NCBI GenBank assembly: GCA_021806885.1
Contig: JAKAPT010000007.1
Coordinates: 1-37,461, forward strand
Length of the DNA: 37,461 bases
Origin: a bacterium
Lineage (GTDB): Bacteria > SZUA-79 > Acidulodesulfobacterales > Acidulodesulfobacteraceae
Direction: 5' to 3'
Below are positions 1-37,461 of the stretch, piece after piece (position 1 is the stretch's first letter; each line of letters opens with the position of its first letter). Made by a program: the position numbers and the translations under genes. The notes under the pieces are model-generated. The model was given only the letters and a program-made list of their open reading frames with translations. It did not search any database and was not told the DNA's origin.

Positions 1-144
1 TCTATGGAAGATGTTTTAAGGGTGCTGGGTACCGGGGTTGAGTGGCTTGGCCGCTTAAATTATTTATACGGGGTAATAGATATGTTAAAATCGAGACAGG
101 GTGGTAAGTATGTTCATACCACGTGCCTAAAAGCGGCTGCGTGA
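1..144 (+). CDS. 3' end of an unrecognised gene (partial)
   Basis: Reading frame 1 is open from the first base of the window to a TGA at 142-144 and encodes the last 47 residues of a protein that begins outside the window. The fragment is mostly polar with a Tyr/Leu-rich middle and ends in CLKAAA. I do not recognise a family and no conserved motif is visible. It is the only gene in this area on the plus strand and it converges with the minus-strand cluster that ends at 200. The open frame is short enough to be chance, so this is a weak call. The stretch 145-199 holds nothing I can identify. Confidence 0.3.
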   Translation, partial: SMEDVLRVLGTGVEWLGRLNYLYGVIDMLKSRQGGKYVHTTCLKAAA

Positions 145-199
145 GGGCGGATTCCCCCATGCTTCCGGTTTTTGAGAATCATTAATAACGAAGAGATTA

Positions 200-739
200 T
201 TATTTCCAGACCTTTATGATATATAAATCGTCGCCTTCCTCGGCGGTAAGGAATTTATACCCCGCGTCTTTAAGCCTGGGGTATAAATGTATAGGTTTTC
301 TTTCGTGGGTAATGAAAAGTGCCCTGTCACCCTGCATGCCTTCTAACGTCTCAAATATCTTAAGAAGCGGTTTAGGCGGCTCAAGCCCCCTAATGTCGAG
401 TTCAACACCCTCTTTATGGGCAAGATTTTTAAGGTCCTCGTCGTCATAATTGTTCTCGTCAGGGTCCTCGGATATCTTTATTTCTTTTTCGCCCGTCCCC
501 TCTGTCCTATAGAACATTATCCTGAATCCCTCTTTAGACCTCTCCGTGATATGCTCAAACCCCTTGTTCTTTAAAACTGAGTAAAGGGGGAACGGTTCGA
601 AACTATTTATGAGCTCAAGCGCCTCATCTTTCTTAAGGGCGTTAACCTTTTCCATTATTTTCTTAAAGGGGTCGGACCCGTTTTTTATGTCCTCTCTTAC
701 ATCCAGTTTAACTAAATTTTTAAAATTACCTGTTGCCAT
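200..739 (-). CDS. Tandem DUF2249 domain protein
   Basis: The 179-residue protein has two copies of the DUF2249 fold, a TusA/SirA-like small alpha-beta domain. Copy one is about residues 10-75 (LDVRED, then FEPFPLYSVLKNKGF) and copy two about 111-179 (LDIRGLEPPKPLLKIFETLE, then ERKPIHLYPRLKDAGY). The second copy has the typical LDxRGLEPPxP start; the first is more diverged (LDVREDIKNGSDP). DUF2249 proteins recur beside hemerythrin-like and NnrS-like genes in nitrate/nitric-oxide clusters, but their biochemical role is unknown. The hemerythrin-like gene lies 23 bases upstream, so the two are probably co-transcribed. No signal peptide or membrane segment is visible, so the protein should be cytoplasmic. 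Confidence 0.85.
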   Translation of the reverse strand: MATGNFKNLVKLDVREDIKNGSDPFKKIMEKVNALKKDEALELINSFEPFPLYSVLKNKGFEHITERSKEGFRIMFYRTEGTGEKEIKISEDPDENNYDDEDLKNLAHKEGVELDIRGLEPPKPLLKIFETLEGMQGDRALFITHERKPIHLYPRLKDAGYKFLTAEEGDDLYIIKVWK

Positions 740-762
740 TATTTCTCCTTATCTTTTCAAGA

Positions 763-1257
763 TCAATTTATGGTCTTGCTTATCTCCCTTATCTTTTTAA
801 GGACTACCGCTTTTTCCTCAACCGTAAGATGCATATCCGCCATATTTAACAAAATATGGTCTTCTTTTTCTATGTGTTCGGATAAAAGGGCAGCAAATGA
901 ATTTCCCGAAGACGCCGCTTCCTTATAATTGTTTCCTGAAAGGGCGTTTTTAAAGGAGTTAAACAGCTCTTTCGAGTTATTATGCTCGATTAGCATGACA
1001 TGAATAGGCCCAGTCTGAATCCCGATGTAGTTTCCAAGAACGGGAAAAAGGCCTTCTTCTTCCACACGGAATTGAACATTGACATATTTTTCCAGTGGCT
1101 GAATAATGCCCTTATGATGGCCTAAAAGCCCCTTCTTTTCTTCTTCTGTTTTCGCGCGGGAGATTTTTCCCAGCCATGCGACAAAATCGGAAAGTGCCTC
1201 CCTCGCGACCTGGTTATCGGTTCTTAAAACTGCTATCGGGTCCAAATTTGATTCCAT
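763..1257 (-). CDS. Hemerythrin-like (HHE) domain protein with diverged iron ligands
   Basis: This 164-residue all-helical protein matches the HHE cation-binding family, whose members bind a di-iron centre and act in O2/NO sensing or Fe-S repair. The second half is well conserved: H92 in IEHNNSKELF and H128-E130-D133-H134 in SEHIEKEDHI. The first half is not. The usual helix-1 His is replaced around D14-N15, and the His three residues before the EEE motif is F63 in VQFRVEEEGLFP. H47-H48 could substitute. The start is supported by an AGGAG ribosome site about 8 bases upstream. A TAAAAT -10 box and an FNR-type box lie in the 84-base gap upstream, so this gene and the DUF2249 gene likely form a regulated pair. 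Confidence 0.85.
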   Translation of the reverse strand: MESNLDPIAVLRTDNQVAREALSDFVAWLGKISRAKTEEEKKGLLGHHKGIIQPLEKYVNVQFRVEEEGLFPVLGNYIGIQTGPIHVMLIEHNNSKELFNSFKNALSGNNYKEAASSGNSFAALLSEHIEKEDHILLNMADMHLTVEEKAVVLKKIREISKTIN

Positions 1258-1296
1258 TGGCGTCTCCTGTATTAGCCTTAATATAGCGTCAACCCC

Positions 1297-1302
1297 ATTT
1301 TA
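1297..1302 (-). promoter_or_regulatory. -10 box of the hemerythrin gene promoter
   Basis: The minus strand reads TAAAAT here. It predicts a start of transcription near 1290 and a leader of about 33 bases with an AGGAG ribosome site. The centre of the upstream FNR-type box then falls exactly at -41.5, the class II activator position. This is prediction from spacing only. Confidence 0.5.
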
Positions 1303-1322
1303 ACGGAATAAAAAACCGTCGT

Positions 1323-1340
1323 AATTGATAAATGTCACAA
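1323..1340. promoter_or_regulatory. FNR/Dnr-type operator, copy 1
   Basis: The plus strand reads AATTGAT-AAAT-GTCACAA, an imperfect dyad of the TTGAT-N4-ATCAA type bound by the FNR/CRP superfamily (FNR, Dnr, NnrR, HcpR). It sits between the membrane-protein stop codon and the hemerythrin gene. A second site with the same fixed letters lies at 2942-2959. Which regulator binds cannot be told from the sequence, and no regulator gene is in the window. Confidence 0.55.
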
Positions 1341-1341
1341 C

Positions 1342-2598
1342 CTAAAACTCCATTAAAAATATCCTTGCCGAAAAAAGCGCCGAGGCGACGAGCATAATGG
1401 AGGCTGATATTATAATCAAAGGCATGGAAAGCAAGGTAAACGAAATAATCCCTGAGACAATTCCCGGAAGAAAAAGGAAAAATATCACGTATTCAAGATA
1501 CTGGAGGGTTTTGCCGCTGAAGAGCTTTCCGTAGGCCCCTTTTTTAGCTTTCTCGAACATCTTAAGGCTTATCAAAAAAGGGAAAATCTTGTGCAAAAAT
1601 CCTATAATCACAAAACCCGCAAAGCAAAAAAGGCCCGTGAATCCCAATGCGTAGTATAAGCCGTAATTAACCGCGGCCGCGCCTTCAGGGAGAAATAAAA
1701 GAAAGAGCCCGAAGAGGCCGAGAAATCCCAGAAATGCCACACCGGTAGACACGTAAAACAGCGTAACATCTAGCTTTTTCTTTATTCTTTTATCTATGAG
1801 GTAAAAAAATTCCGCGCAGTAGAGTAAGATCCCGCCTATCAATAAAATCTCTCCTGCAAGACCCAGCGCATTTCCCGCTCCATTTTCAAAAAATGAGGAT
1901 AATAACGCTAAGATAACGCCCGAATTAATAGCTATAAGGTCCGTTTTCCATACAAGGGGATGGGGGGTTTTCGTCATGTAAAACATCGGAAGAAGCCTGT
2001 ATGAAATAGCCAGGAAAAGCATTATGATGAAACCCGCGAACATCAAATAAACATGCGAGATAAGGATACCCTGAATGTTAAATGAAATTACCGGGAAATA
2101 AAACGAAAGCGCGAGATAAAACCCCACTGCCAATCCAAGTACAAGGTAAATATAACTGAACAATATTCCCAGGGCGGAATAATCCCATTTTTTAACCTTC
2201 TTTATGCTTGAAAGGATATTCACGCAATAGGCGGCAAGGCTTAAAAAAAGAAAGAAACCCCCGGCCGCAATAAGCCGCGGAATATAGTAATGCATTCCCG
2301 CGGCAAAAATTAAAAGAGCCGCGGTATAAACATAATAGACCGGAAAAAACATCCTTTCAAAGGAGATCTTGACGCCTATGGCAACGGGCAGGAGCATGTA
2401 TGAGGCCCCTAAAATAACCATCATAAGGAACCCAAGGGTAAGGATATGGGTAAGGGCGATTATTTTAGTGTTCATAAAAAAATAAAGGCCAAAGCTTTTG
2501 TAATCCAAAAGCATTAACAGGAAAAAGGCCGGAAGGAATATAAGGGCGGTCTTTATATGCCTCAAGGCTATACTGATAGAGCTGTCGGTGGCGTTCAT
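1342..2598 (-). CDS. Polytopic haem-copper oxidase subunit I/NnrS-like membrane protein
   Basis: The 418-residue protein is almost entirely hydrophobic with about 12 membrane segments. Histidines lie in conserved-looking helical contexts: H51 in ALTHILTLGFLMM followed by GASYMLLPVA, H182 in ISHVYLMFAGF followed by AISYRLLP, and H336 in GFLHKIFPFL. This repeated H...GF...YxLLP pattern is typical of short cytochrome-oxidase-subunit-I-like and NnrS-like proteins found with nitric-oxide genes. I see no full CuB/haem ligand set, so catalytic oxidase activity is not implied. Its start overlaps the DUF59 stop by 4 bases (ATGA), indicating translational coupling. A role in haem/NO handling at the inner membrane is inferred from neighbours. 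Confidence 0.65.
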   Translation of the reverse strand: MNATDSSISIALRHIKTALIFLPAFFLLMLLDYKSFGLYFFMNTKIIALTHILTLGFLMMVILGASYMLLPVAIGVKISFERMFFPVYYVYTAALLIFAAGMHYYIPRLIAAGGFFLFLSLAAYCVNILSSIKKVKKWDYSALGILFSYIYLVLGLAVGFYLALSFYFPVISFNIQGILISHVYLMFAGFIIMLFLAISYRLLPMFYMTKTPHPLVWKTDLIAINSGVILALLSSFFENGAGNALGLAGEILLIGGILLYCAEFFYLIDKRIKKKLDVTLFYVSTGVAFLGFLGLFGLFLLFLPEGAAAVNYGLYYALGFTGLFCFAGFVIIGFLHKIFPFLISLKMFEKAKKGAYGKLFSGKTLQYLEYVIFFLFLPGIVSGIISFTLLSMPLIIISASIMLVASALFSARIFLMEF

Positions 2599-2909
2599 AG
2601 GGAGTTTTTTTCCTTTTTTAACTTTTTAAGGGCGTCTTCCTTAATCATGGAAGGAGTCCAGGGAGGATCCCATACAAGATTAATATTCACGCCTTTTACC
2701 CCGGAAATTTTTTTAAGGGCCTCTTCCGCCTCGAATTTTATAATCTCTCCTATCGGGCAGCCTTTGGCCGTGAGGGTCATGTCGATACTTATGATGCCGC
2801 CTTCGCCGGTTTTTATTCCGTACACAAGCCCCAGGTCATAAATGTTTGTTTCAAGCTCGGGGTCGATAATCGTTTTTAATTTTTCGACTACATCTTTTTC
2901 GTTAACCAT
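2595..2909 (-). CDS. DUF59/MIP18-family metal-sulfur cluster assembly factor
   Basis: A 104-residue cytoplasmic protein of the SufT/PaaD-like DUF59 family, which helps mature Fe-S proteins. Recognisable features are the N-terminal IIDPELETNIYDLGLVY, the TAKGCPIGE segment with the family Cys at C51, and the C-terminal WDPPWTPSMI signature. The length is normal. The start is the family's usual position. There is no Shine-Dalgarno sequence in front of it. A TAAACT -10 candidate at 2921-2916 (minus) would start transcription at or near the ATG, suggesting a leaderless message. It overlaps the membrane protein gene by 4 bases. It probably serves an Fe-S target in the same stress cluster. Confidence 0.9.
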   Translation of the reverse strand: MVNEKDVVEKLKTIIDPELETNIYDLGLVYGIKTGEGGIISIDMTLTAKGCPIGEIIKFEAEEALKKISGVKGVNINLVWDPPWTPSMIKEDALKKLKKEKNSL

Positions 2910-2941
2910 GTATTAAGTTTAGCAGAAAAACCGACAGGGTT

Positions 2942-2959
2942 AATTGATTTTCGTCACAT
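2942..2959. promoter_or_regulatory. FNR/Dnr-type operator, copy 2
   Basis: The plus strand reads AATTGAT-TTTC-GTCACAT, identical to the copy at 1323-1340 in AATTGAT and GTCACA and in the 4-base spacer length. It overlaps the last codons of the upstream phosphoribosyltransferase gene and lies 33-50 bases before the DUF59 start. If transcription starts at the DUF59 ATG, the centre of this box is also at -41.5. Confidence 0.55.
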
Positions 2960-3601
2960 CTTGCTTTTATCAAGCAGGTTAGTGACTTCTTCATCCGTCG
3001 TCTGGGAAAAGTCGGAATAAAATTCCCCGACGGCGTAAAACGGCTCCGGAGCGCTTAAATAAATTACGTCGTCAGCGAGCTTTTTTAATTCTTCCACGGA
3101 ATCAAGCGGCAGGACCGGAACCGCTATAACGACCTTTTTTGGCCCCTCTTTCTTAAGGGACTTCGCCACGGCCCTTACGGAAGCCCCGGTGGCTATGCCG
3201 TCATCGACTATCAACGCTATTTTTCCTTTAACATTAATTTTACTCCTGCCCTTCCTGTACATTTTTTCCCTTTCCCTGATTTCTTCGAGCTTTTCCTTCT
3301 TCATTTTTTCAATGTATTCATCCGGTACGCCTATTTGCGATAAAAGACTTTCATTTAAATACACCTGGGGGCTTTCCCCGTCCACAATTGCTCCTATCGC
3401 CAATTCCTGCTGGTCGGGCGCCCCTATCTTTCTTACGAGGGCGACGTCGAGGGGGGATTTAAGGATTGCGGCAACCTCGTAAGCCACGGGGACCCCTCCC
3501 CTCAAAAGGCCGATAATCACTGTCTTGGGGCCGCCGTATTTCTTTTCAAGCAATTTTTCGCCGAGGAGCCTCCCCGCTTCCCTCCTGTTTTTAAAAACCA
3601 T
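2954..3601 (-). CDS. Predicted phosphoribosyltransferase (COG1926-like)
   Basis: A 215-residue type I phosphoribosyltransferase. The PRPP-binding motif is clear at residues 131-143 (IVDDGIATGASVR), and the N-terminal GLLRGGVPVAYEVA strand-loop is typical. The DVALVRKIGAPDQQELAIGAI segment is characteristic of the COG1926 subgroup, whose physiological substrate is not established. No membrane segment is seen. Its ATG overlaps the stop of the upstream zinc-ribbon gene by one base, so the pair is translationally coupled. It could read through into the DUF59 gene 44 bases further on. Confidence 0.85.
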   Translation of the reverse strand: MVFKNRREAGRLLGEKLLEKKYGGPKTVIIGLLRGGVPVAYEVAAILKSPLDVALVRKIGAPDQQELAIGAIVDGESPQVYLNESLLSQIGVPDEYIEKMKKEKLEEIREREKMYRKGRSKINVKGKIALIVDDGIATGASVRAVAKSLKKEGPKKVVIAVPVLPLDSVEELKKLADDVIYLSAPEPFYAVGEFYSDFSQTTDEEVTNLLDKSKM

Positions 3602-4110
3602 CAGCGCTCCCAGTGAACTCTCACAAGCTTGTTATCATCGGAAAAGGAAAGCCCCAGAACGCCCTCATACGCCTTTTCGATATTCTTGCCTATCCTCTGC
3701 GCGAGGTCGGCGCTCGTGGTGGCAAGCCTTATGGTTTTATCCTTCTCGTCTATCTCTATGTCCCCTATCCTGTAAAGGGGATTTATATAATCCGCCCTTT
3801 TTTCGGTATTTTTGATTAAATTCAGAATTTCGTCCTTGTGTTCAAATAAAAAATCCCCTTTTAATTCTACTATTCCTTCAAAATAATGGGTCTCTATCTT
3901 CCTGCAGGAGGGGCATACGGTGTAAGACACCTTTTCAGGCTTTTTCATAAGCCTTTCAAAGAGGTCATTGTCCTTCACCCACCTTTTATTATGGTATATG
4001 TTGCGGCAGACCCTGCACACGTCCATGTCCTTATATTCAATAGCGCTCATGTAGGGGTCTTTTAAATCGTCGGGCTGGACTTTTTTCGTCCTGGCGTTAT
4101 ATCTTCTCAT
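3601..4110 (-). CDS. BCAM0308-like zinc-ribbon protein
   Basis: The 169-residue protein has two CxxC pairs (C32/C35 in DVCRVCRNIYHNKRW and C66/C69 in VCPSCRKIETHYFEG) that should form a zinc ribbon like the N-terminus of the ribosome-export factor Nmd3. An alpha-beta domain follows (KGDFLFEHKDEILNLIKNTE). This matches what I know of the BCAM0308 family, a conserved bacterial group of unknown function. A strong GGGAGGA ribosome site precedes the ATG. A TGATATAAT extended -10 promoter lies at 4161-4169, so this is likely the first gene of the minus-strand run. Confidence 0.7.
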   Translation of the reverse strand: MRRYNARTKKVQPDDLKDPYMSAIEYKDMDVCRVCRNIYHNKRWVKDNDLFERLMKKPEKVSYTVCPSCRKIETHYFEGIVELKGDFLFEHKDEILNLIKNTEKRADYINPLYRIGDIEIDEKDKTIRLATTSADLAQRIGKNIEKAYEGVLGLSFSDDNKLVRVHWER

Positions 4111-4160
4111 TTTTTCCTCCCACGAATTTATTTATTTATTATAAGCATCCCTTATTTTAG

Positions 4161-4169
4161 ATTATATCA
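4161..4169 (-). promoter_or_regulatory. Extended -10 promoter for the zinc-ribbon/phosphoribosyltransferase operon
   Basis: The minus strand reads TGATATAAT, a TGn extended -10 element, about 50 bases before the ATG at 4110. No good -35 box is visible, as expected for this promoter class. The same nonamer occurs before rarA and ccdA. Confidence 0.5.
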
Positions 4170-4223
4170 CCTATTGGGGACTTAAAATTGTGAGGGAAGG
4201 TCCTTGACCAGGACGTTTTATTT

Positions 4224-5078
4224 TCAGCAGGGAGCCTTAGGAAAGTCCTTAAATGGGTCGGGGGATTTCTTTGCATTGACTAAGACAGGGGGAAGGGTAA
4301 CATTTTCAAGGATTTCGGTATTTTTCCGGTATAATTCCTCGAGCGTAACGGTTGCGCCTTTATAATATGGGCACCTCTCAAGAAGGCAGCCGTGGGGATG
4401 GAGCTTTTCAAAACCGCACTTGACGTCAAAATCCCTTTCCGTCAGGCGGAAGCCAAAATCCGAATATAGGGACCTTAACATAATTTCCATGGATTTAAAC
4501 AGGTATGCCTTGCAGCAAGAAGGCCCTGTAAGCTCAAAAATCGCCGCGGATAGAAGAGCGGTAAGCCTCATAGTAATCCTTTGCTCTTTATCTTTCCCGC
4601 AGACGGAACCCGTAAGGATTGAATAGATTATGCCTCCCGCGGGAACTATTCCGCAGACCCCACTCAGCCCGCAGTATCCCCCTACGGCCTGGCTTGAAAG
4701 CCTCGCGAACGCTTCGTTGATGTCCGAATCAGAGATTACCGCGAGTCCGTTGTTTCTGAGCGAAGCGAGGATTGAGCCCGTAAGCATGTAGGCATGGTGG
4801 CATCCGAGCATCGGGATGGAAACAGGCGAATTGTTTAAAATTTCAAATACTATATCAAGAGGGTCTTTAATGCCGGTTGAAAGAATAAAATCTTTTATGT
4901 AGCATATTGAAGGGAGGTTATGGCACTCGTCGCATACATAATGGGCCTCGTAGGAGGCGCAGATAATATTCCCGCTTTCTTTTTTCCCGCAGTAAAAGCA
5001 GGAAAATTCTTCACCGGAAAACAGGTATTCGAGCTCTCCCCCGCATATGGAGCAATTTGAAAGATGCCTTGAATCCAT
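4224..5078 (-). CDS. DUF5714 domain protein with N-terminal Cys-rich segment
   Basis: The 284-residue protein starts with a zinc-ribbon-like segment (CSICGG, then CFYCGK) and a second CDECHN motif. The DUF5714 region follows: MLGCHHAYMLTGSILASLRNNG, then GGYCGLSGVCGIVPAGGIIYSILTGSVCG, then TGPSCCKAYLFKSMEIML. The many conserved Cys and His (GCHH, GYCG, GVCG, SCCK) suggest a metal site. DUF5714 proteins occur in anaerobic deltaproteobacteria and methanogens, sometimes fused to methyltransferases; their function is unknown. It is divergent from tRNA-Lys and separated from the next minus-strand gene by 113 bases. It appears monocistronic. Confidence 0.75.
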   Translation of the reverse strand: MDSRHLSNCSICGGELEYLFSGEEFSCFYCGKKESGNIICASYEAHYVCDECHNLPSICYIKDFILSTGIKDPLDIVFEILNNSPVSIPMLGCHHAYMLTGSILASLRNNGLAVISDSDINEAFARLSSQAVGGYCGLSGVCGIVPAGGIIYSILTGSVCGKDKEQRITMRLTALLSAAIFELTGPSCCKAYLFKSMEIMLRSLYSDFGFRLTERDFDVKCGFEKLHPHGCLLERCPYYKGATVTLEELYRKNTEILENVTLPPVLVNAKKSPDPFKDFPKAPC

Positions 5079-5094
5079 AAAACCCTAAAAATAA

Positions 5095-5124
5095 TTGACT
5101 GGATAAATGAAAATATTATATAAT
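5095..5124 (+). promoter_or_regulatory. Promoter of tRNA-Lys
   Basis: TTGACT at 5095-5100 and TATAAT at 5119-5124 are separated by 18 bases, a good sigma-70 promoter. Transcription would start near 5131, about 30 bases before the mature tRNA. Confidence 0.55.
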
Positions 5125-5160
5125 TTTCCTACTTTCCATAATTATTATTATACAATATCC

Positions 5161-5236
5161 GGGCTGTTAGCTCAATCGGTAGAGCAACTGACTCTTAATC
5201 AGTAGGTCCCCGGTTCGATCCCGGGACAGCCCACCA
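5161..5236 (+). tRNA. tRNA-Lys (anticodon CTT)
   Basis: The 76-base gene folds as a standard cloverleaf. The 7-bp acceptor pairs GGGCTGT with ACAGCCC, the D arm is GCTC...GAGC, and the anticodon stem is ACTGA/TCAGT around loop CTCTTAA. The TTCGATC T loop is closed by CCCGG/CCGGG. CCA is encoded at 5234-5236. The anticodon CTT reads AAG. Confidence 0.95.
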
Positions 5237-5279
5237 TTTGCCAGATTTTAGGTTCCGCCATTATACAATCCTTCTTTGT

Positions 5280-5879
5280 TTAGAACGTCAAATTGCTTTC
5301 CCTGTCCCACATCCCGAAGAATGCCTTAATTGCCCTGTTTATTTCTCCCGGACTCGTTATGTAAGTGGCATTATTGTCTTGATTTTGAGTTGAACCGCAA
5401 TCTCCGTTCCAGCAGGAAGCCCCCTCGGCGGACGGGGACCAGTTGGCAGAGCCCTCCCTCAGCACCACGCCTGGTATGATAAATATCTTGTCGTGCATGA
5501 TATTCCAGAACCCTTTGTCGTCTTTGGCCTTGATATATATATTTGAAACGCCCCTCAACATCCGGGTTACATCCGTTCTATCCTTCATCTGCTTATCGTC
5601 CCTGTATATATAAACGCGGACACCCTTGCGGGCAAGATTGATTAGCTCCCAAGCCAGCCTTTTATCGGTAAACGAATACATGGCAATATAAACCCTCTTC
5701 GGCCCCAGCGCTTTTTTAAGCCAGTATATATCCATCCGCTCCAGGTTAGATTCGGGAGAGTAATATGTAACATAGCGCGCGAAAGATTTTCCGGGAAGAG
5801 AGAAAAAGAAGGCTATAAACAAGAACAATAAAATTTGCGCGACAGGTCCGCCGGATAAAAAACATTCCTTACTCTTCAT
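5280..5879 (-). CDS. Secreted phospholipase D-like (HKD) protein, motif altered
   Basis: A 199-residue protein with an N-terminal signal sequence or anchor (hydrophobic about residues 14-33, ending near SFA). It has a single PLD-like unit of the Nuc/endonuclease type: YSFTDKRLAWELINLARKGVRVYIYRDD, then MHDKIFIIPG, then GSANWSPSA. H129 and K131 of the HxKx4D motif and the GSxN element are present. The motif's Asp is P136, so the HKD triad is incomplete. Four Cys-containing positions near the C-terminus (CWNGDCG) may form a disulfide. The ATG lies inside the upstream cyclase gene (11-base overlap), so it is the last gene of the kinase-regulator-cyclase operon. Confidence 0.75.
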   Translation of the reverse strand: MKSKECFLSGGPVAQILLFLFIAFFFSLPGKSFARYVTYYSPESNLERMDIYWLKKALGPKRVYIAMYSFTDKRLAWELINLARKGVRVYIYRDDKQMKDRTDVTRMLRGVSNIYIKAKDDKGFWNIMHDKIFIIPGVVLREGSANWSPSAEGASCWNGDCGSTQNQDNNATYITSPGEINRAIKAFFGMWDRESNLTF

Positions 5880-7239
5880 ACAGGGCCCAGAATTTGTCTC
5901 TTTTATCCTTTATGGATTTCACGTTATACATTGCCTTGTCTGCCCGACCAAGAATGGTATCCGGGGAACCGCCATCAACGGGAAAAACGGTAAGCCCAAG
6001 GCTTATATTTAATATTCGTTCCATTCCTTTTATAATAAATGGATTTTTAAGGGTTTCGGAGAGCCTCCGGATAAAAGGATAATAATCCCCGGCCTTTTTT
6101 AAATCCTCAAGTATAATGACAAATTCGTCTCCGCCGAGCCTTACCATGTGGTCGCTCTTTCTCAAGACCAAGAGCATCCTTTTCGAGAAATCCTTTAGGA
6201 GGACGTCGCCCGCCTCATGTCCGAACGCGTCATTAACATACTTAAAATCGTCAAAATCTATCATCCCTACGGCAAGAAATGTTTTATTCCTGCCGGACCT
6301 TCTTATCGCGCCCTCCAGCAAATCCTTTAAAAATGACCTGTTTGGAAGGCCTGTAAGGTAATCGTGGTGGACGAGGAACTCAACCTTTTCCTTTTCCTCT
6401 TCAAGCTGTTTTTTTAAGTCGAGCTCGTTTAAACTGTGGACGAGCAGGCTGTTTATCCTGCTTAAAAACTTTAATATTTCCTCGCTAAAAAATCCCTTTT
6501 TATCGGACACGCAAACAAAAACCCCCCATTTCTCCCCGCCTTTATGAACAGGGATGGCGCACACGGAGGCCCACCTGTATTTTTTCAGGAAATCCATCCA
6601 TGGCGCCATACCGGGGTCGCTCAGGTGATCATTGTTATAAACCGTCTTGTTAAGGCAAACGGCCCTTGCCGCAAGGGGCATATTTGAAGGGGTGCAATCG
6701 GCCTTTATCTTAATTTTCATAAGCTCCTGCGTTCCGCTGCCCCTGGCCGCGATGTATTTAATGGTGTTGTCTTTTTCAAGCCTCCCTATCCAGGAGGCGG
6801 TTATAAGCCCGCTTTTAACTATCCCCCTTAACATCCTGTGGAAGAGATCCTGTTCGTTTTTTGGATTTATCACGAGTGAAACCTCGTTAAGAATAGACTG
6901 GTAAAGAACTTTAAGGGCTGCCAGCTTTCCCTCGTTTTCCCTTCTTTCAATGTTTCTTTTTGAAATATAATAGAACAATAAAAATATTAAAAAAATTATA
7001 ACGAGCGTGCCGAACAGGAAAACCATGTTAAAGTAATATAACCTGGCATTAAGGGCCGCGGAGCGGGGTAAGGCGAGAGGGAAAAGGAATTTATTTAGAA
7101 ACAGGAAAATCGCGGAAGCGGAAACGATGCTCAACAATATTAAAAGATACCCTATAAAAAAGGTATCGGAACCAAGAATAATCAAGCGTTTTTCATTTTT
7201 AGAAGGTTCATATGAATGCGAAATAAACTTGTTAGTCAT
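5869..7239 (-). CDS. Membrane GAF-GGDEF diguanylate cyclase
   Basis: The 456-residue protein has two N-terminal membrane helices (about residues 27-55 and 70-92). A short helix and a GAF-like sensory domain (about 110-270) follow, then a GGDEF domain (about 288-455). The active site is intact: DYLTGLPNR, MIDFDDFKYVND, and RLGGDEF with GGDEF at about 369-373. The inhibitory I-site RxxD (R360-D363) is five residues before GGDEF, so product inhibition by c-di-GMP is expected. There is no EAL domain. It overlaps the regulator gene by 4 bases (ATGA type) and the PLD-like gene by 11 bases, placing c-di-GMP synthesis in the same operon as the two-component pair. Confidence 0.92.
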   Translation of the reverse strand: MTNKFISHSYEPSKNEKRLIILGSDTFFIGYLLILLSIVSASAIFLFLNKFLFPLALPRSAALNARLYYFNMVFLFGTLVIIFLIFLLFYYISKRNIERRENEGKLAALKVLYQSILNEVSLVINPKNEQDLFHRMLRGIVKSGLITASWIGRLEKDNTIKYIAARGSGTQELMKIKIKADCTPSNMPLAARAVCLNKTVYNNDHLSDPGMAPWMDFLKKYRWASVCAIPVHKGGEKWGVFVCVSDKKGFFSEEILKFLSRINSLLVHSLNELDLKKQLEEEKEKVEFLVHHDYLTGLPNRSFLKDLLEGAIRRSGRNKTFLAVGMIDFDDFKYVNDAFGHEAGDVLLKDFSKRMLLVLRKSDHMVRLGGDEFVIILEDLKKAGDYYPFIRRLSETLKNPFIIKGMERILNISLGLTVFPVDGGSPDTILGRADKAMYNVKSIKDKRDKFWALYEE

Positions 7240-8729
7240 TGGGCGGCGTCCTTATGTTCTTCATTTTGCGCGAGCTTCCTGTATACGGTTTTAAGGCCTA
7301 TATCCAGGTCCTTTGCCGTTTTAACCTTGTCATAGTCATTTAATTCGAGTGTTTTTTTGATAATGATGGACTCGGCCTCTTCGAGGGTGGTACCAGCCTT
7401 TATGATTATAGAATCTTCAACTCTTCCGCTATTAGCCGGGCCGGCCTTAATTTCTTCCTCCGCATTGGAAAGTCCGAATTTTCCCTTTATATATTCCGGG
7501 AAAAAGGACTGGTCCAGAAACCGCTCCTTTTGCGCCCCCGTTTCAGGGGCGGCGCCTGAAACCGCGGTCATATATTCCATGATGTTTTTAAGCTCCCTGA
7601 CGTTGCCGGGGTAATCGTAATTCAAAAGCAATTCAATGGCCTTCCTGTCAAGCACGAAATTTCCCGACCCTCCTTCCCTGGAAAAGTCCTCGAGAAACTT
7701 GTTTATCAAAAGCGGTATGTCTTCTTTTCTTTCCCTTAAGGGGATAAGTTTCAAATTAATGACGTTAAGCCTGAAGTATAAATCCTGACGGAACTCCCCG
7801 CTTTTTACCTTTCCTTCTATATTCTGGGACGCGGCTATGATCCTTATGTCGGTTTTTATGGTCTTATTGCCCCCAACCCTTTCAAATTCCTTTTCCTGAA
7901 GGGTCCTTAATATTTTTGCCTGGGTCTTAAGAGGCATCTCCCCTATTTCGTCAAGGAATATGGTTCCCCCGCCCGCTATCTCGAACCTCCCCCTGTAAAG
8001 GGAATCCGCTCCCGTGTATGCCCCCTTTTCGTGTCCGAAGAGCTCGCTTTCAAGAAGGGATTCGGACAGGGCGGCGCAATTTACCTTTATAAAGGGCTTA
8101 TCCTTCCTTTTACTGTTATTTACGATGATATCCGCCAGCAGCTCTTTTCCGGTTCCGGAATCTCCCTCGATAAGAACGGTTGAATTTGTTCCGGCCACGG
8201 CTATCGCCTTATTTATGACGTCTATCATCCTTTTTGAAGAAGTTACAAGTTTTCCGAAATTAAACCTCTCGTCGAGCCTGGTCTTCAAGGAGGTAATTTC
8301 CTCTATGAGCCTCCTGTTGGAGATTATCCTTTTTATGATAAGACCGAGCTCGTCAAGGTTAACTGGTTTTGTGATATAGTCGAAAGCCCCGAGCTTTATG
8401 GCCTCTACCGCGCTTCTGACTGAGCTGAAGCCCGTTTGGATAACGACGTCGGCTTTCCTAAGTGTTCCGTCATTCATACCTTTAAGAAAAAAGGTGCCTG
8501 CCCCGTCCGGGAGCTTAAGGTCGGTAACTATGATATCTATATCTGTATCGGGATTGTTAAAAACGGAGAGCGCGTCCTTGATATTCGAAGCCTCGAAGAA
8601 ATTGTACCCCTCGAGGTCAATAAAATTGACAAGGCCCGAGCGGGTAGCTTCGTCATCTTCGACTATAAGGATATTGACCGATTTTCCCGCGGGGGTTAAT
8701 GTTTCGGAAATATTATCGTTCATCCGCAA
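7236..8729 (-). CDS. Sigma-54-dependent NtrC-family response regulator
   Basis: The 497-residue protein has three domains. The receiver (about 18-135) has acidic pocket E24-D25-D26, phospho-acceptor D70 and K121. The AAA+ domain (about 160-395) has Walker A GDSGTGKE near 189-196, Walker B TIFLDEIGEM and the sigma-54 contact loop GAYTGA at 236-241, the Phe-to-Tyr variant of GAFTGA. The Fis-type helix-turn-helix is at the C-terminus (EEAESIIIKKTLELNDYDKVKTAKDL... TVYRKL). It activates transcription with RpoN when phosphorylated by a partner kinase, very likely the kinase encoded 22 bases upstream. I found no clear sigma-54 promoter (TGGCAC-N5-TTGCA) in nearby non-coding gaps, so its targets may be elsewhere. 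Confidence 0.93.
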   Translation of the reverse strand: MRMNDNISETLTPAGKSVNILIVEDDEATRSGLVNFIDLEGYNFFEASNIKDALSVFNNPDTDIDIIVTDLKLPDGAGTFFLKGMNDGTLRKADVVIQTGFSSVRSAVEAIKLGAFDYITKPVNLDELGLIIKRIISNRRLIEEITSLKTRLDERFNFGKLVTSSKRMIDVINKAIAVAGTNSTVLIEGDSGTGKELLADIIVNNSKRKDKPFIKVNCAALSESLLESELFGHEKGAYTGADSLYRGRFEIAGGGTIFLDEIGEMPLKTQAKILRTLQEKEFERVGGNKTIKTDIRIIAASQNIEGKVKSGEFRQDLYFRLNVINLKLIPLRERKEDIPLLINKFLEDFSREGGSGNFVLDRKAIELLLNYDYPGNVRELKNIMEYMTAVSGAAPETGAQKERFLDQSFFPEYIKGKFGLSNAEEEIKAGPANSGRVEDSIIIKAGTTLEEAESIIIKKTLELNDYDKVKTAKDLDIGLKTVYRKLAQNEEHKDAAQ

Positions 8730-8751
8730 AAATTATAAAACTGGGGCAGGC

Positions 8752-9789
8752 TCAATTTTCCAGGGTTTTTAGAAGAACGGAAACCCTGGTTCCGCTGCCT
8801 TCGGAGGATTTTATTTCAATCTTGAAGCCGTGCGCGCCAAGTATCTTTTTAACAAGAGGAAGGCCTAAGCCCGTTCCGTTATTCCTGGTGGTAAAGAACG
8901 GCTCGTATATTTTCTGGAGGGTTTCCCTGCTCATTCCTTTTCCATAATCTTCAATGTTAATTATAACCTTGTCTATGTAAAAAGATGAGTAGACCATGAC
9001 AACTTTCGCTTTCGAATCCCTTGTTTGCGCCCCCTCATAAGACTCCACGGCGTTTGAGATAAGATTAACGAACACCTGCTCCATGAGGGAGCCTTCCATT
9101 CTTATGAAAATTTCACTGTCTACCGGACTAAAGGCTATATTAACACCCTTCTGGGAAGCCCTGGGAATAGATTTTTCGACTGCGGAGCTTATTAAGCCGT
9201 TAAGGCTCGTCCTTTCCATGTTAAGGGAATAATCCTTTGAAAATCTTAGGATATTTTCCATGGTTTCCGAAAGCCTTACGGTTTCGGACTCTACTATACC
9301 GCTTATTTTCGAGATATCCTGGTTCCTCCTGGCCCTTTCGGCGAGAACCCTGGAGTTTATGGCAAGCGCGTTTATATTGCCTTTGATCTCGTGGATTATA
9401 GTGGAAGGGATTTCAAGGATATTTTTTTCCACGTTCTTAAGGGCCGTTTCCGCTCCTTCGGTCTTGAGTATAAGCCTGTAGAAGTAAATAAACATCAAGC
9501 CTATTACGGCAAAGGAAACGAAAACAATGACCGGAAAGATATAATAAAACGCTTCGTGGCCCGCCCCGCCCATAAGCCCGGAATTTCCGAGCTGAAGGCC
9601 ACTGTGGCCGTAAAAAATCATATCCGATCTTAAATAATATGGATAACCCGAAGAGGCCTCGTTAAAAAAAACGTAGGCGCTAAAGGAGAAAAACCCCGTT
9701 AAGAGAGTGATGAGAATGGTAAAAAACCCTAAAAGCAGAATCCTGAGCTGCCTGGATTTCTTTGCCGGATATGACATAGCAGCCTCCAT
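8752..9789 (-). CDS. Sensor histidine kinase
   Basis: A 345-residue inner-membrane kinase. Two membrane helices (about residues 15-43 and 83-107) bracket a short, Gly-rich periplasmic loop of about 40 residues. The H box is at H133 (IIHEIKGNINALAI). The ATPase domain has the N box (NLISNAVESYEG), G1 (DYGKGMSRETLQKIYEPFFTT) and G2 (GTGLGLPLV). No PAS, GAF or HAMP domain is obvious. It lies 22 bases before the NtrC-type regulator gene and should be its cognate kinase. The signal is unknown; the small loop argues for membrane or intramembrane sensing. The 73-base gap upstream contains an AAAACATTTT tandem that may or may not be regulatory. Confidence 0.92.
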   Translation of the reverse strand: MEAAMSYPAKKSRQLRILLLGFFTILITLLTGFFSFSAYVFFNEASSGYPYYLRSDMIFYGHSGLQLGNSGLMGGAGHEAFYYIFPVIVFVSFAVIGLMFIYFYRLILKTEGAETALKNVEKNILEIPSTIIHEIKGNINALAINSRVLAERARRNQDISKISGIVESETVRLSETMENILRFSKDYSLNMERTSLNGLISSAVEKSIPRASQKGVNIAFSPVDSEIFIRMEGSLMEQVFVNLISNAVESYEGAQTRDSKAKVVMVYSSFYIDKVIINIEDYGKGMSRETLQKIYEPFFTTRNNGTGLGLPLVKKILGAHGFKIEIKSSEGSGTRVSVLLKTLEN

Positions 9790-9862
9790 TACAGGTTAAT
9801 TCTAAAAGGTTAATCTAAACCAAAAACATTTTAAAACATTTTATTACATCCCGGAATAAAAA

Positions 9863-10804
9863 TCAATGCCCCATTTTAAGGTCTAATATCTCGGTAGAAA
9901 GTTCTATATCTTCCCTTATCTGCTCCTCAAGGGCACCTGAACTTTCAAATTTTATTTCTCCCCTGAGCCTTGCGACGAAAAACACCTCGATTTCCATTCC
10001 GTAAATATCTTTGCTGTAGTTCATTATATATGTTTCTATGCGCCTCAGTATCTCGTTAAATGTCGGGTTGGAGCCGACATTTGTGACGGACCTGTAAAAA
10101 TCCCCTTCGATCTTCGCTACCGTCGCGTAAACCCCGTCCTTTGGAAAAAGTTCTTCTTCCGGTATAATGTTGGCGGTAGGAAACCCAAGCCTTTTCCCCC
10201 TGCCGCTCCCTTTTGTAACCCCGCCGTGAACGGAATAGTGCCTGCCGAGAAATTCCTTTACCTTGCAGACATTCCCTGATGTAACAAACTGCCTTATAAG
10301 TGTGCTCGAAACTATTTCGCCTTTAATTTTAAACGGCTCCATAACGCTAAGCTCATAATTAAGCTCGCCTGAAAGCCTCCTTAAAAGTTTCGCGTCCCCT
10401 GACTTGTTGATTCCGAATCCGAAATCATGGCCGACTATTATCTTTAAGGGTTTAAGCTTTTCGACTATTACGTCTTTTATGAACGCCTCCGGCGCCATAT
10501 CGGCGAATTCCCTCGTGAAAGTAATATAAACGAGGTAATCTATCCCGATTGAATCTATTATCTCGATCTTTTTCTCGAAAGTGGTAATCAGGGTGACTTT
10601 TTTTTCGGGATGCAAAACCTTAAGCGGGTGAGGATGAAACGTCACCACTACGGAAACGGAGTTTAAACTTTTTGCCTCGTCCCTTGCATCCTCCATTAAT
10701 TTTCTGTGTCCCAGGTGTATCCCGTCAAAACTTCCCATTGTAATAACGGAATTTTCTATAATATTGCCGTTTTTCCCTACTTCATTAATTTCAAGGACTT
10801 TCAA
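9863..10804 (-). CDS. ribF: Bifunctional riboflavin kinase/FAD synthetase
   Basis: The 313-residue protein makes FMN from riboflavin and then FAD. The N-terminal FAD-synthetase domain has the nucleotidyltransferase motif GSFDGIHLGHRKLM and the ATP-site VVTFHPHPLKVL and GHDFGFG. After the STLIRQFV segment, the C-terminal kinase domain contains the family signature GKRLGFPTANI and the later GVYATVAKIEG and SNVGSNPTFN motifs. Length is normal for RibF. It is the third gene of the rnr-ubiB-ribF run, 34 bases behind the UbiB-like gene. No FMN riboswitch is visible upstream. Confidence 0.95.
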   Translation of the reverse strand: MKVLEINEVGKNGNIIENSVITMGSFDGIHLGHRKLMEDARDEAKSLNSVSVVVTFHPHPLKVLHPEKKVTLITTFEKKIEIIDSIGIDYLVYITFTREFADMAPEAFIKDVIVEKLKPLKIIVGHDFGFGINKSGDAKLLRRLSGELNYELSVMEPFKIKGEIVSSTLIRQFVTSGNVCKVKEFLGRHYSVHGGVTKGSGRGKRLGFPTANIIPEEELFPKDGVYATVAKIEGDFYRSVTNVGSNPTFNEILRRIETYIMNYSKDIYGMEIEVFFVARLRGEIKFESSGALEEQIREDIELSTEILDLKMGH

Positions 10805-10838
10805 TTCCGGAATTGCCCCCTTTTACGTTCAAAACCTT

Positions 10839-12521
10839 TTATCTTGAAACCATCGCAATTATATAAATAAAGCCTATCACCCAGCCGGCGAAGCCCGCCA
10901 CTTCTATCCAGCCCTTTGAAACTGTGCCCCCTACGAAAACAAGAATGCTCGATGAAATTATTAAAGAAGAGATTAAAAGGCCGGCCCTCAGCCTTTTTCC
11001 GGATTTTTCAACTTCTCCTATGAATCCCTCAAGGCCTTTATGGATGAAGTCTATCGCGAAGGTGTCCTCGGCCATTTTTTTAAGTATTTTTTCAAGTTTC
11101 CTGGGAAATTCCCCTATGAGAGTTCTGTAATGCTTGAGGTCTCCCAGCAAGACCTCTTTTACGTCCCTCGCCCTTTCTTTTCTATCGATAAGGGCTTCAA
11201 AATTAAAAAATTCAAGGCCGGAGCCCGAAAAAGAGAAGTCGGGGTCTAAACCTTTGGCAATAGATTCTATCGCGAGCAGGGCTTTAAAAAGCTGGGTAAG
11301 CTCGGAGGGTATAATCATGCCGTGCTTCTGGCCTATCTTCAGAGTATGCATAAGGATTTCCGAACTGTATATCTCCTTGAAGGGCTTGTTGAAAAATGTT
11401 TCGACAAATTCAATGTATTCGAACCTGAACGACTGCTCCCCTTTTTCGGAAAGGTCTCCCTTGCATATTTCTATAAACAGCGTGGCGGAGTCCTCCCACC
11501 TCGCGTTAAGGAAGTTTATGAAATAATCCATGGCCATTTTTTTTATTTCCTTTGTCAAAATCCCTATGGCGCCGAAGTCTATTATAGCGATTTTATTCTG
11601 GTTTATTATGAAAACATTGCCCTGATGGGGGTCGGCGTTGAAATAGCCGAGAATAAATATCTGCTTGAAAAAATGGTTTAGAAATATTTTAAGAAGTATT
11701 ATGGGGTCATAGCCCCTCTTTTCTATTTCGTCCCTGTCGCTAACCTTGAATCCCTCTATAAAATCCTCGACGATGATGTTATTTGTGGTATAAGCCCAGT
11801 GGACACGGGGTATTTCCACGGTGTCCTTGTCGGTACTGGAAACCCTTATTTTTTCCGTGTAACCCGCCTCGTTTAAAAAGTTGAGCTCTGCCATAAGATT
11901 TTTACTGAACTCCCGGTAAAGCTCTTCAATGTTTTCTATATACATAAACTCCTTTACCGGCCCTTTAATTATTCCCACCAGGAAGAAAAGGACGTTAAGA
12001 TCGCTTCTTATAAGTTTCTCGGCGTCGGGCTTTTTTATTTTCACCGCGACCATAGTCCCGTCCTTCAAAAAAGCCCTGTGAACCTGGGCGATAGAGGCGG
12101 ACGCTATCGGACTTTCCTCGAAACTTTCGAATATTTCTTCTATGTCCTTTCTTAACTCTCTTTTTATAATCTGTTTTATTTCCTCGAATTTTACATAGTT
12201 GAGCTGGACGGTGTCCTGCAGTTTTCTTAATTCCGCTACGTATTTGGCGGGAAGAGAGGTAACCTCCTGGGAAAGTATCTGCCCCACTTTGATAAACGTC
12301 GGGCCGAGTTCTTCGAGCGCGTATCTCAGCCTTATTTCAGGGGGGATATTCTGGAAATCCTCAACCGGATAGGTGGATTGAAGGTATTTCCTGAATATGA
12401 AAAACCTGGAGAGCCCCAGAGTGGTGATAATCTGGTAGAACCCATGCTTGACGAATATGGAGATAATTCTCCTGATTCTCCTTATGGCCCTTAAAAACCT
12501 GAAAAAATTAAACACCGTCAT
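10839..12521 (-). CDS. UbiB/ABC1-family atypical protein kinase-like protein
   Basis: A 560-residue ADCK/UbiB family member, associated with quinone biosynthesis or quinone/lipid homeostasis. It has the family KxGQ motif (GPTFIKVGQILSQ), an Ala/Ser-rich nucleotide loop (PIASASIAQVHRAFL), the VAVKIKKP lysine, the catalytic-loop-like NADPHQGNVF and the metal-binding IIDFGAIG. Two hydrophobic helices at the extreme C-terminus (about 508-557) should anchor it in the inner membrane. The start overlaps the end of rnr by 14 bases. E. coli UbiB is of similar size, but a specific ubiquinone role is not proven because no other ubi/men gene is in the window. Confidence 0.9.
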   Translation of the reverse strand: MTVFNFFRFLRAIRRIRRIISIFVKHGFYQIITTLGLSRFFIFRKYLQSTYPVEDFQNIPPEIRLRYALEELGPTFIKVGQILSQEVTSLPAKYVAELRKLQDTVQLNYVKFEEIKQIIKRELRKDIEEIFESFEESPIASASIAQVHRAFLKDGTMVAVKIKKPDAEKLIRSDLNVLFFLVGIIKGPVKEFMYIENIEELYREFSKNLMAELNFLNEAGYTEKIRVSSTDKDTVEIPRVHWAYTTNNIIVEDFIEGFKVSDRDEIEKRGYDPIILLKIFLNHFFKQIFILGYFNADPHQGNVFIINQNKIAIIDFGAIGILTKEIKKMAMDYFINFLNARWEDSATLFIEICKGDLSEKGEQSFRFEYIEFVETFFNKPFKEIYSSEILMHTLKIGQKHGMIIPSELTQLFKALLAIESIAKGLDPDFSFSGSGLEFFNFEALIDRKERARDVKEVLLGDLKHYRTLIGEFPRKLEKILKKMAEDTFAIDFIHKGLEGFIGEVEKSGKRLRAGLLISSLIISSSILVFVGGTVSKGWIEVAGFAGWVIGFIYIIAMVSR

Positions 12522-14757
12522 AAAATCCTATAAACCTCAAATCTATTTCCCGCTTTAAAAGGTCGATTGAATAGACGCTGACATTAACGCGGTCGCCGAT
12601 TTTGAATATCTTTTTGGTATGCCTTCCTTTTAGTATTTTTGAATGGTCGTTGTACTCATAATAATCGTCTGCTATCATTGAAACATGAACAAATCCCTGG
12701 GTAAAAAAACCCGTTAACCCCACGAAAAAACCGAAGGCGAGAACGCTTGTTATAAAGCCCTGGTAAACCGTCTGGGCGTTTTGCTTCAAAAACTGCATTT
12801 TCTTAAACTCTAGGTACTCCCTCTCCGCGTCCGCGGAAAGCTTCTCTCTTCTGGAAACATGATTTGAAAGGGATTTCAAATTCTCCGTTTCAAGCCATGA
12901 AGGCGGGCGGCCTTCCCCGTTATAACCGTCGCCGGCATCCGAGTAGATGATCCATTTTAGCGCCCTGTGCACGACAAGATCCGCGTATCTTCTTATTGGG
13001 GATGTAAAATGGGTGTACGATTTCAAGGCAAGGCCGAAATGATGTATGTTAAGCGGGGAATAAACGGCTATTTTCATCGACCTTAAAAAAGCCTGTTCAA
13101 GAAAGGGGGCCATAGGCGTTCCCTTAAGCCTGTTCAGCATTTTTTGATAATCCTTTGAGCTATTCAAGGAATCAAATGAAACGGACAAGTTAAAATATCT
13201 TAGAATCTTTAGAAAATCCCTGACCCTGTCCTCGTCCGGCTTTTCATGAATCCTGTACAGGGACGGCACCTTTTTTTCCTGAATGAATTCGGCCACCGCG
13301 CAGTTCGCCGTTATCATGAAATCCTCTATCAGGTTGTGCGCGAAATTCCTGGGCTCGGGAACGACGCCCAGAACCTCTCCGGAATCCCCCAGGATTACTT
13401 TCCCGTATAGCGGGTCAAAATCGAGGGCGCCGGCCCTGGTTCTTTTATTCCTCAAAATGTCCGCGAGCCCTTTCATGGCTACGAGCATCCCTTTTATGGA
13501 AGAAAGCCTTGAGTCAAGTTCTTCATCTTGTTCGGAAGAAAGGTAACGGTATACTTCGTTATACGTCAGCCTGCCAAAGGTTTTTATCAATGCCTTGTAT
13601 ATTTTTTTTCCTACGACCTTTCCGTGCTTGTCGATATCCATCTCGCAAACCATGACGAAACGGCTTTTCCTGGGAAGGAGGCTGCACAGGTCGTTGGAGA
13701 GCTTCTCCGGAAGCATCGGATAAACCTTTTTCGGGAAATATGTCGAGTTCCCCCTCTTATAGGCATCGGAGTCGATGCTGCTGTTTATCCTCACGAAGTG
13801 CGATACGTCGGCTATGGCGACAAAGAGTTTATACGGGGCATTTTCGTCTCCGGGCATCTTGAGGCATATCGCGTCGTCGAAATCCTTCGCGTCCTCTCCG
13901 TCAATCGTAATAAACGGGAGTCCCGTTAAATCGACCCTGTCCCCTCCGGCACCCCAGCGCTCCGCGACTTCTTCTATGTTCTCTGGTATTTCTTCAAGTT
14001 CCTTTAATGTTTCTCCGCTGAAAGAATCATAAAGGTTGAATTTGTTTAAAATAATATCTTCTTCGACGCCCCTGGATTCGATATCGCCAAGAACGCGGTC
14101 AATTACGGCAATTCTCGACGACATATCCTGCGTTTCCGGCAAAACGGCGCTGACTATGGTACCGGTTTTCAGCTTATCCTTTTCTTTAAAGCGGTGCAGG
14201 TCGGAGAAAAACCTGTCGTCGGATTCAGGGGAGACGGGGGAAAGAATCGCTATGGATTTTTCTATTTTTACGGTAGCCTTAAATCCCTTTAAGTTTCTTT
14301 TTATTATTCTTACCACCCTGCCCCGCCTTTCCTTATGGGCCCCCTTCTTCTTTTTATAATACGGCGTGTCGGGAATTATCCTTATAATCACGCTGTCCCC
14401 CAGTATCGCGTTTCCCGCATCCTGTCCTTTAACAAAGATATCGGAGCCCCGGGCGGTTTCGTCGCTTACAAAAGCATAACCGTTCTTCTTAAAAACAACA
14501 TTCCCCTTAATAAGATTTAACTTCTGCGTGTAAGCGTATTTCTCGCCTTTTGTAAGTATAAGCTGGCCGTTTTTCACCATTAAGTCCAGTATATTTTTAA
14601 CGGACGAGAGGGACTTTCCTGAAGAAATATCGAGTCTGTGTTTTATGTCGGTAATTGAGAGGGGGGCTTCCGTCTCCTTGGTGAAGAGGTATATGATGTC
14701 TTCTTTTGTAAACCTTCCCGTGTTGCCTTCTTTCCCGGGTTTTTTACGAAGCCGCAT
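12508..14757 (-). CDS. rnr: Ribonuclease R
   Basis: The 749-residue RNB-family 3'-5' exoribonuclease degrades structured RNA. Order of domains: N-terminal winged helix (about 15-75, with EDIIYLFTKETEAPLSITDIKHRL), cold-shock/OB domains, the RNB catalytic domain with the metal-binding signature PFITIDGEDAKDFDDAIC, the HFGLALKSYTHFTSPIRRYADLVVHR motif, and a C-terminal S1 domain (about 660-745: GFITSVLAFGFFVGL, then GDRVNVSVYSID). A C-terminal basic tail as in E. coli RNase R is absent. It heads the rnr-ubiB-ribF gene run. tRNA-Leu(CAG) lies divergently 97 bases away. Confidence 0.95.
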   Translation of the reverse strand: MRLRKKPGKEGNTGRFTKEDIIYLFTKETEAPLSITDIKHRLDISSGKSLSSVKNILDLMVKNGQLILTKGEKYAYTQKLNLIKGNVVFKKNGYAFVSDETARGSDIFVKGQDAGNAILGDSVIIRIIPDTPYYKKKKGAHKERRGRVVRIIKRNLKGFKATVKIEKSIAILSPVSPESDDRFFSDLHRFKEKDKLKTGTIVSAVLPETQDMSSRIAVIDRVLGDIESRGVEEDIILNKFNLYDSFSGETLKELEEIPENIEEVAERWGAGGDRVDLTGLPFITIDGEDAKDFDDAICLKMPGDENAPYKLFVAIADVSHFVRINSSIDSDAYKRGNSTYFPKKVYPMLPEKLSNDLCSLLPRKSRFVMVCEMDIDKHGKVVGKKIYKALIKTFGRLTYNEVYRYLSSEQDEELDSRLSSIKGMLVAMKGLADILRNKRTRAGALDFDPLYGKVILGDSGEVLGVVPEPRNFAHNLIEDFMITANCAVAEFIQEKKVPSLYRIHEKPDEDRVRDFLKILRYFNLSVSFDSLNSSKDYQKMLNRLKGTPMAPFLEQAFLRSMKIAVYSPLNIHHFGLALKSYTHFTSPIRRYADLVVHRALKWIIYSDAGDGYNGEGRPPSWLETENLKSLSNHVSRREKLSADAEREYLEFKKMQFLKQNAQTVYQGFITSVLAFGFFVGLTGFFTQGFVHVSMIADDYYEYNDHSKILKGRHTKKIFKIGDRVNVSVYSIDLLKREIDLRFIGFYDGV

Positions 14758-14854
14758 ACTTTTTTCTATGATAACGGGATTAACTTATGATAAAATAATC
14801 AAATAAAATAAGGCATACTCGTTTAATATTAATATATATCAAACGTTTTTTCAA

Positions 14855-14941
14855 GCCGGAATGGCGGAACTGGTAGACGCGCACGGTTCAGGGCCGTGTA
14901 AGATTTTTCTTGTGGGGGTTCGACTCCCCCTTCCGGCACCA
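14855..14941 (+). tRNA. tRNA-Leu (anticodon CAG)
   Basis: The 87-base class II tRNA has acceptor GCCGGAA/TTCCGGC and anticodon stem CACGG/CCGTG around loop TTCAGGG (anticodon CAG). A long variable arm and the GGTTCGACTCC T arm follow, with encoded CCA at 14939-14941. A weak promoter, TTAACT (14780-14785) with TAAAAT (14804-14809), could drive it. The next gene starts only 17 bases downstream. Confidence 0.95.
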
Positions 14942-14958
14942 GGACAACAATAAAAAAC

Positions 14959-16854
14959 ATGTTCAAAAAGCCCCTTTCCTTTTTTCTCTTATTACCGCTT
15001 CTTTTTTCGCTTTTAATTCCATCCGGGGTTAAAAACGCTTCGGCTTCTCTCGGTATCAAAAGCCCGTCAAAAGTGCTTCTCGATTTCACCACCGAAAGGA
15101 TAACAAAAAATTTCGAGGATATTCTTACTGAACACGAAATTATAAAAATAATTACAAAAAAGGGTATAAAAAAATACTCCACCCTCAATTTTCCCTATTC
15201 CAAAAAAAACCAGAAGCTCAAAATATATTACATTAAGATTATAAAGCCGGACGGCAGCATAACCCGCATAAACACCCCGGGCATGAAGACTGTAACGGCC
15301 CCGTTTAACCCCGAAGCCCCTATATTTTCCAACCAGCTTTTAAAGACGGTAACTCTTCCGGGACTCTCCAAGGGTTCCATCCTTGATTATAAATACAGGG
15401 TCACGACATTAAAACCTTACATGAAAAACAATTTTTTTACCGAGGATTACTTCGGAGGAATGTCTCCCGTGTATAAATCGGTTTATAAGCTCATTATCCC
15501 AAACGGGGTTTATTACCGCTACAGGCAATATAAACTCGACATTAAACCCCTAATAGCAGTTGGAGAAAAAAACACTACCATTACCTGGACCGTCTGGCAA
15601 AGAGGCAGGCTGACAAAGGAGAGGCTTGGGCCGGGCGAAAGCATAATTGTCCCGCATGTCATGGTTTCATCCGTGAAATCATGGAACGATGTCGCAGCAT
15701 GGTATCAAAGCCTTACGAAAAACCAGATAAAACCGGGAAAAAACCTCTCGGTATTCATTAAAACCCTAATTAAATCAAAAAAAACCGAGCTGCAAAAAAT
15801 AAGGGCTATATATAATTTCGTTTCCAAAAAAATAAGATATGTGGGCTATGAGTTTGGAATAGAAGGGTATAAGCCGAGCAATGTTAATACGATATTCAAA
15901 AACCGGTTCGGGGACTGCAAGGACCACGCGACCCTTTTTTCGTCTATGCTTGGACAAATCGGCGTTAAGTCCTATCCCGTCTTTATCCCCACGACCGAAA
16001 TACAGGACATGGACCCCGGCCTTCCTACCCCTTTTACATTTGACCACCAGATTACGGCCATAAGGCTTAAAAACGGCAAATTAACGTTTGCCGACACCAC
16101 TTCCAATGTTACCTCGTTCGGAGATCTGCCTCCAATGGACCAGGGAAGGAATGTCCTTATAATAATTAACGGCAGGGGTGTAACGGCAAAAACCCCGGTA
16201 TTTCCGCCTTCAAAAAATTTCGTTTCATATGTCGAACACGCTTCTTTGGACGGGTACGGAAACATATCTTCGTCGTCCGTTGTTTCCTATACCGGCGCGT
16301 TCGACATGTATGAAAGATACCTGTATTATTTCACCTCAAAGAGAAAAAAGACATTATCGGTTTTGAAAAAGGTTCATGAAATAACCCCGTACGGAAAATT
16401 AAATTCATTTTCCTTTGAAAACGGGGACAGCCTTTCAAAACCTTTTATTTTGAATTATTCTTTCAGCGCGAAAAATTATGCGGGAATGGGCCGAGGCAGG
16501 GTTATTATAAGAATTCCCCTGGCGGCGAAAACTGAACTTTCAAAAATCACGGCCCCGGCACAAAGAAAATATTCATTGAGATTCGGGTACAATTTCTCCA
16601 TGAAAAATACCGTTTATCTTACAATTCCCTCCAATTACGTTGTCGTTTATTCTCCGGGGGATGTCAAAATCCGGAACCGCATGGGCAATTTTAGCTCCTC
16701 CGTTACCCTAAAAGGAAACACGATTATTTTTAGATCAAGCTTAAGCGCGAGGGGATATAAAATTTCCCCGGAGGATTACCATAAGGCAAGGAGGCTTTTT
16801 AACGCTGCCATAAAATCAATTTCGAATCAGGTAGTTGCCTGCAAAATAAAATAA
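14959..16854 (+). CDS. DUF3857/transglutaminase-like exported protein
   Basis: A 631-residue protein with an N-terminal signal peptide (hydrophobic about 5-22, then ASAS). The DUF3857 domain (about 40-230) is followed by a transglutaminase-like cysteine protease fold. The likely catalytic triad is C320 (NRFGDCKDHATLF), H363 (FDHQITAIRL) and D379 (LTFADTTS). A beta-rich C-terminal domain follows. DUF3857-transglutaminase proteins are common in Bacteroidetes and proteobacteria; the substrate is not known. The gene starts 17 bases after tRNA-Leu(CAG). The only AGGA-like ribosome site overlaps the tRNA CCA (14941-14944), so it may be made from the tRNA transcript. The cobalamin adenosyltransferase gene follows by 12 bases. 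Confidence 0.85.
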   Translation: MFKKPLSFFLLLPLLFSLLIPSGVKNASASLGIKSPSKVLLDFTTERITKNFEDILTEHEIIKIITKKGIKKYSTLNFPYSKKNQKLKIYYIKIIKPDGSITRINTPGMKTVTAPFNPEAPIFSNQLLKTVTLPGLSKGSILDYKYRVTTLKPYMKNNFFTEDYFGGMSPVYKSVYKLIIPNGVYYRYRQYKLDIKPLIAVGEKNTTITWTVWQRGRLTKERLGPGESIIVPHVMVSSVKSWNDVAAWYQSLTKNQIKPGKNLSVFIKTLIKSKKTELQKIRAIYNFVSKKIRYVGYEFGIEGYKPSNVNTIFKNRFGDCKDHATLFSSMLGQIGVKSYPVFIPTTEIQDMDPGLPTPFTFDHQITAIRLKNGKLTFADTTSNVTSFGDLPPMDQGRNVLIIINGRGVTAKTPVFPPSKNFVSYVEHASLDGYGNISSSSVVSYTGAFDMYERYLYYFTSKRKKTLSVLKKVHEITPYGKLNSFSFENGDSLSKPFILNYSFSAKNYAGMGRGRVIIRIPLAAKTELSKITAPAQRKYSLRFGYNFSMKNTVYLTIPSNYVVVYSPGDVKIRNRMGNFSSSVTLKGNTIIFRSSLSARGYKISPEDYHKARRLFNAAIKSISNQVVACKIK

Positions 16855-16866
16855 TAATAGAACGAA

Positions 16867-17454
16867 ATGAATCTTTCCAATTATAACAACTGGTTTAAAG
16901 GAATTGAACCGGCCGGGCTTAAAGGGCTTGAAAATGGGCTTGTCCAGGTTTACACGGGAAACGGCAAGGGCAAAACCACCGCGGCGATAGGCCAGATGGT
17001 AAGGGCTGCCGGTCACGGCCTTAAATCCGTAATAATCCAGTTTCTTAAGGGAGGGACTTATACGGGGGAATTTAAAGCTATAACCGAACAGCTTTCTTTA
17101 ATAAAGATAGTCCAGACCGGAAGGCCTTTTTTTGTAAACAAGGAAAAAATCCCGCAGAAGGATATAGACCTGAACAGGGAAGGATTCGAGGAAGCCGTTA
17201 AAATCGCTACCGGCGAAAGCGACGTAAGCATTCTCGTGCTTGATGAAATCAACGTCGCGATTAACCTCGGGATAATTCCATTAGAGGATGTCTTAAGCCT
17301 TATAGGAAAAAAGAGGGGGGATTTAGAACTTATACTTACCGGAAGAAACGCCCCTGAAAAGCTCATTGAGGCCGCCGACCTCGTTACCGAAATGAAAGAC
17401 GTAAAGCATTATTTTTCAAAGAATGTCCCTTCAAGGACCGGGATAGAAAAATAG
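16867..17454 (+). CDS. Cob(I)yrinic acid a,c-diamide adenosyltransferase (CobO/BtuR type)
   Basis: The 195-residue protein attaches the adenosyl group to cobalt in corrinoids, for cobalamin synthesis or salvage. The P-loop GNGKGKTT is at 31-38, preceded by NGLVQVYT, with the family segments GHGLKSVIIQFLKGG and ILVLDEINVAINLG, LILTGRNAPE and ADLVTEMKDVKHYF. It has about 20 extra residues before the usual family start; no in-frame ATG lies closer to the P-loop, so the extension is probably real. There is no strong ribosome site, so coupling to the upstream DUF3857 gene 12 bases away is likely. No cobalamin riboswitch or other cobalamin gene is seen in the window. Confidence 0.93.
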   Translation: MNLSNYNNWFKGIEPAGLKGLENGLVQVYTGNGKGKTTAAIGQMVRAAGHGLKSVIIQFLKGGTYTGEFKAITEQLSLIKIVQTGRPFFVNKEKIPQKDIDLNREGFEEAVKIATGESDVSILVLDEINVAINLGIIPLEDVLSLIGKKRGDLELILTGRNAPEKLIEAADLVTEMKDVKHYFSKNVPSRTGIEK

Positions 17455-17468
17455 CCCTTTTAACCCCC

Positions 17469-17557
17469 CTCCCGGCGGGAGCCTGAGGCCGGCGCGGCTC
17501 ACCCCGCCCTTCTGTGCCTGTGTCAGCTAATCCCACGCTTGTCCGTGAGAGCGTTGG
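17469..17557. other. GC-rich non-coding stretch with two stem-loops
   Basis: Between the adenosyltransferase and malate dehydrogenase genes the sequence becomes GC-rich. It contains a perfect 5-bp hairpin CTCCC-GGC-GGGAG (17469-17481) and an 8-bp imperfect stem CCCACGCT/AGCGTTGG (17532-17539 with 17550-17557). Neither is followed by a T tract, so neither is a classical terminator. I do not recognise a riboswitch or known small RNA on either strand. It may be a transcript end or an unidentified structured RNA. Confidence 0.3.
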
Positions 17558-17576
17558 CATTTCACTCAAAAATAAA

Positions 17577-17605
17577 TTGATTTTTGGGGGTGTTCCGTGT
17601 AATAT
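17577..17605 (+). promoter_or_regulatory. Promoter of the malate dehydrogenase gene
   Basis: TTGATT (17577-17582) and TAATAT (17600-17605) are separated by 17 bases. Transcription would start near 17612, giving a leader of about 44 bases that contains the AGGAGG ribosome site. Confidence 0.5.
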
Positions 17606-17655
17606 ATTAGCTTCAATTATAATTTACTTAAACAATTTTTCAGGAGGAATCCTTA

Positions 17656-18588
17656 ATGAAAATAAGCATCATAGGCGCCGGAAGGCTGGGGGCCACGCTG
17701 GCTTACACCTTAACCCTTAAGGACGTGGTGAGGGAGATAACCCTGATAGACATAAACCAAAAGCTCGCCCGCGGAGAAATGATGGACATTTCCCAGGGAA
17801 TTTCCCTTACGGGATACACGAGGGTCAAAACCGCCGACTACGACTCCGTAAAAGACGCGGACATAATTGTGATTACGGCGGGCATACCCAGAAAACCCGG
17901 CGAATCCAGGCTCGACTTAAATAAAAAAAATGTCACCATACTAAAGGATATCGTCGGAAATATAATCAAATACAACAGGTCCGCCATACTTTTCGTCGTC
18001 TCGAATCCCGTCGATATAATGACCTATGTCGCCTACAAGGCTTCGGGCTTTGAACGCAAGAAAGTGTTCGGCATGGGGACGATGCTCGATACGATGAGGC
18101 TCCGCTCGGCCATAGGCTCTTATTTTGACTTAAATCCCAAGGATGTTGACATCTTGTTCCTGGGGGAACACGGCGACAGTATGACGCCGGTTTTTTCGCT
18201 CGCCTCGATAAATAGCGTCCCTTTAAGCGCCCTGTCCGGTTACAACAGGGAAAAACTTGAAGAAATCGCCGAAAAAGAACGCACGTGCGCGGCCGAGGTA
18301 ATAAGCCTTAAGGGAGGAACGATATTCGCGCCCGCTGTCGCGATGGCGGAAATAATAGAGTCCATGGTAAAGGACAGGAGGCAGATAATGCCGCTTTCCG
18401 TCTATCTTGAAGATTATTACGGAATAGACGGGATTTACACCGGCGTTCCCGCAATTCTTTCAAAAGAAGGGATAGAAAAGGTAGTAAAATTACCCCTCGA
18501 CGAAAAAGAAATCAAGGGGCTTCAGGCATCCGCGGCAATCATCAAAAGCGCAATCAAGGACCTTAAGGACGGCGGCCACATCGATTAA
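17656..18588 (+). CDS. mdh: Malate dehydrogenase (LDH-like type)
   Basis: A 310-residue NAD-dependent 2-hydroxyacid dehydrogenase of the LDH/MDH superfamily. The Rossmann motif GAGRLGA is at 7-13, with D32 following the second strand, which favours NAD over NADP. Active-site residues are R79 and R85 in GIPRKPGESRLDL, N117 in VSNPVD, and catalytic H172 in GEHGDSM. R79 sits where lactate dehydrogenases have Gln (position 102 in LDH numbering), so malate/oxaloacetate is the expected substrate. The ESRLDL context is more LDH-like, placing it in the LDH-like MDH group. A perfect AGGAGG ribosome site at 17642-17647 fixes the start. It appears to have its own promoter, and tRNA-Leu(CAA) follows. Confidence 0.9.
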   Translation: MKISIIGAGRLGATLAYTLTLKDVVREITLIDINQKLARGEMMDISQGISLTGYTRVKTADYDSVKDADIIVITAGIPRKPGESRLDLNKKNVTILKDIVGNIIKYNRSAILFVVSNPVDIMTYVAYKASGFERKKVFGMGTMLDTMRLRSAIGSYFDLNPKDVDILFLGEHGDSMTPVFSLASINSVPLSALSGYNREKLEEIAEKERTCAAEVISLKGGTIFAPAVAMAEIIESMVKDRRQIMPLSVYLEDYYGIDGIYTGVPAILSKEGIEKVVKLPLDEKEIKGLQASAAIIKSAIKDLKDGGHID

Positions 18589-18695
18589 TAGAACCGAAAA
18601 ACTCGCAATACTTTAATTCATATCCCTGCCCCGTTCTTTCGGGCATTTATCGAAAATGGCAGGATTATCCGCAATTATCTCTTAATTTAAGTAAA

Positions 18696-18782
18696 GCCGA
18701 AGTGGTGGAATTGGTAGACGCACCGGACTCAAAATCCGGCGGGATTAGTCCCATGGGGGTTCGATTCCCCCCTTCGGCACCA
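18696..18782 (+). tRNA. tRNA-Leu (anticodon CAA)
   Basis: The 87-base class II tRNA has acceptor GCCGAAG/CTTCGGC, anticodon stem CCGGA/TCCGG with loop CTCAAAA (anticodon CAA), a long variable arm, and encoded CCA at 18780-18782. Its 3' end CCTTCGGCACC recurs at 19693-19703, past the vapBC module. Confidence 0.95.
18771..18781 (+). repeat. Direct repeat, left copy (tRNA-Leu 3' end; attL-like)
   Basis: CCTTCGGCACC is the last part of the tRNA-Leu(CAA) gene. The same 11 bases are found at 19693-19703, and partial similarity (runs of C) extends further left. The pair brackets the vapBC module, as expected from site-specific insertion at a tRNA 3' end. Confidence 0.45.
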
Positions 18783-18859
18783 CTTATTTATAGTTAAATA
18801 ATTTTGGGCCGGATCGTGCGCCCATTGACTTTATCCTGGACTATCGGCAATTTTAAGCC

Positions 18860-18888
18860 TTGACATTATATAGACCATACTATATACT
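18860..18888 (+). promoter_or_regulatory. vapBC promoter
   Basis: TTGACA (18860-18865) and TATACT (18883-18888) are separated by exactly 17 bases, a near-consensus sigma-70 promoter. Transcription would start near 18895, giving a leader of about 90 bases before the antitoxin GTG. Confidence 0.7.
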
Positions 18889-18900
18889 GGTCTATATAAT
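18865..18900. promoter_or_regulatory. vapBC operator: 13-bp inverted repeat
   Basis: Perfect 13-base arms (ATTATATAGACCA at 18865-18877 and its complement at 18888-18900) flank a 10-base spacer. The dyad covers the region between -35 and -10 and the -10 itself, so a bound VapB-VapC complex would block RNA polymerase. This is the standard autoregulation layout of type II toxin-antitoxin operons. Confidence 0.65.
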
Positions 18901-18927
18901 TGAATGGATATAAATAACGGTTTATAA

Positions 18928-18963
18928 GACAGGTCAGTTCACCTGTCAGGGTTACCATGGTAA
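18928..18963 (+). repeat. Leader inverted repeats of vapBC
   Basis: Two further dyads lie in the leader. GACAGGT/ACCTGTC (18928-18934 with 18941-18947) has a 6-base loop, and TTACCATGGTAA (18952-18963) is a perfect 12-base palindrome. They could be extra operator sites or RNA stems near the ribosome site. Confidence 0.45.
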
Positions 18964-18985
18964 AAAATAATGGGAGATTATTATA

Positions 18986-19228
18986 GTGAAAATTAAAATC
19001 GGGGCATACGAGGCTAAAACTAAACTTCCTATGATATTGCGCAATGTTAAAGGCGGCCAGTCTTATACTATTACAAATCGCGGAGAAGATGTGGCGGAGC
19101 TTATACCCAGCGTGAATATGAACAAAAAAAATAAAGACATGGCTGTCGAAAAAATTAAAGACCTTATGTTAGGCGACCCAATAAAGGGCGTAAACATAAA
19201 AGATATGATTTCCGAGGGCAGGGCATGA
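18986..19228 (+). CDS. vapB: Phd/YefM-type antitoxin of a VapBC module
   Basis: The 80-residue antitoxin has the Phd/YefM N-terminal DNA-binding fold (IGAYEAKTKLPMILRNVKGGQSYTITNRGEDVAELIP, about residues 5-42). The C-terminal toxin-neutralising tail ends MISEGRA. Translation starts at GTG, with a GGGAGA ribosome site 8 bases before it. The TAG of a possible 9-codon leader ORF (18957-18986) overlaps the first base of this GTG. It overlaps the toxin gene by 4 bases (ATGA). Its promoter carries an overlapping inverted repeat, consistent with self-repression by the antitoxin-toxin complex. It sits between a tRNA-Leu gene and a partial copy of that gene's 3' end, suggesting acquisition by transfer. 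Confidence 0.88.
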   Translation: MKIKIGAYEAKTKLPMILRNVKGGQSYTITNRGEDVAELIPSVNMNKKNKDMAVEKIKDLMLGDPIKGVNIKDMISEGRA

Positions 19229-19647
19229 AATTCGTTCTCGATAATTCCGTAACGATGAGATGGTTTTTTGGAGACGGGAAACCGAAAGACTTAAATTACG
19301 CAAAAGACGTTCTTGAGGCTATGAGACGTGCGACGGCTATAGTGCCGGCTATATGGGGACTTGAAGTATCTAACGTCATTACAAAGGCGGAATCCAGAGG
19401 CATAGTGACGGAGGCAAGGAGCTCTATATTTCTTGAAATGTTGAGAGAACTTGATATCGAAGCTGACGTTCAGACCCATGCGCGTTCTCTCGACGACATC
19501 CTTAATTTAGCAAGGCGCTATGGACTGTCCGCTTATGACGCTTCATATCTGGAATTAGCCATGCGGGAGAACCTTTCTATAGCCACGCTGGATGAAGATT
19601 TAATTAAAGCCGCCAAAAAAGCCGGGACCAAAATTTATTACATCTAA
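19225..19647 (+). CDS. vapC: VapC-type PIN-domain ribonuclease toxin
   Basis: The 140-residue PIN-domain protein should be an RNase toxin. The acidic metal-binding residues are D6 (FVLDNSVT), E47 (GLEVSNV), D105 (SAYDASYLELA) and D123 (ATLDEDL), a complete set, so it is probably active. VapC toxins typically cut tRNA or rRNA; the target here is unknown. It is translationally coupled to the antitoxin by an ATGA overlap. The next gene is on the other strand, so the module is a two-gene unit. Confidence 0.9.
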   Translation: MKFVLDNSVTMRWFFGDGKPKDLNYAKDVLEAMRRATAIVPAIWGLEVSNVITKAESRGIVTEARSSIFLEMLRELDIEADVQTHARSLDDILNLARRYGLSAYDASYLELAMRENLSIATLDEDLIKAAKKAGTKIYYI

Positions 19648-19692
19648 CCGAAAATACCCCCCTCACCATCGCGTATATAAACCTCCTCCCCA

Positions 19693-19703
19693 CCTTCGGC
19701 ACC
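19693..19703 (+). repeat. Direct repeat, right copy (partial tRNA-Leu 3' end; attR-like)
   Basis: CCTTCGGCACC repeats the 3' end of tRNA-Leu(CAA). The rest of the tRNA is absent, so this is a remnant and not a gene. It lies 45 bases after vapC and defines a unit of about 0.92 kb (18783-19703) next to the intact tRNA. No integrase gene is inside. Confidence 0.45.
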
Positions 19704-19712
19704 GGATATTTT

Positions 19713-20783
19713 CTAATATTTTGCCCTGTGGTACTGCGTCGGCCATTCTATTTCGACGCCGAGTTTGTGGGCGGCGTAAAGGGGCCAGTAAGGGTTCCTC
19801 AAAAGTTCGCGCCCCATTTCCACCATGTCGGCCATACCGTAACCTATTATGAAATCCGCGAATCCAGGCTCGGTGATTAGTCCTACGCCGGAAACCGGGA
19901 TTGCGGCTTTTTCTCGTATCTCCTTTGAAAAACCGAGCTGGTAGCCGAAATAAAGCTCTATGTTTACGTTGGGAGAAACGCCGCCGCTTGAACAATCTAT
20001 AAGCGAAACCCCGTGTTCCTTTAATTTCCTGGCAAGGGAAATAGAAAACTCGAGGTCCACGCCTCCCTTGACCCAGTCGACCACCGAAATCCTCACGAAT
20101 ATCGGCTTGTTAGCGGGCCATACGGCCTTTACCGCCGATATTACCTCGAGAAGGAGCCTCATCCTGTTCTGGGGGCTCCCCCCGTAGTTATCTACCCTTT
20201 TATTGGAAATTGGGGATAAAAACTCATTTATAAGATAGCCGTGCGCCGCATGTATTTCTATTAAATCAAAACCTGCCTCATCGGCATTTTTCGCCCCGTT
20301 CGCGAAATCCTCCGCGACTTTTGCTATATCGCCTTCATCCATCTCTTTAGGAACAGGATGGGAAGGGTCGAAGGAAAACGGGCTGGGACCGAGAACCTGC
20401 CACCCTCCTTCGGAGGGTTTAAGGGGCTTGCTGCCTCGTAAGGGATGGTCAGTAGAGGCCTTTCTCCCGGCATGGGCCAGCTGGATTCCCACGACAGACC
20501 CGCATGATTTGCAGAAATCGACGACCGGACTGAATGCTTTCGCCTGTCCTTTATTCCATATCCCGGAGTCGTAAGGGCTTATCCTCCCCTCCGGGCTTAC
20601 GGCTGTCGCCTCGACCATTATCAACCCGACGCCCCCGAGGGCCCGCGCGCCGAGATGGGCCATGTGAAATGCGCCGACAACCCCGTTGATTGCCGAATAC
20701 ATGCACATGGGCGCCATCATAATTTTGTTTTTAACCCTTACTCCTTTAAACTCTATCGGTTCGAAAAGTTTTACCGGATTCAT
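19713..20783 (-). CDS. Old-yellow-enzyme family NADH:flavin oxidoreductase (YqjM-like)
   Basis: The 356-residue FMN-dependent TIM-barrel reductase belongs to the YqjM/thermophilic-like OYE class. C27 in APMCMYS is the class-defining cysteine near FMN. QLAHAGRKAS and IEIHAAHGYLINEFLSPISNKRVDNYGGS carry FMN- and substrate-binding residues, including the H-x2-H pair. The C-terminal GMADMVEMGRELLRNPYWP is the flavin-phosphate region. It should reduce activated C=C bonds with NAD(P)H; the natural substrate is unknown. A strong AAGGAGGG ribosome site precedes the ATG. It lies behind the terminator of the porin gene and so is likely transcribed on its own. Confidence 0.92.
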   Translation of the reverse strand: MNPVKLFEPIEFKGVRVKNKIMMAPMCMYSAINGVVGAFHMAHLGARALGGVGLIMVEATAVSPEGRISPYDSGIWNKGQAKAFSPVVDFCKSCGSVVGIQLAHAGRKASTDHPLRGSKPLKPSEGGWQVLGPSPFSFDPSHPVPKEMDEGDIAKVAEDFANGAKNADEAGFDLIEIHAAHGYLINEFLSPISNKRVDNYGGSPQNRMRLLLEVISAVKAVWPANKPIFVRISVVDWVKGGVDLEFSISLARKLKEHGVSLIDCSSGGVSPNVNIELYFGYQLGFSKEIREKAAIPVSGVGLITEPGFADFIIGYGMADMVEMGRELLRNPYWPLYAAHKLGVEIEWPTQYHRAKY

Positions 20784-20818
20784 GAAACAACCCTCCTTTT
20801 TTTATTTTAATTTTACCA

Positions 20819-20855
20819 TAAAAAAAGCGACCGGGCCCCCTGCGGTCCGATCGCT
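20819..20855 (-). terminator. Rho-independent terminator of the porin gene
   Basis: On the minus strand AGCGATCGGACC pairs with GGCCCGGTCGCT (one mismatch, one G-T wobble) around loop GCAGGG, and the stem is followed directly by seven Ts. It lies about 73 bases after the porin stop codon. Confidence 0.85.
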
Positions 20856-20927
20856 CAGTTAAAGGAAGAATTTGAAAAAGCTTTTCAGCTTGTTGGTCTT
20901 TATATTTAGAGAGAAAAGCCCATTAGA

Positions 20928-22511
20928 TTAGAACGCCACCCTCACGTGGAAGAAGTACGCGTCGGTATCTCCCATCCATTGTCCGTAATTCAGATAACCG
21001 GAAGAACCGGAAGGCAGGTCCCTGTAATTCCTGGCATTCAGGAACTGATAGTTCTGAGCGTCTAGAGCAAGCGTTATATATTTGTTCAGACGGTAACCCA
21101 CGCCGATGACCGTTCTCTGGAAATCGTAAGGATTCCCTTCCGTGAAACTTGCCTCAAGGGAGTCCGGAATTGAATAATAGAATCTCTGGAGCAGACCGAA
21201 TACCCCCCATTTGCTGTGAGGGAAATTATAATAGCCCAATAAGTCGTAGCCGTGTTCGGTGTTGTGCTGGACGGCCGCGGATCCCTCATTGAGATTAAAA
21301 GGAAGGCCGGCCCCTGCTGAATTGCATGTATATGAGCCGGATATAATTCCGCACCAGCTTCCCGCGTCCTGGCTTATGCCCCCCGAGCCGCTGATAAAGC
21401 CCCCGCTGGTCTGGTTTATGCCGTAGTCGAACTGGCCGAGGATTACGGCGTTCGGCATTTTATAAGAGAGTATGACCGAGTTCCTGACGTTGGGATTGTC
21501 GTTGGTAATCCCAAGGAATGTGTTTCCCTGAGACCATGAATAGTATTCCGTAATGCCAAGGCCGTTAAGGCCCGAATCCGCCCCCAGGGGATAAAAAGTC
21601 AGCCTTGCCTGCGGGGATTTCTGATCGGTATCTTCGTCGTTATGGAATGCCGCGTTGTTAAATATTCCCAACTGGTAATCCAAGTAAACCTTTCCGTTCG
21701 CCTTAAACGTTCCGCTCGCCCCCAATCCCGCCTGAGTAGAGGTTACGCCGATAAAGCCCCAGGGGGTCCTTTCGGCCATGTGGTAGCCTAGCATGCCGTC
21801 TTCCCACGCGATTATCGGAGTCGTAAACTGTCCTAACTGCACGTTTACGCTGAGTCCGTTGGAGTTATACAGATTGTTGGACTGGAGGTACGCGTATTTC
21901 AACCTGTAATATTCGTTGCCGGCCGTGAAACCGGAAGAAGATGAAGAGCCGCCGCTGTTATTCGACCTATTTATGTTCGGCGTAATTCTTAAAAACCAGT
22001 TGTCGTCGTGGAAAATGAAATTTAAATATGCCCTGTTTACGTTAAAGGCATTATAGTTATTATTGCCTGCGGCGGGGCGCCATGTCTGGAGCTGGAGAGA
22101 CGGGGAAAATCCGCTGTTGTTGTAGTATCCGTAACCGGCGTAAACAAGCGCTCCGAGGCTTATGTGGTTTACCCACGACGGAAGGCTTTCATTTTTAACG
22201 GTTTTCAGCGAAGCTTCGAGCTTCTTTTCTGTGGCTTTCAAATTTTCAATCTGCTTGCCGGTCTTTTCGGCGTTTGGGTTTAAAAGCTGGTTGATGACTT
22301 CCTGCCCAACTTTTACCCTTCCAGGACCGGGCTTCAAGTATACTTCTCCCGTTGCCGGGTTCTCGTAAAGGCTTATAGTTCCGCTTGCCGCAGCTGCAAA
22401 GGACTTTGCAGGCACGGTTAACGCGAATACAAAACCGATAATCGCTATTGCCAATGCCAGGCCATACGGCCTTCGCGTCACCGGTCTTTCTTTCCCAAAA
22501 ATTACTTTCAT
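20928..22511 (-). CDS. Outer-membrane porin (OprP-like, probable phosphate/anion porin)
   Basis: A 527-residue exported beta-barrel protein. The signal peptide has a basic start (about 1-15), a hydrophobic core (about 17-36) and AxA-type processing near SFAAAA. A short coiled-coil-like stretch (about 66-105) follows, then alternating amphipathic strands rich in Tyr, Asn, Gly and Trp. The last residue is Phe in HVRVAF, the canonical outer-membrane protein C-terminus. The overall plan (N-terminal helix plus 16-strand barrel) fits the Porin_O_P/OprP family. A five-unit 11-bp Pho-box-like array precedes a TATTAT -10 upstream, so phosphate limitation may induce it. Substrate identity is inferred from that promoter and not from pore residues. 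Confidence 0.8.
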   Translation of the reverse strand: MKVIFGKERPVTRRPYGLALAIAIIGFVFALTVPAKSFAAAASGTISLYENPATGEVYLKPGPGRVKVGQEVINQLLNPNAEKTGKQIENLKATEKKLEASLKTVKNESLPSWVNHISLGALVYAGYGYYNNSGFSPSLQLQTWRPAAGNNNYNAFNVNRAYLNFIFHDDNWFLRITPNINRSNNSGGSSSSSGFTAGNEYYRLKYAYLQSNNLYNSNGLSVNVQLGQFTTPIIAWEDGMLGYHMAERTPWGFIGVTSTQAGLGASGTFKANGKVYLDYQLGIFNNAAFHNDEDTDQKSPQARLTFYPLGADSGLNGLGITEYYSWSQGNTFLGITNDNPNVRNSVILSYKMPNAVILGQFDYGINQTSGGFISGSGGISQDAGSWCGIISGSYTCNSAGAGLPFNLNEGSAAVQHNTEHGYDLLGYYNFPHSKWGVFGLLQRFYYSIPDSLEASFTEGNPYDFQRTVIGVGYRLNKYITLALDAQNYQFLNARNYRDLPSGSSGYLNYGQWMGDTDAYFFHVRVAF

Positions 22512-22622
22512 TAACTCCTCCCCTTTTTTAAATTAAATTGATTTTGATTGATTTATTGATAAAACGGTTAAGCCCTGAGCAGGAAACAGGGATTTATTAT
22601 AAAAATGTTTTCTCAGGTAAAT

Positions 22623-22628
22623 ATAATA
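22623..22628 (-). promoter_or_regulatory. -10 box of the porin promoter
   Basis: The minus strand reads TATTAT, exactly 10 bases after the CTGTAAC half-site of the Pho-like box. This is the spacing known for PhoB-activated promoters such as E. coli phoA. There is no separate -35 box, also as expected. The leader would be about 100 bases. Confidence 0.55.
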
Positions 22629-22632
22629 GCAA

Positions 22633-22687
22633 AAGAATGTTACAGATTTATTACAGTTTTGTTAAACTTTTGTTAAGAAAATATTAC
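22633..22687 (-). promoter_or_regulatory. Pho-box-like array of five 11-bp repeats
   Basis: Five consecutive 11-base units (22633-22643, 22644-22654, 22655-22665, 22666-22676, 22677-22687) each begin on the minus strand with [G/T]TAA[C/T]A or close to it. Two are TTAACAAAAGT and TTAACAAAACT. The unit nearest the gene contains CTGTAAT-AAAT-CTGTAAC, a 7-base direct repeat with a 4-base AT spacer that matches the layout of the E. coli Pho box (CTGTCAT-N4-CTGTCAT). The TTAACA-N5-TTAACA pair also resembles the Bacillus PhoP box. Confidence 0.6.
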
Positions 22688-22742
22688 AAATCTGTAATGT
22701 AGAAAAGAATGGAGAAATAAAGGTACCCGATTTATTTTCGAC

Positions 22743-24182
22743 TCACGCGGGATCGGAATAATCTTTCATGTCGATGCCTGAAGCGGAAGGGAAGAAAAAG
22801 GTTAAAAGAAGCAATATTGCTATTTCGGCGGCTATGCCGTAAAGGCCTATCCATATAAAGTGATAAGCGGGCTTGAACCCGTTTACGGCTATTATGCCTA
22901 AAACGGTCGCGACGCCTCCAAGCGTCGAGACCCCCGCCGGCACCGCGGAAACCCTGTTGGTAAAAAGAGGCAGGAATATCAAAGGGAAAAGTTGTATGAT
23001 TAGCGTTCCCCCTAGAAGCTGAAGGTATATGATGTATTTCGGGTTTATTTTCAGGGTTAAAAACAGGGCGAGAAGTATTATGAGCGCGACCGATAGCTTA
23101 CTTACAATTCGCAGTTCCGAATCGCCGGCCCCGGGTTTAAAGAGGTTCTGGTAGATATTTTTGGAAAAAAGGTTTGCCGAGGCTATCGCCATTATGGACG
23201 CCGGAACCATGCTCCCCAGTACTATAATCCCGGAAAAAACTGAATACATATAAGGGCCGAACGATTTTTTAAGAAGCATCGGAAGTGCCATGTTAGGGTT
23301 TTTAAGCCCCGGGACCACGAAAAGCGCGGCAAAACCGAGAAAAGTTATAAGCAGCAGCATGATGTTGTAAAGCGGAAGGTAAACCGCGTTCTTCCTTATG
23401 GCATCCGCGCTCTTAGAAGAAAGGGCCCCGGTAATAGCGTGTGGATAAAGGAAAAGCGCCCCGGCGGAACCGAAGGCCAGGGACGCGAAAACCCACATCT
23501 GCGGAACTGAAAGAGTGGATTTCTTGGGATAAGCCGCATTAAACCATTTAAACATGCCGCCTAAGCCGTGGAAATAATGTATGGGTATATACACCACGAG
23601 AAAAATTACCATTGCCCAGACAAAAAAATCCTTTATGAAAGCGGTAAGAGCCGGCCCCCTCAGGCCGCTTACCACTGTAAAGCCGATAACCAGGAATACC
23701 GATAGGATAATCGCCTCCGAAACCGGTATTCCTGCGAGGGAGAGCATGTATTTCATGCCGAAAATCTGAAGACCGATATAGGGAAGTTCGGCGATTATAC
23801 CAAGGATCGCGACTATTACGCCAAGGAAACGGCTGTCAAAAACCTTCTCGACGTAATCGCCCGCCGTGATAAAACCATGCCTTCTCGAAACGTTCCATAG
23901 CCTTGGAAGGGTCAGGAAAAAAAGTGGATAAGCCATTATGGCGTAGGACGTCGCGAAAAAGGCGACGACCCCCTGTCCATAAGCAAGACCCGGCACGGCA
24001 ATGAGGGTATATGCCGTGTAGACGTCTCCCCCGAGAAGAAACCATATAATGACGGGTCCGAAGCGGTTTCCCCCGAGCGCCCATTCTATGATATTGTGCT
24101 CTTTAGACCTCTCGAACCGAACGGCAAAAAAACCTATGGCCGAAATACCCAGGATAAAGGCAAGGATTATTATCAATTCCAT
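22743..24182 (-). CDS. Sodium:solute symporter (MctP-like monocarboxylate permease)
   Basis: The 479-residue inner-membrane protein has about 13 membrane helices and the fold of the SSS family. Segments resembling MctP-type carriers of lactate, pyruvate or acetate are WALGGNRFGPVIIWFLLGGDVYTAYTLIAVPGLAYG, PYIGLQIFGMKYML and GSMVPASIMAIASANLFSKNIYQ. The substrate is therefore likely a short carboxylate driven by Na+ or H+; the exact one is not readable from sequence. A 62-residue two-helix protein is encoded 46 bases upstream, as is common for this group. The 22512-22742 gap downstream holds the porin promoter. Confidence 0.85.
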   Translation of the reverse strand: MELIIILAFILGISAIGFFAVRFERSKEHNIIEWALGGNRFGPVIIWFLLGGDVYTAYTLIAVPGLAYGQGVVAFFATSYAIMAYPLFFLTLPRLWNVSRRHGFITAGDYVEKVFDSRFLGVIVAILGIIAELPYIGLQIFGMKYMLSLAGIPVSEAIILSVFLVIGFTVVSGLRGPALTAFIKDFFVWAMVIFLVVYIPIHYFHGLGGMFKWFNAAYPKKSTLSVPQMWVFASLAFGSAGALFLYPHAITGALSSKSADAIRKNAVYLPLYNIMLLLITFLGFAALFVVPGLKNPNMALPMLLKKSFGPYMYSVFSGIIVLGSMVPASIMAIASANLFSKNIYQNLFKPGAGDSELRIVSKLSVALIILLALFLTLKINPKYIIYLQLLGGTLIIQLFPLIFLPLFTNRVSAVPAGVSTLGGVATVLGIIAVNGFKPAYHFIWIGLYGIAAEIAILLLLTFFFPSASGIDMKDYSDPA

Positions 24183-24228
24183 GGTTGTCTTAGTTTATAT
24201 TGTGTTACAACAGGGAGGCTTTTGTGGT

Positions 24229-24417
24229 TTATCGCTTACCCTTGTTTATTATTTTATAGGCCGCGTAAGTCAACAACACGGTAAAAACGGTCATTATTAT
24301 CAAAAACCACGCGAAAACGCTCATACCCGATACGACGGTGTTTTTATCGTAATATCCAATGCCAAAGGTGAGAACGATATAGGGTATCAGCAAGATTACG
24401 GCAACAATAATTTTCAT
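24229..24417 (-). CDS. Small two-helix membrane protein, symporter partner (DUF3311-like)
   Basis: The 62-residue protein has two membrane helices (about 3-23 and 33-55) and a basic C-terminus. Small DUF3311 proteins of this size and topology are commonly encoded immediately before SSS symporters. The start has no good ribosome site. Its function is unknown; it may be a small subunit or stability factor of the carrier. The assignment rests on size, topology and position more than on clear sequence motifs. Confidence 0.65.
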   Translation of the reverse strand: MKIIVAVILLIPYIVLTFGIGYYDKNTVVSGMSVFAWFLIIMTVFTVLLTYAAYKIINKGKR

Positions 24418-24543
24418 ATTTTTTGAATTTAATAAAATTTTACTAAAGTTTCATATAAAAATAAAATTTTGTCAAATAAAAAACCGGAAACTTAAAAAAA
24501 TAAGGTCTTTTTTATCTTTCTTTTATTTTTTAATTTTTCCATA

Positions 24544-24549
24544 TATAAT
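24544..24549 (+). promoter_or_regulatory. -10 box before the copper operon
   Basis: TATAAT lies 8 bases before the ATG of the small first ORF (24558) in a very AT-rich 140-base gap between divergent operons. No good -35 box is seen. Transcription would start at or within 2-3 bases of the ATG. If the small ORF is not translated, 24418-24862 is a 445-base non-coding region and the leader is about 300 bases. Confidence 0.4.
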
Positions 24550-24557
24550 TTTATATT

Positions 24558-24866
24558 ATGAAACGTACGTTTCCTGGAAAATACTCAAGGGCGACTTATT
24601 TCGCCTTAATGCTTGCTATTTTAGTTTATCTTGTCGGCATACCGGACCTGAGCATTATTTTCAACGTTCCATTGAAAACGAACCCGCTCGCTTTTAAGCC
24701 CTCAAGCTACACGGCAGGAACCGCTTTCTCGTTTTATCCCCCCGTTTCCGTCAGCAGGATACGCTCATCCGCCCGGACAAGCCAGAATGTACCCGGAGGC
24801 AAGATAGTCTGCCTGGAATGCCAGAACATACCCGTTATGCATAAAGACGAGGATTGTATTTCATGA
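24558..24866 (+). CDS. Small single-span protein with C-terminal Cys/His cluster, first ORF of the copper operon
   Basis: The 102-residue ORF encodes a basic N-terminus, one hydrophobic segment (about 15-35) and a polar tail ending in a Cys/His group: C85 and C88 (VCLECQN), H95 and C100 (MHKDEDC). I do not recognise the family. Its TGA overlaps the ATG of the outer-membrane factor gene by 4 bases (24863-24866), which argues that it is translated and coupled. Against this, no ribosome site precedes its ATG, though a leaderless message is possible. A metal-binding or sensing role is only a guess from the Cys/His tail and the operon. Confidence 0.45.
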   Translation: MKRTFPGKYSRATYFALMLAILVYLVGIPDLSIIFNVPLKTNPLAFKPSSYTAGTAFSFYPPVSVSRIRSSARTSQNVPGGKIVCLECQNIPVMHKDEDCIS

Positions 24867-26194
24867 AAAACAAAGGTCGGTTTATCAAAACAAAACTTTT
24901 TAAAATTAGGGCCTATGCCATTGCTGTTTTTTTATTCTTTGGAATAACGCTTTTTCCGGCTGTTTCTTTTTCCGGGGACCTTCCATCAGGCGGGCATGGA
25001 AAAATCATGCGTCTTAGCCTTCTCATAAAAAAAGCCCTGAAAAATCCCGGAATTTCTTCCTCCGCCCTCAAGGCGGAAGCCCTGAGCAAAGAAATAACAA
25101 TAGCAAAAGCTCTTCCCGAGCCCGTGGCCGACGTAGGCTTTACGGACGCAAACGGCTTCAATAATCCGGAGATAGGGGCCAACGCCATGAGCAACATCGG
25201 CTTCAGCCTTTCCCAGAAGATTCCCTTTCCTTCAAAGCTCGGAACGAAAAGCATGATAAATAAATATTCTTATCTCTCGCTTGCCGAAAGGACCGAAGAT
25301 ATTAAAACGGTTACGACCTACATGGTAAAAAAGGCCTATTATGAACTCGCGCTTATCGAAGAGCAAATAAAGATAATTAAATACAACCGACTTCTTATAA
25401 AATTAATAATTAAAGACGCGAAGAGCAGGTATGAGGTGGGGACCGCGCCGGCTCCGGCGTATATAAGGGCGATGCTCGAGGATGCCTCTTTAGTATCCGA
25501 ACTGATAACGCTCCAGGGCGAAAAATCGGACCTCGCGCACCTATTATCGGAACTTACCGGGATTAAAAGGGATATCTTAGAAAAGGAAAAGGCGGTTATG
25601 CCCCAGGTTGAGGCAACATACAAACCTGCTGCCGCCGCTTCTGCCCCGTCCTTTGAAATAGAAAAAGCCTATAAATACAATCCCGGGTTAAAATCCCTTG
25701 AATTTGCTTCTAAAAAATCCAGCTACGATGTTGAATACGCTAAAGAACAGTATCTTCCCGACATTTACTTAAAGCTCGGCTACGGCGACAGGTATTCGAT
25801 GGAGCCGGTTTTATCAGTGTCCGTAGGCATTTCCCTGCCCATATATTTCAACAACTACCAGGAGCCCCTGATAGAAAAGGCAAGGAAAGAACGCCTCGCT
25901 TCCCTCTACGATATAAGCTGGAAAAAATTACAGATAAGAAAGGAAGCGATGGACGCGTCGAGAAATATCAAAACCGACAGGGACAATTACAGGCTGTATA
26001 AAAACCTATACATTCCCGAGGCAAGGCTTTTGTTTAAATCGGAAATGGCATCGTTCGGAACCGGCAGGACGTCAGCTTTCTCCCTGCTGGATAGTTTCAG
26101 GAAACTTATAAACTCGGAATTTAAGATGGACGGGTACCAGGCTAAATATTTCATCGATAAATCCCGCCTTGGCCTGATTGCGGGCTCCTTGTAA
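24863..26194 (+). CDS. TolC/CusC-like outer-membrane efflux protein
   Basis: The 443-residue outer-membrane factor forms the exit duct of the tripartite efflux pump. It has a signal peptide (hydrophobic about 19-36, cleavage near SFS), with no lipobox. Long amphipathic helices and the duplicated OEP pattern follow (AYYELALIEEQIKIIKYNRLLI, then VSVGISLPIYFNNYQEPLIEKA). I chose ATG 24863 because GAGGA lies 9 bases before it and the ATG overlaps the upstream stop; a TTG at 24854 is possible but badly spaced. It is the first of the cusCBA-like genes, ahead of the adaptor gene. Confidence 0.88.
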   Translation: MKNKGRFIKTKLFKIRAYAIAVFLFFGITLFPAVSFSGDLPSGGHGKIMRLSLLIKKALKNPGISSSALKAEALSKEITIAKALPEPVADVGFTDANGFNNPEIGANAMSNIGFSLSQKIPFPSKLGTKSMINKYSYLSLAERTEDIKTVTTYMVKKAYYELALIEEQIKIIKYNRLLIKLIIKDAKSRYEVGTAPAPAYIRAMLEDASLVSELITLQGEKSDLAHLLSELTGIKRDILEKEKAVMPQVEATYKPAAAASAPSFEIEKAYKYNPGLKSLEFASKKSSYDVEYAKEQYLPDIYLKLGYGDRYSMEPVLSVSVGISLPIYFNNYQEPLIEKARKERLASLYDISWKKLQIRKEAMDASRNIKTDRDNYRLYKNLYIPEARLLFKSEMASFGTGRTSAFSLLDSFRKLINSEFKMDGYQAKYFIDKSRLGLIAGSL

Positions 26195-26244
26195 CCCTGA
26201 AAAAAGGAAAAACATTTAAAGGAAGGAGGATAAGACATAAAAAT

Positions 26245-27420
26245 ATGAAAGAAAAAACAACGGGATTTAAAAATATAATTATATTCCTTGCCGCCTTTAT
26301 TCTTGGAGGCCTTGCAGTATTCGGGGTATTCGGGCACAAAACGGCCCAGGTTAAAAAGCCTGGCGGGCTAAAACCCGCTCCTGCAAAAATGAAAATGGCA
26401 AAGGGCGGGATAATGGTAAGCACGAGACAGAGGCAGCTTTACGGAATAAGGGTCGGAACCGTAAAGATGAGGGAATTGAGCGCTAGCCTTAAGGCCGTTG
26501 GAGAAGTCGCTTTCAGCGTTCCCCTCGAAAAAACCGTAACTCTGAAATACAGCGGCTACGTCAGGCGGCTTTTCGCGGACAAGCCCGGAATGAAACTTTA
26601 TGAAGGGGAGCCCCTTTTTACCGTTTACAGCCCGGAGCTCGTGAGCAGCGAAAACGACTATATCCTCGCGTACGGGAATTATGAAAAACTAAAAAATTCC
26701 GGATTTTCCTTCGGGACAAGAGAGGCACGGGAATTTCTTGCCTCTTCGGAATTCAGGCTCAAACAGTTTGATTTTACCGAAGTCCAAATAAATGCCCTCA
26801 GAGCGGGAGGGCCGGTTCTTGTCAATGCTATCGTTTATTCGCCCATAACCGGAGTCCTTGTCGAAAAAAACGTATTTTCCGGCAGCTACTTTAAGGCGGG
26901 AAGCCCCCTTTTCAAAATAGCGGGATTAAGCCGGGTATGGATGAATGTCTGGATTTATGAAAAAGATATCGCCTCCGTGAAAAAAGGGGAAGGCGTTAAA
27001 GTTGAATTCGACGCCTACCCCGGAACCGTTTTTGCCGGCAGGGTTTCATTCATATATCCATACCTTGCCGGAGAAAAAAGAGTCGAAGAAGTAAGGCTTG
27101 TATTAAGTAACCCGGTCGGCGAAATAAAGCCGGGCATGTTTGGAAACGCAGAAATAACAACTAAGGCAAGAAAAGCCATTGCGGTTCCTTCCTCCGCTGT
27201 CCTTATAACGGGCGGCAAACCTATCGTATTCTTATATGAAGGTAAAGGATATTTTATTCCAAGGCAAGTAACCTTAGGCGCCAGATACGGGGATTATTAT
27301 GCGGTTGCGGCAGGCTTGAAAGCCGGAGAAAGGATTGTCGTGTCCGGAACGTTCCTTATGTCCAGCGACTCCAACCTCTCCCAGGCAACCGGTTCCATGG
27401 CGGGAATGCCGGGGATGTAA
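26245..27420 (+). CDS. cusB: CusB-like periplasmic adaptor of the RND pump
   Basis: The 391-residue membrane-fusion protein has an N-terminal anchor helix (about 9-27). The barrel-sandwich/lipoyl domains (KTVTLKYSGYVRRLFADKPGMKLYEGEPLFTVYSPELV, and VYSPITGVLVEKNVFSGSYFKAGSPLFKIA) are typical of heavy-metal adaptors of the CusB/CzcB group. The beta-barrel domain (WMNVWIYEKDIASVKKG) and C-terminal membrane-proximal domain follow. Methionines cluster near the N-terminus (KMKMAKGGIM) and at the end (GSMAGMPGM), suiting Cu(I)/Ag(I) handling. A GGAGG site lies 15 bases before the ATG, longer than usual. It couples the RND pump to the outer-membrane factor. Confidence 0.9.
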   Translation: MKEKTTGFKNIIIFLAAFILGGLAVFGVFGHKTAQVKKPGGLKPAPAKMKMAKGGIMVSTRQRQLYGIRVGTVKMRELSASLKAVGEVAFSVPLEKTVTLKYSGYVRRLFADKPGMKLYEGEPLFTVYSPELVSSENDYILAYGNYEKLKNSGFSFGTREAREFLASSEFRLKQFDFTEVQINALRAGGPVLVNAIVYSPITGVLVEKNVFSGSYFKAGSPLFKIAGLSRVWMNVWIYEKDIASVKKGEGVKVEFDAYPGTVFAGRVSFIYPYLAGEKRVEEVRLVLSNPVGEIKPGMFGNAEITTKARKAIAVPSSAVLITGGKPIVFLYEGKGYFIPRQVTLGARYGDYYAVAAGLKAGERIVVSGTFLMSSDSNLSQATGSMAGMPGM

Positions 27421-27453
27421 AAATGCAGAAAATAAAAGCAGGAAAAGAACATT

Positions 27454-30400
27454 ATGATAAATAAAATAATAGATTACTGCGTAAAGAATCCGTTTCTCGT
27501 TTTTATTTTTATGCTGTTTCTCGGGCTGGGCGGGGTTTACGCAATGTATAACATAAGGCTTAACGCCCTTCCGGATATCGCTCCTTCCGAGATTATAATC
27601 AAAACCTCGTGGCCCGGACAACCGCCCAACGTGGTCCAGCTCCAGGTAACTTACCCGATAGAGTCTTCCCTTATCTCGGCCCCACGGGTTAAACAGGTCA
27701 GGGGAAACTCCATGTACGGAACGTCTTTCGTAACCGTGGTGTTCAAAAGGGGAACGCCGTTGGGATGGGCCAGGGCGCAGATACTTACCTATCTATCCCA
27801 GGCAAAAAAACTGCTTCCCTCCGGCGTTTCCCCGGAGTTAAGCCCTTACGCCAACGGCGTGGACTGGGTTTACCAGTACGCGTTGATAGACAAAGGGCAT
27901 ACCCAGAGCCTTGCGGATTTGTATTCTTACCAGGAGTATTTTTTGCGATATTCTCTGGAAGCAGTGCCGGGCGTGGCGCAAGTCGCGTCATACGGGGGCT
28001 GGAACAAGGAATACCAGATTACAGTCAACCCCATGGCCCTTCAATATTATAATTTATCCCTGTCCCGGGTCATAAATGCCGTAAAAACTTCGAATAGCGA
28101 TTTGGGGGCAAGGGTTATAAACTCTTCTTCCGGGGTGAGCCATTTAATCTACGTTGAGGGCTATATTCATAATTTAAGGCAGATAAGAAACTTAGTCGTC
28201 GGACAAACATCGAACCATACGGCGATACTTGTGAAGAACATAGGGGCGGTCCAGTTAGTCCCTGCCCCCGGCCGGTCTATCTCCGATTTAAACGGTAACG
28301 GCCAGATGATAGGGGGCGTCGTTATAAAAAACCAGGGAGCAGATACGCTTAAAGTAATATCGGCCGTGAAGGCTAAAATCAGGGAGCTTAAAAATTCCCT
28401 GCCTAAAGGAGCGGAAATTATTACGACATACGACCAGAGCACCCTCATACACCGTTCCGTCTCGACGCTCAGGACGACCCTCGTCATGATAGTACTCATA
28501 GTGATATTCGTAATAATGCTTTTCCTGTTTCATTTGAGGTCCTCCCTGGTTATAGTCATAATGATTCCCTTTGCCATTCTCGGTTCGTTTTTGCTTATGC
28601 AAATGCTTCATATTAGCGCGAATATAATGTCGCTATCGGGCATAGCCCTTGCGATAGGCGCCATGACCGATTCCGCTATAGTCATGATAGAAAACTCCCA
28701 TTCCCATCTGGAGATACTGGATTGCGAGCCGGAAAAATGCCCTTACGGAAATATGGAAAATAAAGACGAAGCGAGAAGGCTGGTCATAATAGATTCCGCC
28801 AAAGAGATGGGGCGCCCTTTGTTCTACTCGCTCATCGTCATAGCCGTGGGTTTCCTTCCGATTTTCTTCCTTAACGGTGAAGTAGGCGCCCTGTTCAGGC
28901 CGCTGGCATACACTAAAACATTTGCAATGGTCTTCGCCGCTGTCATATCCGTTATTTTCGTGCCGGTCCTTATGATTTATTTAATCAAGGGAAGGATAAT
29001 CCCCTCGAATAAAAATCCCGTTAACAGGTTTTTGGAGTTTTTATACTCTCCCGTTTTAAGGTTCGTCATGAGATACAAATATATTTTTCTGGCGGCAATG
29101 CTCGCCGTTCTTGCAAGCGGCTATTTCGCTTACGGCCGCCTTGGCTCCCAGTTTATGCCGCCCTTAAACGAGGGAACGCTTTTATACATGCCTTCTTCCA
29201 CGCCCGGCTTTTCATATACGGATGCCGCCCAGCTTTTACAGATAGAAGACAGGATAATCAAAAAATTTCCTGAAGTAAAGATAGTAAGCGGGAAATCCGG
29301 CAGGGCCGATACCGCCTTCGACCCGGCCCCGCTAAGCATGACCGAAACCACGATAGCGCTCAAAAGGAGAAAATACTGGCCCGCTGGAATGACCGTCCGC
29401 AAGCTTATAGGCGAAATGAATAAAGCCTTAAATATACCGGGACTGGAAAACGTCTGGACGATGCCCATTAAAAACAGGATTGAAATGACCTCGGCGGGCT
29501 TGAGGACGCCGGTAGGAATAAAAATTTTCGGCCCCGACGTTATGACCCTGCAAGAACTGGCCGTAAAAGCTGCGGCCGCCGTTTCCATGACAAAGGGAAC
29601 GCTCAGCGCATACGCGGAAAGGGTTTACAACAGGCCTTACATAGTAATCAATCCGGACGCCCTGGCAATGAGTTATTACGGGATATCCCTTAAAAGCATA
29701 AACGAAGCCGTTGATTCCTCTATAGGCGGCGGAACGGTAACCACCATTTATAACGGCTTAGCCCGTTATCCTCTTTCTGTCAGATACCCTTATGCCTATA
29801 GAAATAATTTAGAGGCTATTGGGAATACTATGGTAAAAACAGGAAGCGGATTCGTTCCTTTAAAAGAACTTGCCTCAATTAAATACGAACTCGGCCCGTC
29901 TTTCATATCCTCGCAGGGAGGAACGCCTGATGACACCATAGACGTAACCCTTAATACCTCCGATATGGGGTCATGGGCAAAAAACGCAAGGAAAGCGATA
30001 GACAAATACGTTAAGTTCCCAAAGGGTTATACTTATACCATAAGCGGGGAATATAAATCGCTAAAGAGGGCAAATGACAGGCTCATGATTATTGTTCCAA
30101 TAACCATATTTATTATATTCCTTTTGATATATTTCAATTTCAAATCGATACCGCTTTCCCTTTTGGCCCTTTTTTCAATACCGTTCGCGCTCACCGGCGC
30201 ATTCTGGTATCTTTACCTTATGCGTATCACGATGTCCGTGGCCGTATGGGTCGGGGTAATCGCGGCAATGGGGGTGTCCACGGAAATAGGGGTCGTCATG
30301 ATTTCAATACTGGAGCTCACTTTCCGCAATTATTACACCGAAGGGGCGGATTTCGAAGAACTTGTCGTAAAGGGAGCGGTAATAAGGCTGCGTCCGGTTG

Positions 30401-30588
30401 CAATGACCGCCATGTCAGTTATCGTCGGGCTGCTGCCGGCAATGTTCGCCTACGGCACGGGGGCCAGGATGACGAAGTTTATCGCTTCTCCAATGGTGGG
30501 AGGAATGATATCGAGCGCAATTTTAAATCTTCTGCTGCTTCCGGTTTTATATTTGCTGTGGAAAAAATATGAATTAAGGGGTAAGTAA
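27454..30588 (+). CDS. cusA: CusA-type heavy-metal RND efflux transporter (Cu+/Ag+)
   Basis: The 1044-residue inner-membrane transporter uses the proton gradient to export metal through the CusCBA-type complex. The TM4 motif [19 protein letters not shown] matches the monovalent-cation (HME4) class. The three methionines that bind Cu(I)/Ag(I) in E. coli CusA (M573, M623, M672) appear here as M579 (LLYMPSS), M629 (LSMTETT) and M678 (RIEMTSAG), at a constant offset of +6. Twelve membrane helices and two large periplasmic loops fit the RND plan. No frameshift is seen. CopA-type ATPase gene follows after 13 bases. Confidence 0.95.
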
Positions 30589-30601
30589 GGAAGATTTGGC
30601 T

Positions 30602-32911
30602 ATGAAAATTTCAGGGCCTCAAGAGTGCGAAGGATGTGAAGTTGGCGGGACTACTTCCGGCAAACATGGGAAATCCGTTGAAAACAAAATTATATATACC
30701 TGCCCCATGCATCCAGAAATCAGGGAAACGTTTCCGGGAAACTGCCCGATATGCGGAATGGTCTTAGAACCGCTAACCCCGTCGGTTCCTGCTGAAAAAA
30801 CGCAGTGGACCTGCCCGATGCACCCCCAGATAGTTCAGGATAACCCTGGAAACTGTCCCATATGCGGAATGGCCTTAGAGCCCCGCACCGCGACCGCGGC
30901 CCCGGGAAAAAATCCGGAACTTATAAATATGACCATGCGGTTTTGGGTAAGCGTCGTTCTTACGATTCCAGTTTTATATATCGCTATGAGCGTGTATTTT
31001 CCGCCTGTGTCGGCTGAGAAATTTCTTTCCCTTAAAATAATTGGGTGGCTCGAGCTTATTCTTGCCACGCCCATTGTCGCCTGGGGAGCCTTTCCATTTT
31101 TTAAAAGGGGGATAAAATCCATAATAAATTACAGCCCTAACATGTGGACTTTAATAAGCCTGGGCGTCGGCGTGGCATATTTGTACAGCCTTGCCGCGGT
31201 CCTTGTACCCTGGATATTTCCGGCCGCGTTCCGCGGCGAAGGCGGGGAAGTGGCCACGTATTTCGAGGCATCGGTTTTTATCGTTACCCTCGTTCTTTTA
31301 GGACAGGTGCTGGAACTTAAGGCGCGTGGAAAGACGGGTGCGGCTATCAAGGCCCTCCTCGGCCTTGCTCCTAAAACGGCGAGGATTATCAGGGGAGAAA
31401 CGGAAGAAGATATTCCGCTGGACGAGGTTAAGGCAGGAGACCTGCTCAGGGTCCGTCCCGGAGAAAAAGTTCCCGTCGACGGTACCGTGGTTGATGGGAC
31501 AAGCTCCATAAATGAGTCTATGGTTACGGGAGAACCTGTGCCCGTGGAAAAACATAAAGGCGACAAAATAATAGGGGCCACTATTAACGGTACCGGCTCT
31601 TTAATTATGAAAGCGGAAAAAGTAGGAACAGATACCCTGCTGTCCCGAATAGTAAAAATGGTAGGGGAGGCGCAGAGGAGCAGGGCGCCGATTCAGGGCC
31701 TTGCCGATGCGGTAGCCAAGTATTTCGTCCAGGTAGTAGTCGCGATCGCAGCATTAACCTTTATAATCTGGGCGCTTGCAGGTCCCGAGCCAAGGATGGC
31801 GCTTGCTATCGTAAACGCGGTAGCAGTGCTGATAATAGCGTGCCCGTGCGCCCTGGGACTTGCAACGCCGATGTCCATAATGGTCGCTGCCGGCAAGGGA
31901 GCGACTGGAGGCGTTCTTTTTAAGAACGCGGAAGCTATAGAGGTTATGAGAAAGGTAGATACGCTCGTTGTGGATAAGACAGGAACCCTGACGGAGGGAA
32001 AGCCAAAACTCGCCGAAGTATTTGCTGCTGAGGAGTTTAATGAAAATAAAATATTGTATTTTGCTTCCTCATTGGAAAAAGGGAGCGAACACCCGCTTGC
32101 CGCCGCAATAGTATCAGGCGCTCTGGAAAGGGGGGTGAAAACCGGCGGGGTCGAATCATTCCAATCCTTAACCGGAAAAGGCGTTACCGGAACTGTTGAC
32201 GGCTACGGGGTTTCTCTAGGCAATGCCACTTTGATGGAGGACTTAAAAATCGTCTATAAAGATTTAGATTTAAAGGCGCGGGAAATGAGAAAAGACGGGA
32301 AAACCGCGATGTTTGTGGGAGTGGATGGAAAAGCGGCGGGGCTTATAGCGGTAGCGGACCCTATAAAAGGAACGACTTTCGAGGCGGTCAAGGCGCTCCA
32401 TGACGACGGTTTGCGGATAGTCATGCTCACGGGCGACAATAAAATTACCGCTGAAGCGGTGTCCCGCAAACTCGGCCTTGATGAAACCGTAAGCGAAATA
32501 TTGCCCGACCAGAAAGCGGGAATCGTAAAGAGGCTGCAGGGCGAGGGAAGAATCGTCGCCATGGCCGGGGACGGGGTAAACGACGCCCCCGCCCTTGCCC
32601 TGGCCCACGTAGGAATAGCCATGGGAACGGGAACGGACGTGGCCATAGAAAGCGCGGGGGTAACGCTTGTCAAAGGGGACTTAAGGGGCATCGTAAGGGC
32701 AAGACGACTTTCCAGGGCGACCATGGGAAATATAAAGCAAAACCTTTTCTTCGCTTTTATTTACAACACCGTCGGCATCCCGGTCGCGGCGGGCATACTT
32801 TATCCGTTCTTCGGGATTCTGCTCAGTCCCGCCATAGCGGCCGCAGCCATGAGTTTCAGCTCGGTTTCAGTGGTAAGCAACGCCTTGAGGCTTCGGAGAG
32901 TCAAATTGTAA
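30602..32911 (+). CDS. copA: Cu(I)-exporting P1B-type ATPase with two heavy-metal-binding YHS-like domains
   Basis: The 769-residue pump moves Cu(I) out of the cytoplasm, feeding the periplasmic RND pump. The N-terminus has two tandem zinc-ribbon-like heavy-metal domains (YTCPMHPEI...CPICGM at about 33-57 and WTCPMHPQI...CPICGM at about 71-95) in place of classical GMTCxxC domains. Catalytic motifs are complete: TGE, CPC in [21 protein letters not shown] in [19 protein letters not shown]. Helix 7 FIYNTVGIP and helix 8 [16 protein letters not shown] give P1B-1 (Cu+) specificity. I prefer ATG 30602, with AAGGAAG 8 bases before it, over an upstream TTG at 30596. Confidence 0.95.
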
Positions 32912-32920
32912 AAAATCGAC

Positions 32921-33169
32921 TCATTTCGCAAGGATTATTTTCTTGCGGGATTTTAAGCCGGATTTTATGCTGATCGCGCTCTTAGGTTTTTTAAGTATTT
33001 CCGCCATCTTTTCTATGACCGCTTCGTTTGCCGCGTTATCAACGGGCTTCTGCCTTATCTTAAGGACAATGCTGCCGTCTTCTTGCACCTCGAAGCCCTC
33101 TTTTGAAGAACCCGGTTTCACGATTACGGAAAACACCCCTGAATCTTGAAGAAGCGGTTTATTCGCCAT
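32921..33169 (-). CDS. DUF167 (YggU-like) small protein
   Basis: The 82-residue protein has the DUF167 signature: VIVKPGSSKEGFEV, KIRQKPVDNAANEAVIEKMAEILKKPKSAI, and IKSGLKSRKKIILA. Members are conserved small cytoplasmic proteins of unknown function. The start lies 11 bases inside the end of rarA, so it is the second gene of a two-gene unit. It converges with copA with only 9 bases between stop codons, and no terminator hairpin is visible there. Confidence 0.92.
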   Translation of the reverse strand: MANKPLLQDSGVFSVIVKPGSSKEGFEVQEDGSIVLKIRQKPVDNAANEAVIEKMAEILKKPKSAISIKSGLKSRKKIILAK

Positions 33170-34472
33170 AGTCCTTGTCCTTCCCCCATAGGGATTTAAG
33201 CCTTTCTTTTATCTCTTTTTCCTTTCCCATAGAGGCCGGGCGGTAATAAACCTTCTTTTTAAGCTCGTCCGGCAGAAACGATTGTTTCGCGAAATGCTCC
33301 TCGTATCCATGGTCATACCTGTAACCCTTATGATAGCCTAAATTCTTCATCAGCTTTGTCGGCGCGTTTCTTAAGTGAAGGGGAACCTGGGCGCCCGGAT
33401 GGTTCTGCGCGTCGCTCATAGCCTCTTCTATCCCCATATAGCTCGCATTGGATTTGGGACAGGAGGCAAGGTAGGTTGCCGCCTGGGCGAGTATGATGCG
33501 GGCCTCCGGCATACCAACGACGTTTACGGCGTTAAAACAGCTTACGGCCGTTACCAGCGCCTGTGGATCCGCGTTTCCGATGTCCTCGGAGGCAAGGATT
33601 ATCATCCTTCTCGCGATAAATTTAATATCCTCGCCGGATTCGAGCATCCTGGCGAGCCAGAAGAGCGCCCCGTCGGGGTCGCTTCCCCTCATGCTCTTAA
33701 TAAACGCGGAAATAGTGTTATAATGCTCCTCGCCCGTCTTGTCGTACCTGGGTTTTCTGAGGTATGCCTCTTTTATCGTTTCAGATTTGAGCAGAGTCTC
33801 GTTTTTCGCTTCGCCAAGATTTACGGCGATCTCAAGGGCGTTCAGGAGAATCCTCGCGTCCCTGCCGGAATACTTGATGAGCGCCTCTCTTCCGCCGTCA
33901 TCTATTTTAATGTTTTTATTTTTTAAAACCTCGTCGGTTTTAAGCGCCCTGTCTATAACCCTTGAAAGGTCCTCGTCCGAAAGGGGCTCCAGCGTGAAAA
34001 CCGACGCCCTCGACAGTATGGGTGAATTTATCTCGAATGAGGGATTTTCGGTCGTGGCTCCTATCAATATGAGGCTCCCGTTTTCTATGGAATGAAGAAG
34101 GAGGTCCTGCTGGGACTTGTTGAACCTGTGGATTTCGTCTATGAAAAGCATTACGGGCTTCTGATAAAGCCTTATGCTCTCATCAGCTTTGGCTATAAAT
34201 TCCCTGAGTTCCTTGACCCCGGCAAGGACGGCCGAAATCGAATAGAAATCGTAATGGAGCGCCCCGGCTATAATGCCCGCGAGGGTGGTCTTTCCGCTTC
34301 CCGGAGGGCCCCATAAAATCATCGAGCGGATGAATTTAGAATCAATCATTTGCCGGAGGGGCTTGCCCTCTCCTATAAGGTGCTTCTGCCCTATAAAACC
34401 GGAAATGTCCTTCGGCCTCAGCCTGTCCGCGAGCGGCGGCAAAAAGCCTTCGTCATTATTGAAAAGGTCCAT
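33159..34472 (-). CDS. rarA: Replication-associated recombination AAA+ ATPase RarA/MgsA
   Basis: The 437-residue clamp-loader-like ATPase acts at stalled replication forks. It starts with the family's MDLF...PLADRLRPKDISGFIGQKHLIGEGKPLRQMI. Walker A is WGPPGSGKTTLAGIIA and Walker B MLFIDEIHRFNKSQQD, with sensor 1 LIGATTENPSFE and the SRASVF arginine region. The C-terminal tetramerisation part (MRGSDPDGALFWLARMLESGED, PLHLRNAPTKLMKNLGYHKGYRYDH) is intact. The MDLF start fixes the ATG. There is no ribosome site, and a TGATATAAT promoter lies only 9 bases before the ATG, so the mRNA is probably leaderless. Confidence 0.95.
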   Translation of the reverse strand: MDLFNNDEGFLPPLADRLRPKDISGFIGQKHLIGEGKPLRQMIDSKFIRSMILWGPPGSGKTTLAGIIAGALHYDFYSISAVLAGVKELREFIAKADESIRLYQKPVMLFIDEIHRFNKSQQDLLLHSIENGSLILIGATTENPSFEINSPILSRASVFTLEPLSDEDLSRVIDRALKTDEVLKNKNIKIDDGGREALIKYSGRDARILLNALEIAVNLGEAKNETLLKSETIKEAYLRKPRYDKTGEEHYNTISAFIKSMRGSDPDGALFWLARMLESGEDIKFIARRMIILASEDIGNADPQALVTAVSCFNAVNVVGMPEARIILAQAATYLASCPKSNASYMGIEEAMSDAQNHPGAQVPLHLRNAPTKLMKNLGYHKGYRYDHGYEEHFAKQSFLPDELKKKVYYRPASMGKEKEIKERLKSLWGKDKDYGE

Positions 34473-34481
34473 ATAACAGAT

Positions 34482-34490
34482 ATTATATCA
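34482..34490 (-). promoter_or_regulatory. Extended -10 promoter of rarA
   Basis: The minus strand reads TGATATAAT, followed by 9 bases and then ATG. It diverges from the ccdA promoter, and the two share the nonamer. No conventional -35 is seen. Confidence 0.55.
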
Positions 34491-34610
34491 TAGTGGAGAC
34501 TACTTCAGCCAAAGCAGCAGGTGAGGAAGAGTTACAAACATCATACCGGACGGAAGAACGAAACACCTTTTAGGAAGATATATAAATAAATTAAATTTTA
34601 GCCCCGAATA

Positions 34611-34619
34611 TGATATAAT
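34611..34619 (+). promoter_or_regulatory. Extended -10 promoter of ccdA
   Basis: TGATATAAT, with TTAAAT 17 bases before TATAAT as a weak -35. Transcription would start near 34626, about 20 bases before the ATG, leaving room for a GGGGGT ribosome site. Confidence 0.55.
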
Positions 34620-34646
34620 ACCTGGAAATTTACACTCGGGGGTCAA

Positions 34647-35450
34647 ATGACGAACATAGGTGTCCAAAGCAGTTTTTTTGTTCCGGCTGTTCCGGCGATG
34701 GTTGCCTTCCTTGCCGGATTTTTCTCTTTCCTGAGCCCATGCGTTTTTCCCCTTATCCCCTCTTATTTGTCTTACATATCGGGGTTTTCCGTCGCGGACA
34801 TATCAGGGGCGGGCGAAGGTATTCCTGCGGGAGAACCGGGGGCTAAGGCCGGGGCAAGAATTTCTGTCATTATAAATTCGCTTTTTTTCATACTGGGTTT
34901 TACGATAGTTTTCGTTCTCCTGGGTCTATTCAGCACCACGGTGGCAGGTTTCATAAAATCTACTGTCGTAATGAGGATTAGCGGGGTAATAATTGTTATT
35001 ATGGGTTTTTATATTACAGGGGCGTTTAACAACATAAAGGTCCTTTCTTTCCTGAACCGCGAGGCCCAGTTCAACCTGAAAAACAAACCCGCGGGCTTTC
35101 TTGGCAGCGCGGTAATAGGGGCGATATTCGCTGGGGCGTGGACCCCCTGCGTAGGCCCGATTTTAGCCTCCATACTTTTCATAAGCGCTACCCTTCACAA
35201 CACGACCGAGGGGGGATTTCTTCTTTTTATTTACTCCATGGGGCTTGCCATACCGTTTCTTATAAGCGGAATTTCCCTGAACCTTTTTTTAACGGCCTTC
35301 AAGAGATTCAAAAAATATGTGCGGATAATTCAGATAATAAGCGGTGTAATACTTATCGCGGCGGGCATACTTATATTTTTCAACTACCTTACGTTAATAT
35401 CCTCATATTTCGGAAATATCCTCCACTACAAGATACCCTATGAAGGCTAA
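34647..35450 (+). CDS. ccdA: CcdA-type cytochrome c biogenesis/thiol-transfer membrane protein
   Basis: The 267-residue inner-membrane protein of the DsbD/CcdA family passes reducing equivalents from cytoplasmic thioredoxin to periplasmic thiols, for instance for cytochrome c haem attachment. Six membrane helices are predicted. The redox Cys pair is C32 (FLSPCVFPLIPSYLSYISG) and C168 (AGAWTPCVGPILASI), both in the family contexts. The loop after helix 1 is Gly/Ala/Glu-rich (about 52-71). The thioredoxin-like domains of full-length DsbD are absent, so partner thioredoxins must be elsewhere. It is monocistronic and converges with lgt. Confidence 0.93.
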   Translation: MTNIGVQSSFFVPAVPAMVAFLAGFFSFLSPCVFPLIPSYLSYISGFSVADISGAGEGIPAGEPGAKAGARISVIINSLFFILGFTIVFVLLGLFSTTVAGFIKSTVVMRISGVIIVIMGFYITGAFNNIKVLSFLNREAQFNLKNKPAGFLGSAVIGAIFAGAWTPCVGPILASILFISATLHNTTEGGFLLFIYSMGLAIPFLISGISLNLFLTAFKRFKKYVRIIQIISGVILIAAGILIFFNYLTLISSYFGNILHYKIPYEG

Positions 35451-35451
35451 T

Positions 35452-35510
35452 CGCCGGGCACAGCACGCAACCTGCTATGCGAGTTGTGCCGGAACACGCG
35501 AAGCCCGGCG
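35452..35510. repeat. 59-bp GC-rich imperfect palindrome
   Basis: The outer arms CGCCGGGC (35452-35459) and GCCCGGCG (35503-35510) are perfectly complementary. Inside, GGCACA (35457-35462) pairs with TGTGCC (35485-35490) as an alternative stem. It starts one base after the ccdA stop codon and lies between converging genes. No T tract follows on either side, so it is not a classical terminator. It looks like a small palindromic repeat element; other copies are not seen in this window. Confidence 0.5.
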
Positions 35511-35557
35511 TTATTGGAAACGGTGGCTTTGGAGTATTTTCCTATTTTTGATTTGGG

Positions 35558-36421
35558 CTAAGCCTTTGTGGTTTTATACCTGTAATGGCGGTATATCAGG
35601 ATTATAACGGAACCTATGACTGCAAGCATGCTAAGGACCTGGGATACCCTTATATTGTTTCCAAGCCAAAGGCTGTCCATCCTTGTTCCCTCTGTAAGAA
35701 ACCTCGTTACGCCGTACCATATAAGATAGCCTAAAAGTATCTTCCCCGCAACCCTCGGCTTTTTGCGAGAAAGCCACATCAGGAATATAAAACCAAGAAA
35801 ATCGGGCGCGGATTCCAGGAAAAAGGAAGGAACGAAATGGGAATACATGGTCAGGTCTTCGGGCCTCGCGTACTGGAAGGGATATCCCCAGATTCCGAAT
35901 AAAAGATGTTTGGGCGTATACGCGTTTACGGGGCGAAGCCCTTCCGCTATCGGAATCCCCCATTTCGCGGGATAGCCGAACGCCTGTTGGTCGATAAAGT
36001 TTCCCCACCTGCCTATCGCCTGTCCTAAGAGAAGGCTGGGGGCAAGCATGTCTATATAGAGCCAGAAGTTAAGCTTCTTTACGCGGGTGTATATAAAAAG
36101 CGTCAGAAGCCCGCCTATTTCTCCTCCGTATATCGCAAGACCCCCCTGCCAGATGTAAAAAACCCCAATAAGGTTATGAGCGTAATATCCCCAGGCAAAA
36201 ACGATGTAATACAGGCGGGCAAAAATAATGGAGACCGGGATGGCGAAAACCATTATGTTTATAATGTTTTCGGGGTTCTCTCCCCAGGAGCCGGCCCTGT
36301 AATACGCAATGGCGATTCCTATGACGAATCCTACGCCTATGAGGATTCCGTACCAGTGGACGGGAAAGGGACCGATAAAAAAAATCGGGTTTGGGGCATA
36401 CCAGGAGTTGAAATTGAACAT
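35558..36421 (-). CDS. lgt: Phosphatidylglycerol-prolipoprotein diacylglyceryl transferase
   Basis: The 287-residue inner-membrane enzyme attaches diacylglycerol to the lipobox Cys of prolipoproteins. It has about seven membrane helices. Signatures include VHWYGILIGVGFVIG near the N-terminus, WQGGLAIYGGEIGG (the YGG-containing loop), and GQAIGRWGNFIDQQAFG, in which Asp replaces the usual second Asn while the essential Arg and first Asn are kept. The C-terminal GTRMDSLWLGNNIRVSQVLSM is typical. The gene starts 2 bases after the stop of the LysM-NlpC gene, so the two are one operon. It is a normal-length, probably essential gene. Confidence 0.95.
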   Translation of the reverse strand: MFNFNSWYAPNPIFFIGPFPVHWYGILIGVGFVIGIAIAYYRAGSWGENPENIINIMVFAIPVSIIFARLYYIVFAWGYYAHNLIGVFYIWQGGLAIYGGEIGGLLTLFIYTRVKKLNFWLYIDMLAPSLLLGQAIGRWGNFIDQQAFGYPAKWGIPIAEGLRPVNAYTPKHLLFGIWGYPFQYARPEDLTMYSHFVPSFFLESAPDFLGFIFLMWLSRKKPRVAGKILLGYLIWYGVTRFLTEGTRMDSLWLGNNIRVSQVLSMLAVIGSVIILIYRHYRYKTTKA

Positions 36422-36423
36422 TT

Positions 36424-37461
36424 CTATCTTATATCCTTCGCGAAGGCGTAAGTCTTTTCAAAGTAGGAACTGTAAAGATTGCTTACGGTTACTTCTCCCT
36501 CACCGGAATTAGCATTAATAAATTTTCCATGGCCTATGTAAATCCCCACATGGGAAATATACCTCGCGTATGTCCTAAAAAACACAAGGTCGCCCGGCTC
36601 GAGCCTGTTTTTAGGGACAAAGATGCCGAGCCTTGCCTGTTCCGCCGCGGTCCTTGGCAACTGGATATGTTCCTTAGCAAAAACCTTTTGGACAAAACCA
36701 GAGCAGTCCATGCCGTTTCTAGAGGTTCCGCCCCAGATATACGGAATACCCCTGTACCTAAATGCAACGCGTACAATTTTTTTGCCCTCGGCGTCGTTCG
36801 CGTGAACATTGCACGTAAACCTGCTGTATTCGTATATTTTGAGCCTTTCGCCGGGAAATATCATCGTGCCGCGCAGGCGGTTCATGGACATTATCGAAGC
36901 CACGGTAGTACCGTGGCTTTGGGCTATACTGCTCAATGACTGGCCGGGCCTTACGGTTATAAAAGAAATAAAGGAATAAGGACGCGCGGGGGTAACCCCT
37001 CCCGGAACCTCAAGAACGGAACCTCGTCTTATCATGCTTGTGCGCAGGCTATTAATACGCATTAACTCGGAGACCGACGTACCATATCTCAGGGCTATAA
37101 GTGAAAGAGTATCGCCTGAGCGAACCACGTAACGGGCGTACCGGAGGCTTTTCGCTGCCCGGGCGCGCGGGATTGCGCTCCCTTTTATTCTGAGCCTCTC
37201 GCCGGGGTATATCATAGTGCCCTTAAGGCCGTTCAACGCGACTATATTTGAAACGGTCGTGCCGTGGTCCTGGGCGATAGAACCAAGCGTCTGACCCGGC
37301 CTTACGGATACGAAAGAAGACGAATGGACGGCATGGATTGCGCTCCCTTTTATTCTGAGCCTCTCGCCGGGGTATATCATAGTGCCCTTAAGGCCGTTCA
37401 ACGCGACTATATTTGAAACGGTCGTGCCGTGGTCCTGGGCGATAGAACCAAGCGTCTGACC
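36424..37461 (-). CDS. LysM-NlpC/P60 cell-wall hydrolase (5' end outside window)
   Basis: The open frame runs to the last base of the window, so the N-terminus and signal peptide are missing; the visible part is 345 codons. At least four LysM domains are seen (GQTLGSIAQDHGTT type twice, SGDTLSLIALRYGTS, GQSLSSIAQSHGTT). A C-terminal NlpC/P60 peptidase follows, with C in MDCSGFV, H in ISHVGIYIG and a third polar residue N in FINANSG, where His is more usual. It should cut peptidoglycan stem peptides in the periplasm. The first two LysM units are identical at DNA level over a 165-base period, pointing to a recent duplication. It is co-transcribed with lgt. Confidence 0.92.
   Translation of the reverse strand, partial: GQTLGSIAQDHGTTVSNIVALNGLKGTMIYPGERLRIKGSAIHAVHSSSFVSVRPGQTLGSIAQDHGTTVSNIVALNGLKGTMIYPGERLRIKGSAIPRARAAKSLRYARYVVRSGDTLSLIALRYGTSVSELMRINSLRTSMIRRGSVLEVPGGVTPARPYSFISFITVRPGQSLSSIAQSHGTTVASIMSMNRLRGTMIFPGERLKIYEYSRFTCNVHANDAEGKKIVRVAFRYRGIPYIWGGTSRNGMDCSGFVQKVFAKEHIQLPRTAAEQARLGIFVPKNRLEPGDLVFFRTYARYISHVGIYIGHGKFINANSGEGEVTVSNLYSSYFEKTYAFAKDIR
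37170..37461 (-). repeat. Perfect 127-bp direct repeat encoding LysM units
   Basis: Bases 37170-37296 and 37335-37461 are identical, with a 165-base (55-codon) period. The second copy is cut by the window end, so more copies may follow. The next LysM unit inward (about 37010-37130) is clearly diverged, so only the outer units were recently duplicated. Confidence 0.9.

Follow-up and report, generated by a model that had tools for sequence, protein, structure and literature searches.

In Bacillus subtilis, the PhoP box is built from repeats of the TT[AT]ACA type. The Pho box bound by PhoB consists of 11-nt direct repeats with seven conserved and four less conserved bases, and such boxes, with the motif CTGTCAT in E. 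coli, are found in E. coli and many other bacteria before pstS and further phosphate genes (PMC4415409). In the window analysed here, the whole stretch of 37,461 nucleotides of bacterial DNA, five [GT]TAA[CT] units follow one another on the minus strand between positions 22639 and 22687, with a step of exactly 11 bp between all of them, and they conform to the definition of a Pho box, which asks for at least two CTGTCAT-like units in 11-nt direct repeat. A five-unit run at this spacing occurs only once in the whole window. The features of the promoter and of the gene behind it are the following:

22683..22687, minus strand: array unit 5 (distal), GTAAT; from the sequence
22672..22676, minus strand: array unit 4, TTAAC; from the sequence
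22661..22665, minus strand: array unit 3, TTAAC; from the sequence and the comparison of class 1 sites
22650..22654, minus strand: array unit 2, GTAAT, the first half of CTGTAAT-AAAT-CTGTAAC; from the sequence and the comparison of class 1 sites
22639..22643, minus strand: array unit 1 (proximal), GTAAC, in the position of the -35 box; from the sequence and the comparison of class 1 sites
22623..22628, minus strand: -10 box TATTAT, 10 bp past unit 1; from the sequence and the scan of porin promoters
22515..22521, minus strand: ribosome-binding site GGAGGAG; from the sequence
20928..22511, minus strand: the regulated gene, coding for a 527-aa porin-like outer-membrane protein, with its ATG at 22511

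An imperfect palindrome, ATTACAAATCTGTAAT, occupies positions 22683-22698 of the window, where it overlaps the distal array unit and supplies one more unit, reversed in orientation and reading CTGTAAT on the plus strand. The preliminary description of this site had listed five consecutive 11-bp units and, nearest the gene, the pair CTGTAAT-AAAT-CTGTAAC with a -10 box at 10 bp; read on the minus strand, the units and their coordinates are exact and the pair is present at the distance claimed. At this promoter and at 14 other array-bearing porin promoters, the array replaces the -35 box at a fixed 10 bp from the -10 box.

At 1.377 Mb in 82 contigs, the draft genome is rated 99.6% complete, and a pattern scan located mismatch-free runs of three consecutive units in just a handful of places. 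A single copy of pstS is encoded (C15:15158-16045, minus strand) as the first gene of pstSCAB-phoU, and directly upstream of it lies a four-unit copy of the porin array (C15:16240-16277, minus strand), while another array site precedes a PHP-domain gene (C68:47364-47401, plus strand). As a safeguard against circularity, the scoring matrix was trained on the porin promoters of other genomes only, with no site from this genome and no pst site. It assigned scores of 65.8 to the pst site, 56.2 to the porin site and 47.4 to the PHP-gene site, against a null maximum of 10.8 on both strands of 1.4 Mb of simulated AT-rich DNA. A site before ssb on contig C67 is without the -10 geometry and was left uncounted. 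The scan for arrays before pst genes by which the Pho-box proposal was to be checked was thus positive at the only pstS promoter, and since the array stands before pstS of this same genome, the absence of similar arrays before its known phosphate genes cannot be held against that proposal.

Orthologues of the porin sharing 53-66% identity occur within the same family (SZUA-79 / Acidulodesulfobacterales), the named relatives in the databases being an SZUA-79 isolate and other metagenome assemblies; the SZUA-79 group is presumably the Ca. Acidulodesulfobacterales of the published description. Upstream regions of the porin gene were scanned in 19 genomes, 15 of which retain four units and the -10 box at 10-bp spacing and four of which have the porin without the array. 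When spacings of 9-11 bp were scanned, 10 bp was the best in every one of the 15 array-bearing promoters. The array is also found upstream of pstS in all 14 family genomes examined, with matrix scores of 21-62 at the pstS loci of 13 relatives; at seven outgroup pstS loci no array was found and every matrix score was below -13. Further sites in the relatives precede genes for an MFS transporter, TonB, several TonB-dependent receptors, ExbB, a CHAD protein and a PF04185 phosphoesterase, and the MFS transporter, TonB and receptors, CHAD protein and phosphoesterase agree with a regulon whose other members are phosphate genes. The Pho-box-like nature first ascribed to the site is borne out by the copy at its own pstS and by conservation in the family before the porin, pstS and other phosphate-type genes, and on this good comparative evidence a PhoB-type Pho-box promoter of known kind, an ordinary control element, is a well supported assignment.

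Clusters of TonB-dependent receptor, TonB and ExbB genes were observed at loci L118, L120, L126, L129 and L134 from the relatives G003, G007, G002, G010 and G001, and many of the receptor and TonB genes there have a Pho-type array upstream. In the group as published, the receptors are assumed to serve siderophore uptake (PMC6776010). The arrays at these clusters suggest phosphate-related uptake rather than siderophore uptake, or at least not siderophore uptake only.

The class 1 sites share a polarity, with GTTAC/GTAAC or TTAAC as unit -4, TTAAC as unit -3, GTAAT as unit -2 and GTAAC as unit -1, and unit 3 is TTAAC in 11 of the 14 sites compared. The preliminary description had regarded the site as a mixture of two known consensus types, the inner units having the Gram-positive PhoP form. 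The inner units TTAACA-N5-TTAACA are indeed present, but the class 1 comparison reveals a fixed order that is lineage- and position-specific rather than a mixture, and the likeness of these units to a PhoP box does not mean that two regulators are involved.

The stretch is very probably a PhoB-type activator site, a Pho-box array combined with a sigma-70 -10 box, serving to switch on the porin along with the phosphate pump when phosphate is low. Copies of a PhoB-like response regulator would sit head-to-tail on the 11-bp units, which stand in for a -35 box, and would recruit RNA polymerase at phosphate scarcity. The outer-membrane porin would then be switched on together with the PstSCAB pump, such that phosphate could cross the outer membrane via the porin, for which we infer a selectivity for phosphate, and then the inner membrane via PstSCAB.

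Of the 15 other family genomes searched, 13 encode one to three OmpR-type regulators, and none was found in the remaining two, which are 85% and 78% complete. In each of five relatives examined, TIGR02154 (PhoB) is the best NCBIfam model for one regulator, with a score of 245-257 bits that is about 30 or more bits over the next model and short of the TIGR02154 cut-off of 296 bits, and the DNA-binding domain of the relatives' PhoB-like regulator matches 1gxp, the structure entry of E. coli PhoB with DNA. The phoB promoters of the relatives are ordinary, with no array seen and no sign of autoregulation of phoB by the array, and the array is therefore not a generic promoter feature. Two assignments were rejected: the phoB neighbour considered as PhoR is an AsmA/DUF748 protein, and a protein in the window, considered as a histidine kinase, belongs to the GGDEF type.

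PF00486 (OmpR/PhoB wHTH) has no match in the window's own genome even at E<=10, although that draft is rated 99.6% complete and most family genomes have 1-3, and the AsmA-like gene that adjoins phoB in relative G002 was likewise not found. The missing regulator weighs against the PhoB reading, as do the PhoB scores below the cut-off in the relatives and the four genomes that have the porin but no array. The absence of both genes would fit a Pho-type operator whose regulator has been lost or replaced in this species, with the 11-bp units either bound by a non-OmpR protein or left as relics of a recently lost PhoB. This is nevertheless unlikely, as the arrays of this genome are intact to the same degree as those of its relatives, which argues for a working regulator, and one assembly gap in the 82-contig draft would also remove two neighbouring genes. 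The absence of phoB and the AsmA-like gene is here put down to a single gap in the draft, with real loss as the less likely alternative. Binding by another OmpR-family regulator, for instance a second one resembling YycF or OmpR, is less probable still; the sharing of the array between pst and porin would then reflect envelope or acid stress and not phosphate. Direct repeats at about 11 bp do occur beyond PhoB, and several relatives possess a second OmpR-type regulator close to the YycF/OmpR models, but in relative G004, which is 100% complete, the single OmpR-type regulator is PhoB-like and the array before pstS is retained, and the targets centre on phosphate. A chance repeat is refuted despite the AT-richness of the surrounding region, since the expected number of five-unit runs in the window, counting both strands, is ~5e-7 with a window-wide Markov model and ~1e-5 in simulated DNA of AT-rich intergenic composition, while 15 genomes conserve the array and the porin site scores far above the null maximum.

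The product of the regulated gene carries a signal peptide and ends in phenylalanine, and no significant match to it was found in Pfam, NCBIfam, PHROG or PDB sequences; PF07396 (Porin_O_P) gave no match at E<=1, and the family cut-off was not reached. When a profile of 17 orthologues was compared with that of Porin_O_P, two runs returned probabilities of 96.7 (E 4e-10) and 93.7 (E 2e-7) over about 290-350 columns at ~13% identity, including the region of the GQF..P motif, while the controls (reversed profile, TonB receptors, another OMP and OEP) reached at most 1.2. AlphaFold modelling on five sequences gave a pLDDT of 34, too low for use. The OprP-type porin of the preliminary description is thus retained as a remote relative of OprP, on the profile-profile probability of 94-97%, but not as a member of the PF07396 family.

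A second class of 11-bp arrays is present in the same genome, with the order GTAAC/TTAAC - TTAAC - GTAAC - [GT]TCAT - GAAA[CT], followed after 10 bp by TATAAT. The four loci (L004, L005, L002 and L006) carry these arrays at the following positions:

C9:7552-7617, minus strand: before a secretin-ATPase-GspF-pilin operon
C24:4232-4295, plus strand: before comM
C30:17031-17095, minus strand: before the gene for a 408-aa HNH-like protein
C77:3028-3092, minus strand: before an operon coding for a VirB2-like protein and for a TraG/VirB4-type ATPase, whose domain was assigned via the orthologue in L186

The arrays on C9 and before comM have near-zero scores with the class 1 matrix, and class 2 is therefore distinct. 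A model built from the four sites yields significant sites before the orthologous operons of relatives, and two of these operons are preceded by class 2 arrays in G004, where the only OmpR-type regulator is the PhoB-like one. In several relatives (L188, L190, L193 and L197), a coiled-coil-like protein of 76-86 aa is encoded behind class 2 arrays. The class 2 targets look like a DNA-uptake regulon. If they were under the same regulator, phosphate hunger would be tied to DNA uptake; that the PhoB array system also drives DNA uptake, with phosphate starvation turning on the uptake of DNA as a phosphorus source, is a rather doubtful extension, and a literature search for PhoB and natural competence found nothing, which is weak evidence.

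In the acid-mine setting, phosphate presumably precipitates with iron. The array provides a defined Pho-box consensus for an uncultured lineage from this setting, along with an initial sketch of its Pho regulon, and it ties a family of unnamed porins, together with the TonB-dependent receptor clusters of the relatives, to phosphate uptake.

In comparison with described systems, the array resembles the Pho box of PhoB in its 11-nt direct repeats before pstS and phosphate genes and in its CTGTAAT, one base from CTGTCAT (PMC4415409). It differs in having four or five units in the fixed order GTTAC/GTAAC - TTAAC - GTAAT - GTAAC and, relative to E. coli, in the A that replaces C at the fifth base of a lineage-specific consensus. 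The inner units TTAACA-N5-TTAACA fit the PhoP box of Bacillus subtilis, but here each TTAACA is a single position of an ordered, longer array that has a sigma-70 -10 box and belongs to a Gram-negative lineage. Like the phosphate-selective porins OprP and OprO, to which it is linked by the profile-profile match and whose family is marked by a trimeric barrel with an arginine/lysine constriction that binds phosphate, the 527-aa protein has a signal peptide and an F at its C-terminus, while it differs from them in lacking a PF07396 match and in sharing only about 13% identity.
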